This document shows positions 1 through 64,000 of a stretch of DNA of 64,000 bases, in pieces; position 1 is the stretch's first letter, and each line of letters begins with the position of its first letter. The stretch is taken from the IMG/VR virus record IMGVR_UViG_3300035190_001334, positions 81,467-145,466 of that record; one strand, written 5' to 3'. The DNA comes from a virus. The notes below the pieces were generated by a model, which saw nothing but the letters and a program-made list of their open reading frames with translations, made no database searches and had not been told where the DNA came from. A program made the position numbers and the translations under genes.

Positions 1-60
1 GCTGTTGACGAGATTTTCCTCTGGGGCGATTATCTTTCTGCTTTCTAAAGAAAGGGTCAT
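1..60 (-). CDS. possible partial gene running off the left edge
   Basis: A minus-strand ATG at 60 opens a frame of 20 codons that runs without a stop to the window edge. A purine-rich stretch (GGGGGA) lies just before the ATG. It sits downstream of the protease-like gene on the same strand, where many phages place the major capsid gene, but there is too little sequence to identify it. Confidence 0.3.
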   Translation of the reverse strand, partial: MTLSLESRKIIAPEENLVNS

Positions 61-138
61 TCCCCCAGTTAGTTTCCCTCCCCTCCCTATTGTTAGGGGC
101 GTATTTCTGTTGTCTAGCCGCAAACTCAGCTTTCAAAC

Positions 139-1164
139 TTAACATCTAGCTGTACCTCGTACATACTTCTTGGTTGTGCCAATTGACAAGTTGAACTGAG
201 CCAACTTATTACTACCACGCTTATAAGTAGTTTGTTGCTGTAATTGTGGAATTGTCATGCCACTCTCAGCACCACCTTGCAATTGAGCCTGAGTTTGTGC
301 AGCTTGGTCTTGCTGAGTCATTACGCCAGCTTGTGCTTGCTGATTCATTTGTTGCATTAACTGAGTCAAACCGAGCAGTTCGATAATCTTGACACTGAAC
401 CCATTTAACTGAGAGTAAATCAATTGCAACAACACTTCTGGGCTATCAATGTTAATCGCATCGTTGTCATAAGCATTTTTGAGCAAGAGCCACAATTTCT
501 GGCAAATTTCGTTGTATTCGTCTTGAAGGTCGTCAATTGCTTGGTCATTAGCATCAAGCTCATCCCAAGTTACTGCGTTGCCACTATCTGGTATTCCAGA
601 GAAGTTAGCGGTCATTGCTTTGCCCACTTTTTTATGAAATAGTCCCATGTTAGGAATTGCAGGAATAGGTACAAGGCTGAGTTCCATGATGCGATGTTCG
701 TTAGGGTCAAGGTTAAGTCCCATGCTAACGCTCTTGACACCACTACGCAATGCTTCAATACCTTTAGCTGCTGCAACCTTTACGCCACTTAAGAACATCC
801 CAAGCTTGCCTACTAAATGCTTGGAATTTTGGTTTGGTAAATCTGCTTCCGTAATTACTTTTGTGAACGCTCGTCCTGAAATACTTCCAATAGTATTTGG
901 AATATCTTTTTTGTGGTCAGCACAAACAGGTACAACTGTGCCGCTATCGATAGCTCGGTTGGTATGCTCAACGATTGTATTGAGACGTTCGGGACTAAAT
1001 TCGTGTTCAACATCAGTACTATCGGTAAACTTGCCTTCAGTGGCTACAAGAGCCGTGTACTCGTCTTTAATAGGAGTGCCAGAAACCAACACCTGCCCCA
1101 ACTCAAAGTTGGCTCTTGATGCTGGGGCTTTAAAATAAGCGATATTAGGTGAGGTTTTTTTCAT
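139..1164 (-). CDS. prohead protease / scaffold-like protein
   Basis: 341 residues, not matched by search. The middle part reads like phage head-maturation proteases: VVPVCADHKKDIP (about residues 77-89, with a candidate catalytic His) and then the family-like segment MELSLVPIPAIPNMG (about 160-174). The C-terminal 130 residues are Gln-rich (QQMNQQAQAG and similar), as expected of a scaffold domain fused to the protease. It shares the minus strand with the minor head protein upstream. Inference: it processes and scaffolds the capsid. Confidence 0.6.
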   Translation of the reverse strand: MKKTSPNIAYFKAPASRANFELGQVLVSGTPIKDEYTALVATEGKFTDSTDVEHEFSPERLNTIVEHTNRAIDSGTVVPVCADHKKDIPNTIGSISGRAFTKVITEADLPNQNSKHLVGKLGMFLSGVKVAAAKGIEALRSGVKSVSMGLNLDPNEHRIMELSLVPIPAIPNMGLFHKKVGKAMTANFSGIPDSGNAVTWDELDANDQAIDDLQDEYNEICQKLWLLLKNAYDNDAINIDSPEVLLQLIYSQLNGFSVKIIELLGLTQLMQQMNQQAQAGVMTQQDQAAQTQAQLQGGAESGMTIPQLQQQTTYKRGSNKLAQFNLSIGTTKKYVRGTARC

Positions 1165-1208
1165 TGTTAGCTAATGCGCTATCATAACTATATAGATACA
1201 ATCTTAAC

Positions 1209-1448
1209 ATGAACGACAAGTCACTCTTTAACCAGCAAGTCGGGGATAAGCTACGCCGCCTTCGTAAAGCCAAGAACAAATCTCAGGCTAGTGTCGCCGC
1301 AGATTTCTCTTTTGGGCAAGATGTTGTTAGTGAGATTGAACGTGGGGTAAAAACAATCAGTGCATTTGAGTTGGCAGCTTTTAGCGCGTATTACGAGAAG
1401 CCTATCGTGTATTTTTACATGAACTCGCCTCTACCCTCTAAGAAATAA
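1209..1448 (+). CDS. small XRE-family HTH regulator
   Basis: 79 residues, almost entirely one helix-turn-helix domain of the Cro/CI (XRE) type: LRRLRKAKNKSQASVAADF, then VVSEIERGVKTISAFELAAF. It lies alone on the plus strand between two minus-strand virion genes and overlaps the 3' end of the minor head gene by 11 bases. It is a plausible regulator of the late genes or of its own promoter; its target is unknown. Its small size fits a stand-alone DNA-binding domain. Confidence 0.8.
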   Translation: MNDKSLFNQQVGDKLRRLRKAKNKSQASVAADFSFGQDVVSEIERGVKTISAFELAAFSAYYEKPIVYFYMNSPLPSKK

Positions 1449-3030
1449 TACTGACACTTCGAGCTACCTTATTTACAATATTCTTTTCTGCCCCAACAAA
1501 ATTGAGTGCTTCAAGTCCTGATTCTACTATGCGGGGTAAGTTGGCTGCATCTGGTACGGGCAATCGAGGTGTTGTAAACGTCGAGTAAATAGCTTTGGCT
1601 GTGGCATTGCCTAGTGATTTGTTAGATGCTAGTAGTGCAAGTCCAGCGACGAATGCAGTAGCAGCGATAGCAATCTTAATTGGTGTACCTAAGCCGCCTT
1701 GTGGTGGACGATTTGGAGGTTGTTTTTTAGGGTCAAAATCTTCTTCGTCAATGTCTTCCGAGAGCGAGTAATAACACATACAACTACAATGGAAAGGTAT
1801 AGAAGGTTTGCTGTGATTCCGCCACACGGTAGGGTTTCCGCGTTTGTAGTTAATAACATCCCCTCCGCTTCTTTGATTCTCTATTATCTCGAACAAGTAG
1901 TATTCAAGACCATCTTGAAGTTCACAATCTTCACATGGTACTGGGTCAGTTCTCTTACTTCCACTTGCTAATCTCTTGTACCTACTAATCAGTGCGTATT
2001 CCCTATCAACATTCCATCTAAAGCGTTTGTATCTATCAGCTTTACCTCCAAATGCCGCTACCTTCCCGAAGTTGTATGCAATTGCCAACTCGGTCTTCAC
2101 AATTACATCTGGCGACTGTTGCTTAAACGCGCCTTGCAAGCCTTGCTGGTCTTTGTTGATAATGTTCCTAATCCTTACTTTGAGAAGGTTAAGGTCGTAT
2201 TCGTACTTGTTACGTTGAGATTTGATGTTAGTGATGTACTCTCGATTATCAGCTAAGAATAATGCAACAGCCTTACGAATTTGCTTGTTACTTTCGGCTG
2301 AGTATGATGTTTGCAATACTCGACGACGCTTACCTAAGTAGTTACTTGATATGAAGTTCTGTTTCTCGTCGTTATTACCATATAAGAAGTTCATCATGGC
2401 AGCTTTACCTGCATTAGTGCTGTCACTAATCTTGTTGAGCATATAGACATTACGAGAGACTTCATCAGCTATCTTGACACGCTCTTGTATCTTGGCAACA
2501 TCGTTAATATTCGTTTGTTCAGCACGTTGATTAAGAAGGTTGTTAACTGCATTGCGGGTCAAACTATACCTAATCTTATTTTTGTTCTCTGCCTCGTAAC
2601 TCTTTGGTGCTGCGGCAAACTCTACCGACAGTTCCTTGGTGTCTTCTGTTATTACTTGCGTGTCGAAGTATTTACGAATATCATCATCGCCATACTCGTA
2701 CAAATAGTCGTACATCTGATGTCTCAGCGCCAATTTAATCATTGACTCGAAGTTAGTAGTCAGAACTTTACCGAACTCGACCTGCACCTTAGCAAAATAC
2801 TTGTTAGTGATATCACTCACATTCTTTTCTGCAAACTTGTCGAAGATGGTGCTTGGTACTTCATAGATGCTGGTATTCGATTTGGCAATCCACTTAGCTA
2901 GTTCATCGACAAAGGTGTTCTTAGCAAAGTCACTGTTGATTGCTCTGCGAACTTGCAGAACTGACTCAGCCAACGCTTTGAAATATTCTTGCGTCTTGAA
3001 CTCTTTGAAGCTATTGGACTGTTTTCGCAT
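1438..3030 (-). CDS. minor head protein, Mu gpF / SPP1 gp7-like
   Basis: 530 residues. The region around residues 365-425 carries the cysteine/histidine pattern of the Mu F / SPP1 gp7 head morphogenesis family: DPVPCEDCELQDG, then a Trp and PFHCSCMCYYS. The N-terminal half is helical and charged. A hydrophobic stretch (IAIAATAFVAGLALLA) follows the Cys cluster. Members of this family sit in the head near the portal and help DNA delivery. It is probably followed by the protease-like gene in the same transcript, although the XRE gene lies between them on the other strand. Confidence 0.75.
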   Translation of the reverse strand: MRKQSNSFKEFKTQEYFKALAESVLQVRRAINSDFAKNTFVDELAKWIAKSNTSIYEVPSTIFDKFAEKNVSDITNKYFAKVQVEFGKVLTTNFESMIKLALRHQMYDYLYEYGDDDIRKYFDTQVITEDTKELSVEFAAAPKSYEAENKNKIRYSLTRNAVNNLLNQRAEQTNINDVAKIQERVKIADEVSRNVYMLNKISDSTNAGKAAMMNFLYGNNDEKQNFISSNYLGKRRRVLQTSYSAESNKQIRKAVALFLADNREYITNIKSQRNKYEYDLNLLKVRIRNIINKDQQGLQGAFKQQSPDVIVKTELAIAYNFGKVAAFGGKADRYKRFRWNVDREYALISRYKRLASGSKRTDPVPCEDCELQDGLEYYLFEIIENQRSGGDVINYKRGNPTVWRNHSKPSIPFHCSCMCYYSLSEDIDEEDFDPKKQPPNRPPQGGLGTPIKIAIAATAFVAGLALLASNKSLGNATAKAIYSTFTTPRLPVPDAANLPRIVESGLEALNFVGAEKNIVNKVARSVSIIS

Positions 3031-3068
3031 CGTGGTAGACTTGGAATTGATATGTATATTACTTCATT

Positions 3069-3626
3069 ATGACACAACTTACACCCGAACCTTACGTCGA
3101 TACCGTAAGGAAGCAGAAAGAGAAAGACCTTATCAATGTGACTAAAAAGACGCGCAAGCACATACCAGCTTACGTTTTCCAAGCTCATGCCAATTTACTT
3201 GAGCGATTTCCAGACTCAGGACATTTTCTAACTCCAGCATTTGTCTACCAAACACTTCGCGAAATTACCAAGGCAGCTAAGGCTCAACTATGTGCTGATG
3301 AAACTTCGACCATTGACATTTTTGGTTTGGGCAAATTAGTACTACTCCGCAAGAAAGCATACAGGAGCGAAGACAAGACCAAGCAGCAACTATATTTGAA
3401 GTTCAGGCACTCCAATGTCTTCTTGTATGAAATTCGCAGACATCACGGTACAGCTACACCAGCCGAACTCAAGATGCTGGAAAAGTCTGACAACTATATG
3501 AAGGAATTGCAAGCCAAACGGGAGAAATTTTTACGCGAACGAGAAATGAAGAGGAAGGGTGAACTGGATGAACTTGACCCAAGCAATTATTTGAGTCAAT
3601 TTTCAGGTGTTCTTGACCTTAATTAG
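3069..3626 (+). CDS. unknown; possibly HU-like DNA-binding protein
   Basis: 185 residues, basic, on the plus strand between two minus-strand virion genes. Residues 55-95 (VYQTLREITKAAKAQL, then IDIFGLGKLVLLRKKAYR) recall the HU/IHF fold, where a helical pair is followed by a G-x-G strand leading into a basic arm. The C-terminus is a charged helix. Its stop overlaps the stop of the tail gene opposite. The HU assignment is a weak resemblance only. Confidence 0.6.
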   Translation: MTQLTPEPYVDTVRKQKEKDLINVTKKTRKHIPAYVFQAHANLLERFPDSGHFLTPAFVYQTLREITKAAKAQLCADETSTIDIFGLGKLVLLRKKAYRSEDKTKQQLYLKFRHSNVFLYEIRRHHGTATPAELKMLEKSDNYMKELQAKREKFLREREMKRKGELDELDPSNYLSQFSGVLDLN

Positions 3627-6600
3627 ATTGCATAAGCACTACTAGGTGGTGCAAAGCTTGCACCGTTGTAAAGCGAGATTCTTCGATACACCACAAAAGA
3701 ATCCAAGTTGATGTTCAAGCCGCTTGTAGTTATTGCAGTGGCTTGTCCTATTTGTGCAGGTGTATTCCAGTCACGGTACTCGTAGTCATCAGCAGCTTCG
3801 TATACTCGAACTCCACCAACATACAACCTTAGTATTCCATTTTGTCTTGTCAGAGCAATGTGGTTGAATACAGTCGAGGATAGGGACAAAGCTACAGAAA
3901 AGAGAGCAAGCCCAAGTATTAGAGAGCGCCCTAAGTATAATCGGTCGGCAGAAAAGAACAGTGAGAGTCCTTGTTGTGTGTAGATGTTAACCACCTCACC
4001 ATTGGTAGCTTGGTCAGTAAGCAGCCAACCCGCAATTGTAAAATCGCCCGACAGAAAAGAGAAGTCTGAGTCATTTGGTATTTGCACATAAGCTGGTACA
4101 CTGTTTTTGGAAATAGGAAAGCTAGCGGCTCCGAACTTTTTGGTAACGGTGTCAAGTACCGAGATGTTGCTGGTCAAGGTCTTGGAGCGATAACTTTGGT
4201 CAATAATACTGCTATCGAAGTTCAGTAACGTAACTATTTTAGCTGGCTGGTAGTAGTCGCGAATGCTTCGCTCGATGGCAGAAAAAGAAGTTGGACTAAT
4301 CTTGTAGTCCACAATACAAAACATGGCTACACTGCCTTTTACACTCCTGTCCTCGAACACCCTGTCCTTAGCAATGGAATTGATGGTAACTAGGTCAGTT
4401 GAGTTGAAAATGACTACGCTTAACGATTCTTCAGGTAGCACATAATCACGCTCTCTTTCTGCCCCGTTCGCCCAAACGTCCCCGTAGAAGTCATTTGCCA
4501 GTAATTCTCCATTGTTCCCAGAATTGAAAATGTTGTTGCTATCCTGACCAAATAAGAAAGCTGCACCAGTTTGCCCTGCTTTGCGAATGTAAGCCATGAC
4601 GAAGCAGTAACCACTACTTGTGCTGGGAGTGCCGAAGTCGAGGTGCGAAGAGCCATCTATCTCAAATCGAGCCGCAGGTAGTCCATCGAGTTGAGTTGGT
4701 GTTGTGTAATTCACTGCGTTCGTCGATATTAATTCCTGACCATTTGTGCGATACTCATCAAGTTGAAGTATGTTGCCGCTTGATAGTGTAACGGTTTCAG
4801 GTGTGACGATGAAAAATGAACTGAAGGTATTAAGCAGTCCTTTCAAGTTGATGTAAAGCTGATTAGTAAGTAAAGTGATGCTGACGTTAAAACTGAAAGT
4901 GACAGACTCGGTAGCTGTGTAGGTTCGGATGGTGAAACTGATAAAATCGTCGGTCGGGCAAGTGAATGTAAGGTCGTTGCCAGTTATTGTTGCCGAGTAG
5001 TGGTTGACCAGTATTTCATAGCTGACTGCATTACCAGCAATTTCAGTGACCTTTTTGTCGAGGTTAACAATAACGTCAGAGCTATACCTGAACTCAGTTG
5101 AAGTGTTAAACAACAGTAAAGTAGAATCAAAAAACTTGTTGGCTAGTAAGTGTGTAGCTTCTGCAAGTTCAGCTTCGCTCAATGCAACAGACCAGCCAAT
5201 GAAATACAGTAGTTCCCCTTTCAGTTGAGAAGAGAATCCACTAAAGCCTATTGAAGAAGTTGCATTAGTAGCCGCGATGATTGCGCCGTAGTCTATGGGT
5301 TGGCGATAATTAAAAGTATTGACCCCAACTTTGTTGACTTTTGTGTTCAACTGCGTTATAGCTGTAGTTCCAAACACATCATCACTGGTTCCTGTAGTCC
5401 AAAGAACACCATTGGCAAATATATCTGGAAAGCCGTTAGCCATGAAGCGTTCACCAGTTTGTTTCTGCTTATATACCCAAATGAAGGTTTTGCAATTGAC
5501 TGAAGTGCCTGAGAGTGAACGAGGATTGAGAGAACTATTGGTGATGAAGGAAGAGGTCGTACCGTTGTAAGTTATTTGGTTGACCGAATCGGCTGTGCTG
5601 GTGACGTACAGAGGCTTATCAGGTAATCGGCGTGAGTCTTCCCATTTAGTTATGTTGCCAAAATTATCGGTGTAAATTCCGTAAGGTATGTCATCTACAT
5701 CTTTTAACGTGGAAAGTGATACCGCTATGTTTGATTGTTGTGGTAAGTCAAGAATAAAGGGGTCTGCTATTACAGTTTCTAGTGAAAAACTAAAATAAGA
5801 CACCATACTATTGCTGTTAGTGATGCTGATGCTAAAACTACCATCAAAAACTTCAGGTATATAACCTGATAAAACTGAACCTGTGAAGCTTAGTCCTAAG
5901 CCACTTGGAGATATATAGCTGTACGAAGTGATATCAAAAAATTCGTCAATTGCAATAGTCGCAAAGTCAAAGCTAAAATAAGCCCCAACAAATGCTCTAA
6001 ATGAAGGTTGAGATGAAATAACTACACCATTGTAAGCAATATATATTTGAGCTAACTTAGCTTCTACTGATGCCAATATATCTAACGGGCAAGGTGATGA
6101 TGATGTGATGATTGCAGCTATTTTTCCACGAACACTGAAGTTGCTAGTCCCATTTTTACCCCCAAAACCTGTAATAGTTTCATACTCGTTGCTATTGGAT
6201 ATGTTGGTGACACTTAAAATTCTTGAGGTGTTAAGGGGAACGAACGTTGTTGGTGCTACTGCTCGACTATTTATTCTTGATGTGGCATTGTAAATAGAGT
6301 TGCCAGCTAAAGGCTGCTCTGACCAAAGCGAAGCGCCACCAGAAGGAAAAGCATCATAAAGAAAAGGTGGGTCGCCTAGTGTTTGACGAGGGGCATATAT
6401 TAGAAAACTACCTGACTCCCTTGTAAGGTAAACGAGAATAATTGTACCTACATTGATAGGTCTGTTGAAAAATAGTTGTTGATTACCAGTATCTGAGAAG
6501 TTTATGCTTGGCTGATTATTAAACTGGCTATCATTAGGTATTAATGTAGGTCTATTGCTTGTAGCTTGTAGATAGTTACCATCGAAAAGCAAGTTGTAAA

Positions 6601-6775
6601 TGGTTTGGACTTGATTGTTGTCTCCAGTAGTACCTATCTTCGAGAACTCTAGATATTCTGGGTCACATAAATACAGACCATTCAAATCTGGTATTAACTT
6701 TGCAACGTCATAAACCTGACTAGTATATGAGTAACCACCAGAAAAAGAATGATTAAATGCTGCCGATAATTTCAT
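3623..6775 (-). CDS. large tail/adhesion protein with LamG-type domains
   Basis: 1050 residues, Ser/Thr/Asn-rich and beta-rich. The C-terminal 200 residues form a clear LamG/concanavalin-like domain: FSFLSGDFTIAGWLL, then FNHIALTRQNGILRLYVGG and a final SFVVYRR strand. Earlier parts contain at least three more similar beta-sandwich stretches (for example around residues 90-245, 400-545 and 655-830). Such proteins are tail fibres or adsorption proteins that bind host surface glycans. It overlaps the next upstream gene by 23 bases. Confidence 0.7.
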   Translation of the reverse strand: MKLSAAFNHSFSGGYSYTSQVYDVAKLIPDLNGLYLCDPEYLEFSKIGTTGDNNQVQTIYNLLFDGNYLQATSNRPTLIPNDSQFNNQPSINFSDTGNQQLFFNRPINVGTIILVYLTRESGSFLIYAPRQTLGDPPFLYDAFPSGGASLWSEQPLAGNSIYNATSRINSRAVAPTTFVPLNTSRILSVTNISNSNEYETITGFGGKNGTSNFSVRGKIAAIITSSSPCPLDILASVEAKLAQIYIAYNGVVISSQPSFRAFVGAYFSFDFATIAIDEFFDITSYSYISPSGLGLSFTGSVLSGYIPEVFDGSFSISITNSNSMVSYFSFSLETVIADPFILDLPQQSNIAVSLSTLKDVDDIPYGIYTDNFGNITKWEDSRRLPDKPLYVTSTADSVNQITYNGTTSSFITNSSLNPRSLSGTSVNCKTFIWVYKQKQTGERFMANGFPDIFANGVLWTTGTSDDVFGTTAITQLNTKVNKVGVNTFNYRQPIDYGAIIAATNATSSIGFSGFSSQLKGELLYFIGWSVALSEAELAEATHLLANKFFDSTLLLFNTSTEFRYSSDVIVNLDKKVTEIAGNAVSYEILVNHYSATITGNDLTFTCPTDDFISFTIRTYTATESVTFSFNVSITLLTNQLYINLKGLLNTFSSFFIVTPETVTLSSGNILQLDEYRTNGQELISTNAVNYTTPTQLDGLPAARFEIDGSSHLDFGTPSTSSGYCFVMAYIRKAGQTGAAFLFGQDSNNIFNSGNNGELLANDFYGDVWANGAERERDYVLPEESLSVVIFNSTDLVTINSIAKDRVFEDRSVKGSVAMFCIVDYKISPTSFSAIERSIRDYYQPAKIVTLLNFDSSIIDQSYRSKTLTSNISVLDTVTKKFGAASFPISKNSVPAYVQIPNDSDFSFLSGDFTIAGWLLTDQATNGEVVNIYTQQGLSLFFSADRLYLGRSLILGLALFSVALSLSSTVFNHIALTRQNGILRLYVGGVRVYEAADDYEYRDWNTPAQIGQATAITTSGLNINLDSFVVYRRISLYNGASFAPPSSAYAI

Positions 6776-7280
6776 CGAGCTTCACTTTGGTATAGGCTAT
6801 GAGGAGATTAGCCACAATATTTTTTGAGTTAGGGAATTGCAAGTCCTTCCATGTCTGCAAGAATAGCAACCACCCCCCGTCTTTGGTCACGTAATTCTTT
6901 ATTGTATCAAGCTCTGCTTCACTTAGAGGTACAGTTGTTTTGGTCTTAGTAGCTACTAACTGAGGTAAGGGAGGAAGTACGGCACAGTCAGGACAATCAC
7001 GCACTACTGACCGCCAAGCCTCGACTGCATCTTTTGTTGCTTTTGTAAGATGTTTCGCGCTACTTACCCAGTCCACACTTGCCAATACTTCTTTTCTGCG
7101 CTCTTGGCTTACACCTATTTGTTGTGGTGCAATTTCTTCAGGTGCAGGAGTAAACCCATACAAAGATAAGGTGTCGTCATCAATATAGGACGGCTCTACT
7201 ACCGTACCCAATTCGTTGAGCAGCAATAATATGGCTCTAGCACGATTTATTAATTGACCTTCCTTGTTTCTGTACAGCAT
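6753..7280 (-). CDS. unknown protein of the tail gene cluster
   Basis: 175 residues, no recognised domain. It is mostly helical, with a CPDC pair near residue 95 and a Pro-rich hinge after it. Its 3' end overlaps the large LamG protein by 23 bases, and the next upstream gene ends 7 bases before its start, so the genes are translated from one message. Position suggests a tail or fibre-assembly role; this is inference. Confidence 0.65.
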   Translation of the reverse strand: MLYRNKEGQLINRARAILLLLNELGTVVEPSYIDDDTLSLYGFTPAPEEIAPQQIGVSQERRKEVLASVDWVSSAKHLTKATKDAVEAWRSVVRDCPDCAVLPPLPQLVATKTKTTVPLSEAELDTIKNYVTKDGGWLLFLQTWKDLQFPNSKNIVANLLIAYTKVKLDEIIGSI

Positions 7281-7286
7281 TGGTGG

Positions 7287-8042
7287 CTACAAACCTAATT
7301 TTTTCTTTATCCAGTGTACCACTTTAGTCGTCCTAGAAGTGCCTCTGTCGTATATAAGGCTGTTTACTCGCATCACTTTTTGATAAGCCGAGTTTGTAAC
7401 AGAGGAACTCCAACCAACTTCCCCTCCTCTAGATACTTCACATTTTTCAGGGCTGTCGTATTGAATGAAAATAGCTCCATAAGGGTCGGTGAGAACGTCA
7501 TCTTGAAGCAACATCACATACTGACCAAACATATAGCAATTAATTAAGAATCTGCGTTGCTGGATAGATATAGTTGGCAAATCTCTATTAATGTGAATAA
7601 AAGTTTTGTGAGCGCCAAGCGTTTTTAAAAATTCATAGTCATTAGAACTGAAAACGGAAATTGTATCTAAGTCTTTTGTTTTATGAAGCACAGACTCTAC
7701 GCCAAATCTAGTAGCTTCTGCAAGAGTTGAAATTCTGCGCCAATGGTAAAGGGTATTCTGTTTACCGTTGTGGAAGCCTGTAATGAGTACTCTATCGGCT
7801 TGAGTCAATTCACGTAACTCTACCGCTATATCGTCAAGATTTTCAAGTAACTGCAAATCCGCCCCACGTAAAAGGTCTATAGCAAATCCCACTGGTTTAG
7901 ACTTAAGGATAAGCACCAAATTCGTGATAAAAATGAGGGTCAGCAATAGCGGTGTAGATTGTGGAGGAAGAGTCACAGGATACCCGAATATATCTAAAGA
8001 GGGATTCTCAGTTTGCTGACCCTCATATTGCTTAAGTCCCAT
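7287..8042 (-). CDS. unknown membrane-anchored protein, GAF-like segment
   Basis: 251 residues. A hydrophobic segment near the N-terminus (LLLTLIFITNLVLIL, about residues 32-46) looks like a membrane anchor. The stretch ADRVLITGFHNGKQNTLYHW (about 80-99) resembles the start of GAF-like domains, which often read DRV-x-x-x-x-FHNG. No catalytic residues are apparent. It overlaps the upstream gene by 11 bases. Why a membrane-anchored sensor-like protein would lie among tail genes is unclear; the GAF resemblance is tentative. Confidence 0.65.
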   Translation of the reverse strand: MGLKQYEGQQTENPSLDIFGYPVTLPPQSTPLLLTLIFITNLVLILKSKPVGFAIDLLRGADLQLLENLDDIAVELRELTQADRVLITGFHNGKQNTLYHWRRISTLAEATRFGVESVLHKTKDLDTISVFSSNDYEFLKTLGAHKTFIHINRDLPTISIQQRRFLINCYMFGQYVMLLQDDVLTDPYGAIFIQYDSPEKCEVSRGGEVGWSSSVTNSAYQKVMRVNSLIYDRGTSRTTKVVHWIKKKLGL

Positions 8043-9027
8043 TAGAAAATGACCCCATATTACGATTTTTGTGTAAAATAACTACTTTTATCTTAACATC
8101 ATCCTTATATATCAGTAAGGTGTAGGTATTCTCTGGTTTGCTTATCTTAGGTAAATATCCGTTCTCAAATCTTATATCTGCATCTGCTTTGAAACTTACA
8201 ATACCAGTAAAATTACTTAGATTGAGAGTGAAAAACTTAAGGTGGTTGTTATTAATAACTAGTTGTATGTTCAGTACCTTCACTCCGTTGGTGCAGACTA
8301 CGTTAGTTTCGGAATGTTGGATAGTGTCAATAATGAGACTTGATAGTGGCTGTGTTGCTGATATGTTTTGGCAGTTATATATTAGATTATTAAGTGATTT
8401 TCCATTGCAGTTAAGCGCACCTCCAAGTACAGGCGACCTATCCCACCTAATACTTAATGGAAGCACTTTTTTAGTGTTACCAAAACCCCCTTGATTAGTT
8501 GGAGCAAAATTAGATACTAGGCAAGCATAAGGTATCGGAGCTAACTCATACTCTATATCATCAAATTTACTTAGTGCTGAAGCTTCAGGGGCATAGTACC
8601 ACTCTTCGTTTGAGGCATTATAAGTTAGTGCATATTTGTTTCGCGCTACCGTATCAACTACATCACTCAGTTGTTTTATCTGATATTCTTTTCTGACCGT
8701 GTTAATCACTTGCCCCAAAGAGTTAACTGCCAAGTAAGTGTCAGCACCACCTATTACTACACCTGAAATATCTCTTAAGTAGATGTTAGGTACGGTTGTC
8801 GTTAGTTGCCCTTTGTAAAAACGAAGGATAGCTCCATCAGAGTATGTATAGTACTTAATAAAGTCTTTAAGGTTGCGTTTGCTATTACCTACAATTGCTA
8901 CACTATTTTTATATGTCTTTGTGGTTATGTTTTTAGACATAAATCCTAAAAGCAAAGTGCCTACAGGAATCAGATTGTAGTCAGCAGTATTTTCATTTAC
9001 TGTATGTGGAAATATGCTAACGCTCAT
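8032..9027 (-). CDS. tail-associated protein, unknown
   Basis: 331 residues, beta-rich. It contains a segment similar to the repeats of its neighbour (LSDVVDTVARNKYALTYN followed by an EEWYYAPE segment), so both probably belong to the same fibre or baseplate structure. The ends overlap both neighbours (4 bases upstream, 11 downstream). No enzymatic motif is visible. Confidence 0.65.
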   Translation of the reverse strand: MSVSIFPHTVNENTADYNLIPVGTLLLGFMSKNITTKTYKNSVAIVGNSKRNLKDFIKYYTYSDGAILRFYKGQLTTTVPNIYLRDISGVVIGGADTYLAVNSLGQVINTVRKEYQIKQLSDVVDTVARNKYALTYNASNEEWYYAPEASALSKFDDIEYELAPIPYACLVSNFAPTNQGGFGNTKKVLPLSIRWDRSPVLGGALNCNGKSLNNLIYNCQNISATQPLSSLIIDTIQHSETNVVCTNGVKVLNIQLVINNNHLKFFTLNLSNFTGIVSFKADADIRFENGYLPKISKPENTYTLLIYKDDVKIKVVILHKNRNMGSFSNGT

Positions 9028-10865
9028 GAGAATATCTGATTACCAATACTGTGGTGAAAGTAATTGAACGACTGCGAGTGAACTACATCTTCAAGACCAC
9101 CCAAGCGCCCAAACCTCATAGCTGGAGGCTGATAAACTGCATCTGTATAGCGACCTTTACCTACCGTCAATCGAACTGAATCAAGTCGCCCAATCATACT
9201 TATAGTTGCCGAAGAGATAGCTAAATTAGTAACTCCAGAATCAATCATAAGCCCTGTTTTTTCTGTCAGCAATTGACCATCACAATGCACCTTGATGCTC
9301 GTCCCAACTCGCGTGACAGAAAAGAATATGTAGCGGCTGTTCTGGTATCTAAAAAGTCGGTTGGCGTTATCAAATGTGTAGGTGTTAGCGCCAATAACCA
9401 GAGTGAACGTGAGGTTTTGTGTACTGGTTGTTAATTGACCTGTATAACTAATCTTAAAGTTGGTTGAGTCAAAATATTTGTGTGTGACTGACGTAGTTGA
9501 TTCGTAAAATGCTGTGTTTTGGTATTGCAGATAAAATTCAAATGTGAAGTCGCCTGTGACATTGATAGTGGCAGCAGGGGTGATGGTAATGGTGTCGATG
9601 CTGTTATCGAACTCTGCAATTTGGTTAGGGATGCCGAAGGTCGTGATGTCAGTATCTTGTTGCGTTACCCCTAATATTGCAACTGGAACTGATAAGCTAC
9701 TCTTGTCCTCATACCAAAGCTTGCTGCGCCATGATTGCGCCTCAAAGTCTAGCAGTAGTTTGACGTACTTGAAATAGTCGTCGTATAGTTTAGGAGCCGC
9801 CAGTAGTTGTGCTTGGTTATCTACGATGTCATATCGCCATGCAGGTATTCCGCCTTGCCCCAGCGCAGCTATATTAAGTGCAGTTGCTGTGACGTAAGTG
9901 GTAATTGTTCCCCCGACGTTCTGAACCAGTACTGTGATGATGTCAGTTTTGCCATTGCCTGATAGCTTAATCGCTCTACCATCTTCGTACTTGACGTTAG
10001 TTAGACCGCCAATGAGAATTTGACCAGTGTTTTGCCGTATCTCAATCAACATCACGGCTGCTTGATTACTCGCTGGCGCGATTTGTGGCAACAAGATACA
10101 CTGTGATTGAGTTTCTACGGCTACACCCGTTACAATCCAATAATCCGCAGTAGCATAAGGCAGATTAATAGTGGGAGCATTACCCACCACTGTACCAATA
10201 TTAGTAAAAGAATTATAAAGATAATTGCCATTGGCGTTGAGGTTTGCACCCAATGTCGGATTAGGGTCACGAACAATTTGCAGGTCTTGATTGCTCCAGA
10301 CAGTCCCGCCAACATCAAGTGAAAGTATTTGGAATCGGTGTGGGTCGTCTACTAATCCTGTAGTTGGAGTTATCTCAACGTCATCAAGTTCATTTACTAA
10401 GTTGATTCTATTGCGAGGCTTCCATCTTGCTGCGGTTGCGTCCCAATACAGTACTTGATTGTTTTCCAGTGTGCTTAAATCTACGTCTGTAAGCTGTGAT
10501 AATGCATAATCTGGACTTGCATTCACATAGGCTTCACGAAGCGCGTCATAGCGCAAATACTGTCCATTTGTGGGACTGTTTATTTCTACATCACTAAGTC
10601 TAGTGAGACTGCCAATCTGCGACGCTGCTGTAAAACCGTTGCCTTGCTTGACTAGGAAATCGCCTTCACGCGCATTAGTTATATTGACATCTTGAAGCTC
10701 CGTAAACTTCTGAACCCCCTTGCCAATCTCCAGTACTTTGCCAGTGAAGTCCTTCGTATAAAGAACTGCTTGCTCATCTTTAATTGCCAAGACAAGTTCA
10801 CCAACAGCAATTTCGTGTGGTGCTGGTAGTGAGTCATTGTTGAGAGTATGCTTAAGTATTGACAC
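9024..10865 (-). CDS. tail fibre protein: short repeats plus C-terminal LamG domain
   Basis: 613 residues. The N-terminal third carries about four copies of a roughly 28-residue repeat with the pattern L-x-D-V-[DEN]-I, then GQ/GD-x-L-x-Y and a Trp or aromatic (for example LTDVDLSTLENNQVLYWD). This repeat type is common in cyanophage fibres. The C-terminal 200 residues form a LamG/concanavalin-like domain (FTFEFYLQYQN, ISMIGRLDSVRLTVG). It is the second LamG tail protein of the cluster and probably takes part in host attachment. Confidence 0.75.
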   Translation of the reverse strand: MSILKHTLNNDSLPAPHEIAVGELVLAIKDEQAVLYTKDFTGKVLEIGKGVQKFTELQDVNITNAREGDFLVKQGNGFTAASQIGSLTRLSDVEINSPTNGQYLRYDALREAYVNASPDYALSQLTDVDLSTLENNQVLYWDATAARWKPRNRINLVNELDDVEITPTTGLVDDPHRFQILSLDVGGTVWSNQDLQIVRDPNPTLGANLNANGNYLYNSFTNIGTVVGNAPTINLPYATADYWIVTGVAVETQSQCILLPQIAPASNQAAVMLIEIRQNTGQILIGGLTNVKYEDGRAIKLSGNGKTDIITVLVQNVGGTITTYVTATALNIAALGQGGIPAWRYDIVDNQAQLLAAPKLYDDYFKYVKLLLDFEAQSWRSKLWYEDKSSLSVPVAILGVTQQDTDITTFGIPNQIAEFDNSIDTITITPAATINVTGDFTFEFYLQYQNTAFYESTTSVTHKYFDSTNFKISYTGQLTTSTQNLTFTLVIGANTYTFDNANRLFRYQNSRYIFFSVTRVGTSIKVHCDGQLLTEKTGLMIDSGVTNLAISSATISMIGRLDSVRLTVGKGRYTDAVYQPPAMRFGRLGGLEDVVHSQSFNYFHHSIGNQIFS

Positions 10866-11229
10866 AAGCTGGTGTTAATTGGTTATCTAGGCGTTCAAGA
10901 TATTCAAGGCTGGTTAGGTCATGTTCAATAAGGCTAAGTATCCTGATGATTCCATAGAGGTCGCCTATGTCTGCTAATTTATTGAGGTTATACTTCTTCC
11001 AGTCGTTTGCAATTTTATAAAGTAGGTCAAAATCGTTTTGGTACAAGAACTCACCAGCCAGATACAGCACCTGAGACAGAAAATACAACTGGCGTTGTTG
11101 AGTACTTAAATCTAGAGCCACTACAAGGTCGCGCCAATGAAGCATAAACATTTTGACCTTAGCCATTGGGAAGGATAGCGAGGCGCTGTATACTATTTTG
11201 TCTGTGATGTAGTCTTTGGGGTTGGTCAT
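10852..11229 (-). CDS. unknown protein downstream of the large terminase
   Basis: 125 residues from the ATG at 11229, which lies just after the terminase stop at 11240. An upstream in-frame ATG at 11376 would overlap the terminase by 137 bases and add a non-conserved-looking leader, so the shorter form is preferred. The protein is helical with several aromatic residues and no recognised motif. It ends 14 bases inside the fibre gene. Confidence 0.65.
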   Translation of the reverse strand: MTNPKDYITDKIVYSASLSFPMAKVKMFMLHWRDLVVALDLSTQQRQLYFLSQVLYLAGEFLYQNDFDLLYKIANDWKKYNLNKLADIGDLYGIIRILSLIEHDLTSLEYLERLDNQLTPACVNT

Positions 11230-11239
11230 GCGGTTAGGT

Positions 11240-12907
11240 CTAGAATTGAATACTATTAATATCTTCTGTGCTAGGTACGCTATCAGTGAAAATAAAGAAG
11301 TCATTGGATTCATTATAACTTGAGTCGTGTTTTGCCCAATACTCGTCTTCAGTAAGTTTGTGGTCGCTGTCGCCAAATAGCATGATGGTACTGTTGCTGG
11401 TTTTTTGGCTTAGGTAGCCGATTGCATAACTTACATCGTCTACCCACTCGTTAGTTGAAAATAGCGGGAATCCAACCAACTCATTAATAGCGTGGTCTGG
11501 GTCGTATGTCTCGTCAAGAGTGTAGTCGGTTGAATGAGGTTTGTAGAAATACAGTTGCCCATTTTTAATGAAAGGTACAGCAGCACCAAATCGCTTTTCT
11601 TTGTCTGCCTGTGTCTTGCCGCCCCACACGCTAGGTCTGAAAGGTACAATGTTAGGGAACTCACTAGCAAGTAACCGCATCACTGCTTCGCCATTAGCTT
11701 TTGCCTCAACACCAATTTCAGCTTCGGGATATTTCTTGGCTAGTTTTTTGATAGCTGCCATTTGCCCTACGATGTCCAGTTTAGCGCGAATACCATCGAT
11801 GACATAGTAGCTATCTTCTTTTCTGCCTACCACTGCGCCGAGATTCCAGCTTGTAGACGCTTCTGATGCCGCAAAGGTCAAATCCCACATGATAAGCATC
11901 GAGTCCATCTTAGTTGGCTTCTGTGACACAATGCGAATATCTTTCTCGTCGAGCGTGATACCCTTACCACCACCTGAAGGGTCTTGTTGGAAGAGCGTCT
12001 TGCGTCTGATTGGATTGATTGTCTCAAGGTAACTGAGAGGTAAGCGCTTCTTGTCCATAAGCTCACCTTCAGTCTTGCGTGGGTCATTCCACTTGGCTCC
12101 GAGGGGCGAGAAGTAAGTCTTACGAGCAGCAAACTCAGCAGGTATACAAAGCTCAAAGAAACCGTCTTCACCTTTGTATTTCTCAAAGAGGTGAGCAATT
12201 AAGTCATCATCACCAAGACGCTGACAAATTGCCATCTTGACATCGGTATTAACATCATTGCTACGTCCGAATAGCTGGTCAGTTACCCAGTTATTGCGCT
12301 CACGACGAATACGCTCGTTTTGATACATTGTTTCATCGATAATGTCATCGATGATGAATACGGTTCCCCCATTACCGATAATTCCAGTGTCAGGTGAAGA
12401 TATATTGATGTCACCACTTGCGGTATTACTAATCTTTTTCTTAGTTGATTGGTCTTCCGATAACTTAAAGGCAAAGTTTGGGCTTTCTAGTTTGCAATAT
12501 CTATCTCCATACCGAGGGTTGTTAATGATGTTTCGACTTTTAATTAAGTTTGTAGTGCAAAGGTCTAACTTGTGAGAAGATAGGAAAAAACGTTCTTCTG
12601 GTGTTGTAATCCATCTGAAGGCTGGCGTACAAATGGATGCTACACTGGTTTTCGAGCTACGGGGGCTAACAGTAATCGCAAGCTTTCTTATTTGCCTATT
12701 TAATGCCGCTTCAATATGTTCGGCAATAATATCAATGTGCCAATTACTCACTAGTGGCGTACCTTCATACAAATCCCAAGCCCAAGGTACAAAGTGGCGC
12801 AACTTCTTACTCGCTTTTTCTGCCAACACATCATCGAGCGCGTCACTCATCTTGCGGAGTTCAGCTTCGCTCATGTCATTGGATTGTTTCTGTGTGGTTC
12901 TTGCCAT
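11240..12907 (-). CDS. terL: terminase large subunit
   Basis: 555 residues, the usual length. An N-terminal ATPase carries a Walker A variant (TVSPRSSKTSV, about residues 84-94) and Walker B (GGTVFIIDDIID, about 180-191). The C-terminal RNase H-like nuclease shows the first acidic strand (MLIMWDLTFAASEAS) and the second (AEIGVEAKANGEA). It translocates DNA into the prohead and cuts the concatemer. It is the first gene of the leftward virion operon and is divergent from the probable small terminase, which is unusual because the two normally lie in tandem. Confidence 0.92.
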   Translation of the reverse strand: MARTTQKQSNDMSEAELRKMSDALDDVLAEKASKKLRHFVPWAWDLYEGTPLVSNWHIDIIAEHIEAALNRQIRKLAITVSPRSSKTSVASICTPAFRWITTPEERFFLSSHKLDLCTTNLIKSRNIINNPRYGDRYCKLESPNFAFKLSEDQSTKKKISNTASGDINISSPDTGIIGNGGTVFIIDDIIDETMYQNERIRRERNNWVTDQLFGRSNDVNTDVKMAICQRLGDDDLIAHLFEKYKGEDGFFELCIPAEFAARKTYFSPLGAKWNDPRKTEGELMDKKRLPLSYLETINPIRRKTLFQQDPSGGGKGITLDEKDIRIVSQKPTKMDSMLIMWDLTFAASEASTSWNLGAVVGRKEDSYYVIDGIRAKLDIVGQMAAIKKLAKKYPEAEIGVEAKANGEAVMRLLASEFPNIVPFRPSVWGGKTQADKEKRFGAAVPFIKNGQLYFYKPHSTDYTLDETYDPDHAINELVGFPLFSTNEWVDDVSYAIGYLSQKTSNSTIMLFGDSDHKLTEDEYWAKHDSSYNESNDFFIFTDSVPSTEDINSIQF

Positions 12908-12960
12908 AGAGTTATATGTTGTGTTATATTGGTCAAGTATATCATTAGGTTGAATTGGCT

Positions 12961-13125
12961 ATGACCCCAGACTATTTCCAGCAAAAAACTGCATACAACA
13001 ATAAGAAAGCTAATAATGTTGTTATATCTAAAGGTTTCCAAGATTTTATAGATAGTTTACCTAAAACCTATGAACCAAAAGCCAGAATAGTAAAACAAGA
13101 TGGCTCGATTCAAAGTTCAGATTAA
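12961..13125 (+). CDS. small unknown protein
   Basis: 54 codons from ATG at 12961, the first plus-strand gene to the right of the terminase divergence point. It overlaps the following gene by 26 bases. The translation (MTPDYFQQKTAYNNKKA...) is hydrophilic with no motif. It could be real or a chance frame in the leader. Confidence 0.4.
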   Translation: MTPDYFQQKTAYNNKKANNVVISKGFQDFIDSLPKTYEPKARIVKQDGSIQSSD

Positions 13126-13429
13126 AAACAGTATCCTCAAGCAGCCTGTCAAGCGCTACATTCCGCCTGATACTATTGGTGTGCAGTTCTTGATTGACTT
13201 TGCTAAATGTGATGCTAAAAATTCGCGTACTATCGAGTACTTGAAGGTTATCATGCCGTCAGAAAAGAATGTTGTAGCAGCTAATGCAGTGACGGTTTGG
13301 ATAGTCGCGCACAAAGAACTGGACTTGAAGCTATATAGCCCTAAGCAGGGCGTGGTAGAGTACATTGATAGCAACCTCACTCCGTTCGGGGTGCAGAAAA
13401 AAGAGATTAGGAGAAGTAATGACAAATAA
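13100..13429 (+). CDS. unknown small basic protein upstream of the small terminase
   Basis: 109 residues, basic. It starts inside the small frame before it and ends 11 bases after the ATG of the next gene, consistent with coupled translation. No domain is recognised. Its neighbour suggests a packaging or head-related role. Confidence 0.6.
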   Translation: MARFKVQIKNSILKQPVKRYIPPDTIGVQFLIDFAKCDAKNSRTIEYLKVIMPSEKNVVAANAVTVWIVAHKELDLKLYSPKQGVVEYIDSNLTPFGVQKKEIRRSNDK

Positions 13430-14147
13430 CATAGAACAAAAGCTGCAATCACTACGCAACTTAAATAGTGAACAGCCCGAAATGCAAAAGATAACAGTAC
13501 ATAAACTCAGCAAAACAAGTTGGGTAAATTGGACTGATATTAAACGCGCATATATTCTTGGCAAGCGTATCGAGGAGTTCGACGAGGAGACTGGACACAC
13601 GCGGATTTGGTCTGAGAGCTACAATCTGCAAGAACTTGCTGAGGAGTTTGGTGTTGGAGTTAGTCAGCTAACCAAGAAGTCGGCTACCGAAGGTTGGGGC
13701 GGATTGCGCGATAGTTACTTGGCGCGAGTACAGGAAGAGGCGCTAGGCACTGAGCTTGGTTATTTCACCAACGAGGAGAGCGAGACTGAGGCAAACAGCT
13801 TGGCTATCATTCGTAAGGGCATGAAACTGATTAACTTAGGGCTTGAGCAAGAGTATGGCGACTTACTTGAGGCTGTGGACGCTGATGGTGATGTGGACTT
13901 GCGCGAGTATAGTAAGGTCAACTTGAAGGCGCTGACTGAAGGAATCAAGGGGCTGAAGATGCTGCATGAGATGCATGGTAAGGTGATGGAGCAAGCACCT
14001 AAGACTAACCAAGAGCTACTGGAGCAACTGAATCGTAGCAAGACGGTTGAGAGGCTGAAGAATCCTAAAGAGCGCGAGAAATTGCAAAAGGAGCTACAAA
14101 AGAAATTGCAACTCCTTAGTCAGATAGAGGAAGATGATGAAGATTAG
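13419..14147 (+). CDS. terS: probable terminase small subunit
   Basis: 242 residues from ATG 13419, chosen because AGGAG lies 8 bases upstream; an earlier in-frame start would overlap the previous gene without a ribosome site. The N-terminal part has a TerS-like helix-turn-helix: YNLQELAEEFGVGVSQLTKK followed by EGWGGLRDSYLARVQEE. The C-terminal half is a long charged helix with an acidic end, as in oligomeric small terminases. It would recognise the packaging site and load the large subunit. It is encoded on the strand opposite to terL. Confidence 0.7.
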   Translation: MTNNIEQKLQSLRNLNSEQPEMQKITVHKLSKTSWVNWTDIKRAYILGKRIEEFDEETGHTRIWSESYNLQELAEEFGVGVSQLTKKSATEGWGGLRDSYLARVQEEALGTELGYFTNEESETEANSLAIIRKGMKLINLGLEQEYGDLLEAVDADGDVDLREYSKVNLKALTEGIKGLKMLHEMHGKVMEQAPKTNQELLEQLNRSKTVERLKNPKEREKLQKELQKKLQLLSQIEEDDED

Positions 14148-15085
14148 TCGTCGATGTTGTTACGGCGATAGTACTTAGCATTTGCATAGGCATCTTTTAA
14201 CCCTTCTTTGGCTACGCCTCCTGTAAAACCAAGTCCACCACCGACAATTCCGCCAACACCCGCATTGCCGACTAATTTACCTAATCTCCCCAAGCCTGTA
14301 GTTCTAGCTTTTTCTTCTTCTGACTCTCCAACACCCGAACCTTTAACTAGTCCAGCAGCAGCCCCAATACCAGCACCAATTTGTACTCCTCTGTTCTGTG
14401 CAAAGGCTTGACCTACTCCCTTGGCTGCACTGCCAGCATCTTGAACGTTGTGCCAATAAGGACGGGCTTTATCTACTATTGCAGGTAAGGGATTTGTGAA
14501 ACCAAAATTAGCGAAATGTTGCATCTGTGTGTGTTGTGTAAAATTTATTCTGCTATTATAGCCTGTGTTAAATGCTTGGGGCATATAGTACGACTGCATC
14601 ATTTTTTTGTCGTAGTCACTTTTTATATTTTTGATTGCATCGTTATCAATAAGCTGCACCTTTTTACGTTTTGGGCTTAGCCGAACTATATTGCCCTCAT
14701 GTAAGTCGGTGTGACCTAGACCTTTACTGAGCAGCTTATTTTGTATTCTACCAACTTGAGAACCTAATTTGTATTGCTCTTTAGCACTAACCCCTTCTAG
14801 TTGTTCAGGTAGAGATTTGCCAGCATAGTCTTGTGTGTAGGTTTGTAGATTTCCACGTTCGCGGTAATTCTGTACTGCGGGGACTACACCGAGCTTAGAT
14901 GCTGTATCGGCATTGGCATATTCTTTTCTGCTGCTTCGGATGTCTGCTTGTCGGTACTCTGGTACGTCAGAGCCTATGTTGTCGATGCGTACTTTGTTAG
15001 TTTTAGGGAAATGTAGTACACGCTTCTCTGGTGTGAGAAGGAGGGCTTTGGCGTTGCGGATACGGGCAAAGTCGGTTATGTTCAT
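14144..15085 (-). CDS. kinase-fold protein with Gly-rich tail
   Basis: 313 residues. Around residues 120-145 there is a protein-kinase-like catalytic loop (LGHTDLHEGNIV: H-x-D-x-x-x-x-N) followed by a metal-binding IDND in place of DFG. The N-lobe is short. The last 100 residues are Gly/Ala-rich (GAGIGAAAGLVKG, GIVGGGLGFTGG), a pattern seen in membrane-active or internal virion proteins. The stop overlaps that of the small terminase on the other strand. It may be an ejected kinase-like protein; substrate and activity are unknown. Confidence 0.6.
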   Translation of the reverse strand: MNITDFARIRNAKALLLTPEKRVLHFPKTNKVRIDNIGSDVPEYRQADIRSSRKEYANADTASKLGVVPAVQNYRERGNLQTYTQDYAGKSLPEQLEGVSAKEQYKLGSQVGRIQNKLLSKGLGHTDLHEGNIVRLSPKRKKVQLIDNDAIKNIKSDYDKKMMQSYYMPQAFNTGYNSRINFTQHTQMQHFANFGFTNPLPAIVDKARPYWHNVQDAGSAAKGVGQAFAQNRGVQIGAGIGAAAGLVKGSGVGESEEEKARTTGLGRLGKLVGNAGVGGIVGGGLGFTGGVAKEGLKDAYANAKYYRRNNIDD

Positions 15086-15087
15086 GG

Positions 15088-15453
15088 TTAGAATACTTTA
15101 TAGAGGATATCGGGATTCAAAGACATTATTTTCCTTGACTCTGCACTGAGGGGGTTGCGGTCTGAAGTACAGAAATAAAGCTTAGTACGCTCTTCGTTAT
15201 AATGCATAGCGTAGTGCCTGAGTTGAGAAATTGCAGACTTTAAGCTACTAGAATCGTTCCTTCTCTTACATTCGATAATGTGCCAACAAATACCACCAGA
15301 GGGCAAGTATTCACGCACCAAGCAGTCTATACGTCCTGTGGGTACTTTTACCTCAGTCTGCACAACAAAACCGCTAGACCGCATAAAATTGGCAACTGCG
15401 TCTCTAGTATATTTCTCAAGTGGCAGATTACTTGTTTTACGCTTAGCAGCCAT
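15088..15453 (-). CDS. PD-(D/E)XK nuclease-like protein
   Basis: 121 residues. It has the core of a small restriction-like nuclease: VPTGRIDCLVREY (Asp) and then HIIECKRRND (E-x-K), with a preceding helix VANFMRSSGFVVQTEV. It resembles the nuclease domains of VRR-NUC and type I/III restriction-related families. It sits in a minus-strand operon between a small unknown gene and the kinase-like gene. Role unknown; host DNA degradation or packaging are possible. Confidence 0.7.
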   Translation of the reverse strand: MAAKRKTSNLPLEKYTRDAVANFMRSSGFVVQTEVKVPTGRIDCLVREYLPSGGICWHIIECKRRNDSSSLKSAISQLRHYAMHYNEERTKLYFCTSDRNPLSAESRKIMSLNPDILYKVF

Positions 15454-15668
15454 TAACTCTTGATACGCGAAATTAACTCAGCACTGACATTCTTTTTCTG
15501 CAACGCCTTTGGCATGAGAGGAGGTTTGGCTACTTGTTTCAGCATCTTCTTATCAGCTTTTTTGCCTGTTAGTCCCTTAAGGTCAGTTAGGGGAGGTGGG
15601 AAGATGTTGGGTAGTTTGGTGTCGGGCTTTTTGGTCGCTACGGGTGTAGTAGTGTCGTCAGGGTTCAT
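15453..15668 (-). CDS. small Pro/Lys-rich protein
   Basis: 71 residues, Lys-, Pro- and Thr-rich, without a recognised fold. It overlaps both neighbours by 1-4 bases, so it is translated within the operon. It may be a disordered linker or structural protein. Confidence 0.55.
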   Translation of the reverse strand: MNPDDTTTPVATKKPDTKLPNIFPPPLTDLKGLTGKKADKKMLKQVAKPPLMPKALQKKNVSAELISRIKS

Positions 15669-15919
15669 TGTGGGTCGCCAATCTTAGTGTAGGTGTAGGT
15701 CGCTTCATTTACTTGTCGGTAACTTCCATCTGTATAGTATAGCGTGTAGACGTTGGGAACGCACTGGTTGAGGTTGTTGCATCCGCCAATTGTTTTTTGC
15801 TTGGCTGTGAGAGTGACGGGTGACGAAGAAGGTGACGGACTGGGCTTGTCATTGAGTTCGGGGCAACCAACTAGGAGTGGAACGAGGAGTAGAGCGAAAG
15901 GGAGGATTTTTTTGAGCAT
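15665..15919 (-). CDS. small predicted lipoprotein
   Basis: 84 residues. The N-terminus MLKKILPFALLLVPLLVGCPE is a lipoprotein signal with the lipobox LVGC, so the mature protein would start at Cys19 and be membrane-anchored. The rest is Ser/Pro- and Thr-rich, with two Cys near the middle. Phage lipoproteins of this kind can act in superinfection exclusion or lysis; function is inferred only from topology. Confidence 0.65.
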   Translation of the reverse strand: MLKKILPFALLLVPLLVGCPELNDKPSPSPSSSPVTLTAKQKTIGGCNNLNQCVPNVYTLYYTDGSYRQVNEATYTYTKIGDPQ

Positions 15920-15930
15920 GGTTAAGCAGC

Positions 15931-16419
15931 TTACGCAGTTACGCTGGTTGGTTTGTATAATTCGACAATTTTTGGCAGTAACAGAGCAAGTTTGTCTTTT
16001 GGGACATATTGAGACATTTCAACTAAGGCTTGAAAAAGTGTTACTATACTAGTTCTACACAGTTCCCCGACTTCTTGCAGATTATTCTCAGCACCTCTGG
16101 CATTGTCGATAAGGTCAAAGAAATCTAGTTCTTCGCGCCCTAAGTCTTCTGCAATCATATCAGCTTGGTAGGCAAGTAGTTTTTCGATTAAGCTGTCGTC
16201 AACTGAGAACCACTCGCCACGTACTTTGTTAAATTGAAAGATGTCGTGCAATGAGGCTTCTTCTTTCTTGCCGCCTTTGAATAGAGACAAAAGAGAAAGT
16301 TCTGATGAGTTGCCCATTTGAAGCTGCGAGAGTCGGGCGAAGGGGCTGTCACTGTAACCAATTTTGATGGTGTTAAGTTGTTTGCAGTGAATAATATACA
16401 CGTAAGATTGTCTTTTCAT
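15931..16419 (-). CDS. GIY-YIG (T5orf172-type) protein, module copy 1
   Basis: 162 residues. The N-terminal 85 residues fit the T5orf172/MUG113 branch of the GIY-YIG nuclease fold: YVYIIHCKQLNTIKIGYSD, FARLSQLQMGN, then EASLHDIF and VRGEWF. The rest is a helical tail. It overlaps the preceding gene by 4 bases (ATGA). An equivalent pair lies on the other strand at 36689-37892, so the two genes travel as a unit. Confidence 0.75.
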   Translation of the reverse strand: MKRQSYVYIIHCKQLNTIKIGYSDSPFARLSQLQMGNSSELSLLSLFKGGKKEEASLHDIFQFNKVRGEWFSVDDSLIEKLLAYQADMIAEDLGREELDFFDLIDNARGAENNLQEVGELCRTSIVTLFQALVEMSQYVPKDKLALLLPKIVELYKPTSVTA

Positions 16420-17096
16420 GGTTTTGTGTAGTAAATGGCTCTTGAGGTGTCTTTGTGTTCTGTGTAGCCTAAATCATCCATAATAGATTTAAGCAGCTTC
16501 TGGGTGCTGTCTGGGTAGCCTTCACAAGCTTTCTTGATATCTTTAAGGAAGACGCGGCTACGTTTTTTTGTTGTGTAGGTCGAGAAATAGTCCTCAAGAT
16601 ACTCTTCGACGAAATTAACAAGGATATTGTCTTGTCTACGCAAAATTGCAAAGTAACGCTTAATACCAGTTAACAGTACTCCGTAAGGTATATGCCCAGA
16701 GAAGTAGTTTTGTAAATCTATCGATAAGAATGCTATACAGTCGTCTCCATCTTTTATTGGGGAGTTTTTATAGAGTAGTTGTTTATTTTCTGCATCATAG
16801 TTAAACTTGTCTAGTAAATAAGGCGCAGTCACAAAAAACTTAGCTAACTTGGTTTCTGTTACTCTAGTATCTTTAGCACTCTCGATTAACTCACGTAATT
16901 GTGCGTTAGTTTGTTCCTGATTTTTCTTTAAGGTGTCGAAGTTTTTATCGGTTTGTACAAGATAACCTAAAACCACACCTAGAACGTTTTTATAGTTGCT
17001 GTCGTTTGCAGTCTCTATAATCGCGTCTATGTCTATGGGTCTGGTAGCAAGCGATGTCTCAATTGTATCAGCTTCTATGGGGTTTGCATACTTCAT
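16416..17096 (-). CDS. coiled-coil protein paired with GIY-YIG protein, module copy 1
   Basis: 226 residues. An N-terminal coiled coil (about 45-85) is followed by a conserved core, KLAKFFVTAPYLLDKFNYD, then GIKRYFAILRRQ, and a C-terminal domain with KKRSRVFLKDIKKACEGYP and SIMDDLGYTEHKDTSRA. The core and C-terminal domain are shared with the protein at 36689-37381. The basic C-terminal part may bind nucleic acid. It is the first gene of the leftward transcript from the 17.1 kb promoter. Confidence 0.75.
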   Translation of the reverse strand: MKYANPIEADTIETSLATRPIDIDAIIETANDSNYKNVLGVVLGYLVQTDKNFDTLKKNQEQTNAQLRELIESAKDTRVTETKLAKFFVTAPYLLDKFNYDAENKQLLYKNSPIKDGDDCIAFLSIDLQNYFSGHIPYGVLLTGIKRYFAILRRQDNILVNFVEEYLEDYFSTYTTKKRSRVFLKDIKKACEGYPDSTQKLLKSIMDDLGYTEHKDTSRAIYYTKP

Positions 17097-17120
17097 ATCT
17101 GTCTTTATTACTATTCAATA

Positions 17121-17131
17121 AGTATAGCATA
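17121..17131 (-). promoter_or_regulatory. extended -10 promoter for the leftward module
   Basis: On the minus strand the sequence reads TATGCTATACT, a TG-extended -10 box, about 25 bases before the ATG of the coiled-coil gene. No good -35 is seen. The copy of the module at 36.7 kb has a similar TGTGCTATTATAAT just before its first gene. Confidence 0.5.
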
Positions 17132-17746
17132 ACCAATAGCACTAGAAAAACTATGCTGCCTTTTTCTGTTTGAAAACTATTGGTAGTCGAGAAAAAACTA
17201 GTGGTATATCGAGTGTTTGCTGCCTATACTTTCAAATTTGCATATTTATTGAAGTGCCTCAAACGTCGAGGAATCGTTGAATAACCATTGTTTTTGGTGT
17301 GCCTTATATTACTACTTCTTCTTCTTCTGGGGGCAACATCTTGAATTAGCCATGCGGCGATGAGCTAGTACTAACTTCGATATTCATAGTATTATCTAGC
17401 TGTTTTATAGTACTTTCTTTGGTAAATTCACGTTATGTATGCTTTCTGAGATTTGGCGTAACAGAGGTGTGAGTATGAAAAATGAGAGGGATATGGGTAT
17501 ATTGATGAGTGTGAATATTGATGATAGTCGATATATCGAGGGGGTTGAAGCAAAATGATAATCATTCTCACTCCCAAAAATCTCCCATATATGAGCTACA
17601 CACGATACAATCCCATTCCATCCCTCACACAAATCCCACATTCTATCTCTTAACCCCTATCCTTCCCTAAGACAAATATCACATCTCTCACATAAATATC
17701 ACTCTTTGCATTGTATAATCCGATACAGTACATTATACAACCTATA

Positions 17747-17755
17747 TGCTATAAT
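17747..17755 (+). promoter_or_regulatory. extended -10 promoter
   Basis: CTATATGCTATAATCG contains TG-C-TATAAT, a near-perfect extended -10. The same string, CTATATGCTATAACG, recurs at 18015-18029, suggesting tandem early promoters. Confidence 0.5.
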
Positions 17756-18019
17756 CGTTTGAGCGATTTTAATTAAGTCACTCATCCTTTTAGATTACTT
17801 TCACTTACAAGATTATTATATATGTTTCACTTATCTGATTATATAACGACAGCTACCATATGCAATTTGTTGCATAGTCCTAAAATCGATTCTGAGACTA
17901 GCAAAATGTCTAATGTGCAAATATACCTGAATGTATGTAAACAAGTCTTACAGGTCAATTTAGCGACAGTACAAAAAACCATAAGGAATAACTAACGTAG
18001 TGACGCGCACGATACTATA

Positions 18020-18028
18020 TGCTATAAC
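18020..18028 (+). promoter_or_regulatory. extended -10 promoter, second copy
   Basis: TG-C-TATAAC in the context CTATATGCTATAACG, nearly identical to the box at 17747-17755. It faces the rightward block of small genes. Confidence 0.45.
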
Positions 18029-18128
18029 GAAAATTACACGACTTTACTTCGTTGTTTACATAACTTTACAATCGATAGTAGCTGAAACCCTTACCTAGAG
18101 CCAATCTCGAACCAATTTAAAAAAAGTG

Positions 18129-18157
18129 TTGACATTCTAAGCTAACTCCTGTAACTT
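18129..18157 (+). promoter_or_regulatory. sigma-70-type promoter
   Basis: TTGACA, 17 bases, TAACTT. The -35 is perfect and lies in the string AAAAAGTGTTGACA, which recurs at 18292-18305 (second copy without an obvious -10). It probably starts early rightward transcription. Confidence 0.5.
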
Positions 18158-18522
18158 AGTTTACATGAGATACGAGATAAGCAAACGCAAGCAATCAAAC
18201 GCAAGCAGTAAGCCAATCGTCTCTCCCGTACCTTGAAAATTTCATATTTCATCTGACTCGACACAAACGAGTTCGCTAAAAACGAATTTTAAAAAAGTGT
18301 TGACAACCAAAAAGAAATATGCAAAGCTTTAAAGGTCAAAGCAACTAAAGCTTGTATCTGGGTTCTCCAGCGCTACAGATTTAGCCTGTACCATGAAAAC
18401 CGAATAACTACACAAAACCCAGTTTTATTTTTAGGGTTATCTAATCGCAGTTATCCTGATAGCAAGGGATTGAACGTAAGGCGCTAGATAGGGTATAGCA
18501 AGCAACTGCTTAGTTATATCGC

Positions 18523-18770
18523 GTGATTCTGTCGTATGAGACACAACGTTATCTATAGAGCTTAACCTATAGAATCGTAAGAATAGTTAAGCCTTAGAAA
18601 GTTCGCAGTCACCTAAAAACTGCAAAATATCAATAAAGACAACGACATACTTAATTTTGTAAACGTAACAACTGCTTAAAGCTTGTGATTGTAAGATTAT
18701 CACTGACTGTTAAATTAAGACGGTTAAACGAATAAAACAAGTTAAGTTAGTCTAGTCCTAACTGTGCTGT
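18523..18770 (+). repeat. long leader repeat, copy 1
   Basis: About 250 bases repeated at 19217-19468 with high identity in two blocks: one starting GTGATTCTGTCGTATGAGAC and one starting GACATACTTAA. A divergent middle part of about 45 bases separates them. It contains a small hairpin (TCTATAG...CTATAGA) and ends in TCCTAACTGTGCTGT, which is complementary to the trailer behind the gene. Confidence 0.8.
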
Positions 18771-18814
18771 AATTCGCTTACGCTCATTTAAAATAACAAA
18801 GGAGATAAGACAAA

Positions 18815-19144
18815 ATGATAACTAAAGAGTTATTAGATAAAGAATACTACTACATAAGAGACTTAGATAAGCTAACTAGCCCTGAGTACTTACAGAATAT
18901 AAAGTACTACGATTTAGAATATTTTCAAAGAGGCTATTTTTATCTCTACTTTTCTGACAAAATGAACAATTTGGTTCTAAGTTGGATTAACGATAATCTC
19001 GACCCTAAAGGTAATACTGGACACTTTTTAGAAGTTATTGCTACAGCTTTTGATGCTGTAGGATTACCTATTGGAGAGTATGAACGTGTTTTTACTGATA
19101 GTAGAGCGCACGACTTTTTTCTAGATTTGTTTGATTTTGAGTAA
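18815..19144 (+). CDS. unknown protein, cargo of cassette 1
   Basis: 109 residues, acidic and aromatic-rich, preceded by AAAGGAGATAAGA (strong ribosome site). No domain is recognised. Its importance is its setting: the leader before it and the trailer after it are nearly the same as those of the next gene, although the two proteins are unrelated. Confidence 0.7.
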   Translation: MITKELLDKEYYYIRDLDKLTSPEYLQNIKYYDLEYFQRGYFYLYFSDKMNNLVLSWINDNLDPKGNTGHFLEVIATAFDAVGLPIGEYERVFTDSRAHDFFLDLFDFE

Positions 19145-19172
19145 CTAAGCTGAACAAATGAACGAAGTAAAT

Positions 19173-19195
19173 ACAGCACAGCTAAGACTAGCACT
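19173..19195 (+). repeat. cassette trailer, copy 1 (inverted to leader end)
   Basis: ACAGCACAGCTAAGACTAGC and following bases. It recurs at 19819-19841. Its reverse complement nearly matches the leader end at 18749-18770 (about 17 of 19 positions pair), so each cassette gene is enclosed by an imperfect inverted repeat. Confidence 0.75.
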
Positions 19196-19216
19196 ATCGC
19201 TAGTTGTTATCGTGAG

Positions 19217-19468
19217 GTGATTCTGTCGTATGAGACACAACGTTATCTATAGAGCTTAACCTATAGAACCGTAAGAACAGTTAAGCCTATCTTTTGATAG
19301 ATATAACCTAACGGCTGGTTAGTAAACCGTTTAAGACAATGACATACTTAACTTTGTAAACGTAACAACTGCTTAGAGTTTGTGAATGTAAGATTATCAT
19401 TGACTGTTAAATTAAGACGGTTGAACGAATAAAACAGGTTAAGTTTAGTCTAGTCCTAACTGTGCTGT
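19217..19468 (+). repeat. long leader repeat, copy 2
   Basis: Second copy of the 18523-18770 leader. The differences include compatible changes in hairpins, and the middle segment (about 19288-19333) is largely different. It ends in the same TCCTAACTGTGCTGT and a ribosome site, AGGAGATAAGA. This explains the 358 bases between the two genes. Confidence 0.8.
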
Positions 19469-19501
19469 GAAGCTTATCACTACTATATAGGAGATAAGAA
19501 T

Positions 19502-19810
19502 ATGTGTGAAGTTCATAGAAATGGTAAAGCACTGAAACAAGTTAAAAATCTTGGTTGGTTGCTAAGAAATTGGAAAGATGTAAAAAACTTTGATGTGCGT
19601 TTATCAGGTAATAGGTTCCCTAGTGAATATACATTAACCGCTTTCTCTGATGATTGGTTTTTTACCACTGACTACGCATCGTTAAGCGTGTTACATACTT
19701 GGTTAAATAGACCTGTATTTGTTGGGTTGCCTATCAATTGGTTATCTGCTGATAAAGTTAAGATTGGTAGCCTTGAGTATGTAAAATTAAGTCCTGATAT
19801 CGCATCGTAA
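19502..19810 (+). CDS. unknown protein, cargo of cassette 2
   Basis: 102 residues, aromatic-rich (WLLRNWKDVKNF, DDWFFTTDY), preceded by AGGAGATAAGA. It has no similarity by eye to the cargo of cassette 1, although the flanks match. Confidence 0.7.
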   Translation: MCEVHRNGKALKQVKNLGWLLRNWKDVKNFDVRLSGNRFPSEYTLTAFSDDWFFTTDYASLSVLHTWLNRPVFVGLPINWLSADKVKIGSLEYVKLSPDIAS

Positions 19811-19818
19811 CTAAGCTG

Positions 19819-19841
19819 ACAGCACAGCTAAGACTAGCACT
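19819..19841 (+). repeat. cassette trailer, copy 2
   Basis: Same 23-base trailer as at 19173-19195, directly behind the stop of the second cargo gene, followed by a shared TTATCGTGAGGT. Confidence 0.75.
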
Positions 19842-19871
19842 AACGCTATGTCTATTATCGTGAGGTTAATT

Positions 19872-20006
19872 ATGTATCTCGACATCGTGCCAAGTCAATA
19901 TAGAGGTTTTTGGTTCTGTCATAACTTCGATGTTGTTGAGTCACCAAAGTATGTTGATGTTTGTGTTTGGTGTGTAAGGTTGCAAGCGTACTTTAAAAGC
20001 TTGTAA
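19872..20006 (+). CDS. small unknown protein after cassette 2
   Basis: 44 codons from the ATG at 19872, starting right after the TTATCGTGAGGT string that ends a cassette unit. The translation is rich in Val, Cys and Trp (YVDVCVWCVRLQ). GAGGT may serve as ribosome site. It is possibly a third, shortened cargo. Confidence 0.45.
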   Translation: MYLDIVPSQYRGFWFCHNFDVVESPKYVDVCVWCVRLQAYFKSL

Positions 20007-20098
20007 CATTAACAAAACACCCTACACCCATTAATGAGTCTATGGTAAATATTTAAAATCCCCCAAAAATTTCTGTCTAGCTTCATGTAGGTTGATTA

Positions 20099-20135
20099 TT
20101 CCTAACAGCATAGTTTTTTACTGTGCTGTCAAGAG
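20099..20135 (+). promoter_or_regulatory. structured leader, type TTCCTA-hairpin-AAGAG
   Basis: TTCCTA, then a 10-bp hairpin (arms 20105-20114 and 20120-20129, T-rich loop), then CAAGAG. Equivalent leaders with different arm sequences precede other genes (20652, 21293, 24278). The hairpin lacks a downstream T-run, so a processing or translational role is as likely as termination. Confidence 0.55.
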
Positions 20136-20197
20136 TATTCACCTAAAAAGTGTATATCTCTACTAACCGCTAAAACAGTCTATAGGACTGGAATCAA

Positions 20198-20551
20198 ATG
20201 AACAAACGTGGGATTATAGCTGAAGGTCTTAATAGAGGCTACAGCATAGCAAAAAACATCGAACTTGTAGATATTGGTGATTACTGCGATGGTCAATTTT
20301 TAGATGAACGTGAAAACGTCAAAATCACATCAGACAATTGGCTAGAGTTTCATACTAACTACGCCTATGAATGCGAGTCTAATGACCGTCAATTTTCACC
20401 ATTTGAGTTCTTGGCTAACGACATCAACGCTACAGAAGATAATCCAAGGGTTAAATTTGAACCTTGGAGTGTTTTCGATGAAGCAATTTCTCGTGGTATC
20501 GCTAAAGCGCTTAAAGAGCGATGGAAGTCTCTACAAGTTGACAAAAAGTAG
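20198..20551 (+). CDS. unknown acidic protein
   Basis: 117 residues, acidic, preceded by a structured leader and AGGACTGGAATCAA. No domain is recognised. First gene of the series after the cassettes. Confidence 0.7.
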   Translation: MNKRGIIAEGLNRGYSIAKNIELVDIGDYCDGQFLDERENVKITSDNWLEFHTNYAYECESNDRQFSPFEFLANDINATEDNPRVKFEPWSVFDEAISRGIAKALKERWKSLQVDKK

Positions 20552-20651
20552 AGACTAAAACTAATGAAGCTTTAGAAGTGTTAAATCAACTTAAATTTAA
20601 CTCTACTTGTCTGCTTAGTTCTATAGAACGTGATACAGGCTATTGACTTTT

Positions 20652-20695
20652 TTCCTAACTGCCTGTAAGCTTTATGTTTATTGGCAGTCAAGAGC
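20652..20695 (+). promoter_or_regulatory. structured leader, second example
   Basis: TTCCTA, then ACTGCC (20658-20663) pairing with GGCAGT (20683-20688), then CAAGAGC. Same flanks as at 20099 with different arms. The region 20552-20762 holds no other gene. Confidence 0.55.
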
Positions 20696-20762
20696 AAAGT
20701 AGTTAACACTTATAGCGCTCTTTTCGCTAACGCTTAAACTAGAACAACTAGGAATTAATACA

Positions 20763-21284
20763 ATGAAACCTACAACAGAAAATATCATCACTCGCAACAC
20801 TGAAACCGATGAAGTGATTGGCATCTATGAAGTGATTATCTCGCACATGAGAAATCCTGATACCTCCAGAGATGAAAAATCTAAAAACTTTCCAGATGAT
20901 AGTGACGCTTGGCTTGTAGTCATTAATGGTCAAAGGTTTGACTACTATACAGGTGTAGGTCATCGCCATATCGATAAAATGACTGTATTTGGTACTAAAT
21001 GGGATTACGACTACATTAAAAAGAATCGTCATAGACTGTATACGGATGTGTTGGTGCAAGTGTCAAAACCCGTAACGCCTAAATTTGACAGCATTTTGGC
21101 TTGTCTAGTAGAAGATGCTGTAGGTAGCGCCCAAACCTTTGATGATTGGTGTTATTGCTACGGTTATGATACTGATAGCCGTAAAGCTTTAGATATATAC
21201 ATGACTTGTCAAGAGACAGCTAAAAAGTTGAGACTCGCTAGAGTGCCAGTAGATGCAGAAGCAAAACGCCTAGAAGATTACTAA
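20763..21284 (+). CDS. unknown protein
   Basis: 173 residues, preceded by CTAGGAATTAATACA. Charged N-terminal half; the middle (CLVEDAVGSAQTFDDWCYCYGYDTDSRKALD) resembles small antirestriction or cysteine-containing phage early proteins in composition only. No function assigned. Confidence 0.7.
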   Translation: MKPTTENIITRNTETDEVIGIYEVIISHMRNPDTSRDEKSKNFPDDSDAWLVVINGQRFDYYTGVGHRHIDKMTVFGTKWDYDYIKKNRHRLYTDVLVQVSKPVTPKFDSILACLVEDAVGSAQTFDDWCYCYGYDTDSRKALDIYMTCQETAKKLRLARVPVDAEAKRLEDY

Positions 21285-21292
21285 ATAGAGTT

Positions 21293-21328
21293 TTCCTAGC
21301 AGTATCCGCTTGGGTATTGCTAAGAGCG
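21293..21328 (+). promoter_or_regulatory. structured leader, third example
   Basis: TTCCTA, then an 11-bp hairpin TAGCAGTATCC-gctt-GGGTATTGCTA (21297-21322), then AGAGCGC. It has two G-U pairs and arms different from the other copies. Confidence 0.55.
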
Positions 21329-21384
21329 CTCTAAGTGTCTCTTTTCAATTAATCACTTACTGTAAAAACAGGAATTAAAATCTC

Positions 21385-22347
21385 ATGGCAAGAATCAAAC
21401 GTGTTTTTCAAAATGCTAAGGAATGCATTCATGCATGGGCGCAACAGTCCCAAGATGAGGGACGCTCTAGTAATGTATCATTCAGAGCATCTAGCACTGC
21501 CCTAGAAGTTGGTGATGTGCTTTACAGCTACGATACTGCTATAGCTGCATTTCGTGAAACCCCTAACGGTGCAAAAGTCGTATTTCTTGACTATTGCTCC
21601 CACTCATCTTGCACATCAAAGCATCAAATGGCTATACGTCACAGCATTACACAACCTATCTACACTTATGACGATATCCCTCACTGGGTTAGAGATGATG
21701 TGAGATACCTTAGCGGTAGACGTGGCTCTAGGCGTGACAATGCGCCCCACACTGTCAAACCTGAATCTATTTGGCAACAATACAAAGATATCTTTGATGC
21801 TCTTGTTGCTACAGTTGGACAAAAGCGCTTTGCACGTACATCTTGCGAACGCTTAAACATGGCTAGAGAGTATGAAGCTGAAGCCAATCGCATCAAGCGT
21901 TGTTTCAATCTTGATAATTTCCCTGACTTAGAGCTAGTCATTACTCCTCAAATGCAGGAGTATGTAGAGCTTGCAGAACAAGCTAAAGCAGCAAAAGAAA
22001 AACGTGAGAAGGAAAGAATTCAGCGTGACATTGAACGTACTGCAATCGACCGTGAAAAATGGCTTACAGGACATTGCAATCGTTACCCTCACAGCTACTC
22101 TTTGCCAATTGTTCTACGCCTATCCCCTAGCGACTCTGAGCGTGTTGAAACCTCTAGAGGTGCATTTGTACCTGTCAAGGTGTGCGAACGTCTCTATCGT
22201 GCATTTAAAGCCCGTCAAATGCCTGATGATGTACGAGTTGGTAACTACACTTTGAATGAAGTATCTGAAAACGGCATAACTATCGGTTGCCATAAAATCA
22301 GCACTGATGAGCTTGAGAGATTTGCTAAAGTAATCGGTCTAGCTTAA
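21385..22347 (+). CDS. unknown basic protein with central coiled coil
   Basis: 320 residues. Around residues 195-225 is a highly charged helix (QAKAAKEKREKERIQRDIE). The N-terminal part has clustered Arg (SGRRGSRRDNAP). The last 90 residues (LRLSPSDSERVETSRGAFVP, CERLYRAFKARQM) may form a separate domain. No known family recognised. It is the largest early gene before the DUF932 protein. Confidence 0.7.
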   Translation: MARIKRVFQNAKECIHAWAQQSQDEGRSSNVSFRASSTALEVGDVLYSYDTAIAAFRETPNGAKVVFLDYCSHSSCTSKHQMAIRHSITQPIYTYDDIPHWVRDDVRYLSGRRGSRRDNAPHTVKPESIWQQYKDIFDALVATVGQKRFARTSCERLNMAREYEAEANRIKRCFNLDNFPDLELVITPQMQEYVELAEQAKAAKEKREKERIQRDIERTAIDREKWLTGHCNRYPHSYSLPIVLRLSPSDSERVETSRGAFVPVKVCERLYRAFKARQMPDDVRVGNYTLNEVSENGITIGCHKISTDELERFAKVIGLA

Positions 22348-22353
22348 CTGTCG

Positions 22354-22416
22354 AAACCTCACTCGCGACCGTAGGGAGTGAGGTCTTGTCTAGCTGACTA
22401 CTAGGCAACTGATGAG
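22354..22416 (+). promoter_or_regulatory. double hairpin leader
   Basis: ACCTCACTC pairs with GAGTGAGGT, and CTTGTCT pairs with AGACAAG 24 bases later, in the spacer between two genes. A terminator without T-run or a processed leader. Confidence 0.45.
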
Positions 22417-22451
22417 ACAAGTCAATTACAAACTACAAAGGAGTAGGAATA

Positions 22452-22835
22452 ATGTCTATAACTGTAAGACTTTGGACTGATGCAGACTTAGAACGTCTTG
22501 CGACCGATGATAACCTCTTGACTATATTCTTTAACGTCAAGACTTACTCACAGAAAGAAATCAAGCGCTTACATCAATTGACTGAAAAGCGCAAAACCTA
22601 TTTCATCTTTTTCACTCCTTTAAATGAAGTAGATAGACAGCAAGAACTCTCAGAGAAACAAATTAATCTAGATTTGTTTGTGCAGCACGAAGAGAGTGAT
22701 GACTATGAAGACTGCATCAAAGTCTATGCTGTATCTGATGAGAGCTTGCGATGGTTTCTCAAGCAAGAGTACCACTACTCAATGATTGATTCTATTATCG
22801 AAGTTGTTTCCACTACAAGAGAAGTATCACTATGA
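22452..22835 (+). CDS. unknown acidic protein
   Basis: 127 residues, acidic, preceded by AAAGGAGTAGGAATA. Overlaps the next gene by 4 bases (ATGA). No recognised domain. Confidence 0.7.
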   Translation: MSITVRLWTDADLERLATDDNLLTIFFNVKTYSQKEIKRLHQLTEKRKTYFIFFTPLNEVDRQQELSEKQINLDLFVQHEESDDYEDCIKVYAVSDESLRWFLKQEYHYSMIDSIIEVVSTTREVSL

Positions 22836-23155
22836 ATAATTCAGGTCTTGAATTACGATTGAGCGAGAAAAATAGTTACCTTATCCTAGATGGCTCTGCT
22901 ATCCCCTCTACCCTTGCAGAACATGAGATTGCATGGTTGAATGGATTCTCACACGATACAGCACTTATAGAACTTCTAGAGCATTGCCTGTGCAATGGTT
23001 GGCAAGTAGTGGCTGTAGCTTGTTTTGGTGGTATGGTTTTAGAGAGTCCTGACGGTGTTCTCTATGCTGATGTGAAGCATCAAACTCACAATGCAGTCTC
23101 TCAACTGCTAGAGGGTAAAAACTACTACTTCCATAGGACAGAAAGAGATGAATAA
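22832..23155 (+). CDS. unknown protein
   Basis: 107 residues. Translation is coupled to the previous gene by ATGA. The middle is hydrophobic and Cys-containing (LLEHCLCNGWQVVAVACFGG). No family recognised. Confidence 0.65.
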   Translation: MNNSGLELRLSEKNSYLILDGSAIPSTLAEHEIAWLNGFSHDTALIELLEHCLCNGWQVVAVACFGGMVLESPDGVLYADVKHQTHNAVSQLLEGKNYYFHRTERDE

Positions 23156-23294
23156 AACCAAACTAAAATCTTTTGTTGCAGACAAGCACATCCGCAAAAT
23201 TCTAAGTAAGAGTAAAATGCAAAAACCGCTTACCGATGAGATTGCACAACTATTAACAAATCTTGAGCAGCATTCTACAAATATGCGTAGTTAA
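23148..23294 (+). CDS. small basic protein
   Basis: 48 residues from ATG 23148 (GAGATGAAT), overlapping the previous stop by 8 bases. Lys-rich N-terminus, amphipathic C-terminus. No match recognised. Confidence 0.55.
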   Translation: MNKTKLKSFVADKHIRKILSKSKMQKPLTDEIAQLLTNLEQHSTNMRS

Positions 23295-23330
23295 CATAAC
23301 TACGACAGTCCAGATTTAAGTGAACGCAGT

Positions 23331-23561
23331 ATGTTACATCTTGCAGAATCTTATTTTCTGCAAATCTGCGACAAAGTAGTTATCGAACTATACGCTAAAG
23401 AGGTTTCTAGACCTATTATTGATGTTCTACTAAAAGTCAACATGAAAAGAGACAGCTTCGAGCTATTTAAAGAGCTTTTCAACAAAGACTACATCGTGAG
23501 AGAGGTTATCTACTTTTTTAGAAATCAGACACTAGAATTTGAGACTAAAACTCATGCCTGA
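23331..23561 (+). CDS. unknown small protein
   Basis: 76 residues, helical (FELFKELFNKDYIVREVIYFF). Overlaps the next gene by 8 bases. No domain recognised. Confidence 0.6.
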   Translation: MLHLAESYFLQICDKVVIELYAKEVSRPIIDVLLKVNMKRDSFELFKELFNKDYIVREVIYFFRNQTLEFETKTHA

Positions 23562-23730
23562 TATACAATTCCACAAAAACGCTGTAGTCTTTAACGGTAT
23601 TAACTGGCAGCTTGATTTAAGGTTGCTTGATTTTAGTTGGGTTTGGGACTTTCACAGAAAGAGTAAATCTAGCCTTGAGATTTTTACTCCTCTGTTATCT
23701 ATTTACTTTTGGAAGGGTTGTGATGATTGA
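23554..23730 (+). CDS. unknown small aromatic protein
   Basis: 58 residues from ATG 23554, chosen because the overlap with the previous stop fits the pattern of this operon. Trp-rich (FSWVWDFHRK). Overlaps the next gene by 8 bases. Confidence 0.55.
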   Translation: MPDIQFHKNAVVFNGINWQLDLRLLDFSWVWDFHRKSKSSLEIFTPLLSIYFWKGCDD

Positions 23731-23917
23731 AGGAGCTATTTTTGGTTTTACATTAGGTTGTGTCATGTCTGGCTTTACTTGTTTCCATCTTGGTTACGAG
23801 CAACGCAAATGGGACACACTCGAAATTACAGCACAAAAGAATGCCAAGATTGAGGCTTACGAGTCTATACTTGGCACGATGAAAATTAAAAAAGAGATTG
23901 GACACAATCATGACTAA
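23723..23917 (+). CDS. small membrane protein
   Basis: 64 residues from ATG 23723. One N-terminal transmembrane segment (IFGFTLGCVMSGFTCFHLG), then a charged cytoplasmic helix. Confidence 0.6.
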   Translation: MIEGAIFGFTLGCVMSGFTCFHLGYEQRKWDTLEITAQKNAKIEAYESILGTMKIKKEIGHNHD

Positions 23918-24242
23918 AAACTTTATTGTCGCTAGACTTTACGATAACGATTATGGACAAACGCTAGCTGAAGGATTGCAAGAGGCTATTCTTGATTACG
24001 GTTTGGAAAATGCTAGCGAAGCTTTACTAAAAAGGTTTCTAATCAATTTCACCATAGGCAAGCACCTATGCAAGCATACAAGACTGAATAAGTTGGAGTT
24101 GGATATAGATTATATCAAATCAGTTGACAGCTATCTAACTGAACAGCTTAGGGTTAGCTTTGAAAAATCTGCCCCAACACTTGACCATGACGGAGGCTCG
24201 GCAGTCTTTGACCTGAATCTTTTAAAATCGTGGACTTACTAG
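23910..24242 (+). CDS. unknown protein
   Basis: 110 residues from ATG 23910 (8-base overlap with the previous gene; a TTG 12 bases earlier is possible). Helical, no domain recognised. Confidence 0.65.
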   Translation: MTKNFIVARLYDNDYGQTLAEGLQEAILDYGLENASEALLKRFLINFTIGKHLCKHTRLNKLELDIDYIKSVDSYLTEQLRVSFEKSAPTLDHDGGSAVFDLNLLKSWTY

Positions 24243-24277
24243 ATTTACTCCCAAAGGTATACAAAATAACTTGACTT

Positions 24278-24322
24278 TTCCTATCTGTTCGTGAGAAGCT
24301 ACCCTTAACGAACAGACAAAAG
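24278..24322 (+). promoter_or_regulatory. structured leader, fourth example
   Basis: TTCCTA, then the 9-bp hairpin TCTGTTCGT (24284-24292) / ACGAACAGA (24308-24316), then CAAAAGC. It matches the flanks of the leaders at 20099, 20652 and 21293. Confidence 0.5.
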
Positions 24323-24366
24323 CAGTCACGCTCTACAACAAACTTTTACAATCGGAATATTACGCC

Positions 24367-24528
24367 ATGAAAACATATCAATCACCATTTCATGCAACTT
24401 TACCAAAAAGTGAAGCAGACAAAGCTTGCATCGAAGCTGACTACACGATACATAATCGAGACTTGCCACTATCTCGCCCAACATCAAGGCGCAATTCTTG
24501 GAGCTTAATTCCAGCCATCAAATATTAG
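24367..24528 (+). CDS. small unknown protein
   Basis: 53 codons from ATG 24367, behind a structured leader and the string CGGAATATTACGCC. Hydrophilic, no motif. Confidence 0.5.
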   Translation: MKTYQSPFHATLPKSEADKACIEADYTIHNRDLPLSRPTSRRNSWSLIPAIKY

Positions 24529-24642
24529 AGCATCGTATGGGAGGGTATACCCTTAACTACCCTCTCTTTAATTCGCTCACTACGTCAGTTACGCTCATTC
24601 TTTCCACTGACGTTAGTTGCCAACTTTCTCAGGAAAATAACT

Positions 24643-24828
24643 ATGGAAACTGAAATTATCTACAGGTTGCAAGTCTACCGTGACACATACAACGACTTCA
24701 AAGACGCTGGTTTTGATGATTGGCTTGATGAAGCTGATGCAAAAGATTTTTTAGACCATCAACAGAAAGATTATGAGCATGAGTTATGGAGACTCATTAA
24801 AATCACAACTACCTATGAACCTATCTAA
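24643..24828 (+). CDS. small acidic protein
   Basis: 61 residues, preceded by CAGGAAAATAACT. Acidic (FDDWLDEADAKDFLD). The spacer before it has a GAGGGTA...TACCCTC hairpin. No family recognised. Confidence 0.6.
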   Translation: METEIIYRLQVYRDTYNDFKDAGFDDWLDEADAKDFLDHQQKDYEHELWRLIKITTTYEPI

Positions 24829-24982
24829 ACTCACTCACTGCTATCAACTCTCAATCGCTGAGAGAAGCGTCACCAAGACACGCAACCAAGTTAACCTTGT
24901 AAAGATAGCCTCACACCTGCAACAAGTCTCAAATCGTCAAATCTTGCACTCTATAGGAGAATATCTCAATGACAATAACTAA
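24815..24982 (+). CDS. small basic protein
   Basis: 55 residues from ATG 24815, overlapping both neighbours by 14 bases. Ser/Gln-rich, weakly basic. No domain recognised. Confidence 0.5.
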   Translation: MNLSKLTHCYQLSIAERSVTKTRNQVNLVKIASHLQQVSNRQILHSIGEYLNDNN

Positions 24983-25325
24983 TCGATGGTTTATAGAAAA
25001 GAAGTTTTTAGAAGGTGATTGGACAGATTACCCTTTCAACCCTGAAAGTGGCTATGAAACTAAAGAACAAGCTGAACAGTACACACCCGCACCTCATCAT
25101 GGTTATGAGTATCGCGTCACTGAACGTCAAATAGAGTTTCCTGTTAAGCGTAATGTATTTCTCAAAAGTCGCGTTACTGAGTTGATAATAGATGGTCACT
25201 TGTACCGCAAAACTGAACTTCCAGATAGTTTTACATGGGAGCAGTTCGATTTCGATAATACATGGACAGAGCCTTACTTTCTCGATGTACCAGAACTTGA
25301 ACGTGTCTTGACTTCACAGACGTAA
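24969..25325 (+). CDS. unknown protein
   Basis: 118 residues, preceded by TAGGAGAATATCTC, strong start. Aromatic and acidic (WTDYPFNPESGY). No domain recognised. Confidence 0.7.
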   Translation: MTITNRWFIEKKFLEGDWTDYPFNPESGYETKEQAEQYTPAPHHGYEYRVTERQIEFPVKRNVFLKSRVTELIIDGHLYRKTELPDSFTWEQFDFDNTWTEPYFLDVPELERVLTSQT

Positions 25326-25395
25326 AAGAAAAGAAGCCGTCCTTGCCCCTAGCAAGGCGTGGCGGTACACTAACCCGCCGCTTGAGGTAAGAATA

Positions 25396-25641
25396 ATGAC
25401 TAATTCGTTTACCCTTTGGGAAACTATCCGAAATCGTCTTGAATACAAAATCAAGGCAGAAGTAAAAGCGAAAGCTGAATCCCTAATAAATTCTGGCGCT
25501 ATAAACTTCGATGCTTACCCTGATAACGTTGAACTCGCTGATTTATTACTCACTGCTGCTTTGCAAGACATCGTAGCCAAGCGCTTACACATCGCATCTA
25601 ACAAGACCAGAAAAGAATTGAAAAACTTGAAGCATTTCTAA
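25396..25641 (+). CDS. unknown small protein
   Basis: 81 residues, helical. Preceded by two hairpins (CCTTG...CAAGG and GGCGG...CCGCC) and GAGGTAAGAATA. Stop and next start share one base. Confidence 0.65.
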   Translation: MTNSFTLWETIRNRLEYKIKAEVKAKAESLINSGAINFDAYPDNVELADLLLTAALQDIVAKRLHIASNKTRKELKNLKHF

Positions 25642-25901
25642 TGAACCAAACTTTCCGTATCAACAAAAATTGGTACATCGTCAAAGTCGAACCTATCGAT
25701 ATTCGCAGACCTTTTTTGCGAGTCATTGGTGAGTTCGCACACAAGCCAAACGTAGTGGATTACCCTATCCATTACAACGATGGAAGACAAAATCCAATCG
25801 CCTACGATTATCCCGAACGCATTCCCCAATTTGTCAAAAACAAAGTAGCCGCCTTGTACGAAAAATTTCCAATCTTAAAATGTGAGAAAAATCCCTCATG
25901 A
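25641..25901 (+). CDS. unknown small basic protein
   Basis: 86 residues, basic, rich in Pro, Tyr and Lys. Overlaps the next gene by 4 bases. No family recognised. Confidence 0.6.
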   Translation: MNQTFRINKNWYIVKVEPIDIRRPFLRVIGEFAHKPNVVDYPIHYNDGRQNPIAYDYPERIPQFVKNKVAALYEKFPILKCEKNPS

Positions 25902-26263
25902 AAGCAATTGTAGTTTCCTATTCCAATCTCACTCGCAAGTATCGCGCCAAAGCTGAAGGCGTTCCTGCAATTTTTCGCAGTGTCGAACAAGACGGTGGCT
26001 ACACTGCCCCTAGAATCGCTCAAGAGCTTGCAGATAAATATAACTGATGTAAGTTCAACGGTGAAATCAAATATCGCTTAGAGCATGGCTTCTTACCCAA
26101 TGGCGATGATGTATTCGTGTTTGTCAAAGATGTTCAACCACTCCTAGATGAAGTTGAGTACATTCTTTCAATTGACTACGACTCCCAAAATCGCAACTTG
26201 GAACTTTGCAAAGATACCGTTGACACACTTCGAGAAACTTACGAAAAATACACCAATGGCTAA
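25898..26263 (+). pseudogene. gene interrupted by in-frame UGA (broken or read through)
   Basis: The ATG at 25898 overlaps the previous stop (ATGA). The frame reaches TGA at 26045-26047 after 49 codons, then stays open for another 71 codons to TAA at 26261-26263. That TAA overlaps the next ATG by 8 bases, in the manner of this operon. The second part (GEIKYRLEHGFLPNGDDVFVFV...) looks coding. Either a nonsense mutation split a 121-residue gene, or UGA is read through. TGA ends many other genes here, so global recoding is excluded. Confidence 0.6.
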
Positions 26264-26531
26264 CAAACACTTACCGAAAAAAGGTAGCGCCGACTTTGGG
26301 ACTGTTGAACATTATTACTTTGAGATTGAGAGAAAAATGGAACCAACTATTTTTAATTGTATCGAGTCTGCTATTGTTGCCCGTATCGATGGCGACTGGG
26401 ATAATCCAGACCTACTAGACTACGGTGATTTGAATGTGAGTGAAAAGGCTGATATTGAAAAAATTATATCAACTGCTCCTCTAGAAGAAACAGATAAATA
26501 TAAATTGAGGGTTAAATATCTTGCAAACTAA
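26256..26531 (+). CDS. unknown acidic protein
   Basis: 91 residues from ATG 26256, which overlaps the previous stop by 8 bases; an earlier in-frame ATG at 26148 would lie inside the other frame. Acidic (DWDNPDLLDYGDLN). No domain recognised. Confidence 0.6.
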   Translation: MANKHLPKKGSADFGTVEHYYFEIERKMEPTIFNCIESAIVARIDGDWDNPDLLDYGDLNVSEKADIEKIISTAPLEETDKYKLRVKYLAN

Positions 26532-27111
26532 AAACCTCTCTCGCGAAGCCTTACTCACTTCTTTTCTGCAACGAGCTTGCGACATCTCTTCCAGTGGCTT
26601 GCAAATCTGCACTGACGGCTATCTCTATGCTTCTGGTGAAATGATAGCCGCTTGGCGCGAAGCCGTCTTGTTCATCGATTTTGGCTCTGATAAGGTATGC
26701 AATCGTAGAGCAGCTAACGACCTCAAAGAGTTGGCAGAAAAGGAAGGTGTCGTGTATGCCCCTTACAATACACACTCCTATGTAATCTCACGCGAATTTC
26801 AGTTTGCTGAGCGTATGGTGTCATATACCATCTGGGCTACCCCTAAAGATGTAAATCCAAAAAATATCTTTGCCCAATCGAAAAAAGTGCTTGACAAAGC
26901 TATAGAAAAAAATATAAGCTATGAAAGCATTCACGCATTGATTGATTCAACACAACACATTGCATCGTTATTCAGTTTTGAGTTTGATGCAACACAGTAC
27001 GAAACACAACGAAAACAACAAGAGCAACTAGAACGCACTAAAAAACAAAAAGCTGCTCAGTATCATTTCCAAGAATATCAACGCATCACACAGGAGCTAG
27101 AGGCATCATGA
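26521..27111 (+). CDS. unknown protein with C-terminal coiled coil
   Basis: 196 residues starting at a non-ATG codon (TTG at 26521, after GAGGGTTAAATATC). The last 45 residues are a Gln/Lys/Glu coiled coil (QRKQQEQLERTKKQKAAQ). The N-terminal half is a mixed alpha/beta domain, unidentified. Overlaps the next gene by 4 bases. Confidence 0.65.
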   Translation: MQTKNLSREALLTSFLQRACDISSSGLQICTDGYLYASGEMIAAWREAVLFIDFGSDKVCNRRAANDLKELAEKEGVVYAPYNTHSYVISREFQFAERMVSYTIWATPKDVNPKNIFAQSKKVLDKAIEKNISYESIHALIDSTQHIASLFSFEFDATQYETQRKQQEQLERTKKQKAAQYHFQEYQRITQELEAS

Positions 27112-27401
27112 ATAATAAAAAAGCAACATTCTGGAAGTATCAGGGAAATCACCACGAAGGTAGGAATTGTGAACGGAAAGACCCTCACAGTTTTGGACTT
27201 GCTTTAATTTCATTCATGGAATATATGCACAGGTCGGGTAATTACCAATATCCTGTAGATGAGTTTGATATTGAGCGTATCAAAATCACCAAACACAAAC
27301 CCAAAGATGCTTTTGGTCAAGAAATTACAGTCTCAGCACCTCAAGAAATCTGGGATAAGGCGAAACAGTTTCAAGAAAGTATCGGATACCTGACAAATTA
27401 G
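27108..27401 (+). CDS. unknown small protein
   Basis: 97 residues, ATGA-coupled to the previous gene. Begins with a Lys/Trp/His-rich stretch (WKYQGNHHEGRNCERKDPH). No family recognised. Confidence 0.6.
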   Translation: MNNKKATFWKYQGNHHEGRNCERKDPHSFGLALISFMEYMHRSGNYQYPVDEFDIERIKITKHKPKDAFGQEITVSAPQEIWDKAKQFQESIGYLTN

Positions 27402-27409
27402 ATTCTCTC

Positions 27410-27462
27410 TCGCTGGGTAGTCTTGTACTGCCTAGCCAAAGGTAATCTAGCGTTACCTCAAC
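27410..27462 (+). promoter_or_regulatory. intergenic hairpin pair
   Basis: CTGGGTAG pairs with CTGCCTAG (with G-U pairs), and GGTAA pairs with TTACC shortly after. Resembles the other structured spacers of this region. Confidence 0.4.
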
Positions 27463-27486
27463 AAACTACATTAAGGAGCAATTCAA

Positions 27487-27774
27487 ATGACTCTCGCTAC
27501 ACTACCTAAAAACCCTCTCACTCTCAAAGATTTCACTCTCCACGACCTTTTCTTGCGCCAAAGCCTAGATAATACCTTCGGCAAGCTTGCAACGGGCTAC
27601 AAGCCGCCTAAACTACAGGGGCGACCCCATGCAGTCAAAGAGTTCATTCTCTTGCACACAGAAAAAGAGTTGGTTATCCTCTACAGACACTCAGGACGCT
27701 TGATTGAAAAAGTGTTCACTGATGTAGATGCTTGCCTTGAATTTGCAGAAAAGAGATTTGGAGTGACATTGTAA
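27487..27774 (+). CDS. unknown basic protein
   Basis: 95 residues, preceded by AAGGAGCAATTCAA. Basic middle (KPPKLQGRPHAVKEF), ends in a helix with EFAEKRFG. Stop and next start share one base. Confidence 0.65.
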   Translation: MTLATLPKNPLTLKDFTLHDLFLRQSLDNTFGKLATGYKPPKLQGRPHAVKEFILLHTEKELVILYRHSGRLIEKVFTDVDACLEFAEKRFGVTL

Positions 27775-27983
27775 TGATTACTACTTACCAAGAATTAAAG
27801 GAAGCTTTTTGCGACTTCAACGATAACAACGATGGGTTTCCCCCTGTAGACGTTCTACAAAACACTTCAAACTATTCTCTCGTTTATACAGGCGCAGAAC
27901 CAATCGAACGTAAAGACTTCGAGATTTTGCTTGCTGAGTTTTGGGACTATATTGACTGGTACTTAGATGAGGAAACACCATGA
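27774..27983 (+). CDS. unknown acidic small protein
   Basis: 69 residues, very acidic (FDNDNDG-like and DYIDWYLDEET), reminiscent of DNA-mimic proteins in charge only. Overlaps the next start by 4 bases. Confidence 0.6.
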   Translation: MITTYQELKEAFCDFNDNNDGFPPVDVLQNTSNYSLVYTGAEPIERKDFEILLAEFWDYIDWYLDEETP

Positions 27984-28063
27984 CAATCGAACTTTCAATC
28001 TCAGGTGAGGCGGGGACGTTACTGCAAGACCTTTCCGCCTTATCACAATCAAGAAATCCTTAG
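27980..28063 (+). CDS. very small protein
   Basis: 27 codons, ATGA-coupled to the previous gene. Too short to judge; listed because of the coupling. Confidence 0.3.
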   Translation: MTIELSISGEAGTLLQDLSALSQSRNP

Positions 28064-28099
28064 CGACTAAATTCTACTACTACAAGAGGTAATCCTGAA

Positions 28100-28594
28100 A
28101 TGACCGCTACTACGCAGTTACACCATCGCCAGACCGCACCACAACACTTCACCAATTCACGCATCACCTCACAAGTTTGCGCCATACTCAAGAGCGCTCG
28201 TAAATCCATAGCGGTCAGCAACCACGCTAAAGACAAGTATGAGCGTTACTTGTGGCAACCACGAACAAATTCAGTCACCAAAAATGGCAGAGAGTTCCCA
28301 ATCAGCCGACTCGACTACACCTCACTAAGATTCAGCACTTCTTTTTCTGCCCTCCTAGCGTCAGCGCAGGAAACTAACATCTTCGAGATTGTTTTGAATA
28401 CAGATTATGAGGTAACTAAACTCGCTCTACGGGTAGATTTACCAACAAGCCCTGATACGGATATCATTCTCGTATTAGCTGGTGAACTGGAAACCGACAG
28501 ACTTGAATACCAAAGCGTAAGACTGGTCACTTGGTACTTGAACCACAAAAACGACAATCATTCCACACTACAGAAAGAGAGATACGCATCATGA
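28100..28594 (+). CDS. unknown protein
   Basis: 164 residues, preceded by AAGAGGTAATCCTGAA. Basic N-terminal half (KSARKSIAVSNHAKDKYERY), more hydrophobic C-terminal half. No domain recognised. ATGA overlap with the next gene. Confidence 0.65.
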   Translation: MTATTQLHHRQTAPQHFTNSRITSQVCAILKSARKSIAVSNHAKDKYERYLWQPRTNSVTKNGREFPISRLDYTSLRFSTSFSALLASAQETNIFEIVLNTDYEVTKLALRVDLPTSPDTDIILVLAGELETDRLEYQSVRLVTWYLNHKNDNHSTLQKERYAS

Positions 28595-28758
28595 TTGTAA
28601 TCACAGAAGTTTCTAATCCCCAAGACATTCAAAAATTTGATTCACTTCGAGAATTGTTGGTCTTCATTAATGCTTATCTCGTTGAAGGTAGTATTGATTA
28701 CACTGAAGAAGACTACAAAGATGGCTTATCTTTTCTTGGTTTCGGTTTGGTAGGTTAG
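28591..28758 (+). CDS. small acidic protein; frame stays open past its TAG
   Basis: 55 residues from ATG 28591. After TAG at 28756-28758 the same frame continues for 34 codons to TAA at 28861-28863, and this extension encodes a hydrophobic segment (KIGATIALLGLTGAALT) like a membrane anchor. Read-through, a mutated stop, or a separate gene with a weak start are all possible. Confidence 0.55.
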   Translation: MIVITEVSNPQDIQKFDSLRELLVFINAYLVEGSIDYTEEDYKDGLSFLGFGLVG

Positions 28759-28867
28759 CTTGCCTACAACATTTTTGAACCTAGCCCCCAACTCGCTAAG
28801 ATTGGTGCAACTATTGCATTGCTTGGACTTACAGGCGCAGCTTTAACTAACATTAACGACTAAACAC

Positions 28868-29239
28868 ATGAAACCAAAAGAAATTCTCGACCGACTCACA
28901 CCTTCATATCGCACAGTAGAAGCCATTAAGGGCGGCTTAGTCATCGTTGCAGCTATCGGCGCAGTTGGCGGCTTCATCTACCTTCTTGGCACTGAAGCTC
29001 TCAAAGCTCATGACCGAGCCTATAACAACTTGATACAGTTCTCTCTCGCTAATGGGTTGACTGCTGGTACTTGCAACCAGTGGGACACAGATAATGATGG
29101 TAGAATCTCTTGCACAGCTACTGACAAACAAGGACGCTTCATTCAACTAGAGTGTGGTGCTAACTGGCTCTCAGAGAACACTGCTTCTTGCAATCTTCCC
29201 AAACTACGCATTCAATCCACCTCTTCTTCCTCTAACTAG
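28868..29239 (+). CDS. membrane protein, single transmembrane segment
   Basis: 123 residues. A transmembrane helix at about 26-43 (VIVAAIGAVGGFIYLLG) is followed by a 75-residue outside domain with four Cys (GTCNQWDTDNDGRISCTA, LECGANW, ASCNLP), suggesting disulphides and a DxDxDG calcium-like loop. First of three adjacent small membrane proteins. Confidence 0.65.
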   Translation: MKPKEILDRLTPSYRTVEAIKGGLVIVAAIGAVGGFIYLLGTEALKAHDRAYNNLIQFSLANGLTAGTCNQWDTDNDGRISCTATDKQGRFIQLECGANWLSENTASCNLPKLRIQSTSSSSN

Positions 29240-29248
29240 GTACAATCA

Positions 29249-29344
29249 ATGTTTTTCCCTTGGACTGGTTTCTGTTTGACTGTTTGGATTGTATCTGTAA
29301 CTATTGCAATGATTACACCTCCTAAAGATGATGGTAAAAAATAA
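29249..29344 (+). CDS. very small membrane protein
   Basis: 31 codons, one transmembrane helix (WTGFCLTVWIVSVTIAMI). It ends one base into the next gene. Confidence 0.45.
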   Translation: MFFPWTGFCLTVWIVSVTIAMITPPKDDGKK

Positions 29345-29499
29345 TGAAACTTGCTTGCTCATTCGGACTTCCAATTATTGTGGCTTTTGGATTATTTAGC
29401 CCTCTCACTAACAACTGGCTCAAAGGACTGACCCTAGCTGGAACTATCCTTTTCTGCACCGCTACAGCGATAGAAACATTCACTCAGGACGATAACTAA
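29344..29499 (+). CDS. small membrane protein
   Basis: 51 codons, two hydrophobic segments (LPIIVAFGLF and LTLAGTILFCTATAI). The stop touches the start of the DUF932 gene. Confidence 0.5.
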   Translation: MKLACSFGLPIIVAFGLFSPLTNNWLKGLTLAGTILFCTATAIETFTQDDN

Positions 29500-30612
29500 A
29501 TGACAACTGCAACCGCTACAATCGACAACACACCAAAATCTCTTCACGTTAGCACGACTGGAGCGTTCGGTCAGCTTGAAACTTCCAAGGTAGTTCCAAA
29601 GATTACCCCTGATGATATCATCGCTGACGCTAAACTCGAAGAGTGGCAATCTTTCATGTACCCCAACATGAACGAAGACAACACACCTGTAGATGCGCTC
29701 AAGTCGAACTACATTCGCCAAGAATTTCTTAAAGAAGAAGCAGTTGGTATCAACCCTGTATATCTTACGGATGAACATATCGACCATCACGGACGCAACT
29801 TCGCCCTCAAAGTTCCTGCTAAATACCGCATCATTCAGTATCAAGATGGTTTGCGCTGGCTTGAGAATTACACCGATGAACGCTTGATTGAGATTCAAGA
29901 TTGGCTCTTACTCGACTCTGGCGCTATTCTTGCAGTCAACAACTTGATTCCCGATGAAGTACTGACGATTCAAGGTGAAGCAGACAAAATCACTCCTTAT
30001 ATGATTTTCTGCCTTTCTCATGATGGAACCACTCCTCGCGCAGTTTTCTTCAGTTCGTTCCGAGCGATTTGCAAAAACACTTTGATGATGGCACTTGCGT
30101 CAGCCAAAGGCACTGAGAAATTCTTTGGCTTCGACCCCAAGCCCAAAGGCAGCCACAAGTCACCGCAAGAATTGATGACAATGGCTAAGCGAAACATCGA
30201 TTTAGCTAAAACTAAGTTCCACGATGAAACCGCACCTCACCTCGAAGCCCTGCGCGACCTACAACTTGATACGAAAGTGGTTGATACTCTCACTCGCGAC
30301 CTCTTTGCAATTCGCCGCACACAAGAGATTCCTGCGGTTCTCGATGAGGACGAAAGTTACCCATCTTCGGTCAAGAACTACCACAAGTTCATGGACATCT
30401 ACAGAAGTTTGTCTGATGTCGATATTTTCGATGCAAGTCAGCACACTGGATATCGCTTTGCCAATGCTGCGACCTCCTTTGTCAAGACTACGGGCAAGGA
30501 CTCTGGCTACGACCCATTATCGGGTTTCAAGGGCAATATGTTTGGTAAAGTGCGTAAGAATGCGTTCGACTATCTAGATGAGCTATTACCTGCTAAGCAC
30601 ATCGGAGCATAG
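29500..30612 (+). CDS. DUF932 phage/plasmid-like protein (TIGR03299 type)
   Basis: 370 residues, the family length. Recognisable elements are ITPDDIIADAKLEEWQ, a central FFSSFRAICKNTLMMAL and the helical C-terminal region. DUF932 proteins are widespread in phages and plasmids and are thought to act around DNA replication or repair; the activity is not known. It is the only well-known family in the first 13 kb of the small-gene block. Confidence 0.75.
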   Translation: MTTATATIDNTPKSLHVSTTGAFGQLETSKVVPKITPDDIIADAKLEEWQSFMYPNMNEDNTPVDALKSNYIRQEFLKEEAVGINPVYLTDEHIDHHGRNFALKVPAKYRIIQYQDGLRWLENYTDERLIEIQDWLLLDSGAILAVNNLIPDEVLTIQGEADKITPYMIFCLSHDGTTPRAVFFSSFRAICKNTLMMALASAKGTEKFFGFDPKPKGSHKSPQELMTMAKRNIDLAKTKFHDETAPHLEALRDLQLDTKVVDTLTRDLFAIRRTQEIPAVLDEDESYPSSVKNYHKFMDIYRSLSDVDIFDASQHTGYRFANAATSFVKTTGKDSGYDPLSGFKGNMFGKVRKNAFDYLDELLPAKHIGA

Positions 30613-30623
30613 ATAAGTCTTTA

Positions 30624-30649
30624 GAGGGAGTGACAACAAAAACTCCCTC
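30624..30649 (+). terminator. hairpin after the DUF932 gene
   Basis: GAGGGAGT / ACTCCCTC, 8 bp with a 10-base loop, followed by GCTCTACAATTTTT. It could end transcription or be another processed leader. Confidence 0.5.
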
Positions 30650-30685
30650 GCTCTACAATTTTTATTCACTAACAGGAAACGAATT

Positions 30686-30886
30686 ATGAAAACTCTTCTC
30701 GCTGTAATTATTGCTATCCCTCTTGCAATCAGTTTCTCTGCTTTTTTTGCTTATGTTTTCATGCTCCTATGGAACTGGGCTTTGGTTGGTATTTTCCCTG
30801 CTGTACCTGTGCTTGAGTTCTACAAAGCTTGGGGCTTGACAATCTTACTATCAATCATCGGTTCATTTTTCAAAAGTAGCAAGTAA
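30686..30886 (+). CDS. small membrane protein
   Basis: 66 residues with two to three hydrophobic helices (LLAVIIAIPLAISFSAFFA, ILLSIIGSF). Preceded by AACAGGAAACGAATT. Holin-like in size, but there is no lysis gene beside it. Confidence 0.6.
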   Translation: MKTLLAVIIAIPLAISFSAFFAYVFMLLWNWALVGIFPAVPVLEFYKAWGLTILLSIIGSFFKSSK

Positions 30887-30891
30887 TCCTT

Positions 30892-31056
30892 ATGACACAA
30901 CAACAAGTAATCCATTTGATGAGCAGCGCGACATCTGAAAGTGACTGGAACGACAAATGTGACCAAGTTAAAACTGCTTGCAATGGCTACCCTGATTTTT
31001 GGTTTTCGTCGATTGTTCCTTCTGGTTTAGTTGATAGAGTTTCTGCTAAGTGGTAA
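30892..31056 (+). CDS. small unknown protein
   Basis: 54 codons from ATG 30892. Trp-containing, C-terminus GLVDRVSAKW. No motif. Confidence 0.5.
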   Translation: MTQQQVIHLMSSATSESDWNDKCDQVKTACNGYPDFWFSSIVPSGLVDRVSAKW

Positions 31057-31087
31057 AAGCTCTAGGCAATGTCAATAAGTCCTAATC

Positions 31088-31177
31088 ACAGAACCCGAAA
31101 AAGACCGCTTGTGCTGAGCAAGAGTCGCAGCTACCCGTACCCAACAAAGGACGGTTGACGGTTGCTATAGGTTCTGT
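31088..31177 (+). ncRNA. candidate structured RNA
   Basis: A 90-base segment closed by ACAGAACC (31088-31095) pairing perfectly with GGTTCTGT (31170-31177), followed by TTTATTTTT. Inside are CTTG...CAAG and further complementary pieces (GACCG with CGGTT). It could be a branched regulatory RNA with a built-in terminator. Confidence 0.45.
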
Positions 31178-31210
31178 TTTATTTTTCTTTAACTATTAGG
31201 AGAAACTTCC

Positions 31211-31735
31211 ATGTCTTACGCTAGAGTTCGAGTCGAAAAGTTTGGTGACAATTTCTATTTGCAAATTAATGGTCAGACTAAGCAGTTCAATCGTGAGTCA
31301 TCTGACCTACTAACATCACCTATCGAAGCTGCTGAAGATTTTCGTAGTGGCATTTTCTCTTCTGGTTTTGTGGTTAAATTCTCTGACGGTGCAAAGACAT
31401 TAGCTATAGACTTTCAGTACTCGTTTAGTCCCAAGGAAACAGACGCTAACCCATTGGCAGAGATTCGGCGCAGAGTTCGACTGGTGCAAGAGACTTTCGC
31501 TAAAGCAGAGGCAGAAAAAGAAGTGTGGGAAGGTATTGTCGGTGAGCTACCGCTAGTTACTGAGTCTGAGGAGTTGTACGATGTATTTTTCCTTGGAACT
31601 ACCCCTGACTGCATTCAAGTCACTCGTATCGCCGCTAAAGCTGTTACTTTAGCCGAAGCTCAAAGCTGGAAATTACATTGGGAAGGTTTCTTTATTGCGC
31701 CTTCTGGTAAATATAAAGTTGGATATAAACTCTAA
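31211..31735 (+). CDS. unknown protein
   Basis: 174 residues, preceded by TAGGAGAAACTTCC. The first 80 residues are beta-rich, the middle is a charged helix (AKAEAEKEVWEG), the end is beta-rich with Trp. No family recognised. Confidence 0.65.
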   Translation: MSYARVRVEKFGDNFYLQINGQTKQFNRESSDLLTSPIEAAEDFRSGIFSSGFVVKFSDGAKTLAIDFQYSFSPKETDANPLAEIRRRVRLVQETFAKAEAEKEVWEGIVGELPLVTESEELYDVFFLGTTPDCIQVTRIAAKAVTLAEAQSWKLHWEGFFIAPSGKYKVGYKL

Positions 31736-31899
31736 TGAAAAAAGCCCGTACAACTACAGCAGCAATTGGGTTCCGTAATAAAATCTGGGGCATCGCACCC
31801 AAACCTACAGCACCGACATCAACCAAACTCAAGGTGAAACGACCTTCTGCTACGCCTCTTGAAGAAATAGCTCAAGTGTTCTCACTCATTACAGGTTAA
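31735..31899 (+). CDS. small basic protein
   Basis: 54 codons, start overlapping the previous stop by one base. Lys/Arg/Pro/Thr-rich, probably disordered. Confidence 0.5.
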   Translation: MKKARTTTAAIGFRNKIWGIAPKPTAPTSTKLKVKRPSATPLEEIAQVFSLITG

Positions 31900-31902
31900 A
31901 TC

Positions 31903-32271
31903 ATGTCACTCACAATACTTTCTGGCTTACCCAAATCTGGCAAAACTCGACAAGCCTATCTTCTCGCAGCTAAAGTTGCTGAGACTGGTGAAGTACTGAT
32001 TTTCACAGAGGAAGATAGACGAACTTTACAATGTCTCGCAAGAGAGATGTCTGCTCTTGAGGTTGACTTTGCTGTTCGTTTCGTTACCTTGTTTGACATC
32101 GACACTTTGCAACTACAAATTGAAGACTTAAAACCTTCTCTTGTAATTATCGATAACTCCGTATTGAATGTTAATGTTCAACGGGTTTCAGATATCGCTG
32201 ACCACACAAATACACAAATCCTCTTGGTTCGCAACACTATTATGGGTACGCACGAGCCAGCTACTTACTAA
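31903..32271 (+). CDS. miniature RecA-fold ATPase resembling the phage helicase
   Basis: 122 residues. Walker A GLPKSGKT (about 8-15), EEDRRT (about 37-42) and Walker B SLVIID (about 84-89). These match the pattern in the phage's own RecA-fold helicase at 58454-60118 (APKTGKS, EEDRRT, TLVIID) and include a similar LQ-x-QI...P segment before Walker B. It lacks the N- and C-terminal parts of that protein. It may be a cut-down paralogue that joins or inhibits the helicase hexamer; this is inference. Confidence 0.65.
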   Translation: MSLTILSGLPKSGKTRQAYLLAAKVAETGEVLIFTEEDRRTLQCLAREMSALEVDFAVRFVTLFDIDTLQLQIEDLKPSLVIIDNSVLNVNVQRVSDIADHTNTQILLVRNTIMGTHEPATY

Positions 32272-32279
32272 TCACTCTT

Positions 32280-32311
32280 GCGGTACTTGACCTCTAAGTA
32301 CCGCTTAATTT
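32280..32311 (+). terminator. terminator-like hairpin before the IscB element
   Basis: GCGGTACTT / AAGTACCGC, 9 bp perfect with a 7-base loop, followed by TTAATTT. It ends the upstream transcript just before the omega-RNA region. Confidence 0.6.
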
Positions 32312-32562
32312 AACATAGGAGCTATTGTCAGCAACCCCGCACTGAAGTGACGGGGCTTCGAGCCTAAAGCTTGGAGCCATGCTGACCAGCCTAAGTCTTA
32401 ACTGACTACGTTATTTAGGTCACGACACCTCGGAATGCTTGCTAGTTCCCCGCTCTGTCGTTTGTAATTAAACAGTTCTAAGGTCACTGGAACAGTGTTG
32501 CAAGCCTAACAAGCCTAGATAACATTGGCGAAGCAAACATTACTTTTGTAGGCGACACAACC
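32312..32562 (+). ncRNA. probable IscB omega-RNA region
   Basis: About 250 bases without a frame, directly upstream of iscB, as in known IscB loci where the omega-RNA precedes the gene. It holds strong paired elements such as CCCCG...CGGGG near 32335-32355 and several GGAGC/GGTCAC arms. By analogy the variable guide is at the 5' end, near 32312-32328. Exact ends need a covariance model. Confidence 0.6.
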
Positions 32563-33834
32563 ATGTCAAACCAAATCTTTGTACTAGACACCAATCTCAA
32601 GCCACTGACACCTTGCAAGCCATCTATGGCGCGTAAGTTACTCAATGCAAATAAAGCTGCGGTATTCCGTCAATTCCCATTCACTATTATCTTAAAAAAG
32701 GAAGTAGTTGCTAACCCAGAACCAATTGAAATAAAGATTGATGCTGGCTCCAAAACAACGGGATTTGCATTAGTTCAAGACGAAAAAGTTATCTTTGGCG
32801 CAGAACTTAGTCACCGTGGTCAAGCCATCAAAAATAGTCTTGAATCGCGCCAATCTCTGAGACGCGGCAGACGAAATCGCAAAACTCGTTACCGTCAAGC
32901 TAGATTTTTGAATCGCACCCGTCCTAAAGGTTGGTTAGCTCCAAGCCTAGAACATCGTGTTTTAACGATTATGACTTGGGTACGCAAGTTTATTAAATTA
33001 GCCCCCATTGGTTCAATTGTTTCTGAACTTGTTCGATTCGACTTGCAACAGATAGAGAATCCTGAAATATCAGGGATTGAATATCAGCAAGGAGAACTAC
33101 AAGGCTATGAAGTACGCGAGTATCTACTTGAAAAATGGGACAGAAAATGTGCTTACTGCGGTACTAAAAATGTACCGTTGCAAGTAGAACATATTCACCC
33201 TAAATCTAAAGGCGGCTCTAACCGTATCTCTAATCTATGTCTTGCCTGTGAGCCATGCAACCTTAAAAAAGGAGTGCAAGGCATTACCGATTTCTTAGTT
33301 AAAAAACCTGATGTTTTGAAAAAAGTGTTGGCTCAAGTCAAGCGCCCACTGAAAGATGCGGCAGCCGTGAACTCTACCCGTTGGGCATTGCTCAATGCTC
33401 TCAAAGCTACTGGCTTGCCTACTAGTACTGGCTCAGGCGGTCAAACTAAATTCAATCGCTCTCGCTTAAATCTGCCTAAAACCCATTGGCTTGACGCGGC
33501 TTGTGTCGGGCAAGTTGATAGCTTGAAAGTGCTAACTAACAAGCCTTTAATTATTAAGGCAACTGGTCACGGCACTAGGCAAATGTGCAGAACAGACAAG
33601 TATGGATTTCCATCGCGCCATGTTCCTAGATGTAAATTTGTTAAAGGTTTCCAGACTGGTGACATTGTGAAAGCGATGGTCACTACTGGCAAAAAGATTG
33701 GTGAATATGTTGGGCGTATTGCTGTCCGCTCTACGGGTAGTTTCAATATCTCAGCATCAACATTGATTCAAGGTATCAGTCACAAGTATTGCAAAACTAT
33801 TCATCGCAAGGATGGCTATAGCTATGGTTTCTAA
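32563..33834 (+). CDS. iscB: IscB RNA-guided nuclease
   Basis: 423 residues, full length. Domains in order: PLMP-like N-terminus (LKPLTPCKPSMARKLL), RuvC-I (KIDAGSKTTGFAL, catalytic Asp), Arg-rich bridge helix (RQSLRRGRRNRKTRYRQ), RuvC-II (GSIVSELVRFD), HNH with zinc ligands (CAYCGT, QVEHIHPKSKGGS, CLACEPCN), RuvC-III (THWLDAACVG), then the C-terminal target-site domain. All catalytic residues appear present. No tnpA is nearby, so it is a solitary element. In phages such nucleases may cut rival genomes lacking the insertion; the target is not known. Confidence 0.93.
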   Translation: MSNQIFVLDTNLKPLTPCKPSMARKLLNANKAAVFRQFPFTIILKKEVVANPEPIEIKIDAGSKTTGFALVQDEKVIFGAELSHRGQAIKNSLESRQSLRRGRRNRKTRYRQARFLNRTRPKGWLAPSLEHRVLTIMTWVRKFIKLAPIGSIVSELVRFDLQQIENPEISGIEYQQGELQGYEVREYLLEKWDRKCAYCGTKNVPLQVEHIHPKSKGGSNRISNLCLACEPCNLKKGVQGITDFLVKKPDVLKKVLAQVKRPLKDAAAVNSTRWALLNALKATGLPTSTGSGGQTKFNRSRLNLPKTHWLDAACVGQVDSLKVLTNKPLIIKATGHGTRQMCRTDKYGFPSRHVPRCKFVKGFQTGDIVKAMVTTGKKIGEYVGRIAVRSTGSFNISASTLIQGISHKYCKTIHRKDGYSYGF

Positions 33835-34288
33835 TATCTACTGGCGGTTTCAACCGCCGTTCACTGACCTCCGCACCACTAACTTCCTACCACTTTCAAT
33901 CTCATTTCACAAAATTGACCGCAACCCAGAATTTTTTCGACAAATCTACAAGCGCGACAGCTATATAGACGCAGCGTATGCGTTTGCTACTAACCAGAAC
34001 GAACTGCTAACTCGAATCGGTAAACTACTTGAGTCTGCAAGACCTTTTTACAACTCCCCACAGCACACAGAAAAGAAGGTAAGGTCGTTCATTTCTCGCT
34101 TCAACGCTTTGGTTCACAGAGCTTTGTTGATACATCCAACTCATTCTGATACTCTCACTGTAATTCGTGGCTTTGCGGGACTAATAAACAGCATTGAGGA
34201 CAGTGCGATTCTTTTTTCTGTCAAGCCGCTACTTCGTGAATATGTCGAGTACTTCTTTTATCCCTATGTGAAACAGGTGAAACCATGA
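33824..34288 (+). CDS. unknown protein starting inside the iscB end
   Basis: 154 residues from ATG 33824, overlapping the last 11 bases of iscB. Right after the iscB stop lies GGCGGTTTCAACCGCC (33841-33856), a hairpin like a transposon right end, so the first residues may come from the inserted element. The rest (NPEFFRQIYKRDSYIDAAYAFATNQ) is helical, unknown. Confidence 0.6.
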   Translation: MVSNIYWRFQPPFTDLRTTNFLPLSISFHKIDRNPEFFRQIYKRDSYIDAAYAFATNQNELLTRIGKLLESARPFYNSPQHTEKKVRSFISRFNALVHRALLIHPTHSDTLTVIRGFAGLINSIEDSAILFSVKPLLREYVEYFFYPYVKQVKP

Positions 34289-35076
34289 CCTACAGACTTA
34301 ATGTTTGCAACTTGTCTGGCATTTTTGAAAAAAGTTTCGGGCTGACTAATTTCTCTGAAGATTATTATGCATTGCTAAATAGTTTTAGGGGTTTGGAGTC
34401 GGCTGTAAATGACTCTTCTTATACACTATCGCCAAGAACTCTTGAAGAATATTTAGAGTATAAAGACTGGTATCAAGACTACAGACTCTTTTGCAAGTTG
34501 TCACATTTCGTTGATGACTTCAACTTCTTCATCAACGAAAGTGTAAGAACAAGAACTGAACATGACTCCAAGCATTTGGTTGACAGACGTTTGCACGACT
34601 TCATTCGGCGCGTTGAGAGTATGAAAATTCCGCAACAGACTAAAGATACTATTGCGGGTTTCTTGAAAATGCAGAGAGCGAAAGTTGCACTTGTTGCTAT
34701 TAGGGAAAGTCCTTGGGTAGTCCCAAACTTGTTGGAGAATGAGAATCTACAGATAATTGCCGCCAAAGCTAAAAACGAGGAGGTCAGAAAAAGATTGATT
34801 ATGACCACACAAATACTTCAGACTTGGGGCAAATTTCCCGAACTGAGATTGGGGCAACTGATTTCAAATTCTCTGCCTGAAGGTACTGACCTTTTCTATA
34901 GCAAGTTAATTTTTGTGTACTCTTGGCGTTCGGCGCAACAACGGACTATGATAATTCTTGCGGATTCGAGAGAAGAATCAGATACTATTTTCAAATCTGA
35001 AGAACCTAATATCAGCCCTTACGTCACCCAGCTATTTGTCGATGGCGGTGAGTCTACAATTATCTATAACCACTAA
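34285..35076 (+). CDS. unknown helical protein
   Basis: 263 residues, ATGA-coupled. Mostly helical, with aromatic N-terminal region and basic middle. It shares the 'S-x-x-x-E-Y' helical style with its upstream neighbour, and both may act together. No family recognised. Confidence 0.65.
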   Translation: MTYRLNVCNLSGIFEKSFGLTNFSEDYYALLNSFRGLESAVNDSSYTLSPRTLEEYLEYKDWYQDYRLFCKLSHFVDDFNFFINESVRTRTEHDSKHLVDRRLHDFIRRVESMKIPQQTKDTIAGFLKMQRAKVALVAIRESPWVVPNLLENENLQIIAAKAKNEEVRKRLIMTTQILQTWGKFPELRLGQLISNSLPEGTDLFYSKLIFVYSWRSAQQRTMIILADSREESDTIFKSEEPNISPYVTQLFVDGGESTIIYNH

Positions 35077-35537
35077 TGAACATCTTCGTACTTCACAAAA
35101 ACCCAATCGAAGCTGCCCATCTTGTCCCAGTCAAAGTAGCTAGCAAAATGGCTCTCGAAGCTGCTCAAATGCTTGCAGTCGCTTGCGCTCATCAAGGTCT
35201 AGCGCTGCCGCACAAAAAAGATGGTAACGAGTATTCACCAAAATCGCACGTTAATCATCCTTGTACTAAATGGGCTTGTCAGAGTCGTGAAAATATGTTA
35301 TGGCTTTGTTTGCACGGTGTCACGCTTTGCTGCCTCCATGAAGAAAACTACGGAAAAATGCCAGCACACCTCAAGGCTCTGCAAGAAGTAGCTACCCAAC
35401 TCGGTGCAATACCTTTCTATGACCACACACCATTTGTTTCTGCTATGCCTGACGAGTTCAAGACTGATGATGTAGTTGAGAGTTACCGTGCCTATATCAA
35501 GACCAAACCGTACTATGTTGAAGGAGAAACGAAGTGA
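35076..35537 (+). CDS. pyrimidine-dimer-DNA-glycosylase-like phage protein
   Basis: 153 residues. The N-terminus (MNIFVLHKNPIEAAHLVP, then KMALEAAQMLAVA) and the motif NHPCTKWACQSRENMLWL followed by EENYGKMPAHLKAL match a phage protein family usually annotated as pyrimidine dimer DNA glycosylase-like. The true substrate in phages is uncertain. It overlaps both neighbours by one base. Confidence 0.75.
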   Translation: MNIFVLHKNPIEAAHLVPVKVASKMALEAAQMLAVACAHQGLALPHKKDGNEYSPKSHVNHPCTKWACQSRENMLWLCLHGVTLCCLHEENYGKMPAHLKALQEVATQLGAIPFYDHTPFVSAMPDEFKTDDVVESYRAYIKTKPYYVEGETK

Positions 35538-35854
35538 TGAGCGAGAAGATTTGTCACGTTGATGGCTCATGCCCCTTTGCTTGTAGTGAAGCAAGTGAAA
35601 TCGCGCAAAACTACGGTTGTCTTCCGACTGCATACGGCATTAAGATTATGCGCCTCCAGTACGGTAAAACTTGGGCTTGCCACTCAGATACCTCTAAGCC
35701 ATGCCAAGGCGCTATTCAGCATCTAAAACGTAATGGTGAAGATGCTTCGGTGATTGACCCGCAGTTGATTACAGAAGAGAGTGATTGGGGTGAACTTGTA
35801 ACGCCGAGCGAGAAAACGAGAGAATATATCAAGAGTAAATTTTGGAGTTACTGA
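35537..35854 (+). CDS. unknown Cys-rich protein
   Basis: 105 residues from ATG 35537 (a GTG three bases earlier is possible). Cys and His spread through the first half (CHVDGSCPFACSEA, YGCLP, WACHSDTSKPCQG) suggest metal binding. No named family recognised. Confidence 0.65.
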   Translation: MSEKICHVDGSCPFACSEASEIAQNYGCLPTAYGIKIMRLQYGKTWACHSDTSKPCQGAIQHLKRNGEDASVIDPQLITEESDWGELVTPSEKTREYIKSKFWSY

Positions 35855-35855
35855 T

Positions 35856-36044
35856 ATGAGATTTAATGTGGTCAACATTGACCTTGACTCATGCTTGAAT
35901 CACGGCTACACTTACAACGAGAAGTTGGAGATTTGCTTGAACCGCGCTATCCGAGAAGATGATGAAAAACTTATTTCTCTTGAGAGCATCGGTGAGGGTA
36001 AGTATCGTGTTGTTTATGAAAAATTTGGAGGTATAGGGCGATGA
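35856..36044 (+). CDS. small unknown protein
   Basis: 62 residues, overlapping the next gene by 4 bases. Charged, ends in a beta-rich RVVYEKFGG. Confidence 0.6.
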   Translation: MRFNVVNIDLDSCLNHGYTYNEKLEICLNRAIREDDEKLISLESIGEGKYRVVYEKFGGIGR

Positions 36045-36187
36045 TTGATTACACTTACCTGACCACGATACAAAACTGCGGCTGGTGGTTCGTTGTAGCC
36101 ATCCGCCCTAGTGGTGTGATTGAACATCTGGCTACATTTGATAATTTTGAAGATGCCGAATGGTATGGGACTACGCAAGCGATGTGA
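36041..36187 (+). CDS. small aromatic protein
   Basis: 48 residues from ATG 36041, ATGA-coupled. Pattern CGWWFVVAIRPSGVIEHLATF suggests a small beta-rich fold. Confidence 0.55.
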   Translation: MIDYTYLTTIQNCGWWFVVAIRPSGVIEHLATFDNFEDAEWYGTTQAM

Positions 36188-36276
36188 TACTGAGGAGGTG
36201 TTGTTATGCAGCATCTCTTTTTCTTTTGTCTCGCTGGCGCTCACCTTTTTTCTGCACACGACCGTAGGGAGATTTT

Positions 36277-36408
36277 ATGGATAACAAAGAAATGTTGAGG
36301 CAGTATGAGGACAAAGAAGTGAAAAACGTGTATGTGGTTTGTAAGGAGCTATTGCGCGAACATGAGAGGAATAAGGAAGCTAAGTCTTTCTCATTGCCGA
36401 AGGGCTAG
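36277..36408 (+). CDS. small charged protein
   Basis: 43 codons from ATG 36277, preceded by TAGGGAGATTTT. Highly charged helix, no motif. Confidence 0.45.
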   Translation: MDNKEMLRQYEDKEVKNVYVVCKELLREHERNKEAKSFSLPKG

Positions 36409-36656
36409 GCTAACGCCAGTTGTCTCAAGCGCCGACGGCTGGGATTCTTTCTAGAAGTAGCAGGAGAATATAGGGTGATGACATTTGCTACTACTATCTA
36501 CGAGACTACGTTGTTTCAAGCCCCTAATAATCTGCAAATATTTTTAGCAAATCGTTGTAATAATCTAGCAGAAAAACACACTAACGTAATTGCAGCTTTT
36601 AAAACCCTGCAAATAATCTGCATAGATTGTCTAGCAAAAACCATGCAAAAAGAGTG
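36409..36656. other. AT-rich spacer with short repeated strings
   Basis: The segment holds repeated CTGCAAATA-like and TAGCAAA/TAGCAGAAAA strings (36528, 36547, 36566, 36607, 36632). A frame at 36475-36708 lacks a ribosome site and overlaps the next gene, so it is judged non-coding. The repeats could be operator sites for the module that follows. Confidence 0.4.
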
Positions 36657-36668
36657 TGCTATTATAAT
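36657..36668 (+). promoter_or_regulatory. extended -10 promoter of the second GIY-YIG module
   Basis: TGTGCTATTATAAT, 20 bases before the ATG at 36689, parallels TATGCTATACT before the first copy of the module. Confidence 0.5.
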
Positions 36669-36688
36669 AAAAAGACTATTAAAAGCTT

Positions 36689-37381
36689 ATGAAATCGGCA
36701 AACCCTGAAGACCTACTAAAAATAAAACTAGCTGAGCGACCGCTAGAGGCTCATGACATCGTGGAGCTATTCACACCAGACAACTACAAACTAAGTGCCG
36801 CCATACTCGCAAAACAGCACGTTGAGACTATTGAAGTGCTTGGAGGTATGCAGAAGTCACTAGATGACCTAAAGAACCAGCAGAAAGAAACTCAAAAGCT
36901 GCTAGTTGAGTTGTCAGCAGACAAGAAAATCTCCGAGACTAAACTAGCTCGGTTTTTCACTACTGCCCCACATTTACTAACCAACTTTGACTACGATTTT
37001 GAGCAAAAGGTTATTACGTTCAAAGACTGCCCTCTGGAAACCGACTCTGAAGAAGTTGCTTTTTTATCGTTGAGTCTTGAAGATTATTTTGGCGCTAACC
37101 ACATTCCTTTTTCTGTCCTGCTTAGCGGAATCAAGCGCTACTTTGCAATCAAGAAAAAACAGAACTTTGCTATCAAAGATTTTCTAGAAGAGTATTGTGA
37201 AGAAACTTTATCTAATACCAAGACAAAAAGGCGCACAAGAATCTATTTTAAAAACTTGAAAGCTGCTTGCGAAGATTGTCCAGAAGTAACTCCAAAAGTT
37301 ATTAAGGATGTGATGCAAGATTTGGGCTACGAGCAAAAGACCGATGCTTCTAGAGTTGTATTTTTTGAGAAGGTAAAGTAG
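36689..37381 (+). CDS. coiled-coil protein paired with GIY-YIG protein, module copy 2
   Basis: 230 residues, paralogue of the protein at 16416-17096. Shared features are the MK-x-ANP start, a coiled coil (KSLDDLKNQQKETQKLL), KLARFFTTAPHLL, GIKRYFAIKKKQ, KRRTRIYFKNLKAACE and MQDLGYEQKTDASR. One base separates it from its GIY-YIG partner. The conserved basic C-terminus may bind nucleic acid. Confidence 0.75.
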   Translation: MKSANPEDLLKIKLAERPLEAHDIVELFTPDNYKLSAAILAKQHVETIEVLGGMQKSLDDLKNQQKETQKLLVELSADKKISETKLARFFTTAPHLLTNFDYDFEQKVITFKDCPLETDSEEVAFLSLSLEDYFGANHIPFSVLLSGIKRYFAIKKKQNFAIKDFLEEYCEETLSNTKTKRRTRIYFKNLKAACEDCPEVTPKVIKDVMQDLGYEQKTDASRVVFFEKVK

Positions 37382-37382
37382 G

Positions 37383-37892
37383 ATGAGCCAAACATTTATC
37401 TACGCTATCTACTGTCCAAACAAACAAGAAGTTAAAATCGGATATGCAACAAACCCAACATCGAGATTATCTTCGTTACAAGTTGGCACTACCGATAGAC
37501 TTGATATTCTGATGACTTTTATAGGGGGCTTAGAAGAGGAGAGACTATTGCACAGCATCTTGTCACATCTCAGGTTGTCTGGTGAGTGGTTTGAATATAC
37601 AACAGAAGTTAGGGATACTTTATTAAGGTTCTCTTCTAAGAATCTTCCACTACCTAAAGACGATGCCTATATCCTATCAAAAAATCATGCGATAGTTGAA
37701 AAGGCTTACACCATAGTAGATTCGCATCCAAACAAAAGAAAAATCACTATTCCAGAGTTAAAAAGGACAATGCCTTATGGTGAGATTTCCACAAAAGAAG
37801 TTGAAGAAGTATTACTAGAGGCTGGCTGGGAAATTTTTAAATCTGGAACTTGCCCTACTAAGTTTTTCCGACCTCCCCTAGAAAATAATTAG
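37383..37892 (+). CDS. GIY-YIG (T5orf172-type) protein, module copy 2
   Basis: 169 residues, paralogue of the protein at 15931-16419. GIY-YIG elements are FIYAIYCPNKQEVKIGYAT, SRLSSLQVGT, ERLLHSIL and LSGEWFEY. The C-terminal half differs from copy 1 and looks like a small winged-helix domain (KRKITIPELKRTMPYGEIS). Confidence 0.75.
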   Translation: MSQTFIYAIYCPNKQEVKIGYATNPTSRLSSLQVGTTDRLDILMTFIGGLEEERLLHSILSHLRLSGEWFEYTTEVRDTLLRFSSKNLPLPKDDAYILSKNHAIVEKAYTIVDSHPNKRKITIPELKRTMPYGEISTKEVEEVLLEAGWEIFKSGTCPTKFFRPPLENN

Positions 37893-37900
37893 CTAAAACC

Positions 37901-38134
37901 ATGACCCAAACCAACCGCATCAATTCCTCTTCTGCACATATCACCGTAGACAGCCTAGATTGGCTCCGCAAGACACACGAAAACAACATCACATGGATTC
38001 CACTGTTCGCAAACTATTACTACGCCTACAGAGCCATAGAGCAGCAATGGTGGTACGTTGACGAGGAAAAAAAGTTCAAAGTAGATGCAGCACCAGACAT
38101 TGAATCAATTTATCAAGAGATGAAAAAACCATGA
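37901..38134 (+). CDS. small protein of the Trp / P-x-I-E-x-x-Y family
   Basis: 77 residues ending AAPDIESIYQEMKKP. The pattern Trp cluster, then P-[DE]-I-E-x-x-Y/H, recurs in the proteins at 38355 (twice) and 39026, suggesting a local gene family. ATGA overlap with the next gene. Confidence 0.65.
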   Translation: MTQTNRINSSSAHITVDSLDWLRKTHENNITWIPLFANYYYAYRAIEQQWWYVDEEKKFKVDAAPDIESIYQEMKKP

Positions 38135-38358
38135 CTTACGATTTAGTCGAGATTAATTGGGACACCACGCTCGTAACAAAACTTCATCTTCAAGATGTTA
38201 CCGAATATGTGATAGAACTGCATAAGCATACAACAGTTACCTCTAAAGGATGTTTTCTAAGTGTGAAGCCTCATGGTAAATTTCGAGTTGGCGAAACAGC
38301 TTGTGAGTTCACACCTGAAAATGACCGATGCCCTATAAGACTTGGAGAAAAGTTATGA
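38131..38358 (+). CDS. unknown small protein
   Basis: 75 residues, beta-rich, ATGA-coupled on both sides. Confidence 0.6.
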   Translation: MTYDLVEINWDTTLVTKLHLQDVTEYVIELHKHTTVTSKGCFLSVKPHGKFRVGETACEFTPENDRCPIRLGEKL

Positions 38359-38825
38359 CCACAACAACAACTATCGTATGTGAAAAAACTTCCCGTCCTT
38401 ACAAAAGAGAAGAGGATGATGAAGTTATTAGGTGGTTCAAAGACAACAGCATTATAGCTGACTTTGCTTTTCGTAAGTCTGAAGGAATATGGCGTTATCA
38501 TGGCTACCCATTCCAACTGTCTAAAGCATTAGAATCTCCTCCTGACATCGAACTACAATACCAAGAGTCTCGCGCCAAAGGCTTCAAGATACACACTACC
38601 CAAACTAGCATCTCTTATGACGACTTATCATGGACTCGACTAGCAGACAAAGCTGGTGTCACTTGGCTTCACGAAATGGTTCCAGAGCGCGAAAACATCT
38701 CGTATCGTTTCGATGAAAGTATCGGTTGGGCTTGGGCTTACCAGAAAGGAAATATCATGGCTTGGGTAGATTGCGAAAAGCCTGAGATTGAAAAACTTTA
38801 CCAAAAATATATCAAGAGGTTTTAA
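38355..38825 (+). CDS. two-domain protein of the Trp / P-x-I-E-x-x-Y family
   Basis: 156 residues from ATG 38355 (coupled to the previous stop). It contains the family pattern twice: SPPDIELQYQE at about 60 and EKPEIEKLYQKY at the end, each preceded by aromatic residues. It therefore looks like a tandem duplication of the domain found singly in its neighbours. Confidence 0.65.
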   Translation: MTTTTTIVCEKTSRPYKREEDDEVIRWFKDNSIIADFAFRKSEGIWRYHGYPFQLSKALESPPDIELQYQESRAKGFKIHTTQTSISYDDLSWTRLADKAGVTWLHEMVPERENISYRFDESIGWAWAYQKGNIMAWVDCEKPEIEKLYQKYIKRF

Positions 38826-38827
38826 CC

Positions 38828-39025
38828 ATGAGTCAACCCCAGTATCGCCTCATATCTCGCGGTCAGTCCTTTACTGGTCAAGAGGTAATCGAGCTTCACG
38901 TTTACAATCAGTCTCGCGGCATATATCAAAAAATGCCAGTCAAAGTTACCATTAATCCAGAATGCGTAATCAAAACACTCGAAGAGCTTGAAAATTGGAC
39001 TAAAGAAAGTTGGAGTACCCACTAA
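38828..39025 (+). CDS. unknown small basic protein
   Basis: 65 residues, basic, mixed fold. Next start follows the stop directly. Confidence 0.6.
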   Translation: MSQPQYRLISRGQSFTGQEVIELHVYNQSRGIYQKMPVKVTINPECVIKTLEELENWTKESWSTH

Positions 39026-39271
39026 ATGAGCCGACTTAAAGAATTAGAATGCGTAACTGACGTTGTTTTTGATGATAAGCACTGGAATCGCAGACAACTT
39101 GATAACTATATTCATTGGTGTTGCATTGAGTTGACCCATGAGTACAAGTACGAAGACCCTAGAGACGGTTGGCTTTTTAGAAAATCTTTAGGTAACTGGT
39201 GGACTAGTTGTAACGAGCCTGAAATTGAAACTTTACACAAAAAAGCGGTAACAAAGTATGAGCAACCTTAA
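39026..39271 (+). CDS. small protein of the Trp / P-x-I-E-x-x-Y family
   Basis: 81 residues ending NEPEIETLHKKAVTKYEQP, with GNWW shortly before. Third gene of the local family. Overlaps the next gene by 14 bases. Confidence 0.65.
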   Translation: MSRLKELECVTDVVFDDKHWNRRQLDNYIHWCCIELTHEYKYEDPRDGWLFRKSLGNWWTSCNEPEIETLHKKAVTKYEQP

Positions 39272-39587
39272 CATCAGCCAAGACCAAGAATCTCTAATCC
39301 GTAACGCAGTTATTATCCTGCTTACTAACACCAAAACAGAATGGAATGACTGGAACATTCAAAACACTGGAGTCGAAATTAATTGCACTATCAATGGTAT
39401 CGAAGTTGATTTTGTACGTTTGGTTCAAGAAGTCAACTCCTCATTTGAAGGTCGTGTCAATGAGGCAGTACAAGAAATTGTAAAAACTCAACTTCAAGAT
39501 TTAAGCGAATCGCTGAGCGAAATAGCAAGGCGTATCGGCAACACACAAAAAGAATTGCGCCTATCTAATATTTATTTTGATGATTAA
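39258..39587 (+). CDS. unknown helical protein
   Basis: 109 residues. The last half is a helix rich in Gln, Ser and Ile (LQDLSESLSEIARRIGNTQ) that may form a coiled coil. Confidence 0.65.
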   Translation: MSNLNISQDQESLIRNAVIILLTNTKTEWNDWNIQNTGVEINCTINGIEVDFVRLVQEVNSSFEGRVNEAVQEIVKTQLQDLSESLSEIARRIGNTQKELRLSNIYFDD

Positions 39588-39589
39588 TT

Positions 39590-39835
39590 ATGCGACCTAA
39601 ACTATTTTTCGGACTTGGTGGTTCTTGTGACATCACCAACAGCTTCCTGCCATTTTTCATCAACACACGGCTCATCTTTTTTATGGTCGTTGATGCACTG
39701 TCTTACGTCATAGAGTGCGAACAAGATATGCAAGATTGTTACAACTCAATGTCACCGCAAGAAAAAGCTTGGATTGATGACAAGTCGATGCTCAATTTAC
39801 ACACTGATGAGTTAGGGAGAAGTTATTATGTCTAA
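39590..39835 (+). CDS. unknown small protein with hydrophobic middle
   Basis: 81 residues. A hydrophobic stretch (FLPFFINTRLIFFMVVDAL) may span a membrane. The acidic C-terminus overlaps the next start by 8 bases. Confidence 0.55.
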   Translation: MRPKLFFGLGGSCDITNSFLPFFINTRLIFFMVVDALSYVIECEQDMQDCYNSMSPQEKAWIDDKSMLNLHTDELGRSYYV

Positions 39836-40046
39836 TCAAGGACTTGTTCAAAAATTTTACATCGAGCGAACTGATGGTGAAGAGTTACCAGAAGGCGCTA
39901 AATACTTCACGCTCCGCTACGACTCAGAAAGTAAGGATGGTGAAGCTTCTCGCAAAGCACTAACTGTCTACGCTGATGAGATAAAGGATATTAATCCAGT
40001 ATTGTCTGAAGAATTACTTCAGGCTATCAGGAATGAATCGCCATGA
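39828..40046 (+). CDS. unknown small acidic protein
   Basis: 72 residues. N-terminal half FYIERTDGEELPEGAKYFTLRYD resembles a small beta domain common in phage genomes. ATGA-coupled to the next gene. Confidence 0.6.
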   Translation: MSNQGLVQKFYIERTDGEELPEGAKYFTLRYDSESKDGEASRKALTVYADEIKDINPVLSEELLQAIRNESP

Positions 40047-40369
40047 AAAGCGCCTACAACCAGCTTGAGTTTTGTCAAGTCGAACAAGTGCCAATCACTA
40101 CGCCCAAGAAAATTCACATCATTCGTTCCGAGCAGCAAGGTGCATTTAAGGTTGTGCTTAGCTCCAGAGATGCAGCTAAAATCGTCTCTGAGCTTCAGAA
40201 AGGCAATCCACATACTTTGACCTGCTACATGAGCTTCGGCGGTACTAACGACACCAAAACGTCAGTGTTGAGTGATTGCAAAGAATTTAGCTTACATGGC
40301 GATTGGATAGCTGATAACGAAGCTGTTCGTGAATACTTAAACTCTCAACTAAATGTTTTAGTAAACTAA
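40043..40369 (+). CDS. unknown protein
   Basis: 108 residues, mixed fold, one-base overlap with the next gene. No domain recognised. Confidence 0.6.
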   Translation: MKSAYNQLEFCQVEQVPITTPKKIHIIRSEQQGAFKVVLSSRDAAKIVSELQKGNPHTLTCYMSFGGTNDTKTSVLSDCKEFSLHGDWIADNEAVREYLNSQLNVLVN

Positions 40370-40611
40370 TGATTACCATCGCCTACAAATTTCCACATCA
40401 CCCTGAGTGGGATTGTGTCAATGAAGCTGATAACCTGCTATTCTCTCCTTTCGATGGTAAAGAAGAAGATGCTGTGACAATAGCTTCGCTCATCAACTCC
40501 AAGAAGCTAAAAATACTCGGACACCCGAAAATCGGGAGTATTGGTACAGCAGACTTCAAACAACGAGCAACTATTACTGGCTTAGATAGCCTCACGGTGA
40601 CTTTCTCATGA
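40369..40611 (+). CDS. unknown small protein
   Basis: 80 residues, beta-rich C-terminus (KQRATITGLDSLTVTFS). ATGA-coupled to the next gene. Confidence 0.6.
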   Translation: MITIAYKFPHHPEWDCVNEADNLLFSPFDGKEEDAVTIASLINSKKLKILGHPKIGSIGTADFKQRATITGLDSLTVTFS

Positions 40612-40790
40612 ACACATCACATCAAGAGTTTTGGGAGTTGGCAGAAAAACACTGGCTGACTCCTGCATTACTAGGTCAAATCACCAGCGCACCGATTAAA
40701 GTGTTGCTAGATTGGCTCAACAATGAAACTACGCCTGAATCTGCCTTGAATGATTTAAAAAAGTACCTAAATTATGACTCGGCAAATTAA
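40608..40790 (+). CDS. unknown small helical protein
   Basis: 60 residues, helical (HWLTPALLGQITSAPIKVLLDWL). May be a small helix-turn-helix-like domain, unproven. Confidence 0.55.
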   Translation: MNTSHQEFWELAEKHWLTPALLGQITSAPIKVLLDWLNNETTPESALNDLKKYLNYDSAN

Positions 40791-40917
40791 AGATAATGTT
40801 CCGCTAGAGCTAGTGACAATCGATGACAAAAAGATTATCATTACTTATAATTCCGAAACAAAGCAGCTAGTCGTTAAGGCTGGCGCTAACACATTGAAAT
40901 CGAGATTGGTGAATTAA
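40774..40917 (+). CDS. small basic beta-rich protein
   Basis: 47 residues from ATG 40774, overlapping the previous gene by 17 bases. Pattern KIIITYNSETKQLVVKAG is a simple beta-hairpin. Confidence 0.5.
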   Translation: MTRQIKDNVPLELVTIDDKKIIITYNSETKQLVVKAGANTLKSRLVN

Positions 40918-40918
40918 T

Positions 40919-41092
40919 ATGTCGATAAAACTGAATAAAGAAGGACGATACAAAATTTCCTTTGAAGATGGTACAGATGTAATCGTTACGTCAGATAATT
41001 GCTTCTTTGCGACCGTCGGTGAAAATCTTATCGGTTACACAACTATTGATGTGAAGTTCAACTCGAAAATCAGTAAAGTGGAGCGTTTGTAA
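40919..41092 (+). CDS. small beta-rich protein
   Basis: 57 residues from ATG 40919. Beta strands (YKISFEDGTDVIVTSDN) similar in style to the gene before it. The stop abuts the next ATG. Confidence 0.5.
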   Translation: MSIKLNKEGRYKISFEDGTDVIVTSDNCFFATVGENLIGYTTIDVKFNSKISKVERL

Positions 41093-41440
41093 ATGAAAGT
41101 ACATTACCTACACGTAATTGTAATTGACCACGATGCTCTAGGAGCCGATGAAGTTGAGCGCGTCCTCGAAGATGCGAATTACCCGAACGATTGCATTGCC
41201 CCTAATGTAATCAAGTCTCAGACCGCAGAGGTTGGTGATAACCCGTTGAACCACAGCAACACTCAAGCTGCTGAAATTGAGCGATTGTTCAGTGCTTGGC
41301 AACCGATTGAAACTGCACCTAGAAATAAGCGTATTTTAGTTTGTACTGATGAACACGTTTGGGTTAATAAATTAGATAGACAAATCTTTGAGAGTGAGCT
41401 TTTAGGTTGGATGCCCTTGCCAAATCCCCCTCAAGGCTGA
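41093..41440 (+). CDS. unknown protein; C-terminal half DUF551-like
   Basis: 115 residues. The C-terminal part (WQPIETAPRNKRILVCTDE followed by LGWMPLPNPP) matches the pattern W-x-P-I-x-x-A-P ... GWMPLPxPP of DUF551-type phage proteins, whose function is unknown. The N-terminal half is not recognised. Confidence 0.65.
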   Translation: MKVHYLHVIVIDHDALGADEVERVLEDANYPNDCIAPNVIKSQTAEVGDNPLNHSNTQAAEIERLFSAWQPIETAPRNKRILVCTDEHVWVNKLDRQIFESELLGWMPLPNPPQG

Positions 41441-41476
41441 TGCTAAGCTAAGTAAAATCACTTACTATTACTTGCA

Positions 41477-41626
41477 ATGAATACCAAAAAATACGTTGTT
41501 GACGACTCAACCGCACAAACTATTTTCAAGACTATTCAGAAACATCAAGTCACTCGTCGAGAGTGCATTCTCGCTTCTCAGTACTGCCACATTATCCATA
41601 GGAATTTCACATGGTTAGCCGCTTAA
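41477..41626 (+). CDS. small unknown protein
   Basis: 49 residues from ATG 41477, 16-base overlap with the next gene. Basic, Cys/His in the second half. Confidence 0.45.
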   Translation: MNTKKYVVDDSTAQTIFKTIQKHQVTRRECILASQYCHIIHRNFTWLAA

Positions 41627-41841
41627 TTCGTTGGCTATTTAAACGCAATTCACTTAGCACATATATTTACCGCACCGAACAACTCCTTGCAGAAAAAAAG
41701 TATTGTGAGGCTGATGCTTGCGCTTTTTTAGGGTTGCAACTTTTTCCCAATCAACCTGAGCTTCTTCAGCTTAAACGTAACGCCGAAAAAATGTTCTCTT
41801 CTTATCTATATTCGCAGGAGTTAGGTCATGAGCAATTTTGA
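41611..41841 (+). CDS. small helical protein
   Basis: 76 residues. The middle (AEKKYCEADACAFLGLQLFPNQPELLQLK) resembles one TPR-type helix pair. Overlaps the next gene by 14 bases. Confidence 0.55.
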   Translation: MVSRLIRWLFKRNSLSTYIYRTEQLLAEKKYCEADACAFLGLQLFPNQPELLQLKRNAEKMFSSYLYSQELGHEQF

Positions 41842-42406
41842 AATCTGGTATGCAATCAAGAATGCCAACAAGTACCTGTCTTTCACTAAAAGCAAAAACG
41901 ATATTTCACATCATGCTTATGATGGTTTTGCAATTACAGAACTAGCTGTCTCGGTACTTGAAAAACGCGATTCTCCTGCCACAAACTATGTCGCATTAAT
42001 CGAGAACGATAAGATTGCAGCGATTATGGATTTCGAGTTGGCATTTCATCTTTATGACGACTTGACGAACATTTACCCTGTTGTTGTCGAACCAATTGTT
42101 CGCTGCCAAAGATGCGAGATTGCTTATATCGGCGGCGTATTCCATTGGAGCTACAAGTTTCAACCTACAACTCCTGAAGCAGTGCTGGCGAAAGTCTGCA
42201 TTCCGACTGCGGGACATGGCGACAAGCAAAACATCCCTTGCCTTGCCAAGCAGTTGCACGAATCTGATTTGGGCTTACTGCAAAAGACACCCGCAGAGTT
42301 GACCGACTTTGTTCGAGCCAACAATAACGCGATTGAGTTTGAGCTGCCTGATGAAGATTATTACTTGAAAATGGCAAAGGAGATTCTGAACGATGAACAG
42401 CACTAA
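41828..42406 (+). CDS. unknown protein
   Basis: 192 residues, mixed fold, Cys pair CQRCEIAYIGG in the middle. No family recognised. Overlaps the next start by 14 bases. Confidence 0.65.
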   Translation: MSNFEIWYAIKNANKYLSFTKSKNDISHHAYDGFAITELAVSVLEKRDSPATNYVALIENDKIAAIMDFELAFHLYDDLTNIYPVVVEPIVRCQRCEIAYIGGVFHWSYKFQPTTPEAVLAKVCIPTAGHGDKQNIPCLAKQLHESDLGLLQKTPAELTDFVRANNNAIEFELPDEDYYLKMAKEILNDEQH

Positions 42407-42848
42407 TTTTGAAACTACTGCGCTAGACCTTCTAGACAAAATGTACGAGGCAATACCCAAAGAGTGCCAACCCCTTCCCAGAGGTGTACTACAATCGAAA
42501 AATGCCCTTGCGAATTTGATTCGAGGAGTATCCCAAGAGCAAATTCCTTCTGAAATCGAGTCTAAAAAAGTAAGTATCGGTGATACTGTATATTATTTAG
42601 GGTCTAGCTCGGTGCAAATTGGTGTAGTAAGAAGGGTAGTGACTGTTGAAGGTTATCCTGTATCAGGTAATCCAAGAGAAGGTTCTGTAAGATACTCTGA
42701 AACACCTAAAATTCAAAAAGAGTATTTTGTATTGCCCCAGAGTGCTATTCCTTTAATAGGGGGCTATAGCACTGCTGAAGAGTTTTACGTCAAATTAAAC
42801 TCCCGTCAACTTTTCACAACTAAACAGGAGCTACTAGATTCACTATGA
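42393..42848 (+). CDS. protein with small SH3-like barrel
   Basis: 151 residues. The segment VSIGDTVYYLGSSSVQIGVVRRV looks like an SH3/KOW-like barrel. The C-terminus LFTTKQELLDSL is matched by LFASKADLLESL at the end of the protein at 43586-43963, so the two are related. Overlaps the next gene by 4 bases. Confidence 0.6.
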   Translation: MNSTNFETTALDLLDKMYEAIPKECQPLPRGVLQSKNALANLIRGVSQEQIPSEIESKKVSIGDTVYYLGSSSVQIGVVRRVVTVEGYPVSGNPREGSVRYSETPKIQKEYFVLPQSAIPLIGGYSTAEEFYVKLNSRQLFTTKQELLDSL

Positions 42849-43033
42849 GCGATACAACTTTCAAATTCGATATCGGGCAACGTGTCCGATTTGGCACACA
42901 AGCAAGCATCTTCGAGGTGTACTCGCACTACGCTCCAGAAGACGGCTCAGAGCATCAATACTACCTGAAGAGTGCAACTACACCTAGCTATTTACAATGG
43001 GCGCTAGAGAGCGATTTAAGCGAGGTTATTTAG
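42845..43033 (+). CDS. small SH3-like barrel protein
   Basis: 62 residues: FDIGQRVRFGTQASIFEVYS and YYLKSATTPSYLQWALESDL fit a stand-alone SH3-like barrel related to its neighbours. Its end overlaps the end of the minus-strand gene opposite by 8 bases. Confidence 0.6.
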   Translation: MSDTTFKFDIGQRVRFGTQASIFEVYSHYAPEDGSEHQYYLKSATTPSYLQWALESDLSEVI

Positions 43034-43526
43034 ATTTCTTGGGTTCGTAACGTTTTTCGCCAGTTTTGAATCTCTTATCGTTTTCGAGTACACCATCAGC
43101 GCTTGCCCTGCTCAAGTCTCGCGCCCCATCTTTTTCATAATTTGCTTTACCTTCTTTTCTGTAGCGGTCAGCGATTTCCTTTGTAGGGTCGCTGGCTCCT
43201 GCCGTCGCTCTTGGCTTGCGAGGCTCGACATACTTCAATGTGGTGTCCTTGGCAGTCTTCTCTCTTTCTGCCGCCTTGTTAGCTTCATTCTTATCACGAA
43301 GAGCTTTGTTGGCACGTTGTTTGGCTTCAGATGCGCCTTTACCCAAATCGGTGTAGCTGGCGTTTTTCTTGGGGTCAGTCCAAGCTTTCTTGCTGGCAAT
43401 ATCCTTAACGGCTCCTACAGTTGTTTTGATATCTGCTTTGGCGCGAGTTAACCAACGGTCGAGATTGCCAATGGCGAAGTCAGCTTCGTTGCCTAGAGGC
43501 GAGTTCATGTGTTTGTAATCTGTCAT
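43026..43526 (-). CDS. Lys/Ala-rich basic protein, lone minus-strand gene
   Basis: 166 residues, strongly charged and basic (KKNASYTDLGKGASEAKQRAN, NKAAEREKTAK). It is the only minus-strand gene within about 45 kb of plus-strand genes. Composition and orientation match the virion-gene side, so it may be a late DNA-binding or head protein; function unknown. Confidence 0.65.
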   Translation of the reverse strand: MTDYKHMNSPLGNEADFAIGNLDRWLTRAKADIKTTVGAVKDIASKKAWTDPKKNASYTDLGKGASEAKQRANKALRDKNEANKAAEREKTAKDTTLKYVEPRKPRATAGASDPTKEIADRYRKEGKANYEKDGARDLSRASADGVLENDKRFKTGEKRYEPKKSK

Positions 43527-43562
43527 TTGATAGATGCAATTTTTGTTATTTTATTTTATTGT
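43526..43562 (+). promoter_or_regulatory. middle-type promoter
   Basis: TTTGATAGATG, 20 bases, TATTGT. Same architecture as the promoters of the replication genes. It lies in the space before the gene at 43586. Confidence 0.5.
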
Positions 43563-43585
43563 ATCAGGATTAGCGAGAGGTACTT

Positions 43586-43963
43586 ATGTCTAATTACCAA
43601 ATCAACACCAGAATCGAAAAACTTCGAGCTACAGGCAATTCACAAGAATTTCTAGATGCTCTTCATTGCCTTGAGTTAGCTATTAAAGACTTACTTGAGA
43701 ATAATCCCACTTTCAAGTTTGCGGTGAGTCAAGAAGTCTGGTTTCTCAAGAATGATAAGGTGCAGAAAGGAAATGTGCGACTTCGTCAGATTACTGAGAG
43801 CAGTGAAAAACTACGAGACGAAGTAGATTATTTCAATAGAAGTACAGATGACAAACTTATTATTGTATATTCTTTATCTGAATCTAAGACCGCAGACCCA
43901 AATTGGTTGCTCGATGAACGTACTCTATTTGCAAGTAAAGCTGACTTGTTGGAGTCACTGTAA
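43586..43963 (+). CDS. unknown protein related to the SH3-like gene at 42393
   Basis: 125 residues. Contains FAVSQEVWFLKNDKVQKGNVRLR and ends LFASKADLLESL, both like the protein at 42393-42848. Preceded by AGAGGTACTT and a middle-type promoter. Confidence 0.65.
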   Translation: MSNYQINTRIEKLRATGNSQEFLDALHCLELAIKDLLENNPTFKFAVSQEVWFLKNDKVQKGNVRLRQITESSEKLRDEVDYFNRSTDDKLIIVYSLSESKTADPNWLLDERTLFASKADLLESL

Positions 43964-44214
43964 TGTACCATACCACTCGTGAAGGAAAGCAAATTCTTAT
44001 TAAGGATATGACAACTCAACATATCCTTAACACTATTAAAGTTCTTGAGGGAAATATTAGTAGAAAATATCTTGCGGAACTTTTAATTCGTACTAAACAG
44101 TATGGTAGTATTACCACACTTCTTGAGGAAATTCGTGACGATGAGTATGGGGACGACAATGAAAACTACAGAGAAGACCATTTTGGAATGATGGAATATT
44201 CGGAGACTTTTTAA
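43963..44214 (+). CDS. unknown acidic small protein
   Basis: 83 residues, acidic C-terminus (RDDEYGDDNENYREDHFG). One-base overlaps on both sides. Confidence 0.6.
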   Translation: MYHTTREGKQILIKDMTTQHILNTIKVLEGNISRKYLAELLIRTKQYGSITTLLEEIRDDEYGDDNENYREDHFGMMEYSETF

Positions 44215-44624
44215 TGTTAATTGTAGGACATCTCAAAGAACGTCAACTTGACTCAGATATTCGCTGTGACCGAGCAACTGCGCTTGGCAACCCTTTTGAT
44301 TTAGTCAGTGAAGAATTTCGTGACGAAGTTTGCGATGCTCATGAAGCTTACTTAAAACTAGTAATCAGACGTTACAATGCTGGCATGAAAGACCAATATG
44401 TTGACCCTAGAGAGATTAGTAAAACACTCCCAATCTCGAAAGTCTGGAAAACACCCTCAACGAAAGATATCGTTTTTAAGTTGCATCAGCTTGTACCTTT
44501 GTATAAAGAAAAGAAAGTATATAGAGTGAGGTGTTGGTGTCGTCGAAGTGATGCTGTCGAACTTGTACCTCGATGTCATTTAGATACGGTTGTTCGTTGT
44601 GTAAAATATTGGAGTGAGAAATAA
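44214..44624 (+). CDS. DUF4326 domain protein
   Basis: 136 residues. The DUF4326 pattern is present: an N-terminal D-x-x-ALGNPFDLVSEEFRDEV and a C-terminal CWCRRSDAVELVPRCHLDTV (C-W-C ... C-H). The function of this phage family is unknown; Cys/His conservation suggests metal binding. Confidence 0.75.
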   Translation: MLIVGHLKERQLDSDIRCDRATALGNPFDLVSEEFRDEVCDAHEAYLKLVIRRYNAGMKDQYVDPREISKTLPISKVWKTPSTKDIVFKLHQLVPLYKEKKVYRVRCWCRRSDAVELVPRCHLDTVVRCVKYWSEK

Positions 44625-45062
44625 GTGTCGGCAATCAACTGTCTTGGTGACGAAGAAGTGTATGGTGAAGTTGTAGAAGGTTGGACTCTCGTAAGATTAG
44701 TTAGACCTACCAACCACAAATCCCCTGAAGGTCTAAGGAGTACCCACCAACACTCTACAAAACTGCACAACGATGTGTATATGTTTTGGAATGATTGGGG
44801 TCTAACACGAAGTAATGACCCAGATTTCATTTTCAGATGCGACCCATTACCTAAAACTAGTCGCTCGAAGAAACAACTGCAACGCTTCCAACACTACAGA
44901 GAACGCTTGACAGGTGATGTAGAGATTGGGTATAGTTTAATGGCTGCTTGTCTTAAAGCTGGCTATAATCCCAAGAAACTGCGTCTTGCAGAGTGGTTAA
45001 TGGATAGAATGTATCATCACTTGAAAAATTTGGATTGGAAACCTTTGTATACTAATCACTGA
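44625..45062 (+). CDS. unknown protein, GTG start
   Basis: 145 residues beginning with GTG directly after the previous stop (GAGAAATAAGTG). Basic middle, helical C-terminus. No domain recognised. Confidence 0.65.
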   Translation: MSAINCLGDEEVYGEVVEGWTLVRLVRPTNHKSPEGLRSTHQHSTKLHNDVYMFWNDWGLTRSNDPDFIFRCDPLPKTSRSKKQLQRFQHYRERLTGDVEIGYSLMAACLKAGYNPKKLRLAEWLMDRMYHHLKNLDWKPLYTNH

Positions 45063-45063
45063 A

Positions 45064-45282
45064 ATGAAAACCCTTCGTAAATACATTCAACAACTTGAAG
45101 CTCTTGCAGATAAGTATGGCGACGATACTCCTGTAGTTCGCAAACAAACATGGCAAGAATCAGGCAAACCTGTCAAATATTCGATGGCTGTTGTACCTAG
45201 AGTTATTTCTAAAGATAAAAAGCCGCAAATTCTAATCAATCCTGACCAAGTTACAGTTGATTGGGGAAGATTATATGACTAG
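45064..45282 (+). CDS. unknown small basic protein
   Basis: 72 residues. The N-terminal part TLRKYIQQLEALADKYGDDTPVV is a pattern found in several small phage proteins of unknown role. Overlaps the next start by 8 bases. Confidence 0.6.
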   Translation: MKTLRKYIQQLEALADKYGDDTPVVRKQTWQESGKPVKYSMAVVPRVISKDKKPQILINPDQVTVDWGRLYD

Positions 45283-45733
45283 AAATAAAAGTAACGACTA
45301 CCGCCGCTACCGAACATCGATGTACGCCTACAACCAACATCAGCGACCAGAAGGTAAACGTGGCGCTCACAAGTTGAAACGCCTAGCTTGGAGGGAAGAG
45401 ATTGCTACGCTGGTAGAAGAGAATCGGCTCCAAAAAATCAGCAACATCGAAGACTTGGTACTTGTGCTGGTGAAAGCTGGCTACAAGGTCAGTAAAGGTA
45501 AGAAGGATTTCCACTACCGATTCGAGAATGACACTATTTTTGGCTTGTTCGGTGGTGAAGGCGATTACGCGATGTCCCCATATACCGAAAACAAAATTTG
45601 TGCAGCAATCCGTTGCACTTTTGACCGATGGAGTACCGCAGAGATTCTTGATTTAGAGTTCATCGGTAAAGATGCAGAAGAGATTTTGTTAACATTGAAA
45701 GACCTCGAACACGGAGATTGGATTAACTTATGA
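45275..45733 (+). CDS. unknown protein
   Basis: 152 residues from ATG 45275 (overlap with previous stop). Basic N-terminus (RNKSNDYRRYRTSMYAY) and a central region GYKVSKGKKDFHYRFE; possible nucleic-acid binder. ATGA overlap with the next gene. Confidence 0.6.
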   Translation: MTRNKSNDYRRYRTSMYAYNQHQRPEGKRGAHKLKRLAWREEIATLVEENRLQKISNIEDLVLVLVKAGYKVSKGKKDFHYRFENDTIFGLFGGEGDYAMSPYTENKICAAIRCTFDRWSTAEILDLEFIGKDAEEILLTLKDLEHGDWINL

Positions 45734-46017
45734 TTAATTTACAAGAAGCATTTGAAAAGTATTCTTCCGAGTCACATACATTTCCACAAATCCAAAACCC
45801 TCTGCATCCAAAAAGACCTGATATTGCAGCTTTTTTACTTTTAGACAAGTTAGTACCTAACGATGGCTATAACATCATTGGAGGTGCTGGTCATGATGTA
45901 ATTTGGTTAGACACTAATATAGAATTACTTGCAGAAGTTGCCACAGAAGAAGATATTTTGTATTTGTACCGTTGTGGTGTAAGGCTGGGTGATGACACCT
46001 TGGAGATGTTTACCTAA
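45730..46017 (+). CDS. unknown acidic protein
   Basis: 95 residues, acidic, no domain recognised. One-base overlap with the next gene. Confidence 0.6.
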   Translation: MINLQEAFEKYSSESHTFPQIQNPLHPKRPDIAAFLLLDKLVPNDGYNIIGGAGHDVIWLDTNIELLAEVATEEDILYLYRCGVRLGDDTLEMFT

Positions 46018-46202
46018 TGGAAGATGAAATTGACCAACCTCGGCTAACAAATCGTGAGCGTTCGCGTAAACCTCATAAAACGTTGGGTTGGTGTAGTACT
46101 TGTGATAGGGATATGGTAAGTGCTGGTAGTAGATGCCCTACTTGTGGTAAACGCGAGTCTGGAAACGAAGCTAGAAAAAGAGATGTGAGGATATATGAGT
46201 AA
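46017..46202 (+). CDS. small zinc-ribbon protein
   Basis: 61 residues. CSTCDRDMVSAGSRCPTCGK gives two C-x-x-C knuckles, a zinc ribbon. Basic flanks suggest nucleic-acid or protein binding. Overlaps the next gene by 8 bases. Confidence 0.7.
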   Translation: MEDEIDQPRLTNRERSRKPHKTLGWCSTCDRDMVSAGSRCPTCGKRESGNEARKRDVRIYE

Positions 46203-46434
46203 ATGGCAACTTACATTGATTCAAAATGGTAAGAAACTTCGTAAATTTGGTGGTACTAAGGGTGATGTAAAGTGGGAGACTGAGCGCATGACTCATTGGT
46301 TAGAGCATTATGACCGCCATAAACAACTACCTTATGCATTAATTAGAGATGTACCTTGTCAATTTGTTGTCTCGAAATACAACAATTCCCGTACTAAAAA
46401 GAAAATTATCATGGAAGTTCGCAATTTTGACTAA
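46195..46434 (+). CDS. unknown small basic protein
   Basis: 79 residues, basic, beta-rich ends. Overlaps the next gene by 8 bases. Confidence 0.6.
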   Translation: MSKWQLTLIQNGKKLRKFGGTKGDVKWETERMTHWLEHYDRHKQLPYALIRDVPCQFVVSKYNNSRTKKKIIMEVRNFD

Positions 46435-46813
46435 ACCTAAATTTTTAGATATAAACGACAAAGACCAGTGGTGGGATGGCACTACTTGGAGAAACGAAGG
46501 TGAAGAAGGCTCGGAAGAGCTTATGCGAACAAACTTACGCAAAGCTTCTATGTCAGAGAACAATTTTCTTTACAATACACATCCTGATGGAGTCATAAAA
46601 TGCCCTCGGTGCTATAAAATGCACTTTGTACCTGATAATTATGATAATTTGTGTGACGGTTGTTGCACTATCCTGCTAACCCACCCCAAAGCGACAGAAA
46701 AAATGATTACGGGTATTAAATATTGGCGCTCAATTGCAGGTAAGCTTGATAACCCTGAAGTAAAAGCTCGTTACGATGAACGGGATAGACTGGTAGCAGC
46801 ACAGAATGAGTAG
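46427..46813 (+). CDS. zinc-binding protein, probable TTG start
   Basis: 129 residues if begun at TTG 46427, which overlaps the previous stop as elsewhere in this operon; an ATG at 46349 would lie deep in the previous gene. Zinc knuckles CPRCYKMHF and LCDGCC. Role unknown. Confidence 0.55.
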   Translation: MTKPKFLDINDKDQWWDGTTWRNEGEEGSEELMRTNLRKASMSENNFLYNTHPDGVIKCPRCYKMHFVPDNYDNLCDGCCTILLTHPKATEKMITGIKYWRSIAGKLDNPEVKARYDERDRLVAAQNE

Positions 46814-47306
46814 TACTGAACGTTCTAAGTCCTTCGCAAAAGGCAAATTCGGCGAAAAAGTCGTCAAAGAGTTCTTCATCAGTAAAAACTACGAAGTCAT
46901 TCCAGCCACATTAGACCAACAAATCCACGAAAGCTGGGATTTTCGTGTGATTGGCAAAAAAGACTTGCTAATTGAGGTAAAAACCGACTATATGGCAGCT
47001 AAAACAGGGAATATTTTTCTCGAAACTGAAGTTGGAGATGGTCTAGGCTTCATTCGTAAGATAAAACCTGACTCAAAGATTGTTTTCGCTTTCGTTTTCC
47101 CTCAAGCGCAAGAGATTGGCTTCATTGCGGCTACTACACTACTCGATTTTGACTTGCAGAAGCTGCATTTTCGTAAATTTACGCACAAAAGCAACAATTA
47201 TAGTGCTGGCGGCTATTTATGCCCTTGGGCGGATTTCTATTCTGCCTGTTTTACGCGATATTGTTGGAAAGACAAAGATGGCTCAAAAACATTTTGGAAG
47301 GATTAA
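46806..47306 (+). CDS. PD-(D/E)XK nuclease-like protein
   Basis: 166 residues. KGKFGEKVVKEFFISKNYEV (helix), WDFRVIGKKDLLIEVKTDYM (Asp and E-x-K), then TGNIFLE. This matches small nucleases similar to Holliday-junction or restriction-type enzymes in phages. It ends the block of small genes. Confidence 0.7.
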   Translation: MSSTERSKSFAKGKFGEKVVKEFFISKNYEVIPATLDQQIHESWDFRVIGKKDLLIEVKTDYMAAKTGNIFLETEVGDGLGFIRKIKPDSKIVFAFVFPQAQEIGFIAATTLLDFDLQKLHFRKFTHKSNNYSAGGYLCPWADFYSACFTRYCWKDKDGSKTFWKD

Positions 47307-47308
47307 TC

Positions 47309-47545
47309 ATGACAACTGAAACCAAATTTCCACCTGAAGTCACCTTTGGTCGAGTCAATCAAATGACCTCGTTTGAAGCTTACCTAATCGATGGCGACAC
47401 TATTCGTGACCTGATTGCCTCCTCCAGCCCCAACACAGCTACACAGGCTTTTCGTGTGTCTCGTATCCGTGAAGTACTGGAAGAAGCTAATCGAGAAAAA
47501 GTAGTTGAGAAACCTAACTCTGCATTTATATTTGGTGATGAATAA
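47309..47545 (+). CDS. unknown small protein
   Basis: 78 residues from ATG 47309 (an earlier in-frame ATG lies in the nuclease gene). Helical, no domain recognised. Confidence 0.6.
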   Translation: MTTETKFPPEVTFGRVNQMTSFEAYLIDGDTIRDLIASSSPNTATQAFRVSRIREVLEEANREKVVEKPNSAFIFGDE

Positions 47546-47801
47546 TATCTATCCGAAGGAGGAGGTGCAGAAAAGGAAATTGGGTTATATTAAAGAAGAT
47601 GCAGTAATGCAGTGTAGCTAATTCAATTAAGGTTTGTTGTATTAGTGATAGGTCATCCCTAGACCGAATTACGAGATAGGGGTTGAAAACCTGAATTTTT
47701 AGTAAGTATGGAGGTGTATCTTCAAAATTGCTAAACAACTGGATATTCGAGAAATAGTCAATACTCGATTTGTGGGTTCGTTCATGCTAAAGCTATATGC
47801 G

Positions 47802-47861
47802 GTTGCTGCTAAATGCGGCGCTATACCTAAATTATAGATAAGGACATGGCTATCCAGCAAC
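47802..47861 (+). other. short tRNA-like fold
   Basis: GTTGCTG (47802-47808) pairs perfectly with CAGCAAC (47855-47861), enclosing a 5-bp arm with 7-base loop (CTATA-CCTAAAT-TATAG). It resembles a tRNA without D-arm. Confidence 0.3.
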
Positions 47862-48123
47862 GACTCCAAGGTGTAGGTGCATATCTGCACAACGTTAGTA
47901 ACTCACCAACAGTTCCCTAGCTTCTGAATTTGTGAGTAAATAAGAAGTGGTTCGGGCAAGCAAGCTCTGCATCAAGCGTCGAAAAGTGGAGGCAGTCATT
48001 AGCCTTTGGTTAGTAGAGTCAGTCAGGATTGCAATCTTGCCACTTGGTTTACATCTCCCCTCTCGTAGATAACCTCAAAGAGCGAACAGTTTGGCGCTAT
48101 AAAGTGGGAGCGCCATTTCAATT

Positions 48124-48193
48124 TGGGGAGTGGCGAAATGGTTACGCGACTGCTCAACAGCAGGACTATGTAGGTTCGAGTCCTACCTCTTCA
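48124..48193 (+). tRNA. tRNA-like gene with a 6-base anticodon loop
   Basis: 70 bases. Acceptor TGGGGAG/CTCTTCA (7 pairs incl. G-U), D-arm GCG-AAATGGTTA-CGC, T-arm GTAGG-TTCGAGT-CCTAC are normal. The anticodon arm is CTGC-TCAACA-GCAG: four pairs and a 6-base loop, where CAA would be the anticodon if base 32 is missing. U1-A72 would fit tRNA-Gln rather than Leu. Probably degenerate or unusually decoding. Confidence 0.55.
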
Positions 48194-48270
48194 ATTGCGC
48201 GAATCTACCTCACTGGAGACGGACGGGTAACACCGCCTGAAAGTGTTTGAACACTAGCGCATTCATTGAC

Positions 48271-48341
48271 TGGCGTATGTCCGACAGTTAAGGAAGTCTC
48301 CTCATAAGAGATGGTATGTTGGTTAGAATCCAACTACGCCA
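48271..48341 (+). tRNA. tRNA with CAU anticodon (Met or Ile2)
   Basis: 71 bases, complete cloverleaf: acceptor TGGCGTA/TACGCCA, D-arm TCC-GACAGTTAA-GGA, anticodon arm GTCTC-CTCATAA-GAGAT with anticodon CAT, T-arm GTTGG-TTAGAAT-CCAAC. No CCA is encoded. The U1-A72 pair excludes initiator tRNA. Met versus lysidine-Ile cannot be decided by sequence alone. Confidence 0.8.
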
Positions 48342-48385
48342 ATTGTGCTGTTCGAGTCAGATGTTGATTTACGCTAGGTAGCCAG

Positions 48386-48409
48386 TCAGGTTCGAGTCCT
48401 GAGTTCGCA
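48386..48409 (+). other. orphan tRNA 3' piece
   Basis: A perfect T-arm TCAGG-TTCGAGT-CCTGA followed by GTTCGCA. No matching 5' acceptor or D-arm is found upstream. TGCGGAG directly after pairs with it at six of seven positions, but is not followed by a D-arm, so permutation is not claimed here. Confidence 0.4.
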
Positions 48410-48450
48410 GGTGCGGAGAATCACTTTTATATTTGGTTTAGGAGGTCTTT

Positions 48451-48612
48451 ATGAGTTCTCGCGTCCCTATTAAAAAGGTGACTTGGACTAAATCGTTTGA
48501 GCATATTAAGGAAGTTTTTGGGTTGTGGAGAATTTCTATTCGGTCGAGTACTCACCCTAAATTTATTGCTGCTCAGTGTTTTTGGCTTAGTTTGAATGGG
48601 AGAACATTTTAA
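48451..48612 (+). CDS. small basic protein
   Basis: 53 residues from ATG 48451, preceded by TTTAGGAGGTCTTT, a strong ribosome site. Basic, Trp-containing. First gene after the tRNA tract. Confidence 0.6.
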   Translation: MSSRVPIKKVTWTKSFEHIKEVFGLWRISIRSSTHPKFIAAQCFWLSLNGRTF

Positions 48613-48614
48613 TC

Positions 48615-48794
48615 ATGGATGACCAGTACGATGCTCAAGTCTATTCATTAGGCTCAGGTTGGATTCGAGACCGTTTAGCTGAGGATTACGTTTACTCGGT
48701 TCAATACGCAGCTAGGTTGCTTCCGTTCATTACTTGCTTGCAGCAGATTGTTCTGGGACTACTAGCTGACCCTAACTACGAAGGAGATTTTTAA
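48615..48794 (+). CDS. small unknown protein
   Basis: 59 residues from ATG 48615, two bases after the previous stop. Amphipathic helix in the second half (YAARLLPFITCLQQIVLGLL). Confidence 0.55.
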   Translation: MDDQYDAQVYSLGSGWIRDRLAEDYVYSVQYAARLLPFITCLQQIVLGLLADPNYEGDF

Positions 48795-48795
48795 C

Positions 48796-48984
48796 ATGGC
48801 GCGATTAACTAGCGAGAACGACATTTATTTACCCAACAAGTCAACAGAAGAGATTGCGCGGGAAGCTGTAGAAGCACATGAAGCGCGATTTACTAAAAAC
48901 GGTTGGCAACTTGCGAAAATTATTATTCCTGTTGCATTTTTAGTATTGTTGGTCAACGATATTATTTTAGTTAAGGTGTTGTAA
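48796..48984 (+). CDS. small membrane protein
   Basis: 62 residues, preceded by AAGGAGATTTTTAAC. Charged N-terminal helix and a C-terminal transmembrane segment (IIIPVAFLVLLVNDIILV). Confidence 0.65.
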   Translation: MARLTSENDIYLPNKSTEEIAREAVEAHEARFTKNGWQLAKIIIPVAFLVLLVNDIILVKVL

Positions 48985-48985
48985 C

Positions 48986-49165
48986 GTGTATAACCTTCAA
49001 TTCTTTTCTGCCTCCAAGCGTCAGTGGCTATTCTACGGTTTGGTAGCGTTTACTGGTAGCCTCGATACATTCATCAGTGCTGTGTTTGAGCCTTATGCAA
49101 GGGTCAGCCCTCGAACTAGCTTGCGTATTATCGATTTGAACACTGGCAACGTAGTATATACCTGA
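48986..49165 (+). CDS. small unknown protein, GTG start
   Basis: 59 codons from GTG 48986 right after the previous stop. Its TGA stop lies inside the promoter box of the next gene. Confidence 0.5.
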   Translation: MYNLQFFSASKRQWLFYGLVAFTGSLDTFISAVFEPYARVSPRTSLRIIDLNTGNVVYT

Positions 49166-49200
49166 AGATAGATGCGCCTCAACATCCTTTTCTGTAATCT
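49161..49200 (+). promoter_or_regulatory. middle-type promoter
   Basis: CCTGAAGATAGATG, exactly 20 bases, TAATCT. One of eight sites with this layout. It drives the gene at 49233. Confidence 0.7.
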
Positions 49201-49232
49201 AATTAAACTATCAAAATTAATCTGAAACTATC

Positions 49233-50006
49233 ATGGCTAAATCAACTGCATCTGGTCTTCTTTTACATCAATTGCTTGCTATCTCTGAAGGTGTGAAATC
49301 TCGCGTCAGCAAGGCGAAGACCGAAATCTACAAAACAATCCAAAAGCGTGACCTGTTTGGAGGTTTGAGCAAAACTTATCGACCCAAAGATGAAGGTGAT
49401 GAGAAGGCTTATATCTACCCTCCCGAAAATAAGTTGGTACAGAATACTGTCCAAGAGCAAGTCACGGCATTCACTTCATTGCTAGTAGAACTTTTTGATA
49501 CAATCACAACACTCGATAAGACAAACCAAGCGGCAGTCGGTAATATTGTCATCAACGGAACTGTTATTTCCGAGAATGTTCCTGTGTCAAGTTTATTATT
49601 TCTTGAAAAACAACTGACCGACATTGTGACTTTCTTCGACTCGCTGCCCACATTGGATACCGCAGAAGAGTGGAGTATTGACCCCAACACTGGTAAGTAC
49701 GCCTCTAAAGTTCGTCGTACCAACAAGACCAAGAAAATCACTGATTGGAAGGTCATTGAAGGTACGCTGACCGACAAGCACCCTGCTCAGGTCAAAGAGT
49801 ACAGCCAAGACATCAATGAAGGTGTGTGGGAGCAAATCAGCTACAGTGGTGCGATTTACCAAACTACCAAGCAAGCACTCGTCAGTCGCGCTCAGAAGCT
49901 TCTAGAGGCTGTTGTAGTAGCAAGAGAAGGTGCGAACGCCATTGAGGTGATTCCATTCAAGATTGGAAAAGATATTACGGACTATCTGACTGCACCGTTG
50001 CAATAG
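49233..50006 (+). CDS. unknown middle protein
   Basis: 257 residues. N-terminal helix with basic residues, then VQEQVTAFTSLLVELFDTITTLDKTN and NVPVSSLLFLEKQLTDI, and a conserved-looking beta part with EEWSIDPNTGKYAS. I do not recognise the family with confidence; similar proteins of unknown function occur in other phages. It has its own promoter and terminator, suggesting high expression. Confidence 0.7.
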   Translation: MAKSTASGLLLHQLLAISEGVKSRVSKAKTEIYKTIQKRDLFGGLSKTYRPKDEGDEKAYIYPPENKLVQNTVQEQVTAFTSLLVELFDTITTLDKTNQAAVGNIVINGTVISENVPVSSLLFLEKQLTDIVTFFDSLPTLDTAEEWSIDPNTGKYASKVRRTNKTKKITDWKVIEGTLTDKHPAQVKEYSQDINEGVWEQISYSGAIYQTTKQALVSRAQKLLEAVVVAREGANAIEVIPFKIGKDITDYLTAPLQ

Positions 50007-50013
50007 CTAGAAG

Positions 50014-50039
50014 AGGCACTCGAAAGGGTGTCTTTTTTA
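50014..50039 (+). terminator. intrinsic terminator
   Basis: AGGCACTC-GAAA-GGGTGTCT (8 pairs, GNRA-type loop) followed by TTTTT, eight bases after the stop of the gene before. Confidence 0.85.
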
Positions 50040-50046
50040 TATCTAT

Positions 50047-50086
50047 CTTTAGGTAGATGCGGGGTAGTATGTGGGTCGAGTATATT
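50047..50086 (+). promoter_or_regulatory. middle-type promoter for the permuted tRNA genes
   Basis: CTTTAGGTAGATG, 21 bases, TATATT. Transcription would begin near 50093, just before the 3' half of the permuted tRNA. A conventional tRNA 5' half for that T-arm would have to lie inside this promoter. Confidence 0.65.
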
Positions 50087-50116
50087 GATTAAAGAGCGTA
50101 AGTTAAAGCTTATCAA

Positions 50117-50209
50117 ACACAACATTCCTAGTTCGACTCTAGGATTCCCGATTTAACGGGAGTTGGCGGAACTGGTAGACGCATTCGGATTAAAAACCCG
50201 AAGTTGTGT
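50117..50209 (+). tRNA. circularly permuted tRNA-Leu-like gene
   Basis: The 3' half comes first: ACACAAC (50117-50123, variable-arm 3' strand), T-arm CCTAG-TTCGACT-CTAGG (50127-50143), acceptor ATTCCCG (50144-50150), A. Five bases follow. Then the 5' half: acceptor CGGGAGT (50157-50163), TG, the Leu-type D-arm GCG-GAACTGGTAGA-CGC, anticodon arm TTCGG-ATTAAAAAC-CCGAA, and GTTGTGT (50203-50209). Acceptor strands pair 7/7 (one G-U) and variable-arm strands 7/7. Joined exons give about 88 bases, normal for class II tRNA. The anticodon loop has 9 bases or an A-C closing pair, so UAA is likely but not certain. Confidence 0.8.
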
Positions 50210-50283
50210 AGCTCAATCTGAAAGTGAAATTGAAGTTATTGCTCCAAGTTCATTATCAAATACTTTTCTTTGTATCGAAGTTT

Positions 50284-50381
50284 CAAACCTAACAATTAGC
50301 AATATGAGTTCGAGTCTCATTTCTGCCTTATCGTGGCAGAATGGTATATGGGTAGTGCGGCTAGTATAAAAATAAGGTTTG
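50284..50381 (+). tRNA. second circularly permuted tRNA gene
   Basis: 3' half first: TTAGC (50296-50300), T-arm ATGAG-TTCGAGT-CTCAT (50304-50320), acceptor TTCTGCC (50321-50327). A 7-base linker follows. Then the 5' half: GGCAGAA (50335-50341), TG, D-arm GTAT-ATGGGTA-GTGC, G, GCTAG (50360-50364). Acceptor strands pair 7/7; GCTAG pairs with TTAGC (one G-U) as anticodon stem. Outside it, AGGTTTG (50375-50381) pairs perfectly with CAAACCT (50284-50290), which would hold the two ends together. The anticodon cannot be assigned. Confidence 0.7.
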
Positions 50382-50428
50382 ACCACAGGATATTAAAAAG
50401 GCAAAGAGCGAAAGTAAAAATACTAAAA

Positions 50429-50459
50429 GAAGGCTAGCGTCGGATATTCGCTAGCCTTC
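50429..50459 (+). terminator. strong hairpin after the permuted tRNA genes
   Basis: GAAGGCTAGCG-tcggatatt-CGCTAGCCTTC, 11 perfect pairs. There is no T-run, so it may protect or process the RNA rather than terminate it. Confidence 0.55.
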
Positions 50460-50470
50460 GCTATATCTGC

Positions 50471-50509
50471 CCTAAGATAGATTCACTCGTCTCTGTAATC
50501 GCATAGACT
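50471..50509 (+). promoter_or_regulatory. middle-type promoter
   Basis: CCTAAGATAGATT, 20 bases, TAGACT, upstream of the gene at 50541. Confidence 0.65.
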
Positions 50510-50540
50510 TGTAAAACAAACAAATTAAACAACAAATCAC

Positions 50541-51164
50541 ATGGCAGCAGCTAAAACCAAGTCCGACAACACCGACGTAGTAATTTCCTCCGCAGCAGCA
50601 GCACTTGTCAAGGCAACTATAAACATTCAAGAAGCATTTAAGTCTGTGGACAGTCTCACTGAAACCGCAGAGACATTGACTCGCGACATCGCTGGTAAGA
50701 AAGCTGAAATCGCAAGCTTGACTGAAGAATATCAGACAAGATATCGACAAGCTGAAGTTGACTTCAATCTGAAGTTGGCAGAAAAGAAGGATGCGACAGT
50801 TACTGAGTACTTGAAGTCAGTTGGTAAAGAAGCAGTCGAATCTGCAACCTACAAGGCATTGCAGACTGAACTCGTTGCAGTTAAGCAAGAACGTGATGCT
50901 GAAGTCAAAAAGGCAGTCGCAATCGAACAAAATCGTCTGATTCGCGAATACTCGGCAGAAAAGAGTCTACTCATCAGCCAAAACGAAACTGCGACCGCCA
51001 AGCAACTTGCACAAATCGAATCTCTTGTCGAACGTAATGGCGCACTCAGCAATGAAATCGCTAAGCTGTTTAGAGAAATCGAAGCTCAACGTGCTTTGAC
51101 TGCTGAAGTCGCTAAGGCATCTGCAATTGGTAATGTAAATTTCCCTACACCTAACGGTCGCTAA
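50541..51164 (+). CDS. coiled-coil protein of unknown role
   Basis: 207 residues, Ala/Glu/Lys-rich. It is mainly two long coiled coils (about 35-75 and 85-195: EIASLTEEYQTRYRQAEVD, QIESLVERNGALSNEIAKLF). Own promoter and terminator. May be a structural scaffold or a filament; no homologue recognised. Confidence 0.7.
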   Translation: MAAAKTKSDNTDVVISSAAAALVKATINIQEAFKSVDSLTETAETLTRDIAGKKAEIASLTEEYQTRYRQAEVDFNLKLAEKKDATVTEYLKSVGKEAVESATYKALQTELVAVKQERDAEVKKAVAIEQNRLIREYSAEKSLLISQNETATAKQLAQIESLVERNGALSNEIAKLFREIEAQRALTAEVAKASAIGNVNFPTPNGR

Positions 51165-51185
51165 GTCTTACAATACACATTGCAC

Positions 51186-51208
51186 GGCTCCGAAAGGAGC
51201 CTTTTTAT
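51186..51208 (+). terminator. intrinsic terminator
   Basis: GGCTCC-GAAA-GGAGCC followed by TTTTTATT. It ends one base before the ATG of the next gene, so some read-through or a structured start is implied. Confidence 0.85.
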
Positions 51209-51209
51209 T

Positions 51210-51500
51210 ATGAATGATACTATCAATAAAATCGCTGCGCTCATGGCAGAAGAAGAATCTGCGTGGAGAGAGTCTCAGATACTAAAAACTGCCGAGACTA
51301 CTGGAATCCTAAGCCCAACCAAGTTGGTGAAACTTGGTTGGGGTTTTGGGTTGCAACGAGATACTACCACTGGTCAAAATGTGTTGATGTGGGGTTGGAG
51401 TAATAGAGAAAATATGTTTATCGAGGAGTCGCGCTTTGAGTCGAAGGTGAAGCAGGAGTTTGAAGCTATTTGTAGAGATTCTATGAGGCGACCGCTATGA
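51210..51500 (+). CDS. unknown small protein
   Basis: 96 residues from ATG 51210, directly behind a terminator. Acidic N-terminus, Trp-rich middle (KLGWGFGLQRDTTTGQNVLMWGW). ATGA-coupled to the HNH gene that follows. Confidence 0.6.
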   Translation: MNDTINKIAALMAEEESAWRESQILKTAETTGILSPTKLVKLGWGFGLQRDTTTGQNVLMWGWSNRENMFIEESRFESKVKQEFEAICRDSMRRPL

Positions 51501-52078
51501 ATGCAACTATGGTCGGAATTGTTTGCGAACGGTGTGGAAAAGGAAAAGAGATAAAGTTAAGTAACTATAACAAAAAACTGAAAGAGAAATCTAAATTCTT
51601 TTGTTCAATACGCTGTTCTTCAACTTTCTGGGCAAGAGATAAAGGTCTTTACGAAAACACATTAAAAAACCTTATTCTAGAAGCTAATCCAGAACCTCCA
51701 AAAGAGTCTGGAAATAAATCAAAAGCCAATTTATTCAATTACTATATCAAAATATGTAGGAACAGAAAAAATAAGGATTTTGGTATTACTGTGGAATACT
51801 TAGAAAAGTTGTGGGACTGCCAGCAAGGTAGATGTGCTGTATCTGGAATTGAATTAGAACTTCCTATAGGTACGGCAGGTTTTAAATCTGCCAGACCATT
51901 TTTTGCTGCTAGTTTAGATAGGATTGACTCTAATATAGGTTATGTGGAGGGTAATGTGCAATTTATCTGCCTAGCTGCTAATTACATGAAACATAGTTGG
52001 GATAATCAAGAGTTTTTAAACGGTTTCGATAAACTCACAAGAGAATATATCTATCTAAAGTATGGTGTAACTATTTAG
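51497..52078 (+). CDS. HNH endonuclease 1
   Basis: 193 residues. N-terminal zinc knuckles (CERCGKGKEI, FCSIRCSSTFW), then a divergent HNH: CAVSGIELEL, AASLDRIDSNIGYVEGNVQFIC and NYMKHSW. Such free-standing HNH proteins act as homing endonucleases. It lies immediately before tRNA-like debris, as does the second HNH gene before the tmRNA. Confidence 0.8.
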   Translation: MNATMVGIVCERCGKGKEIKLSNYNKKLKEKSKFFCSIRCSSTFWARDKGLYENTLKNLILEANPEPPKESGNKSKANLFNYYIKICRNRKNKDFGITVEYLEKLWDCQQGRCAVSGIELELPIGTAGFKSARPFFAASLDRIDSNIGYVEGNVQFICLAANYMKHSWDNQEFLNGFDKLTREYIYLKYGVTI

Positions 52079-52088
52079 CTGTTTGTGA

Positions 52089-52181
52089 TAGTATATAAAT
52101 GTTATTGAGATTACTGGAGAACTTGCAGATACGTGGGGTCGCAGCCACCACCTCCACCAATGCTTTGTAGCTCAGTGGTAA
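52089..52181 (+). other. RNA-gene remnant between the HNH genes
   Basis: It starts with a -10-like TAGTAT and the string GTTATTGAGATT (52101-52112), also found at the start of the tmRNA. Then comes a T-arm-like GTGG...CCAC with an encoded acceptor end CACCTCC-A-CCA (52149-52159), then a tRNA 5' start GCTTTGTAGCTCAGTGGTAA (52162-52181) that stops in the D-loop 12 bases before the HNH gene. The acceptor strands do not match each other, so these are halves of different, broken genes. Confidence 0.5.
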
Positions 52182-52193
52182 CTAAATAAAAGT

Positions 52194-52757
52194 ATGACAA
52201 AAGGTTCGGAAGTAATAAGGAAACGCAGAGAAAAAGTTAAAAATCTTATAGTTGATTCTATGGGAGGTTCCTGTCAAGTATGCGGTTATAAAAGATGTAT
52301 AGCTGCATTAGAACTTCACCATTTAAACCCAGAAGAAAAAGATTTTTCTTTCAGTAAACTTAGGTCTAATAATCTAAATTGGTCTAAGGTCGTAGAAGAA
52401 TTAAAAAAGTGTATATTAATTTGCGCTAATTGTCACAGAGAAGTTCATAACAACTATTTAAAAATACCTGAGAATTATCAAAAATTTGATGAGAGTTTTA
52501 CTTTCGTAGGGTCAAAAAAGTCTAAAGAATACGATAGCTGTCCTGTATGTAATGAGCGCAAAGCTAAAACTCAAAAATATTGTTCAAAGCAATGCCAAAA
52601 TTCAGTGAAAAAGAACTCAGGCAAAATTAATTGGTCTTCGATAGATTTAGAAGAGCTTATCAAAGAATATAAAACTAACGTAGCTTTGGGAGAATTTTTA
52701 GGTGTTTCTGATTCGTATATAGCAAGGAGAAGAAAGGGAAATATAAAGCTCACCTAG
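52194..52757 (+). CDS. HNH endonuclease 2
   Basis: 187 residues. Classical HNH: CQVCGYKRCIAALELHHLNP, then CILICANCHREVHN. A C-terminal zinc ribbon (CPVCNERKAKTQKYCSKQC) and a helix-turn-helix-like tail (LEELIKEYKTNVALGEFLGV) follow, as in phage homing endonucleases with DNA-binding tails. It starts 12 bases after a broken tRNA 5' half and ends inside the tmRNA promoter. Confidence 0.85.
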   Translation: MTKGSEVIRKRREKVKNLIVDSMGGSCQVCGYKRCIAALELHHLNPEEKDFSFSKLRSNNLNWSKVVEELKKCILICANCHREVHNNYLKIPENYQKFDESFTFVGSKKSKEYDSCPVCNERKAKTQKYCSKQCQNSVKKNSGKINWSSIDLEELIKEYKTNVALGEFLGVSDSYIARRRKGNIKLT

Positions 52758-52792
52758 AGATAGATTTTTTAGTAATCTTTATATGCTATTAT
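52753..52792 (+). promoter_or_regulatory. middle-type promoter of the tmRNA gene
   Basis: CCTAGAGATAGATT, 20 bases, TATTAT (also TG-C-extended). The expected start, 7 bases after the -10, is 52799, which is the first base of the conserved string GTTATTGAGATT. Confidence 0.65.
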
Positions 52793-52798
52793 TTATAA

Positions 52799-53051
52799 GT
52801 TATTGAGATTCTAGGAGTTTCCTAGGAAAGACTTGGGTTCAATTCCCAAATAGTCCATTATCAAGGGCTATAACAGGTTCTCGATTTCAGAGGAAAGCCT
52901 AGAACACGCTGAAGTTTTATGAATGGAAGCTAGATGACACAAAAACAAATGCCAAAAACCAAATCGTTAAATTCGCCCGTAAGTCTACACCTGTAGCTGT
53001 TGCAGTTTAACCACCCGAAGACCTCGTATACTTAACGGTTGCGAGGTCTTC
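52799..53051 (+). ncRNA. ssrA: circularly permuted tmRNA
   Basis: Acceptor piece first: helix P2 strand TTCTAGG (52809-52815), T-arm TTGGG-TTCAATT-CCCAA (52833-52849), acceptor ATAGTCC (52850-52856), A. Eight bases later the coding piece starts with GGGCTAT (52865-52871): 7/7 pairs, including G3-U70, the alanine identity pair. A D-like loop and P2 strand CCTAGAA (52898-52904, perfect to TTCTAGG) follow. The tag frame runs from GCC 52951 to TAA 53010 and encodes AKNQIVKFARKSTPVAVAV. No CCA is encoded. It would rescue stalled ribosomes with SmpB. Order of pieces equals the two-piece tmRNA genes of alphaproteobacteria and some cyanobacteria. Confidence 0.88.
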
Positions 53052-53053
53052 TT
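53017..53053 (+). terminator. hairpin at the tmRNA 3' end
   Basis: GAAGACCTCG / CGAGGTCTTC, 10 perfect pairs with a 15-base loop, 7 bases after the tag stop, followed by TTAT. Terminator, or the last helix of the coding piece. Confidence 0.65.
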
Positions 53054-53097
53054 ATATCTGGAGATAATTGAACAACTTGCGGTTTTCGCTTAATCAT

Positions 53098-53137
53098 CCT
53101 CATGGTAGATGACTTGCCCTGCTCAACACGTTATATT
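53098..53137 (+). promoter_or_regulatory. middle-type promoter
   Basis: CCTCATGGTAGATG, 20 bases, TATATT, upstream of the gene at 53170. Confidence 0.65.
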
Positions 53138-53169
53138 ACATAAGCAATCGAGCAAAACACCAAAAACAA

Positions 53170-53529
53170 ATGCCTGAACAAGAAATTAAAGAAGTCGAAA
53201 CCACAGAAACAGAAGTAGCAAGATTCCCCGTTGGTGCTACACTTGGCGCTGCGGTTGGGACTGAAGCGACACCTCCAAACGATACCGAAGAAGCTGAAGT
53301 CACGGTTATCGAGAACGAACCAATCTCCGTTGAACAGTATCGCGCACTTCTTGTATTAGGTGCAAGAGATGCACGTACCTATGCCGACCAAGTTGACAGC
53401 TTGATTGCCGAGATTGATGCTGGTAAGAAGGTGAAGGGAACAAAGTTGAACGGGACGGTGCGTAATCTGCGCCTTGAAATTCTTCGCAGTTCATTGACCG
53501 ACATCAAGACCGCTAAAGTCATCGGCTAA
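53170..53529 (+). CDS. unknown acidic protein
   Basis: 119 residues. The first 55 are acidic and probably disordered (EIKEVETTETEVARF); the rest is a helical domain (VEQYRALLVLGARDARTYADQV). It starts the recombination gene series. Role unknown. Confidence 0.65.
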   Translation: MPEQEIKEVETTETEVARFPVGATLGAAVGTEATPPNDTEEAEVTVIENEPISVEQYRALLVLGARDARTYADQVDSLIAEIDAGKKVKGTKLNGTVRNLRLEILRSSLTDIKTAKVIG

Positions 53530-53598
53530 CCACTAGCGCCAGCAACTAAAATGGGTAGGTGAGATTCCTGCCCCTACTATTAAACAGAGAAAATTAAA

Positions 53599-54285
53599 AT
53601 GGCTCCTAGAAAACCAGCTACGACCGAAGAAAATATCGTTATCACCGAAGATAACGTGCCTGACGTACCAGAAACCTCATCCCATCCCGACAATCTCTTT
53701 TCTGCACTTGTCAAGGCACAACTTGAGTTTACGCCAATCATCAAGGACAAGCTGAACCCTCACTTCAAGTCTAAGTATGCTGACCTAGACTCCATTATGA
53801 AGTCTATTCGTGAGCCTCTGTTAAGACATAATTTGGTACTATTCAGCTTCTTTGAGAAAGTAGAAGAGCAAACAAATCTTGTCACAAGAATCACGTTTGC
53901 ACCAACTGGCGAAAGCTTTCAAATTGACTATCCAATCGCACTTCCCGCTAACGAGCAACAAAAAGGCTCTGCACTGACCTATGCTCGACGCTACTCTATC
54001 TGTGCGTTGCTTAACTTGTCTGCTGATGCTGACGATGATGGTAACGCTGCCAGTGCTGCTCAAGCCGAAGTACAGCCTCTAGCATACTCCAAGAAAGACT
54101 GCTTAGAATGGGCTAAGACTCATGCTCCTTACTGTCATGCAAGTGATGACGAACGCGCTCTGAAGTTCGATGCCTTCGCTAAGAAGGGTCACTACGATAC
54201 AGCAGGTAAATGGAAGATACTTTGTTGGGAAAATCGCGACCGCTATAATCCTAATAAAAGCCCTGCTCCCGAAGTGGCTGCTTAA
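53599..54285 (+). CDS. erf: ERF-family single-strand annealing protein
   Basis: 228 residues. The ERF pattern is clear: FSALVKAQLEFTPIIKDKLN, FKSKYADLDSIMKSIREPLL, LVTRITFAPTGESFQID, and GSALTYARRYSICALLNL. These proteins anneal complementary strands in recombination, usually together with an exonuclease (here 56122) and an SSB (here 54364). The C-terminal 60 residues are a separate tail. Confidence 0.9.
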   Translation: MAPRKPATTEENIVITEDNVPDVPETSSHPDNLFSALVKAQLEFTPIIKDKLNPHFKSKYADLDSIMKSIREPLLRHNLVLFSFFEKVEEQTNLVTRITFAPTGESFQIDYPIALPANEQQKGSALTYARRYSICALLNLSADADDDGNAASAAQAEVQPLAYSKKDCLEWAKTHAPYCHASDDERALKFDAFAKKGHYDTAGKWKILCWENRDRYNPNKSPAPEVAA

Positions 54286-54289
54286 TCAT

Positions 54290-54329
54290 CCTTTAGATGG
54301 ATACTTTAGCTACGACTTTTCGATAAACT
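54290..54329 (+). promoter_or_regulatory. middle-type promoter
   Basis: CCTTTAGATGGATA, 20 bases, TAAACT, upstream of the SSB-like gene. Two changes from the other boxes. Confidence 0.6.
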
Positions 54330-54363
54330 AACTACATTCAAACAAAGAAACAAAAAAAAACAC

Positions 54364-54771
54364 ATGGCTCCTTTATTTTCTGCAATCGGTTCTGGCAAAG
54401 TTGAAGAATTTGTTGGTTACGTTCGTACTTCTCGTCCCGCAAGAGGTGACGACTTCGCTGGTTACGCTGACCTTGGTGTTTCCGTTAACACTGCCGCCAA
54501 AGGTGCTGAGCAATATGCCCCAAGCGTTTTCCTTTCTGTTCACAGCGATGACGAAAGCATCGGTATTGGCGATAAGGTTCTGGTAAAGGGTTTGTTAAGA
54601 AGTCGCACTGATGAAAGTGGCGAGAAGACTTACTATTCGCTCGACCGTTACACTCTGTTCCCTGTTGTGGTGCTTGAGAAGGCTAAGGCGAAGGATGCTG
54701 CGGCTACTACTACTAAGACTGCAACTAAGTCTGCGGCTCCTGCACAAGACGATAGTGACGAGGATTTTTAG
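54364..54771 (+). CDS. ssb: SSB-like OB-fold protein
   Basis: 135 residues. An OB-like core (GKVEEFVGYVRTS, GYADLGVSVNTA, VFLSVHSDDESIGIGDKVLV, TYYSLDRYTLFPV) is followed by an Ala/Thr/Lys linker and the acidic tip DDSDEDF, typical of SSB partner-binding tails. It lies between the annealing protein and the dUTPase. Confidence 0.7.
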   Translation: MAPLFSAIGSGKVEEFVGYVRTSRPARGDDFAGYADLGVSVNTAAKGAEQYAPSVFLSVHSDDESIGIGDKVLVKGLLRSRTDESGEKTYYSLDRYTLFPVVVLEKAKAKDAAATTTKTATKSAAPAQDDSDEDF

Positions 54772-54797
54772 GTTTAATTCGTAATTGTAACACTACG

Positions 54798-54825
54798 AGG
54801 GGCGATGATTAAGTTCTCGCCCTTT
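54798..54825 (+). terminator. intrinsic terminator
   Basis: AGGGGCGA / TCGCCCTT with an 11-base loop, ending in TTT, after the SSB-like gene. Confidence 0.65.
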
Positions 54826-54845
54826 CACATTATTTACTGAACAAA

Positions 54846-55013
54846 ATGACTACAGAAATAAACATCTCCAAACCAGAGTTACTAAACGCTACTCACCTCC
54901 TCTCTTCTGAGTCCTACGATAGAATACAGACCTTAAAAGCGCTACTGAATAAATCAGAAAAAGAAGTTATCGAAATTGCAATAGAACAAGGATACAAGGC
55001 ACTAACTAAATGA
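54846..55013 (+). CDS. small helical protein
   Basis: 55 residues from ATG 54846, ATGA overlap with the dUTPase gene. Helical, no motif. Confidence 0.6.
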   Translation: MTTEINISKPELLNATHLLSSESYDRIQTLKALLNKSEKEVIEIAIEQGYKALTK

Positions 55014-55654
55014 AACTACTAATCTCACTCCCTCTTTCTGACGCAGCGCAGCAATTCTATGGTAGCTCTGCTCCTACATACAACAAAGTTGGCGATGCAG
55101 GGATTGACCTACCCTTTGTTTTCGATGCACAACCTTATGACATTCAAGTACCACAGACATTACTAAGACTTGATTTTGGCACGGTTTTTGCGATGTACAC
55201 TATTAATCATCACAACTTAGTTCGATGCCTGATAGATGCTTCTAGTGAGCAAGAAAAACTTGACTATTGCCACTATCAACTAACTAATCGGCATAATTTA
55301 GGTTTGATTGATTCCCACTTCGATGTTCGTTCTCGCAGTAGCATTGACAAAACTCCATATCGTCTTTGCAACTCTGTAGGCACAATCGACAAGACTTATC
55401 GTGGAGTGCAGAAAGAAGAGTATCGCTGGACTGGTGACGCGCTGAAGGCATCGCTTGACTACCATCCTCATTTTGGTGCTGGTTTAGCTTCTACTGCTTA
55501 TCTCTCTGCTGGCGACCGCTTACTTCAAATAACTGCTCCTGCGCTTGACGATATACTTTGGGTGAGATTGGACTTCACAGAGGCGAATTGTTTATTTTGG
55601 TCTGAAGTAATCGGCAATAAGAGTAGAGGGGGTTTTGGTAGCAGTGGAACCTAA
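55010..55654 (+). CDS. dut: dUTPase
   Basis: 214 residues, longer than the usual 150. Trimeric dUTPase motifs in order: I GDAGIDLPF, II DVRSRSS, III CNSVGTIDKTYRG, IV SAGDRLLQI, V RGGFGSSGT. Inserts lie between motif I and II. It removes dUTP and makes dUMP for thymidylate synthesis during phage replication. Confidence 0.88.
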   Translation: MKLLISLPLSDAAQQFYGSSAPTYNKVGDAGIDLPFVFDAQPYDIQVPQTLLRLDFGTVFAMYTINHHNLVRCLIDASSEQEKLDYCHYQLTNRHNLGLIDSHFDVRSRSSIDKTPYRLCNSVGTIDKTYRGVQKEEYRWTGDALKASLDYHPHFGAGLASTAYLSAGDRLLQITAPALDDILWVRLDFTEANCLFWSEVIGNKSRGGFGSSGT

Positions 55655-55871
55655 TACATTTACTCATTTTCATCTGGTTTGGGTGGATTGCGTAGGCGCG
55701 ATTACCCTGTATAAAATACCACTTGAACACGCTTCTAAATTTATAGAAGCTCAAAAATCTCCTAACGATATAGATTTGCTCTTGCATTACAATCCTGAAG
55801 TTCAGTGCGAACAAATCAATATTAAGTGTCCTGTCACATTGTTTGGAACTGTTATGTTTGTGAGTGGTTGA
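55644..55871 (+). CDS. unknown small protein
   Basis: 75 residues if begun at GTG 55644 (a TTG at 55635 is also possible), overlapping the dUTPase end. Mixed fold, no domain recognised. Confidence 0.55.
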   Translation: MEPNTFTHFHLVWVDCVGAITLYKIPLEHASKFIEAQKSPNDIDLLLHYNPEVQCEQINIKCPVTLFGTVMFVSG

Positions 55872-55873
55872 TT

Positions 55874-56122
55874 ATGCAAGAAAAAGTATATGTAATTTGG
55901 TCTGAGTTTGAAGACCTTCCTAAAATCTATGAATGTCCTAACGAGTTTGTAGAGACGTTTACTAAATGTAATGGGAAGGCTGTTAATGGTAACAATCTAA
56001 CAGAAGAGGAAACTATTGTATATGACCGTTTTTGTACACAGGTATTTCAAGGTGTGCATGAGCCTGTAGATATGTGTCAGGTTTTGTCTGGTAGATTTGT
56101 GTCTGTAGGCTGGTATCCTTAA
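55874..56122 (+). CDS. unknown acidic small protein
   Basis: 82 residues from ATG 55874. Acidic, Cys-containing; one-base overlap with the nuclease gene. Confidence 0.6.
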   Translation: MQEKVYVIWSEFEDLPKIYECPNEFVETFTKCNGKAVNGNNLTEEETIVYDRFCTQVFQGVHEPVDMCQVLSGRFVSVGWYP

Positions 56123-57063
56123 TGGCTAAGAAATTATTCCAATACACACCTTTTATAGAGTATGCTGGCGAAATAACTGAGGAATCGGGGAAACGCCAGT
56201 ATACGAGTAAGTGCGGATTGTCCTGTGCCTCGACAACTACGGTGTTAAGCCAATACGAAGATTTAACGAATGATAAGGGCGAAGATATTTTGGAGGTGTG
56301 GGGCAACAAGATGAGGAGTTTGGGTGAAGACCCTGATGAGATTTCGGCTGAAAGCGCAAGGGTGGGGACGATGGCACATTCCTACATCGAGAATTACTTA
56401 TTATGGGGAGAATATTGTCTTGGCAGCCTTGTTGAGCAGAAATTAGCGTGTACTGCCATTGATAACTTCTATAGCCATGTAGACCCCGAATACGCGCAAG
56501 TAGAGCAGCCATTATTTTTTCACGGTCGCCTACAGAAAAAACCAGAAGATTTTATGCTGGCTGGCAGATACGACAATCTCGTAAAAATCCCAGATAACAC
56601 ATTCAAAATCGTTAAGACAGGTGAAATAATCTCAGAAAAATTTGTTATATGCGATTTAAAAACGAAACGCTCGTACATAAAAAACAAGAACGGTACTTTA
56701 AAACTCAAGAGCCTCCCAAGATTTGATGAGTGCGACATGATGTTTAAAAACTGTTTACAGTGTGCGTTTTATAGTGCTGCGCTTACTTTGGGTACAGATT
56801 TCAAGGAAAAGTATGGTGCTGGAATAACGGGAGCTATATTGGTATACACAAACGAGCAGCGTTGCAAGCTTGCGTACATTTCACATTCGGATTTAAATTA
56901 CTATTGGAAGATTTTCAAGGATATTTTACGAGATTTCTATGGTATTAAGCCACTAGAAAAATCGTGGAAGCAGCTTATACAGGAGAGTAACTGGCGACCA
57001 GATTATGTGAATGGTGGTTATACAAATAATATTCCAAAGGAAATTGAGCTAATAAGACCTTAA
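56122..57063 (+). CDS. PD-(D/E)XK exonuclease, RecB/Cas4-like
   Basis: 313 residues. RVGTMAHSYIENYLL (conserved helix with His), QVEQPLFFHGRL, LAGRYDNLVKIP (Asp) and KFVICDLKTKRSY (D-x-K). These fit the RecB-like nuclease superfamily that phages pair with annealing proteins to process DNA ends. The upstream part has Cys (CGLSCAS), but no clear Fe-S cluster set. Confidence 0.82.
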   Translation: MAKKLFQYTPFIEYAGEITEESGKRQYTSKCGLSCASTTTVLSQYEDLTNDKGEDILEVWGNKMRSLGEDPDEISAESARVGTMAHSYIENYLLWGEYCLGSLVEQKLACTAIDNFYSHVDPEYAQVEQPLFFHGRLQKKPEDFMLAGRYDNLVKIPDNTFKIVKTGEIISEKFVICDLKTKRSYIKNKNGTLKLKSLPRFDECDMMFKNCLQCAFYSAALTLGTDFKEKYGAGITGAILVYTNEQRCKLAYISHSDLNYYWKIFKDILRDFYGIKPLEKSWKQLIQESNWRPDYVNGGYTNNIPKEIELIRP

Positions 57064-57097
57064 GATAGATGACGCGCCTACTTCTATACCCTAAACT
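57058..57097 (+). promoter_or_regulatory. middle-type promoter of the replication genes
   Basis: CCTTAAGATAGATG, 20 bases, TAAACT. Best match to the consensus. The ATG is 7 bases after the -10, so the message would be leaderless or nearly so. Confidence 0.7.
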
Positions 57098-57103
57098 ACA
57101 GCA

Positions 57104-57619
57104 ATGAGCATTAACACACCCGCATCAATTTTCCAACTCGGTCATACCGTTATGGAAGTTCATCAGTTTATTAAGTTATGGGAGTATGGCAGATTAGATT
57201 GGAATACTTGTCTTTTAGAAATGCATAAAGCTTTAGTGCAAAGGTGTATCGAGCTAAACGACAAGTGGGAAGTTGGCTTAGATATCTCTGAGAAAATGTT
57301 TGCTATATCTGAAAACTGCCAACCTCAATCATATCCAGAAGCAAAATTGTTTGAATACAGCAAACTAGAACAACAACAAAATGTAATTCGCTGTATTCAT
57401 ATTGTTGCAAATGTCTATTTTAAACTTCTAGATATTGCAAAACAAAAAGCAAGGGACAGGCAAATTGAACGTATCATATGCTATAAAGATGGACGCAGAG
57501 AATTTCACTACAGCGATGGTCATGTAGAGGCTTGGGAAAATCATGGGCAACTTCTTAATTTTGAATTATCTGCACAAGCTGGAGAATGTATCGAATCACA
57601 GAAGCTGGATATTAGCTGA
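57104..57619 (+). CDS. unknown protein before the primase
   Basis: 171 residues, mostly helical, Cys scattered. If the -10 of the promoter is right, it is translated from an almost leaderless message. Its end overlaps the primase frame by 77 bases. Role unknown. Confidence 0.65.
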   Translation: MSINTPASIFQLGHTVMEVHQFIKLWEYGRLDWNTCLLEMHKALVQRCIELNDKWEVGLDISEKMFAISENCQPQSYPEAKLFEYSKLEQQQNVIRCIHIVANVYFKLLDIAKQKARDRQIERIICYKDGRREFHYSDGHVEAWENHGQLLNFELSAQAGECIESQKLDIS

Positions 57620-58481
57620 TTGCCCTATTTGCGGGGAAAATAAACTCAAAATTGTTGCTGAAGGAACCAAGAAGGGCGCTTACTCATGCTATTCAAGCAG
57701 TCAGTGTCATCTTCTCCGTAAAGAAGGTACAGGCTATCAACCAAGCTTAATTTCGGCTAAGATACAAGAGGGAGAATCTCGTCCTCGCCGTAGCTCATCC
57801 CCAAGGCAGATACGGATTCCAAAGCTTCAAGATATAGTTACACCTATCCCGTTAGATTTATCACAAATAGATGTCACTCAATTCTTTTCTGACCTTCCGT
57901 TTGAAAAACCTTGGTCTACCACGTTTGAAGACGGAACCACACTTACCATATATCCTTACGATGATTTTCAGCTCCTTCGCTTAAAACCTAAAAATGAAAA
58001 GAAATTCTTCTACTTCCGAGTTAAACAGTCAGACGGAAGCTGGCTCAATGAAGTCCCGACAACCTTCCGAAACGTCCCAATCTACTTATCAAAGTATGCT
58101 CAATCATCTGTTATTTTCGTTGAAGGAGAAAAATGCGCGGCGGCGCTTCAGCAAATAGGAATCGCAGCACTGAGCTTTCCAAGTTTTGTATATCAACAAA
58201 GCTATCTAGCCAAGTTCATGAGGTGCTTGAGTTACAAGGTGCGTAACATCGTCTATTTAACCGATAATGACGAAGTAGGCGAAGCTAAAGCACAAAAGTT
58301 CTTACATGAAGCATGGAAGTCTGGCATAAACGCATCAAGCTACAATATTGCTGAACTGCTCGGCAAAGAGTCAGAAAAAAATTATGATGCGGCTGACGCA
58401 ATTGAGAATTGGGAAATTTGTACTAGAGAAGAATTATTAGGATTATTAAAAGGATGCAATACACAGAAAGTCTCGGCTTAG
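57543..58481 (+). CDS. TOPRIM primase-like protein
   Basis: 312 residues. Zinc-binding N-terminus CPICGENKLKIV ... CYSSSQC and a TOPRIM domain: VIFVEGEKCAAAL (catalytic Glu) and IVYLTDNDEVGEAKA (D-x-D). This is the phage primase layout seen in T7 gp4-type proteins, with the helicase as a separate gene. ATG 57543 gives a long overlap with the previous gene; a later start near 57600 cannot be excluded. Confidence 0.82.
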   Translation: MGNFLILNYLHKLENVSNHRSWILADCPICGENKLKIVAEGTKKGAYSCYSSSQCHLLRKEGTGYQPSLISAKIQEGESRPRRSSSPRQIRIPKLQDIVTPIPLDLSQIDVTQFFSDLPFEKPWSTTFEDGTTLTIYPYDDFQLLRLKPKNEKKFFYFRVKQSDGSWLNEVPTTFRNVPIYLSKYAQSSVIFVEGEKCAAALQQIGIAALSFPSFVYQQSYLAKFMRCLSYKVRNIVYLTDNDEVGEAKAQKFLHEAWKSGINASSYNIAELLGKESEKNYDAADAIENWEICTREELLGLLKGCNTQKVSA

Positions 58482-60118
58482 AGAAAATTGACTTCACACT
58501 TGAAAATAAAGCACAAATTTTCGCAGAGTACCAACAAGATTTGCGAAACTATATCGATACACTGAGCGACAAAGATTTACAGAACAAAAAGCTGGTCAAG
58601 CGCTACCTTATGTCTTGCCTTGAAAAGAAGTGGTATCCAATTTTGGGCTTCGATTCCAAAGTAATCAATCACGACATTGAAGATATTGTTGCACCCAAAC
58701 CTACATTTGAGCGTAGCGTAAATATTCGCGATATTCTTGCAAGTTATGACCCGACCGACAACTGGCTCATTCCTAACTTTCTTCGTACTTCAGGGCTTTA
58801 CATTTTTGGCGCTGCCCCTAAGACTGGTAAAAGTTTGATGGGCTATCATCTCGCCTACTCATTCATCATCTCAGGTAGATTTTTGGGTATGCCCGTTCGC
58901 AAAGGTAAGGTTCTCTACTTTCAGTTGGAAGAAGACCGCAGAACTATTGCCGAGAGAGCGCACATGACTGGTTTTGGCGCTAAAAACAACAACGAAGTCA
59001 GTTTGCAAGTCAACTTTGACCCCGACTGTTTGGTATTTGAGCGCTTATTTGACGCTACTATCGATATCCCATACCTTCAGCAGCAGATTATTAAGCATCA
59101 GCCTACATTAGTTATCATCGACTCGCTTCGCGCCTCCACAAGTAACAGCGAACACTCAGAAAATACGTCGGAATTTGGTAAAATCATTGCTAAAATTCAA
59201 GCTGTGTTCGTTCAGACCGATACTTGCGGCATTCTCATTCACCACTTCAGTAAACAGGGCGCTAAGGACGGTAAGAAGGGTAATCTGGTAGCTGCCTTAT
59301 CTGGTTCGACTAGTATTGCGTCAAACTCATCGGGAATTATTGGTATTTTCAAGAAAAAAGAGGACGAGTATAGCTCAGACAACAACCTACCAATCACTTT
59401 AACGACCCTTCCACGCCAAGGCAAGCCAATCACTATTGAGTATCGCCAAATTACGCAAGAAGATGGTCTGTGGGGTCTTGAGGTGCTATCCGAGTCTCAA
59501 ACACTTGACGACAACTTAACTGGTAAGTTGCTACGATTCTTCTCAACTAATCCTGACAAAGAGTTTACGTTGAAAGACCTCAGTAATTTAGGTTCTAGTT
59601 TTGAGTTGAAACAAAGTCTGCTATGCCTTGTCGATAATCAGAGCATTATTCAGAAGCATAACGGCACTACTAACGTCTATGCGATGCCGTCTGAGTCACT
59701 TTGGATGATTGAGCCAGAGAAAGCTGCCAAGCAGTACTCACCTGCCGTCCTAGACGCACATAATGCAATGTTGTGTAAAGACAAACGCGCTCTCTACGAC
59801 CTGACTCACGATTGGACTGCCGAACGACGCAAAGCTGCTCTCAAACTTCTCTTTTCTGACGAGGAGCGTGAGCGACTGAAGCAATTGACCACTTCGTTCC
59901 TATATCAAGTTGGCGATGTTGTATCTCATAATGGCGAAGAGTTCACTATTACCGCTAGAAGTGAAAAAGCAAGTCTGCGCGATGTTACCTACACAGTAGT
60001 AGATGAAGCTGGCACAGGGTATGTCCTAGAGGAGATGCTAATTGATGGTATTGCTGGTAATGTAGTTGTTGTAGAGAGTTCAGTTGTAAATGAGGAGATT
60101 ATTGAGGATGAGTTTTAA
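58454..60118 (+). CDS. RecA-fold replicative helicase (RepA/AAA_25 type)
   Basis: 554 residues. Walker A FGAAPKTGKSLMGYH, then VLYFQLEEDRRTIAERA, Walker B LVIIDSLRAS, and GILIHHFSKQG (His sensor). A winged-helix-like segment follows (LSNLGSSFELKQSLLCL), and the end is an SH3-like barrel (YQVGDVVSHNGEEFTITA). It overlaps the primase gene by 28 bases, so the two are made together. Confidence 0.85.
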   Translation: MQYTESLGLEKIDFTLENKAQIFAEYQQDLRNYIDTLSDKDLQNKKLVKRYLMSCLEKKWYPILGFDSKVINHDIEDIVAPKPTFERSVNIRDILASYDPTDNWLIPNFLRTSGLYIFGAAPKTGKSLMGYHLAYSFIISGRFLGMPVRKGKVLYFQLEEDRRTIAERAHMTGFGAKNNNEVSLQVNFDPDCLVFERLFDATIDIPYLQQQIIKHQPTLVIIDSLRASTSNSEHSENTSEFGKIIAKIQAVFVQTDTCGILIHHFSKQGAKDGKKGNLVAALSGSTSIASNSSGIIGIFKKKEDEYSSDNNLPITLTTLPRQGKPITIEYRQITQEDGLWGLEVLSESQTLDDNLTGKLLRFFSTNPDKEFTLKDLSNLGSSFELKQSLLCLVDNQSIIQKHNGTTNVYAMPSESLWMIEPEKAAKQYSPAVLDAHNAMLCKDKRALYDLTHDWTAERRKAALKLLFSDEERERLKQLTTSFLYQVGDVVSHNGEEFTITARSEKASLRDVTYTVVDEAGTGYVLEEMLIDGIAGNVVVVESSVVNEEIIEDEF

Positions 60119-60302
60119 TAGACTATTTCTGCGGTACTATTTGCAAACTACAGCAGTCTTATTTGGTGCAAGTCTATCTGCACTAATACTTACTGCCATC
60201 TACCCTAAAGATGCAAAAGGTTACTTGACTCAGTTTGCTGTGTTTTTTGGCTCTAGTATAGGTATCGTTGTTATCGGTGAGAAGGTAAGGAAAAATGTCT
60301 AG
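60108..60302 (+). CDS. small membrane protein
   Basis: 64 residues from ATG 60108, overlapping the helicase stop. Two transmembrane helices (TTAVLFGASLSALILTAIY and FAVFFGSSIGIVVIG) with a short loop. Its place inside the replication operon might tether the replisome to membranes; unproven. Confidence 0.65.
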   Translation: MSFNRLFLRYYLQTTAVLFGASLSALILTAIYPKDAKGYLTQFAVFFGSSIGIVVIGEKVRKNV

Positions 60303-60933
60303 GAAAATTATCTGTTGCTGCGGTTCAATAAACTCTGGTAAAGACTTCATAATGAATCGTCTCCAATCACGATTGATTTATCAGCATCACTACACCATGT
60401 CTACAGTGCGTTGCCGCTTCGCAGACGCATTGAATGAAGCCATTGCACCTATTCTTGGCATTAGTGGTAAAGAACTACAAGACCGTAGCTTGAAGGAAGA
60501 GAAGCGTTTTGTATTTGGCTATAATCGCTCTGGCATCGAGTCTAAGTGGTCTTCGAGAGATGTGCAGAAAAGAGTGGGGCAATTGCTTCGCGAGGAGCTT
60601 GGTGAGGATGTTTTTATCAACGCCATCGATAGGAAATACAGTAATCCCTCAAATATTTTGCTGATTTCAGATTTGCGTTACCAAAATGAGCTAGACTGGG
60701 TACGTGAACAAGGCGGTAAAGTTGTATACATTCACAACGAGAATGCTGCTCAGGCTCAGGAATTAAGAGAGACTACTCATGGTACACATCGTCCACCAGA
60801 GAGTGAAGGGTTGCAGTGGGATTTTTACACCAAGACAGAGACACCTGACTATTGGCTTGATAACAACGACTTCGCTGCTACGCAGCCTTTTGATGATTTT
60901 GTAGAGTTTGTTTTGGATTATTTGGAGAACTAA
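60295..60933 (+). CDS. deoxynucleoside monophosphate kinase
   Basis: 212 residues. P-loop CCGSINSGKDFIMNRL, a substrate-binding region with KWSSRDVQKRVGQLLREEL, and a Walker B-like ILLISDLRYQNELDWV. This is the phage dNMP kinase pattern (T4 gp1 relatives), feeding dNTP synthesis. The start of the polymerase follows at once. Confidence 0.82.
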   Translation: MSRKIICCCGSINSGKDFIMNRLQSRLIYQHHYTMSTVRCRFADALNEAIAPILGISGKELQDRSLKEEKRFVFGYNRSGIESKWSSRDVQKRVGQLLREELGEDVFINAIDRKYSNPSNILLISDLRYQNELDWVREQGGKVVYIHNENAAQAQELRETTHGTHRPPESEGLQWDFYTKTETPDYWLDNNDFAATQPFDDFVEFVLDYLEN

Positions 60934-63900
60934 GTGGCAGATAGAATTTTGGCGATTGACATTGAAACTGACAATCTCTTATCAGGTATGCTCGATTATT
61001 CTAGCTTTCCCTACAAGTTGCTTCCTAGCGCGAAGTTGCACTGTGTTGTTGTAAGAAATGTGGAAACAGGTGAGACGCACTCAGCCGAGAGGGAGGAGAT
61101 TACTAAACATTGGCTCAGAACTGTTTTGCATGGTTGCACACATTTGGTTGCTCATAATGGGTTAAAGTTTGATTTTCTAGCTCTTCAGCTATTTGGTGTG
61201 TTCGAGTATACAGTAGGTTATCTAAATCAGCCTGACACCATTTTTGGTCAGCCAGTTCAACTCATAGACACTTTACTTTTATCGAGGCTACTTTCTCCTG
61301 ACCGTTACGATAATGGTGGTGGTCATTCATTAAAGACATGGGGTATTCGTCTTGGAAGCTATAAGGATGATTTCAGGCAAGCTTGTGAAATTGCTGGTTA
61401 TGTAGAGCCTCATGCTCAAAAAGGTGACGAATTTAAGGTGTGGAACCCTTTGATGAGGGGATATTGTGAACAAGATACAGTAGTGACTTCCAAATTATTC
61501 CAGCATCTTTGGGGGCAATTTAACGCATACAAAGGTTGGGCGCAAGCTTTTAAGGCTGAGACTAAAATTGCAGATAAGGCAGTTCGCCGTGAAAACCTCG
61601 GATTTTTCTTTGACCGAGAGCTTGCATTGGAAAATATTGCTTGGCTTGAAATTGAGATGAAGAGAATCTCAGATGCAATCAATCCAATCCTCCCTCCTAA
61701 GCCTTGCAACAAAACCGAGCTTGACCGCTTCACACCTCCTAAAACGCAGCTAAAGACTCACAAAGCCATTTACCTACCTAAGAAGCAGGTTAACAAGGAT
61801 GGTACACTCTCAGCTACACTTATCAAGTGGTTCAATCAACATCCTGAAGTTATCCACGAAGAGCAGAGTGAATTTTTCTGGTTTGAAGAAACTCGCTATC
61901 AATTACCTTATGAAGAAGCTCTTGTACCTGAGTGGACAGAGCCTAGTGAGAATATTCTAAAGTTTGCTGAACAAGTTAGTGGTCGAGTTGAAAACATTGA
62001 TGGTGTGTGGACTTTATTTTACAAAGACCGATTTTATGACTTACCTTTCGATGAACCTCTTGAAACTGAAATTTTAGGAGTAATCGACAACATTGACCAT
62101 GTGAAGCAGTATTTAATTGACCTCGGCTGGAATCCTCTAGAACTGAAGCAAAGGGATTTAACGAAGGACTCTAAGAAGCAATCAATACCTTATGAGAAAC
62201 GTCTTGTGGCATTGCAAAGATATGTCAAAGAGACATTAGAAGATGGCAAGTACAAAGACCAGAGATTAGAAATATTGATGGAAGACAGAATCGAAATTAA
62301 TGAATCGAATCTATTCTCAGTACTCTCTGAAAAAATAAAAGGCAACAAACCAGTATATGTACCCACCTCACCCTGTCTTCGGGTCGGGGTAGAAAAAGAA
62401 ATTTGCCCGAATTTAATTGGTTTGGGTGAAAAGGTGGATTTTGTGAAAGACTTCGCCGCATATTTGACTTATAAGCACCGTAAGAACTCGATAGCAGGTG
62501 GTGTGACCGAGGACTTTGACTATGACGAAGAAAGCCCCCCAACTGGATATTTAGCCCAATATAGAGAGTCTGACGGAAGAATACCTACCCCAGCAATTGA
62601 GATTGGTTGCAATACAACGCGCTACAAGCATATTGGGGTCGCTAATATTCCGCGAGTTAAGAGTGTTTTTGGTGAGCAAATGAGGGCTATGTTTGGCTCT
62701 GGGAAGGACTTCTGGGAATTTGGATTTGATTTCAGTTCGCTCGAAAATTGTATATCTGGACACTATGTAATTCCATTTGAGGGTGGGGCAGAATTAGCTA
62801 AGGCAATGATTGCTGCAAAACCAAATGACTTGCACTCTCTTAATGCTAAAAAACTCGGTATCAGTAGAGATGATGCAAAAAGTTTTAGCTACGCCTGTTT
62901 GCCCATGCAGACTAGGATATTAACTACCGAGGGTTGGAGATATTTTGATGAGCTATCTGAAGGTGATTCTGTTCTCTCTTACAATTCAGAAACTGACGCT
63001 GTTGAACCTGATACAATTCTTAAAAAGCACTTTTTTAGCGATAAAGAAGTTATTAAAGTTGGCAATTCCAGAAGCTCTTTCTTATCTACTGGTGAGCATA
63101 GATGGTATGGCTGGCGGAGAACAGGAAGAGGTAGAACTAGGCGCAAAGTAAATGGGTTTTTCAAAACTGAAGACATTACTTCCGAGTATAACCTTCTACT
63201 TTCTGCCCCTTATGTTGGAGGTACTGCTAATGTGTCTGAAGATGAGGCGGCTTTGTTAGGTTGGATTCTTTCTGATGGCACTATATCTTGGTCTAAGCGT
63301 TCTGACAAAACAAGCGCATCTTTTGGTAAACGCAAGAAAGTATCTGTAACTATTACTCAAGCGGAACACAAATTTATTGATGATATAGAAATTTTGTTAG
63401 GGAAGTTGAACGTAGATTACGGAGTGTATGTCCACCAACTAGAAAACCAAGAAAACGTTAGGGTGTACAGTATTTCTAGTCCTTGGGCAAGAGAATTTCT
63501 AGACCGTATAATTTTCTCTAGGCAAGATAAGCACGACATTAATTGGTCGGAGTGGGTTATTAACCTTCCTCGTAAATCTCTGGAAAGTTTCTTGGAGGCT
63601 TTTTTCAAAGGTGATGGTAACTCTATGTCTAGGGATAGTAAGAACGAATATGTCATTACTCAAAACAAAGGGAATATCTTCGATGCGGTCTTGATTGCTA
63701 TGCAACTTATTGGTGATGGCAGAATAACTATTAATAGTAAAGGAGAAAAATATCCAAATTGCCTAACTTTGAGAAAGCAGCATGGTAGGCACATGACTTG
63801 CCAGAATGTGAGTAAAGAAAATATTGGAGTTCAAGATACTTTTTGTCTCACTACAAACAACTCCACTTTTATTATTTGGCAAGATGACTTCATAGGAATC

Positions 63901-64000
63901 ACAGGCAACTGTCTATATGGCGCTCAACCTGCCAAACTTGCAAAGATGTTGTCTATACCCTTAAGCAAGGCGAAACAACTCTACGCCGATTTCTGGGATG
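60934..64000 (+). CDS. family A DNA polymerase with intein (continues past the edge)
   Basis: GTG start directly after the kinase stop, ribosome site GGAG 7 bases upstream. Exonuclease domain: LAIDIETDN, LVAHNGLKFDF, YCEQDTVVT. Polymerase domain: motif A EFGFDFSSLE and motif B ISRDDAKSFSYA-CLYGAQ. The reading frame is interrupted at motif B by an intein (62896-63909). The C-terminal part with motif C lies beyond the window. It is the replicative polymerase of the phage. Confidence 0.92.
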   Translation, partial: MADRILAIDIETDNLLSGMLDYSSFPYKLLPSAKLHCVVVRNVETGETHSAEREEITKHWLRTVLHGCTHLVAHNGLKFDFLALQLFGVFEYTVGYLNQPDTIFGQPVQLIDTLLLSRLLSPDRYDNGGGHSLKTWGIRLGSYKDDFRQACEIAGYVEPHAQKGDEFKVWNPLMRGYCEQDTVVTSKLFQHLWGQFNAYKGWAQAFKAETKIADKAVRRENLGFFFDRELALENIAWLEIEMKRISDAINPILPPKPCNKTELDRFTPPKTQLKTHKAIYLPKKQVNKDGTLSATLIKWFNQHPEVIHEEQSEFFWFEETRYQLPYEEALVPEWTEPSENILKFAEQVSGRVENIDGVWTLFYKDRFYDLPFDEPLETEILGVIDNIDHVKQYLIDLGWNPLELKQRDLTKDSKKQSIPYEKRLVALQRYVKETLEDGKYKDQRLEILMEDRIEINESNLFSVLSEKIKGNKPVYVPTSPCLRVGVEKEICPNLIGLGEKVDFVKDFAAYLTYKHRKNSIAGGVTEDFDYDEESPPTGYLAQYRESDGRIPTPAIEIGCNTTRYKHIGVANIPRVKSVFGEQMRAMFGSGKDFWEFGFDFSSLENCISGHYVIPFEGGAELAKAMIAAKPNDLHSLNAKKLGISRDDAKSFSYACLPMQTRILTTEGWRYFDELSEGDSVLSYNSETDAVEPDTILKKHFFSDKEVIKVGNSRSSFLSTGEHRWYGWRRTGRGRTRRKVNGFFKTEDITSEYNLLLSAPYVGGTANVSEDEAALLGWILSDGTISWSKRSDKTSASFGKRKKVSVTITQAEHKFIDDIEILLGKLNVDYGVYVHQLENQENVRVYSISSPWAREFLDRIIFSRQDKHDINWSEWVINLPRKSLESFLEAFFKGDGNSMSRDSKNEYVITQNKGNIFDAVLIAMQLIGDGRITINSKGEKYPNCLTLRKQHGRHMTCQNVSKENIGVQDTFCLTTNNSTFIIWQDDFIGITGNCLYGAQPAKLAKMLSIPLSKAKQLYADFWD
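62896..63909 (+). mobile_element. intein with LAGLIDADG endonuclease in DNA polymerase motif B
   Basis: 338 codons in frame. It starts with Cys1 (CLPMQTRILTTEGW, block A), has block B-like VGNSRSSFLSTGEHRWY, and LAGLIDADG motifs LLGWILSDG and FLEAFFKGDG. It ends ...DDFIGITGN followed by Cys+1 of the extein (CLYGAQ). Usual splice residues are present except that the penultimate residue is Gly instead of His. Confidence 0.9.

What the first reader, a model, noticed from the sequence alone, without database searches (positions are those of the whole stretch)
50117..50209. Circularly permuted tRNA-Leu-like gene in a phage
Seen: T-arm and 3' acceptor strand come before the 5' acceptor strand, D-arm and anticodon arm. 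Two separate sets of distant strands match only in the reversed order: acceptor ATTCCCG/CGGGAGT (7/7) and variable arm ACACAAC/GTTGTGT (7/7). Rejoined length is about 88 bases, as in class II tRNA. The D-arm is a textbook Leu D-arm. A promoter occupies the place where an ordinary 5' half would have to be. Permuted tRNA genes are known from some algae and archaea; I know of none from phages or bacteria. How it would be cut and ligated is open.
Basis: partly seen in the sequence, partly recalled or inferred. Interest (0 to 1): 0.95.

Follow-up and report, generated by a model that had tools for sequence, protein, structure and literature searches.

The report
Two-headed tRNA-mimic RNA beside DUF7873
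The apparent scrambled tRNA gene is one of two tRNA-shaped modules of a single conserved noncoding RNA, built like bacterial Y RNAs and found next to an uncharacterised protein gene (DUF7873) in many phages and in Streptomyces-like bacteria, which suggests an unrecognised RNA-protein complex rather than a tRNA.

Summary
The interpretation (a permuted tRNA-Leu gene) is only partly right. The reported element is the first of TWO permuted tRNA-like domains (TLDs) in one ~330-nt noncoding RNA (about 50087-50415) of a Pseudanabaena-type cyanophage. In seven related cyanophages all acceptor pairs hold in permuted order. Across 13 TLDs 96% of cells pair, 15 of 16 pairs have double-sided changes, and the covariation score is 1.02 against 0.27 in shuffles. 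TLD2 has no anticodon arm; TLD1's is absent in Pam2 and replaced by a helix in two relatives. So this is no decoding tRNA.

The gene just upstream is Pfam DUF7873. In distant DUF7873 loci (phages of Vibrio, Rhizobium, Klebsiella, Gordonia and others; 80 bacterial loci, mostly Streptomyces and other actinobacteria) permuted TLDs lie directly downstream in 160 of 171, and upstream in 1 of 175. A shared hairpin loop (U-H-U-Y-GCUC) sits between them.

The module has the architecture of the bacterial Y RNA (YrlA) tRNA mimic, but Ro60 is absent from all six cyanophage records searched. Best reading: a double Y-RNA-like RNA forming a complex with DUF7873. Novelty: new variant of a known kind. Binding, processing and function are untested.

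The parts
49233..50006 (+). DUF7873 protein gene (257 aa), upstream neighbour and proposed protein partner
   Evidence: Pfam PF25283, 283.5 bits, E 2.1e-84; present in all six cyanophage records searched; AlphaFold pLDDT 88, no known fold match
50081..50086 (+). probable -10 box TATATT; RNA start inferred at about 50087
   Evidence: sequence and conservation; not supported by the consensus scan, so inferred only
50088..50217 (+). closing helix P1: ATT(AAA)GAGC 50088-50097 with GCTCAAT 50211-50217, enclosing hairpin H1 and TLD1
   Evidence: paired in all seven homologs, one pair changed on both sides in Pam2
50098..50113 (+). hairpin H1 GTAAG/CTTAT
50117..50209 (+). TLD1, the reported element: outer helix ACACAAC/GTTGTGT, T-arm 50127-50143, acceptor 3' strand 50144-50150, linker ATTTAA 50151-50156, acceptor 5' strand 50157-50163, D-arm 50166-50182, anticodon-like hairpin 50184-50202
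   Evidence: CM R1 41.0 bits
50221..50256 (+). central hairpin H2 with conserved loop motif TTATTGCTC (50236-50244)
   Evidence: near-invariant in cyanophages; T[ACT]T[CT]GCTC in 79 of 93 distinct double loci against 0.5 expected
50262..50415 (+). helix C2 ACTTTTCTTTG 50262-50272 with CAAAG(AGC)GAAAGT 50402-50415, enclosing TLD2 and its conserved basal internal loop (TATCGAAGTTT 50273-50283 / ACCACAGGATATTAAAAAGG 50382-50401)
   Evidence: position corresponds to GGGTCGAAG / CCACATCCG in Y RNAs of Ro60 loci
50284..50381 (+). TLD2 (not reported): helix B2 CAAACC/GGTTTG, helix A2 ATTAGC/GCTAGT in the anticodon-stem position, T-arm 50304-50320, acceptor 3' strand 50321-50327, linker 50328-50334, acceptor 5' strand 50335-50341, Gly-type D-arm 50344-50358; no anticodon arm
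   Evidence: CM R1 33.3 bits; B2 differs in sequence yet pairs in all seven (one mismatch in L015; PA-SR01 five pairs)
50430..50458 (+). terminator-like hairpin AAGGCTAGCG/CGCTAGCCTT
   Evidence: inverted repeat in sequence, different in sequence but paired in relatives

Best explanation
The element is part of a single noncoding RNA of about 330 nt carrying two tRNA-mimic modules of the bacterial Y RNA (YrlA) type. In each module the strands enter and leave where the anticodon stem would be, so the order along the RNA is T-arm, acceptor stem closed by a short loop, D-arm; this looks 'circularly permuted' but needs no ligation. The RNA is the conserved partner of the DUF7873 gene just upstream. 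Most likely mechanism: DUF7873 binds the RNA, perhaps at the conserved internal loop at the base of TLD2 and the central hairpin, in the place Ro60 takes on Y RNA. The two tRNA-shaped heads then dock one or two proteins that recognise the tRNA elbow and acceptor (candidates: PNPase as in the Ro60-Y RNA-PNPase machine, RNase P, the CCA enzyme or tRNA-modifying enzymes), tethering them to DUF7873 or gating its access. Shown: the RNA, its two modules, their conservation by compensatory change, and the tight link to DUF7873. Inferred: that DUF7873 binds it, where, and what the heads bind.
For: Covariation of the permuted core in homologs found by sequence, not structure: 96.2% of cells paired, 15/16 pairs changed on both sides, score 1.016 vs 0.265 +- 0.039 shuffled, 39-47% paired when slid. 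DUF7873 identified in all six cyanophage records. A covariance model from cyanophage TLDs alone hits, usually twice, just downstream of DUF7873 in Klebsiella, Gordonia, Arthrobacter, Rhizobium, Vibrio and Rhodococcus phages, IMG/VR contigs and actinobacterial genomes. Strict scan: 80/91 phage-type loci downstream vs 1/95 upstream, that one (L116) having the RNA upstream; 80/80 bacterial loci downstream vs 0/80 upstream. Shared central loop motif in 79/93 distinct double loci vs 0.5 in shuffles. Rfam YrlA matches TLD2 of L028, L026 and L132 at E 3e-4 to 7e-5 with the same arm order. Y RNAs at Ro60 loci are hit by both YrlA and the cyanophage TLD model, a positive control. Ro60 absent from six cyanophage records and 7 of 8 other DUF7873 phages. 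Y RNA background: PMC8394870.
Against: No RNA-seq or binding data. The window RNA itself gives no YrlA match up to E 10, and all YrlA matches found are below the 69-bit gathering score. Adjacency could reflect shared regulation rather than binding. In two genomes Ro60 lies 6-8 kb from DUF7873 (Rhizobium phage Y65; Nonomuraea G007), so the RNA might still serve Ro60 there. DUF7873 has no recognisable RNA-binding fold. CCA is encoded exactly one base after the acceptor strand in 64 of 219 distinct TLDs, which fits a processed, free 3' end better than a closed loop; some Y RNAs at Ro60 loci show it too.
Confidence: 0.6

Rival explanations
1. Two-piece processing as in permuted tmRNA: RNase P and 3' trimming cut out each linker, leaving an RNA held together by base pairs with one or two free CCA 3' ends that may be aminoacylated.
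For: CCA begins exactly one base after the acceptor strand in 64 of 219 distinct TLDs, against 0, 1, 7 and 3 at offsets 0, 2, 3 and 4; the first CCA base is C in 196 of 219. Discriminator A dominates in TLD1 and U in TLD2 among 43 double loci. The same phage carries a permuted tmRNA with an equally short linker. Permuted tmRNA is cleaved this way (PMC11915505).
Against: Cyanophage linkers do not encode CCA; linkers of 4-10 nt are tight for RNase P. The alanine signal G3-U70 is absent from the 13 cyanophage TLDs and present in only 5 of 219 TLDs. Y RNAs at Ro60 loci sometimes show the same CCA, so it could be a relic of tRNA ancestry.
Confidence: 0.18
2. It is a Y RNA in the full sense that binds a host-encoded Ro60, and DUF7873 is an accessory or chance neighbour.
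For: Same module fold and arm order as YrlA. GTCGAAG (ATCGAAG in the window) opposite CCACA at the base of TLD2 sits where GGGTCGAAG and CCACATCCG sit in Y RNAs of Ro60 loci. DUF7873 and Ro60 are 6-8 kb apart in two genomes.
Against: No TROVE in any of the six cyanophage records, in 7 of 8 other DUF7873 phages or in 7 of 12 DUF7873 actinobacteria, yet DUF7873 is next to the RNA in nearly every locus.
Confidence: 0.12
3. It is a true permuted tRNA-Leu gene: the transcript is circularised and cut to give a working tRNA, as in red algae and archaea.
For: Complete set of arms in the window, Leu-like D-arm, permuted pairing.
Against: Two tandem modules, the second without an anticodon arm; the anticodon hairpin is lost or replaced in relatives while flanking RNA is nearly invariant; irregular 9-nt anticodon loop; the same architecture recurs in distant genomes with other acceptors.
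Confidence: 0.03
4. It is a decoy that soaks up tRNA-binding host or defence factors (for example nucleases or RNase P), without a dedicated protein partner.
For: tRNA elbow and acceptor preserved in every module while the anticodon arm is not.
Against: Also present with DUF7873 in many actinobacterial genomes, and it has conserved parts outside the tRNA mimics.
Confidence: 0.07

Closest known systems
Bacterial Y RNA, YrlA (Rfam RF02553), partner of Ro60/Rsr
   Same: tRNA-mimic module with T-arm, loop-closed acceptor stem and D-arm in the same order, strands entering at the anticodon-stem position; conserved internal loop at the base of the module; found in bacteria and phages.
   Different: Two modules in one ~330-nt RNA with a conserved central hairpin; linked to DUF7873 instead of Ro60; window RNA not recognised by the Rfam model; distant homologs only below the gathering score.
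Permuted (two-piece) tmRNA (Rfam RF04321, RF01851)
   Same: Acceptor 3' strand precedes the 5' strand with a short linker; encoded CCA in many members; a permuted tmRNA lies 2.4 kb downstream in the window.
   Different: D-arm has a stem, no G3-U70, no recognised tag reading frame, two modules.
Circularly permuted tRNA genes of algae and archaea
   Same: 3' half of a tRNA-like structure precedes the 5' half.
   Different: No complete anticodon arm is conserved; no need for circularisation; embedded in a longer conserved RNA.
Pfam DUF7873 (PF25283)
   Same: The upstream gene is a clear member.
   Different: The family has no described function; no paper in the held library names it.

Membership tests
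Bacterial Y RNA (YrlA) | tRNA-mimic module: T-arm, closed acceptor stem, D-arm, entry through anticodon-stem position | tested here: met
   the TLD model also hits Y RNAs of Ro60 loci
Bacterial Y RNA (YrlA) | Rfam YrlA covariance model at or above its gathering score | tested here: not met
   No match in the window up to E 10; homologs 29-38 bits against 69. The Y RNAs of Ro60 loci fetched here also score below 69.
Bacterial Y RNA (YrlA) | Encoded beside or with a Ro60/TROVE gene | tested here: not met
   PF05731 absent from six cyanophage records; found in one of eight other DUF7873 phages
Bacterial Y RNA (YrlA) | Ro60-binding sequence in the basal stem | tested here: inconclusive
   GTCGAAG in three of seven cyanophages (ATCGAAG in the window) in the corresponding place; the Ro60 consensus itself is from memory
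Bacterial Y RNA (YrlA) | Physical binding of Ro60 and PNPase | not testable with these tools
   needs biochemistry
Permuted tRNA gene | 3' half precedes 5' half with matching acceptor strands | tested here: met
Permuted tRNA gene | Complete conserved anticodon arm able to decode | tested here: not met
   absent in TLD2 of all seven and in TLD1 of Pam2, L015, L016; irregular elsewhere
Permuted tRNA gene | Circular or ligated RNA intermediate | not testable with these tools
   needs RNA-seq
Permuted tmRNA | Alanine identity pair G3-U70 | tested here: not met
   Third acceptor pair is C-G or G-C in all 13 cyanophage TLDs; 5 of 219 TLDs overall
Permuted tmRNA | Tag-peptide reading frame ending in a stop | tested here: inconclusive
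   An open frame crosses the central hairpin but no stop is shared by the cyanophages (read)
DUF7873 (upstream gene) | Pfam score above curated cut-off 27 | tested here: met
   283.5 bits

The most novel reading that the evidence does not exclude
DUF7873 and the double tRNA-mimic RNA form a distinct class of ribonucleoprotein, separate from Ro60-Y RNA, spread across phages and actinobacteria. Its two heads are matured like tRNA to free CCA ends and are aminoacylated or held by tRNA enzymes, giving a two-headed tRNA-like RNA.
Probability: 0.2. Interest if true: 0.93.

Novelty: new variant of a known kind. Interest (0 to 1): 0.77.

Why it matters
Bacterial Y RNAs are understood almost wholly through Ro60. 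A widespread tRNA-mimic RNA with two heads, conserved with an uncharacterised protein in genomes that mostly lack Ro60, points to a second protein partner for this class of RNA, and gives DUF7873 (189 IMG/VR and 252 GTDB stretches found here) a testable role. It also explains why such loci look like permuted tRNA genes, and it supplies an experimentally easy setting (Streptomyces laboratory strains) for asking what tRNA mimicry is for.

Tried and rejected
Conventional split tRNA (5' half at 50157 with 3' half at 50321): rejected, 3/7 acceptor pairs in the window and 1-5/7 in the others except Pam2. Self-splicing permuted intron: no intron family matched by Rfam, and too little sequence outside the TLDs. 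Antisense use of the central loop: the complement is found only in the RNA's own locus plus scattered 9-mers; not pursued. Peptide tag in the central hairpin: no shared stop. Ro60 in the cyanophages: absent. DUF7873 function by PDB sequence, PADLOC, NCBIfam, PHROGs: nothing. DUF7873 fold: nothing at E <= 1e-3. The RNA in GTDB genomes by exact cyanophage pattern: none. Chance tandem-tRNA matches to the TLD model (e.g. G000 43.8-44.3 kb): recognised as ordinary tRNA clusters.

Full report
1. Where it is. The window is 81467-145466 of a 145,466-bp viral contig. Its nearest named relatives are Pseudanabaena phages PA-SR01 and Pam2. The element lies in a noncoding gap between a 257-aa gene (49233-50006) and a 207-aa gene (50541-51164).

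2. Every strand named in the finding is present. About 177 bases further on there is a second permuted tRNA-like domain (TLD2, 50284-50381): T-arm, acceptor 3' strand, seven-base linker, acceptor 5' strand and a D-arm like that of T4 tRNA-Gly. A strict pattern finds just these two in the window's + strand and none on the other strand, with 0.017 expected per 64 kb in simulated sequence.

3. Conservation. DNA patterns and blastn, which know nothing of the structure, gave seven distinct cyanophage versions. TLD1 itself comes in three forms (with anticodon-like hairpin, without it in Pam2, and with a plain helix in L015/L016) inside nearly invariant flanks. In the permuted core of 13 TLDs the T-stem and acceptor are paired in 100% of cells and all 12 of those pairs change on both sides; overall score 1.016 against 0.265 +- 0.039 in shuffles and 39-47% pairing when slid. 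The outer helix B2 differs in sequence but pairs in every version, with one mismatch in L015. The ordinary order does not pair except in Pam2, whose two acceptors are identical.

4. What it is not. TLD2 cannot decode because helix A2 fills the anticodon-stem position. TLD1's hairpin has an irregular loop and is not conserved. So a ligated tRNA is very unlikely. The alanine pair of tmRNA is absent from all 13 cyanophage TLDs.

5. The protein next door. The 257-aa gene is Pfam DUF7873. tblastn finds it in 73 phage records from Vibrio, Gordonia, Rhizobium, Klebsiella/Serratia, Arthrobacter, Rhodococcus, Pseudanabaena and Microcoleus phages, often inside tRNA clusters. A covariance model built only from the cyanophage TLDs (R1) then found permuted TLDs immediately downstream of DUF7873 in these unrelated phages, usually two about 150 nt apart. 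In 80 IMG/VR loci plus isolates, the strict pattern is met downstream in 80 of 91 loci and upstream in 1 of 95; the exception, L116, carries the RNA on the upstream side. In 80 bacterial loci, mostly Streptomyces, Nonomuraea and Actinomadura, it is 80 of 80 downstream and 0 of 80 upstream. These counts include near-identical loci and so describe breadth rather than independent events. In a sample of 150 genomes of the same phylum DUF7873 was present in 3, one of them the centre genome, so it is patchy.

6. One RNA family. In 93 distinct loci with both TLDs the central hairpin-loop motif T[ACT]T[CT]GCTC occurs in 79 (0.5 expected after shuffling), ATCRA between the TLDs in 82 (14.5) and TTAAA after TLD2 in 62 (5.5). 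All seven cyanophages carry the central motif. The flanking and central parts, and not just the tRNA shape, are thus shared.

7. Relation to Y RNA. Rfam's YrlA (bacterial Y RNA) matches TLD2 of Klebsiella, Gordonia and Nonomuraea DUF7873 RNAs at E 7e-5 to 3e-4, below its gathering score, and its consensus has the same order of arms. As a positive control, Ro60 (TROVE) loci fetched from some of the same genomes carry YrlA matches, and R1 hits the same places, often in pairs. Y RNAs are described as tRNA-like RNAs that tether Ro60/Rsr to PNPase and are modified by DusA and TruB (PMC8394870). Ro60 is nevertheless absent from six of six cyanophage records and seven of eight other DUF7873 phages tested, and from 7 of 12 DUF7873 actinobacteria. 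In two genomes DUF7873 and Ro60 lie 6-8 kb apart, which hints at a shared pathway.

8. Ends. In 64 of 219 distinct TLDs a CCA starts exactly one base after the acceptor strand; at offsets 0, 2, 3 and 4 the counts are 0, 1, 7 and 3. Among 43 double loci TLD1 mostly has discriminator A and TLD2 mostly U. Some Y RNAs at Ro60 loci show CCA as well. This leaves open that the linkers are removed and the ends mature as in tRNA and permuted tmRNA (PMC11915505).

9. Mechanism. The best-supported reading is a scaffold RNA: DUF7873 bound at a conserved non-tRNA part, with two tRNA-shaped heads presenting elbow and acceptor to tRNA-binding enzymes. The structure of the RNA and its linkage to DUF7873 are shown; binding and partners are inferred. 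DUF7873 is predicted with confidence (pLDDT 88) but resembles no solved or viral structure at E <= 1e-3, so the protein gives no direct clue.

10. Novelty. The module is of a known kind (Y-RNA tRNA mimic). The double-headed RNA and its DUF7873 association were not found in the held literature: DUF7873 appears in no paper, and the PA-SR01 and Pam2 genome papers list only ordinary tRNAs. The primary Y RNA papers are not held, so a description there or elsewhere cannot be excluded.

Noticed in passing
window 52811-53010 (+): Permuted (two-piece) tmRNA in the phage, tag AKNQIVKFARKSTPVAVAV, acceptor ATAGTCC/GGGCTAT. A strong relative lies at L016 6214-6540 with tag VNNIVSFSRKATPVAA; degenerate or missing in Pam2 and L014.
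   Followed up: partly
L015 4579-4702: A tRNA-Trp gene appears to sit inside the linker between the two halves of the permuted tmRNA (acceptor CCCGTCC ... GGGCGGG).
   Followed up: no
window about 47740-48110 (+): A second long, strongly conserved noncoding stretch shared with PA-SR01, Pam2 and L014, without an Rfam match; possibly a large structured RNA.
   Followed up: no
window 48123-48195, 48271-48342, about 48385-48413: Two ordinary tRNA genes (one with undefined anticodon, one Met) and a stray T-arm plus acceptor fragment right after that conserved stretch.
   Followed up: no
window 32327-32543 (+): HEARO RNA, 165 bits; these RNAs accompany HNH endonuclease genes.
   Followed up: no
L026 2066-2594: tmRNA (Rfam 89 bits) in Gordonia phage Phendrix, absent from the record's annotation.
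   Followed up: no
L060 1501-2226: DUF7873 open reading frame with one in-frame stop codon in an otherwise intact sequence, suggesting stop-codon reassignment or an error.
   Followed up: no
L202-L206: Ro60 loci in actinobacteria carry YrlA-type modules, often in pairs, with GGGTCGAAG ... CCACATCCG flanks.
   Followed up: partly
Nonomuraea G007 contig C11 and Rhizobium phage Y65 (MN988525): DUF7873 and Ro60 (TROVE) genes only 6-8 kb apart.
   Followed up: partly
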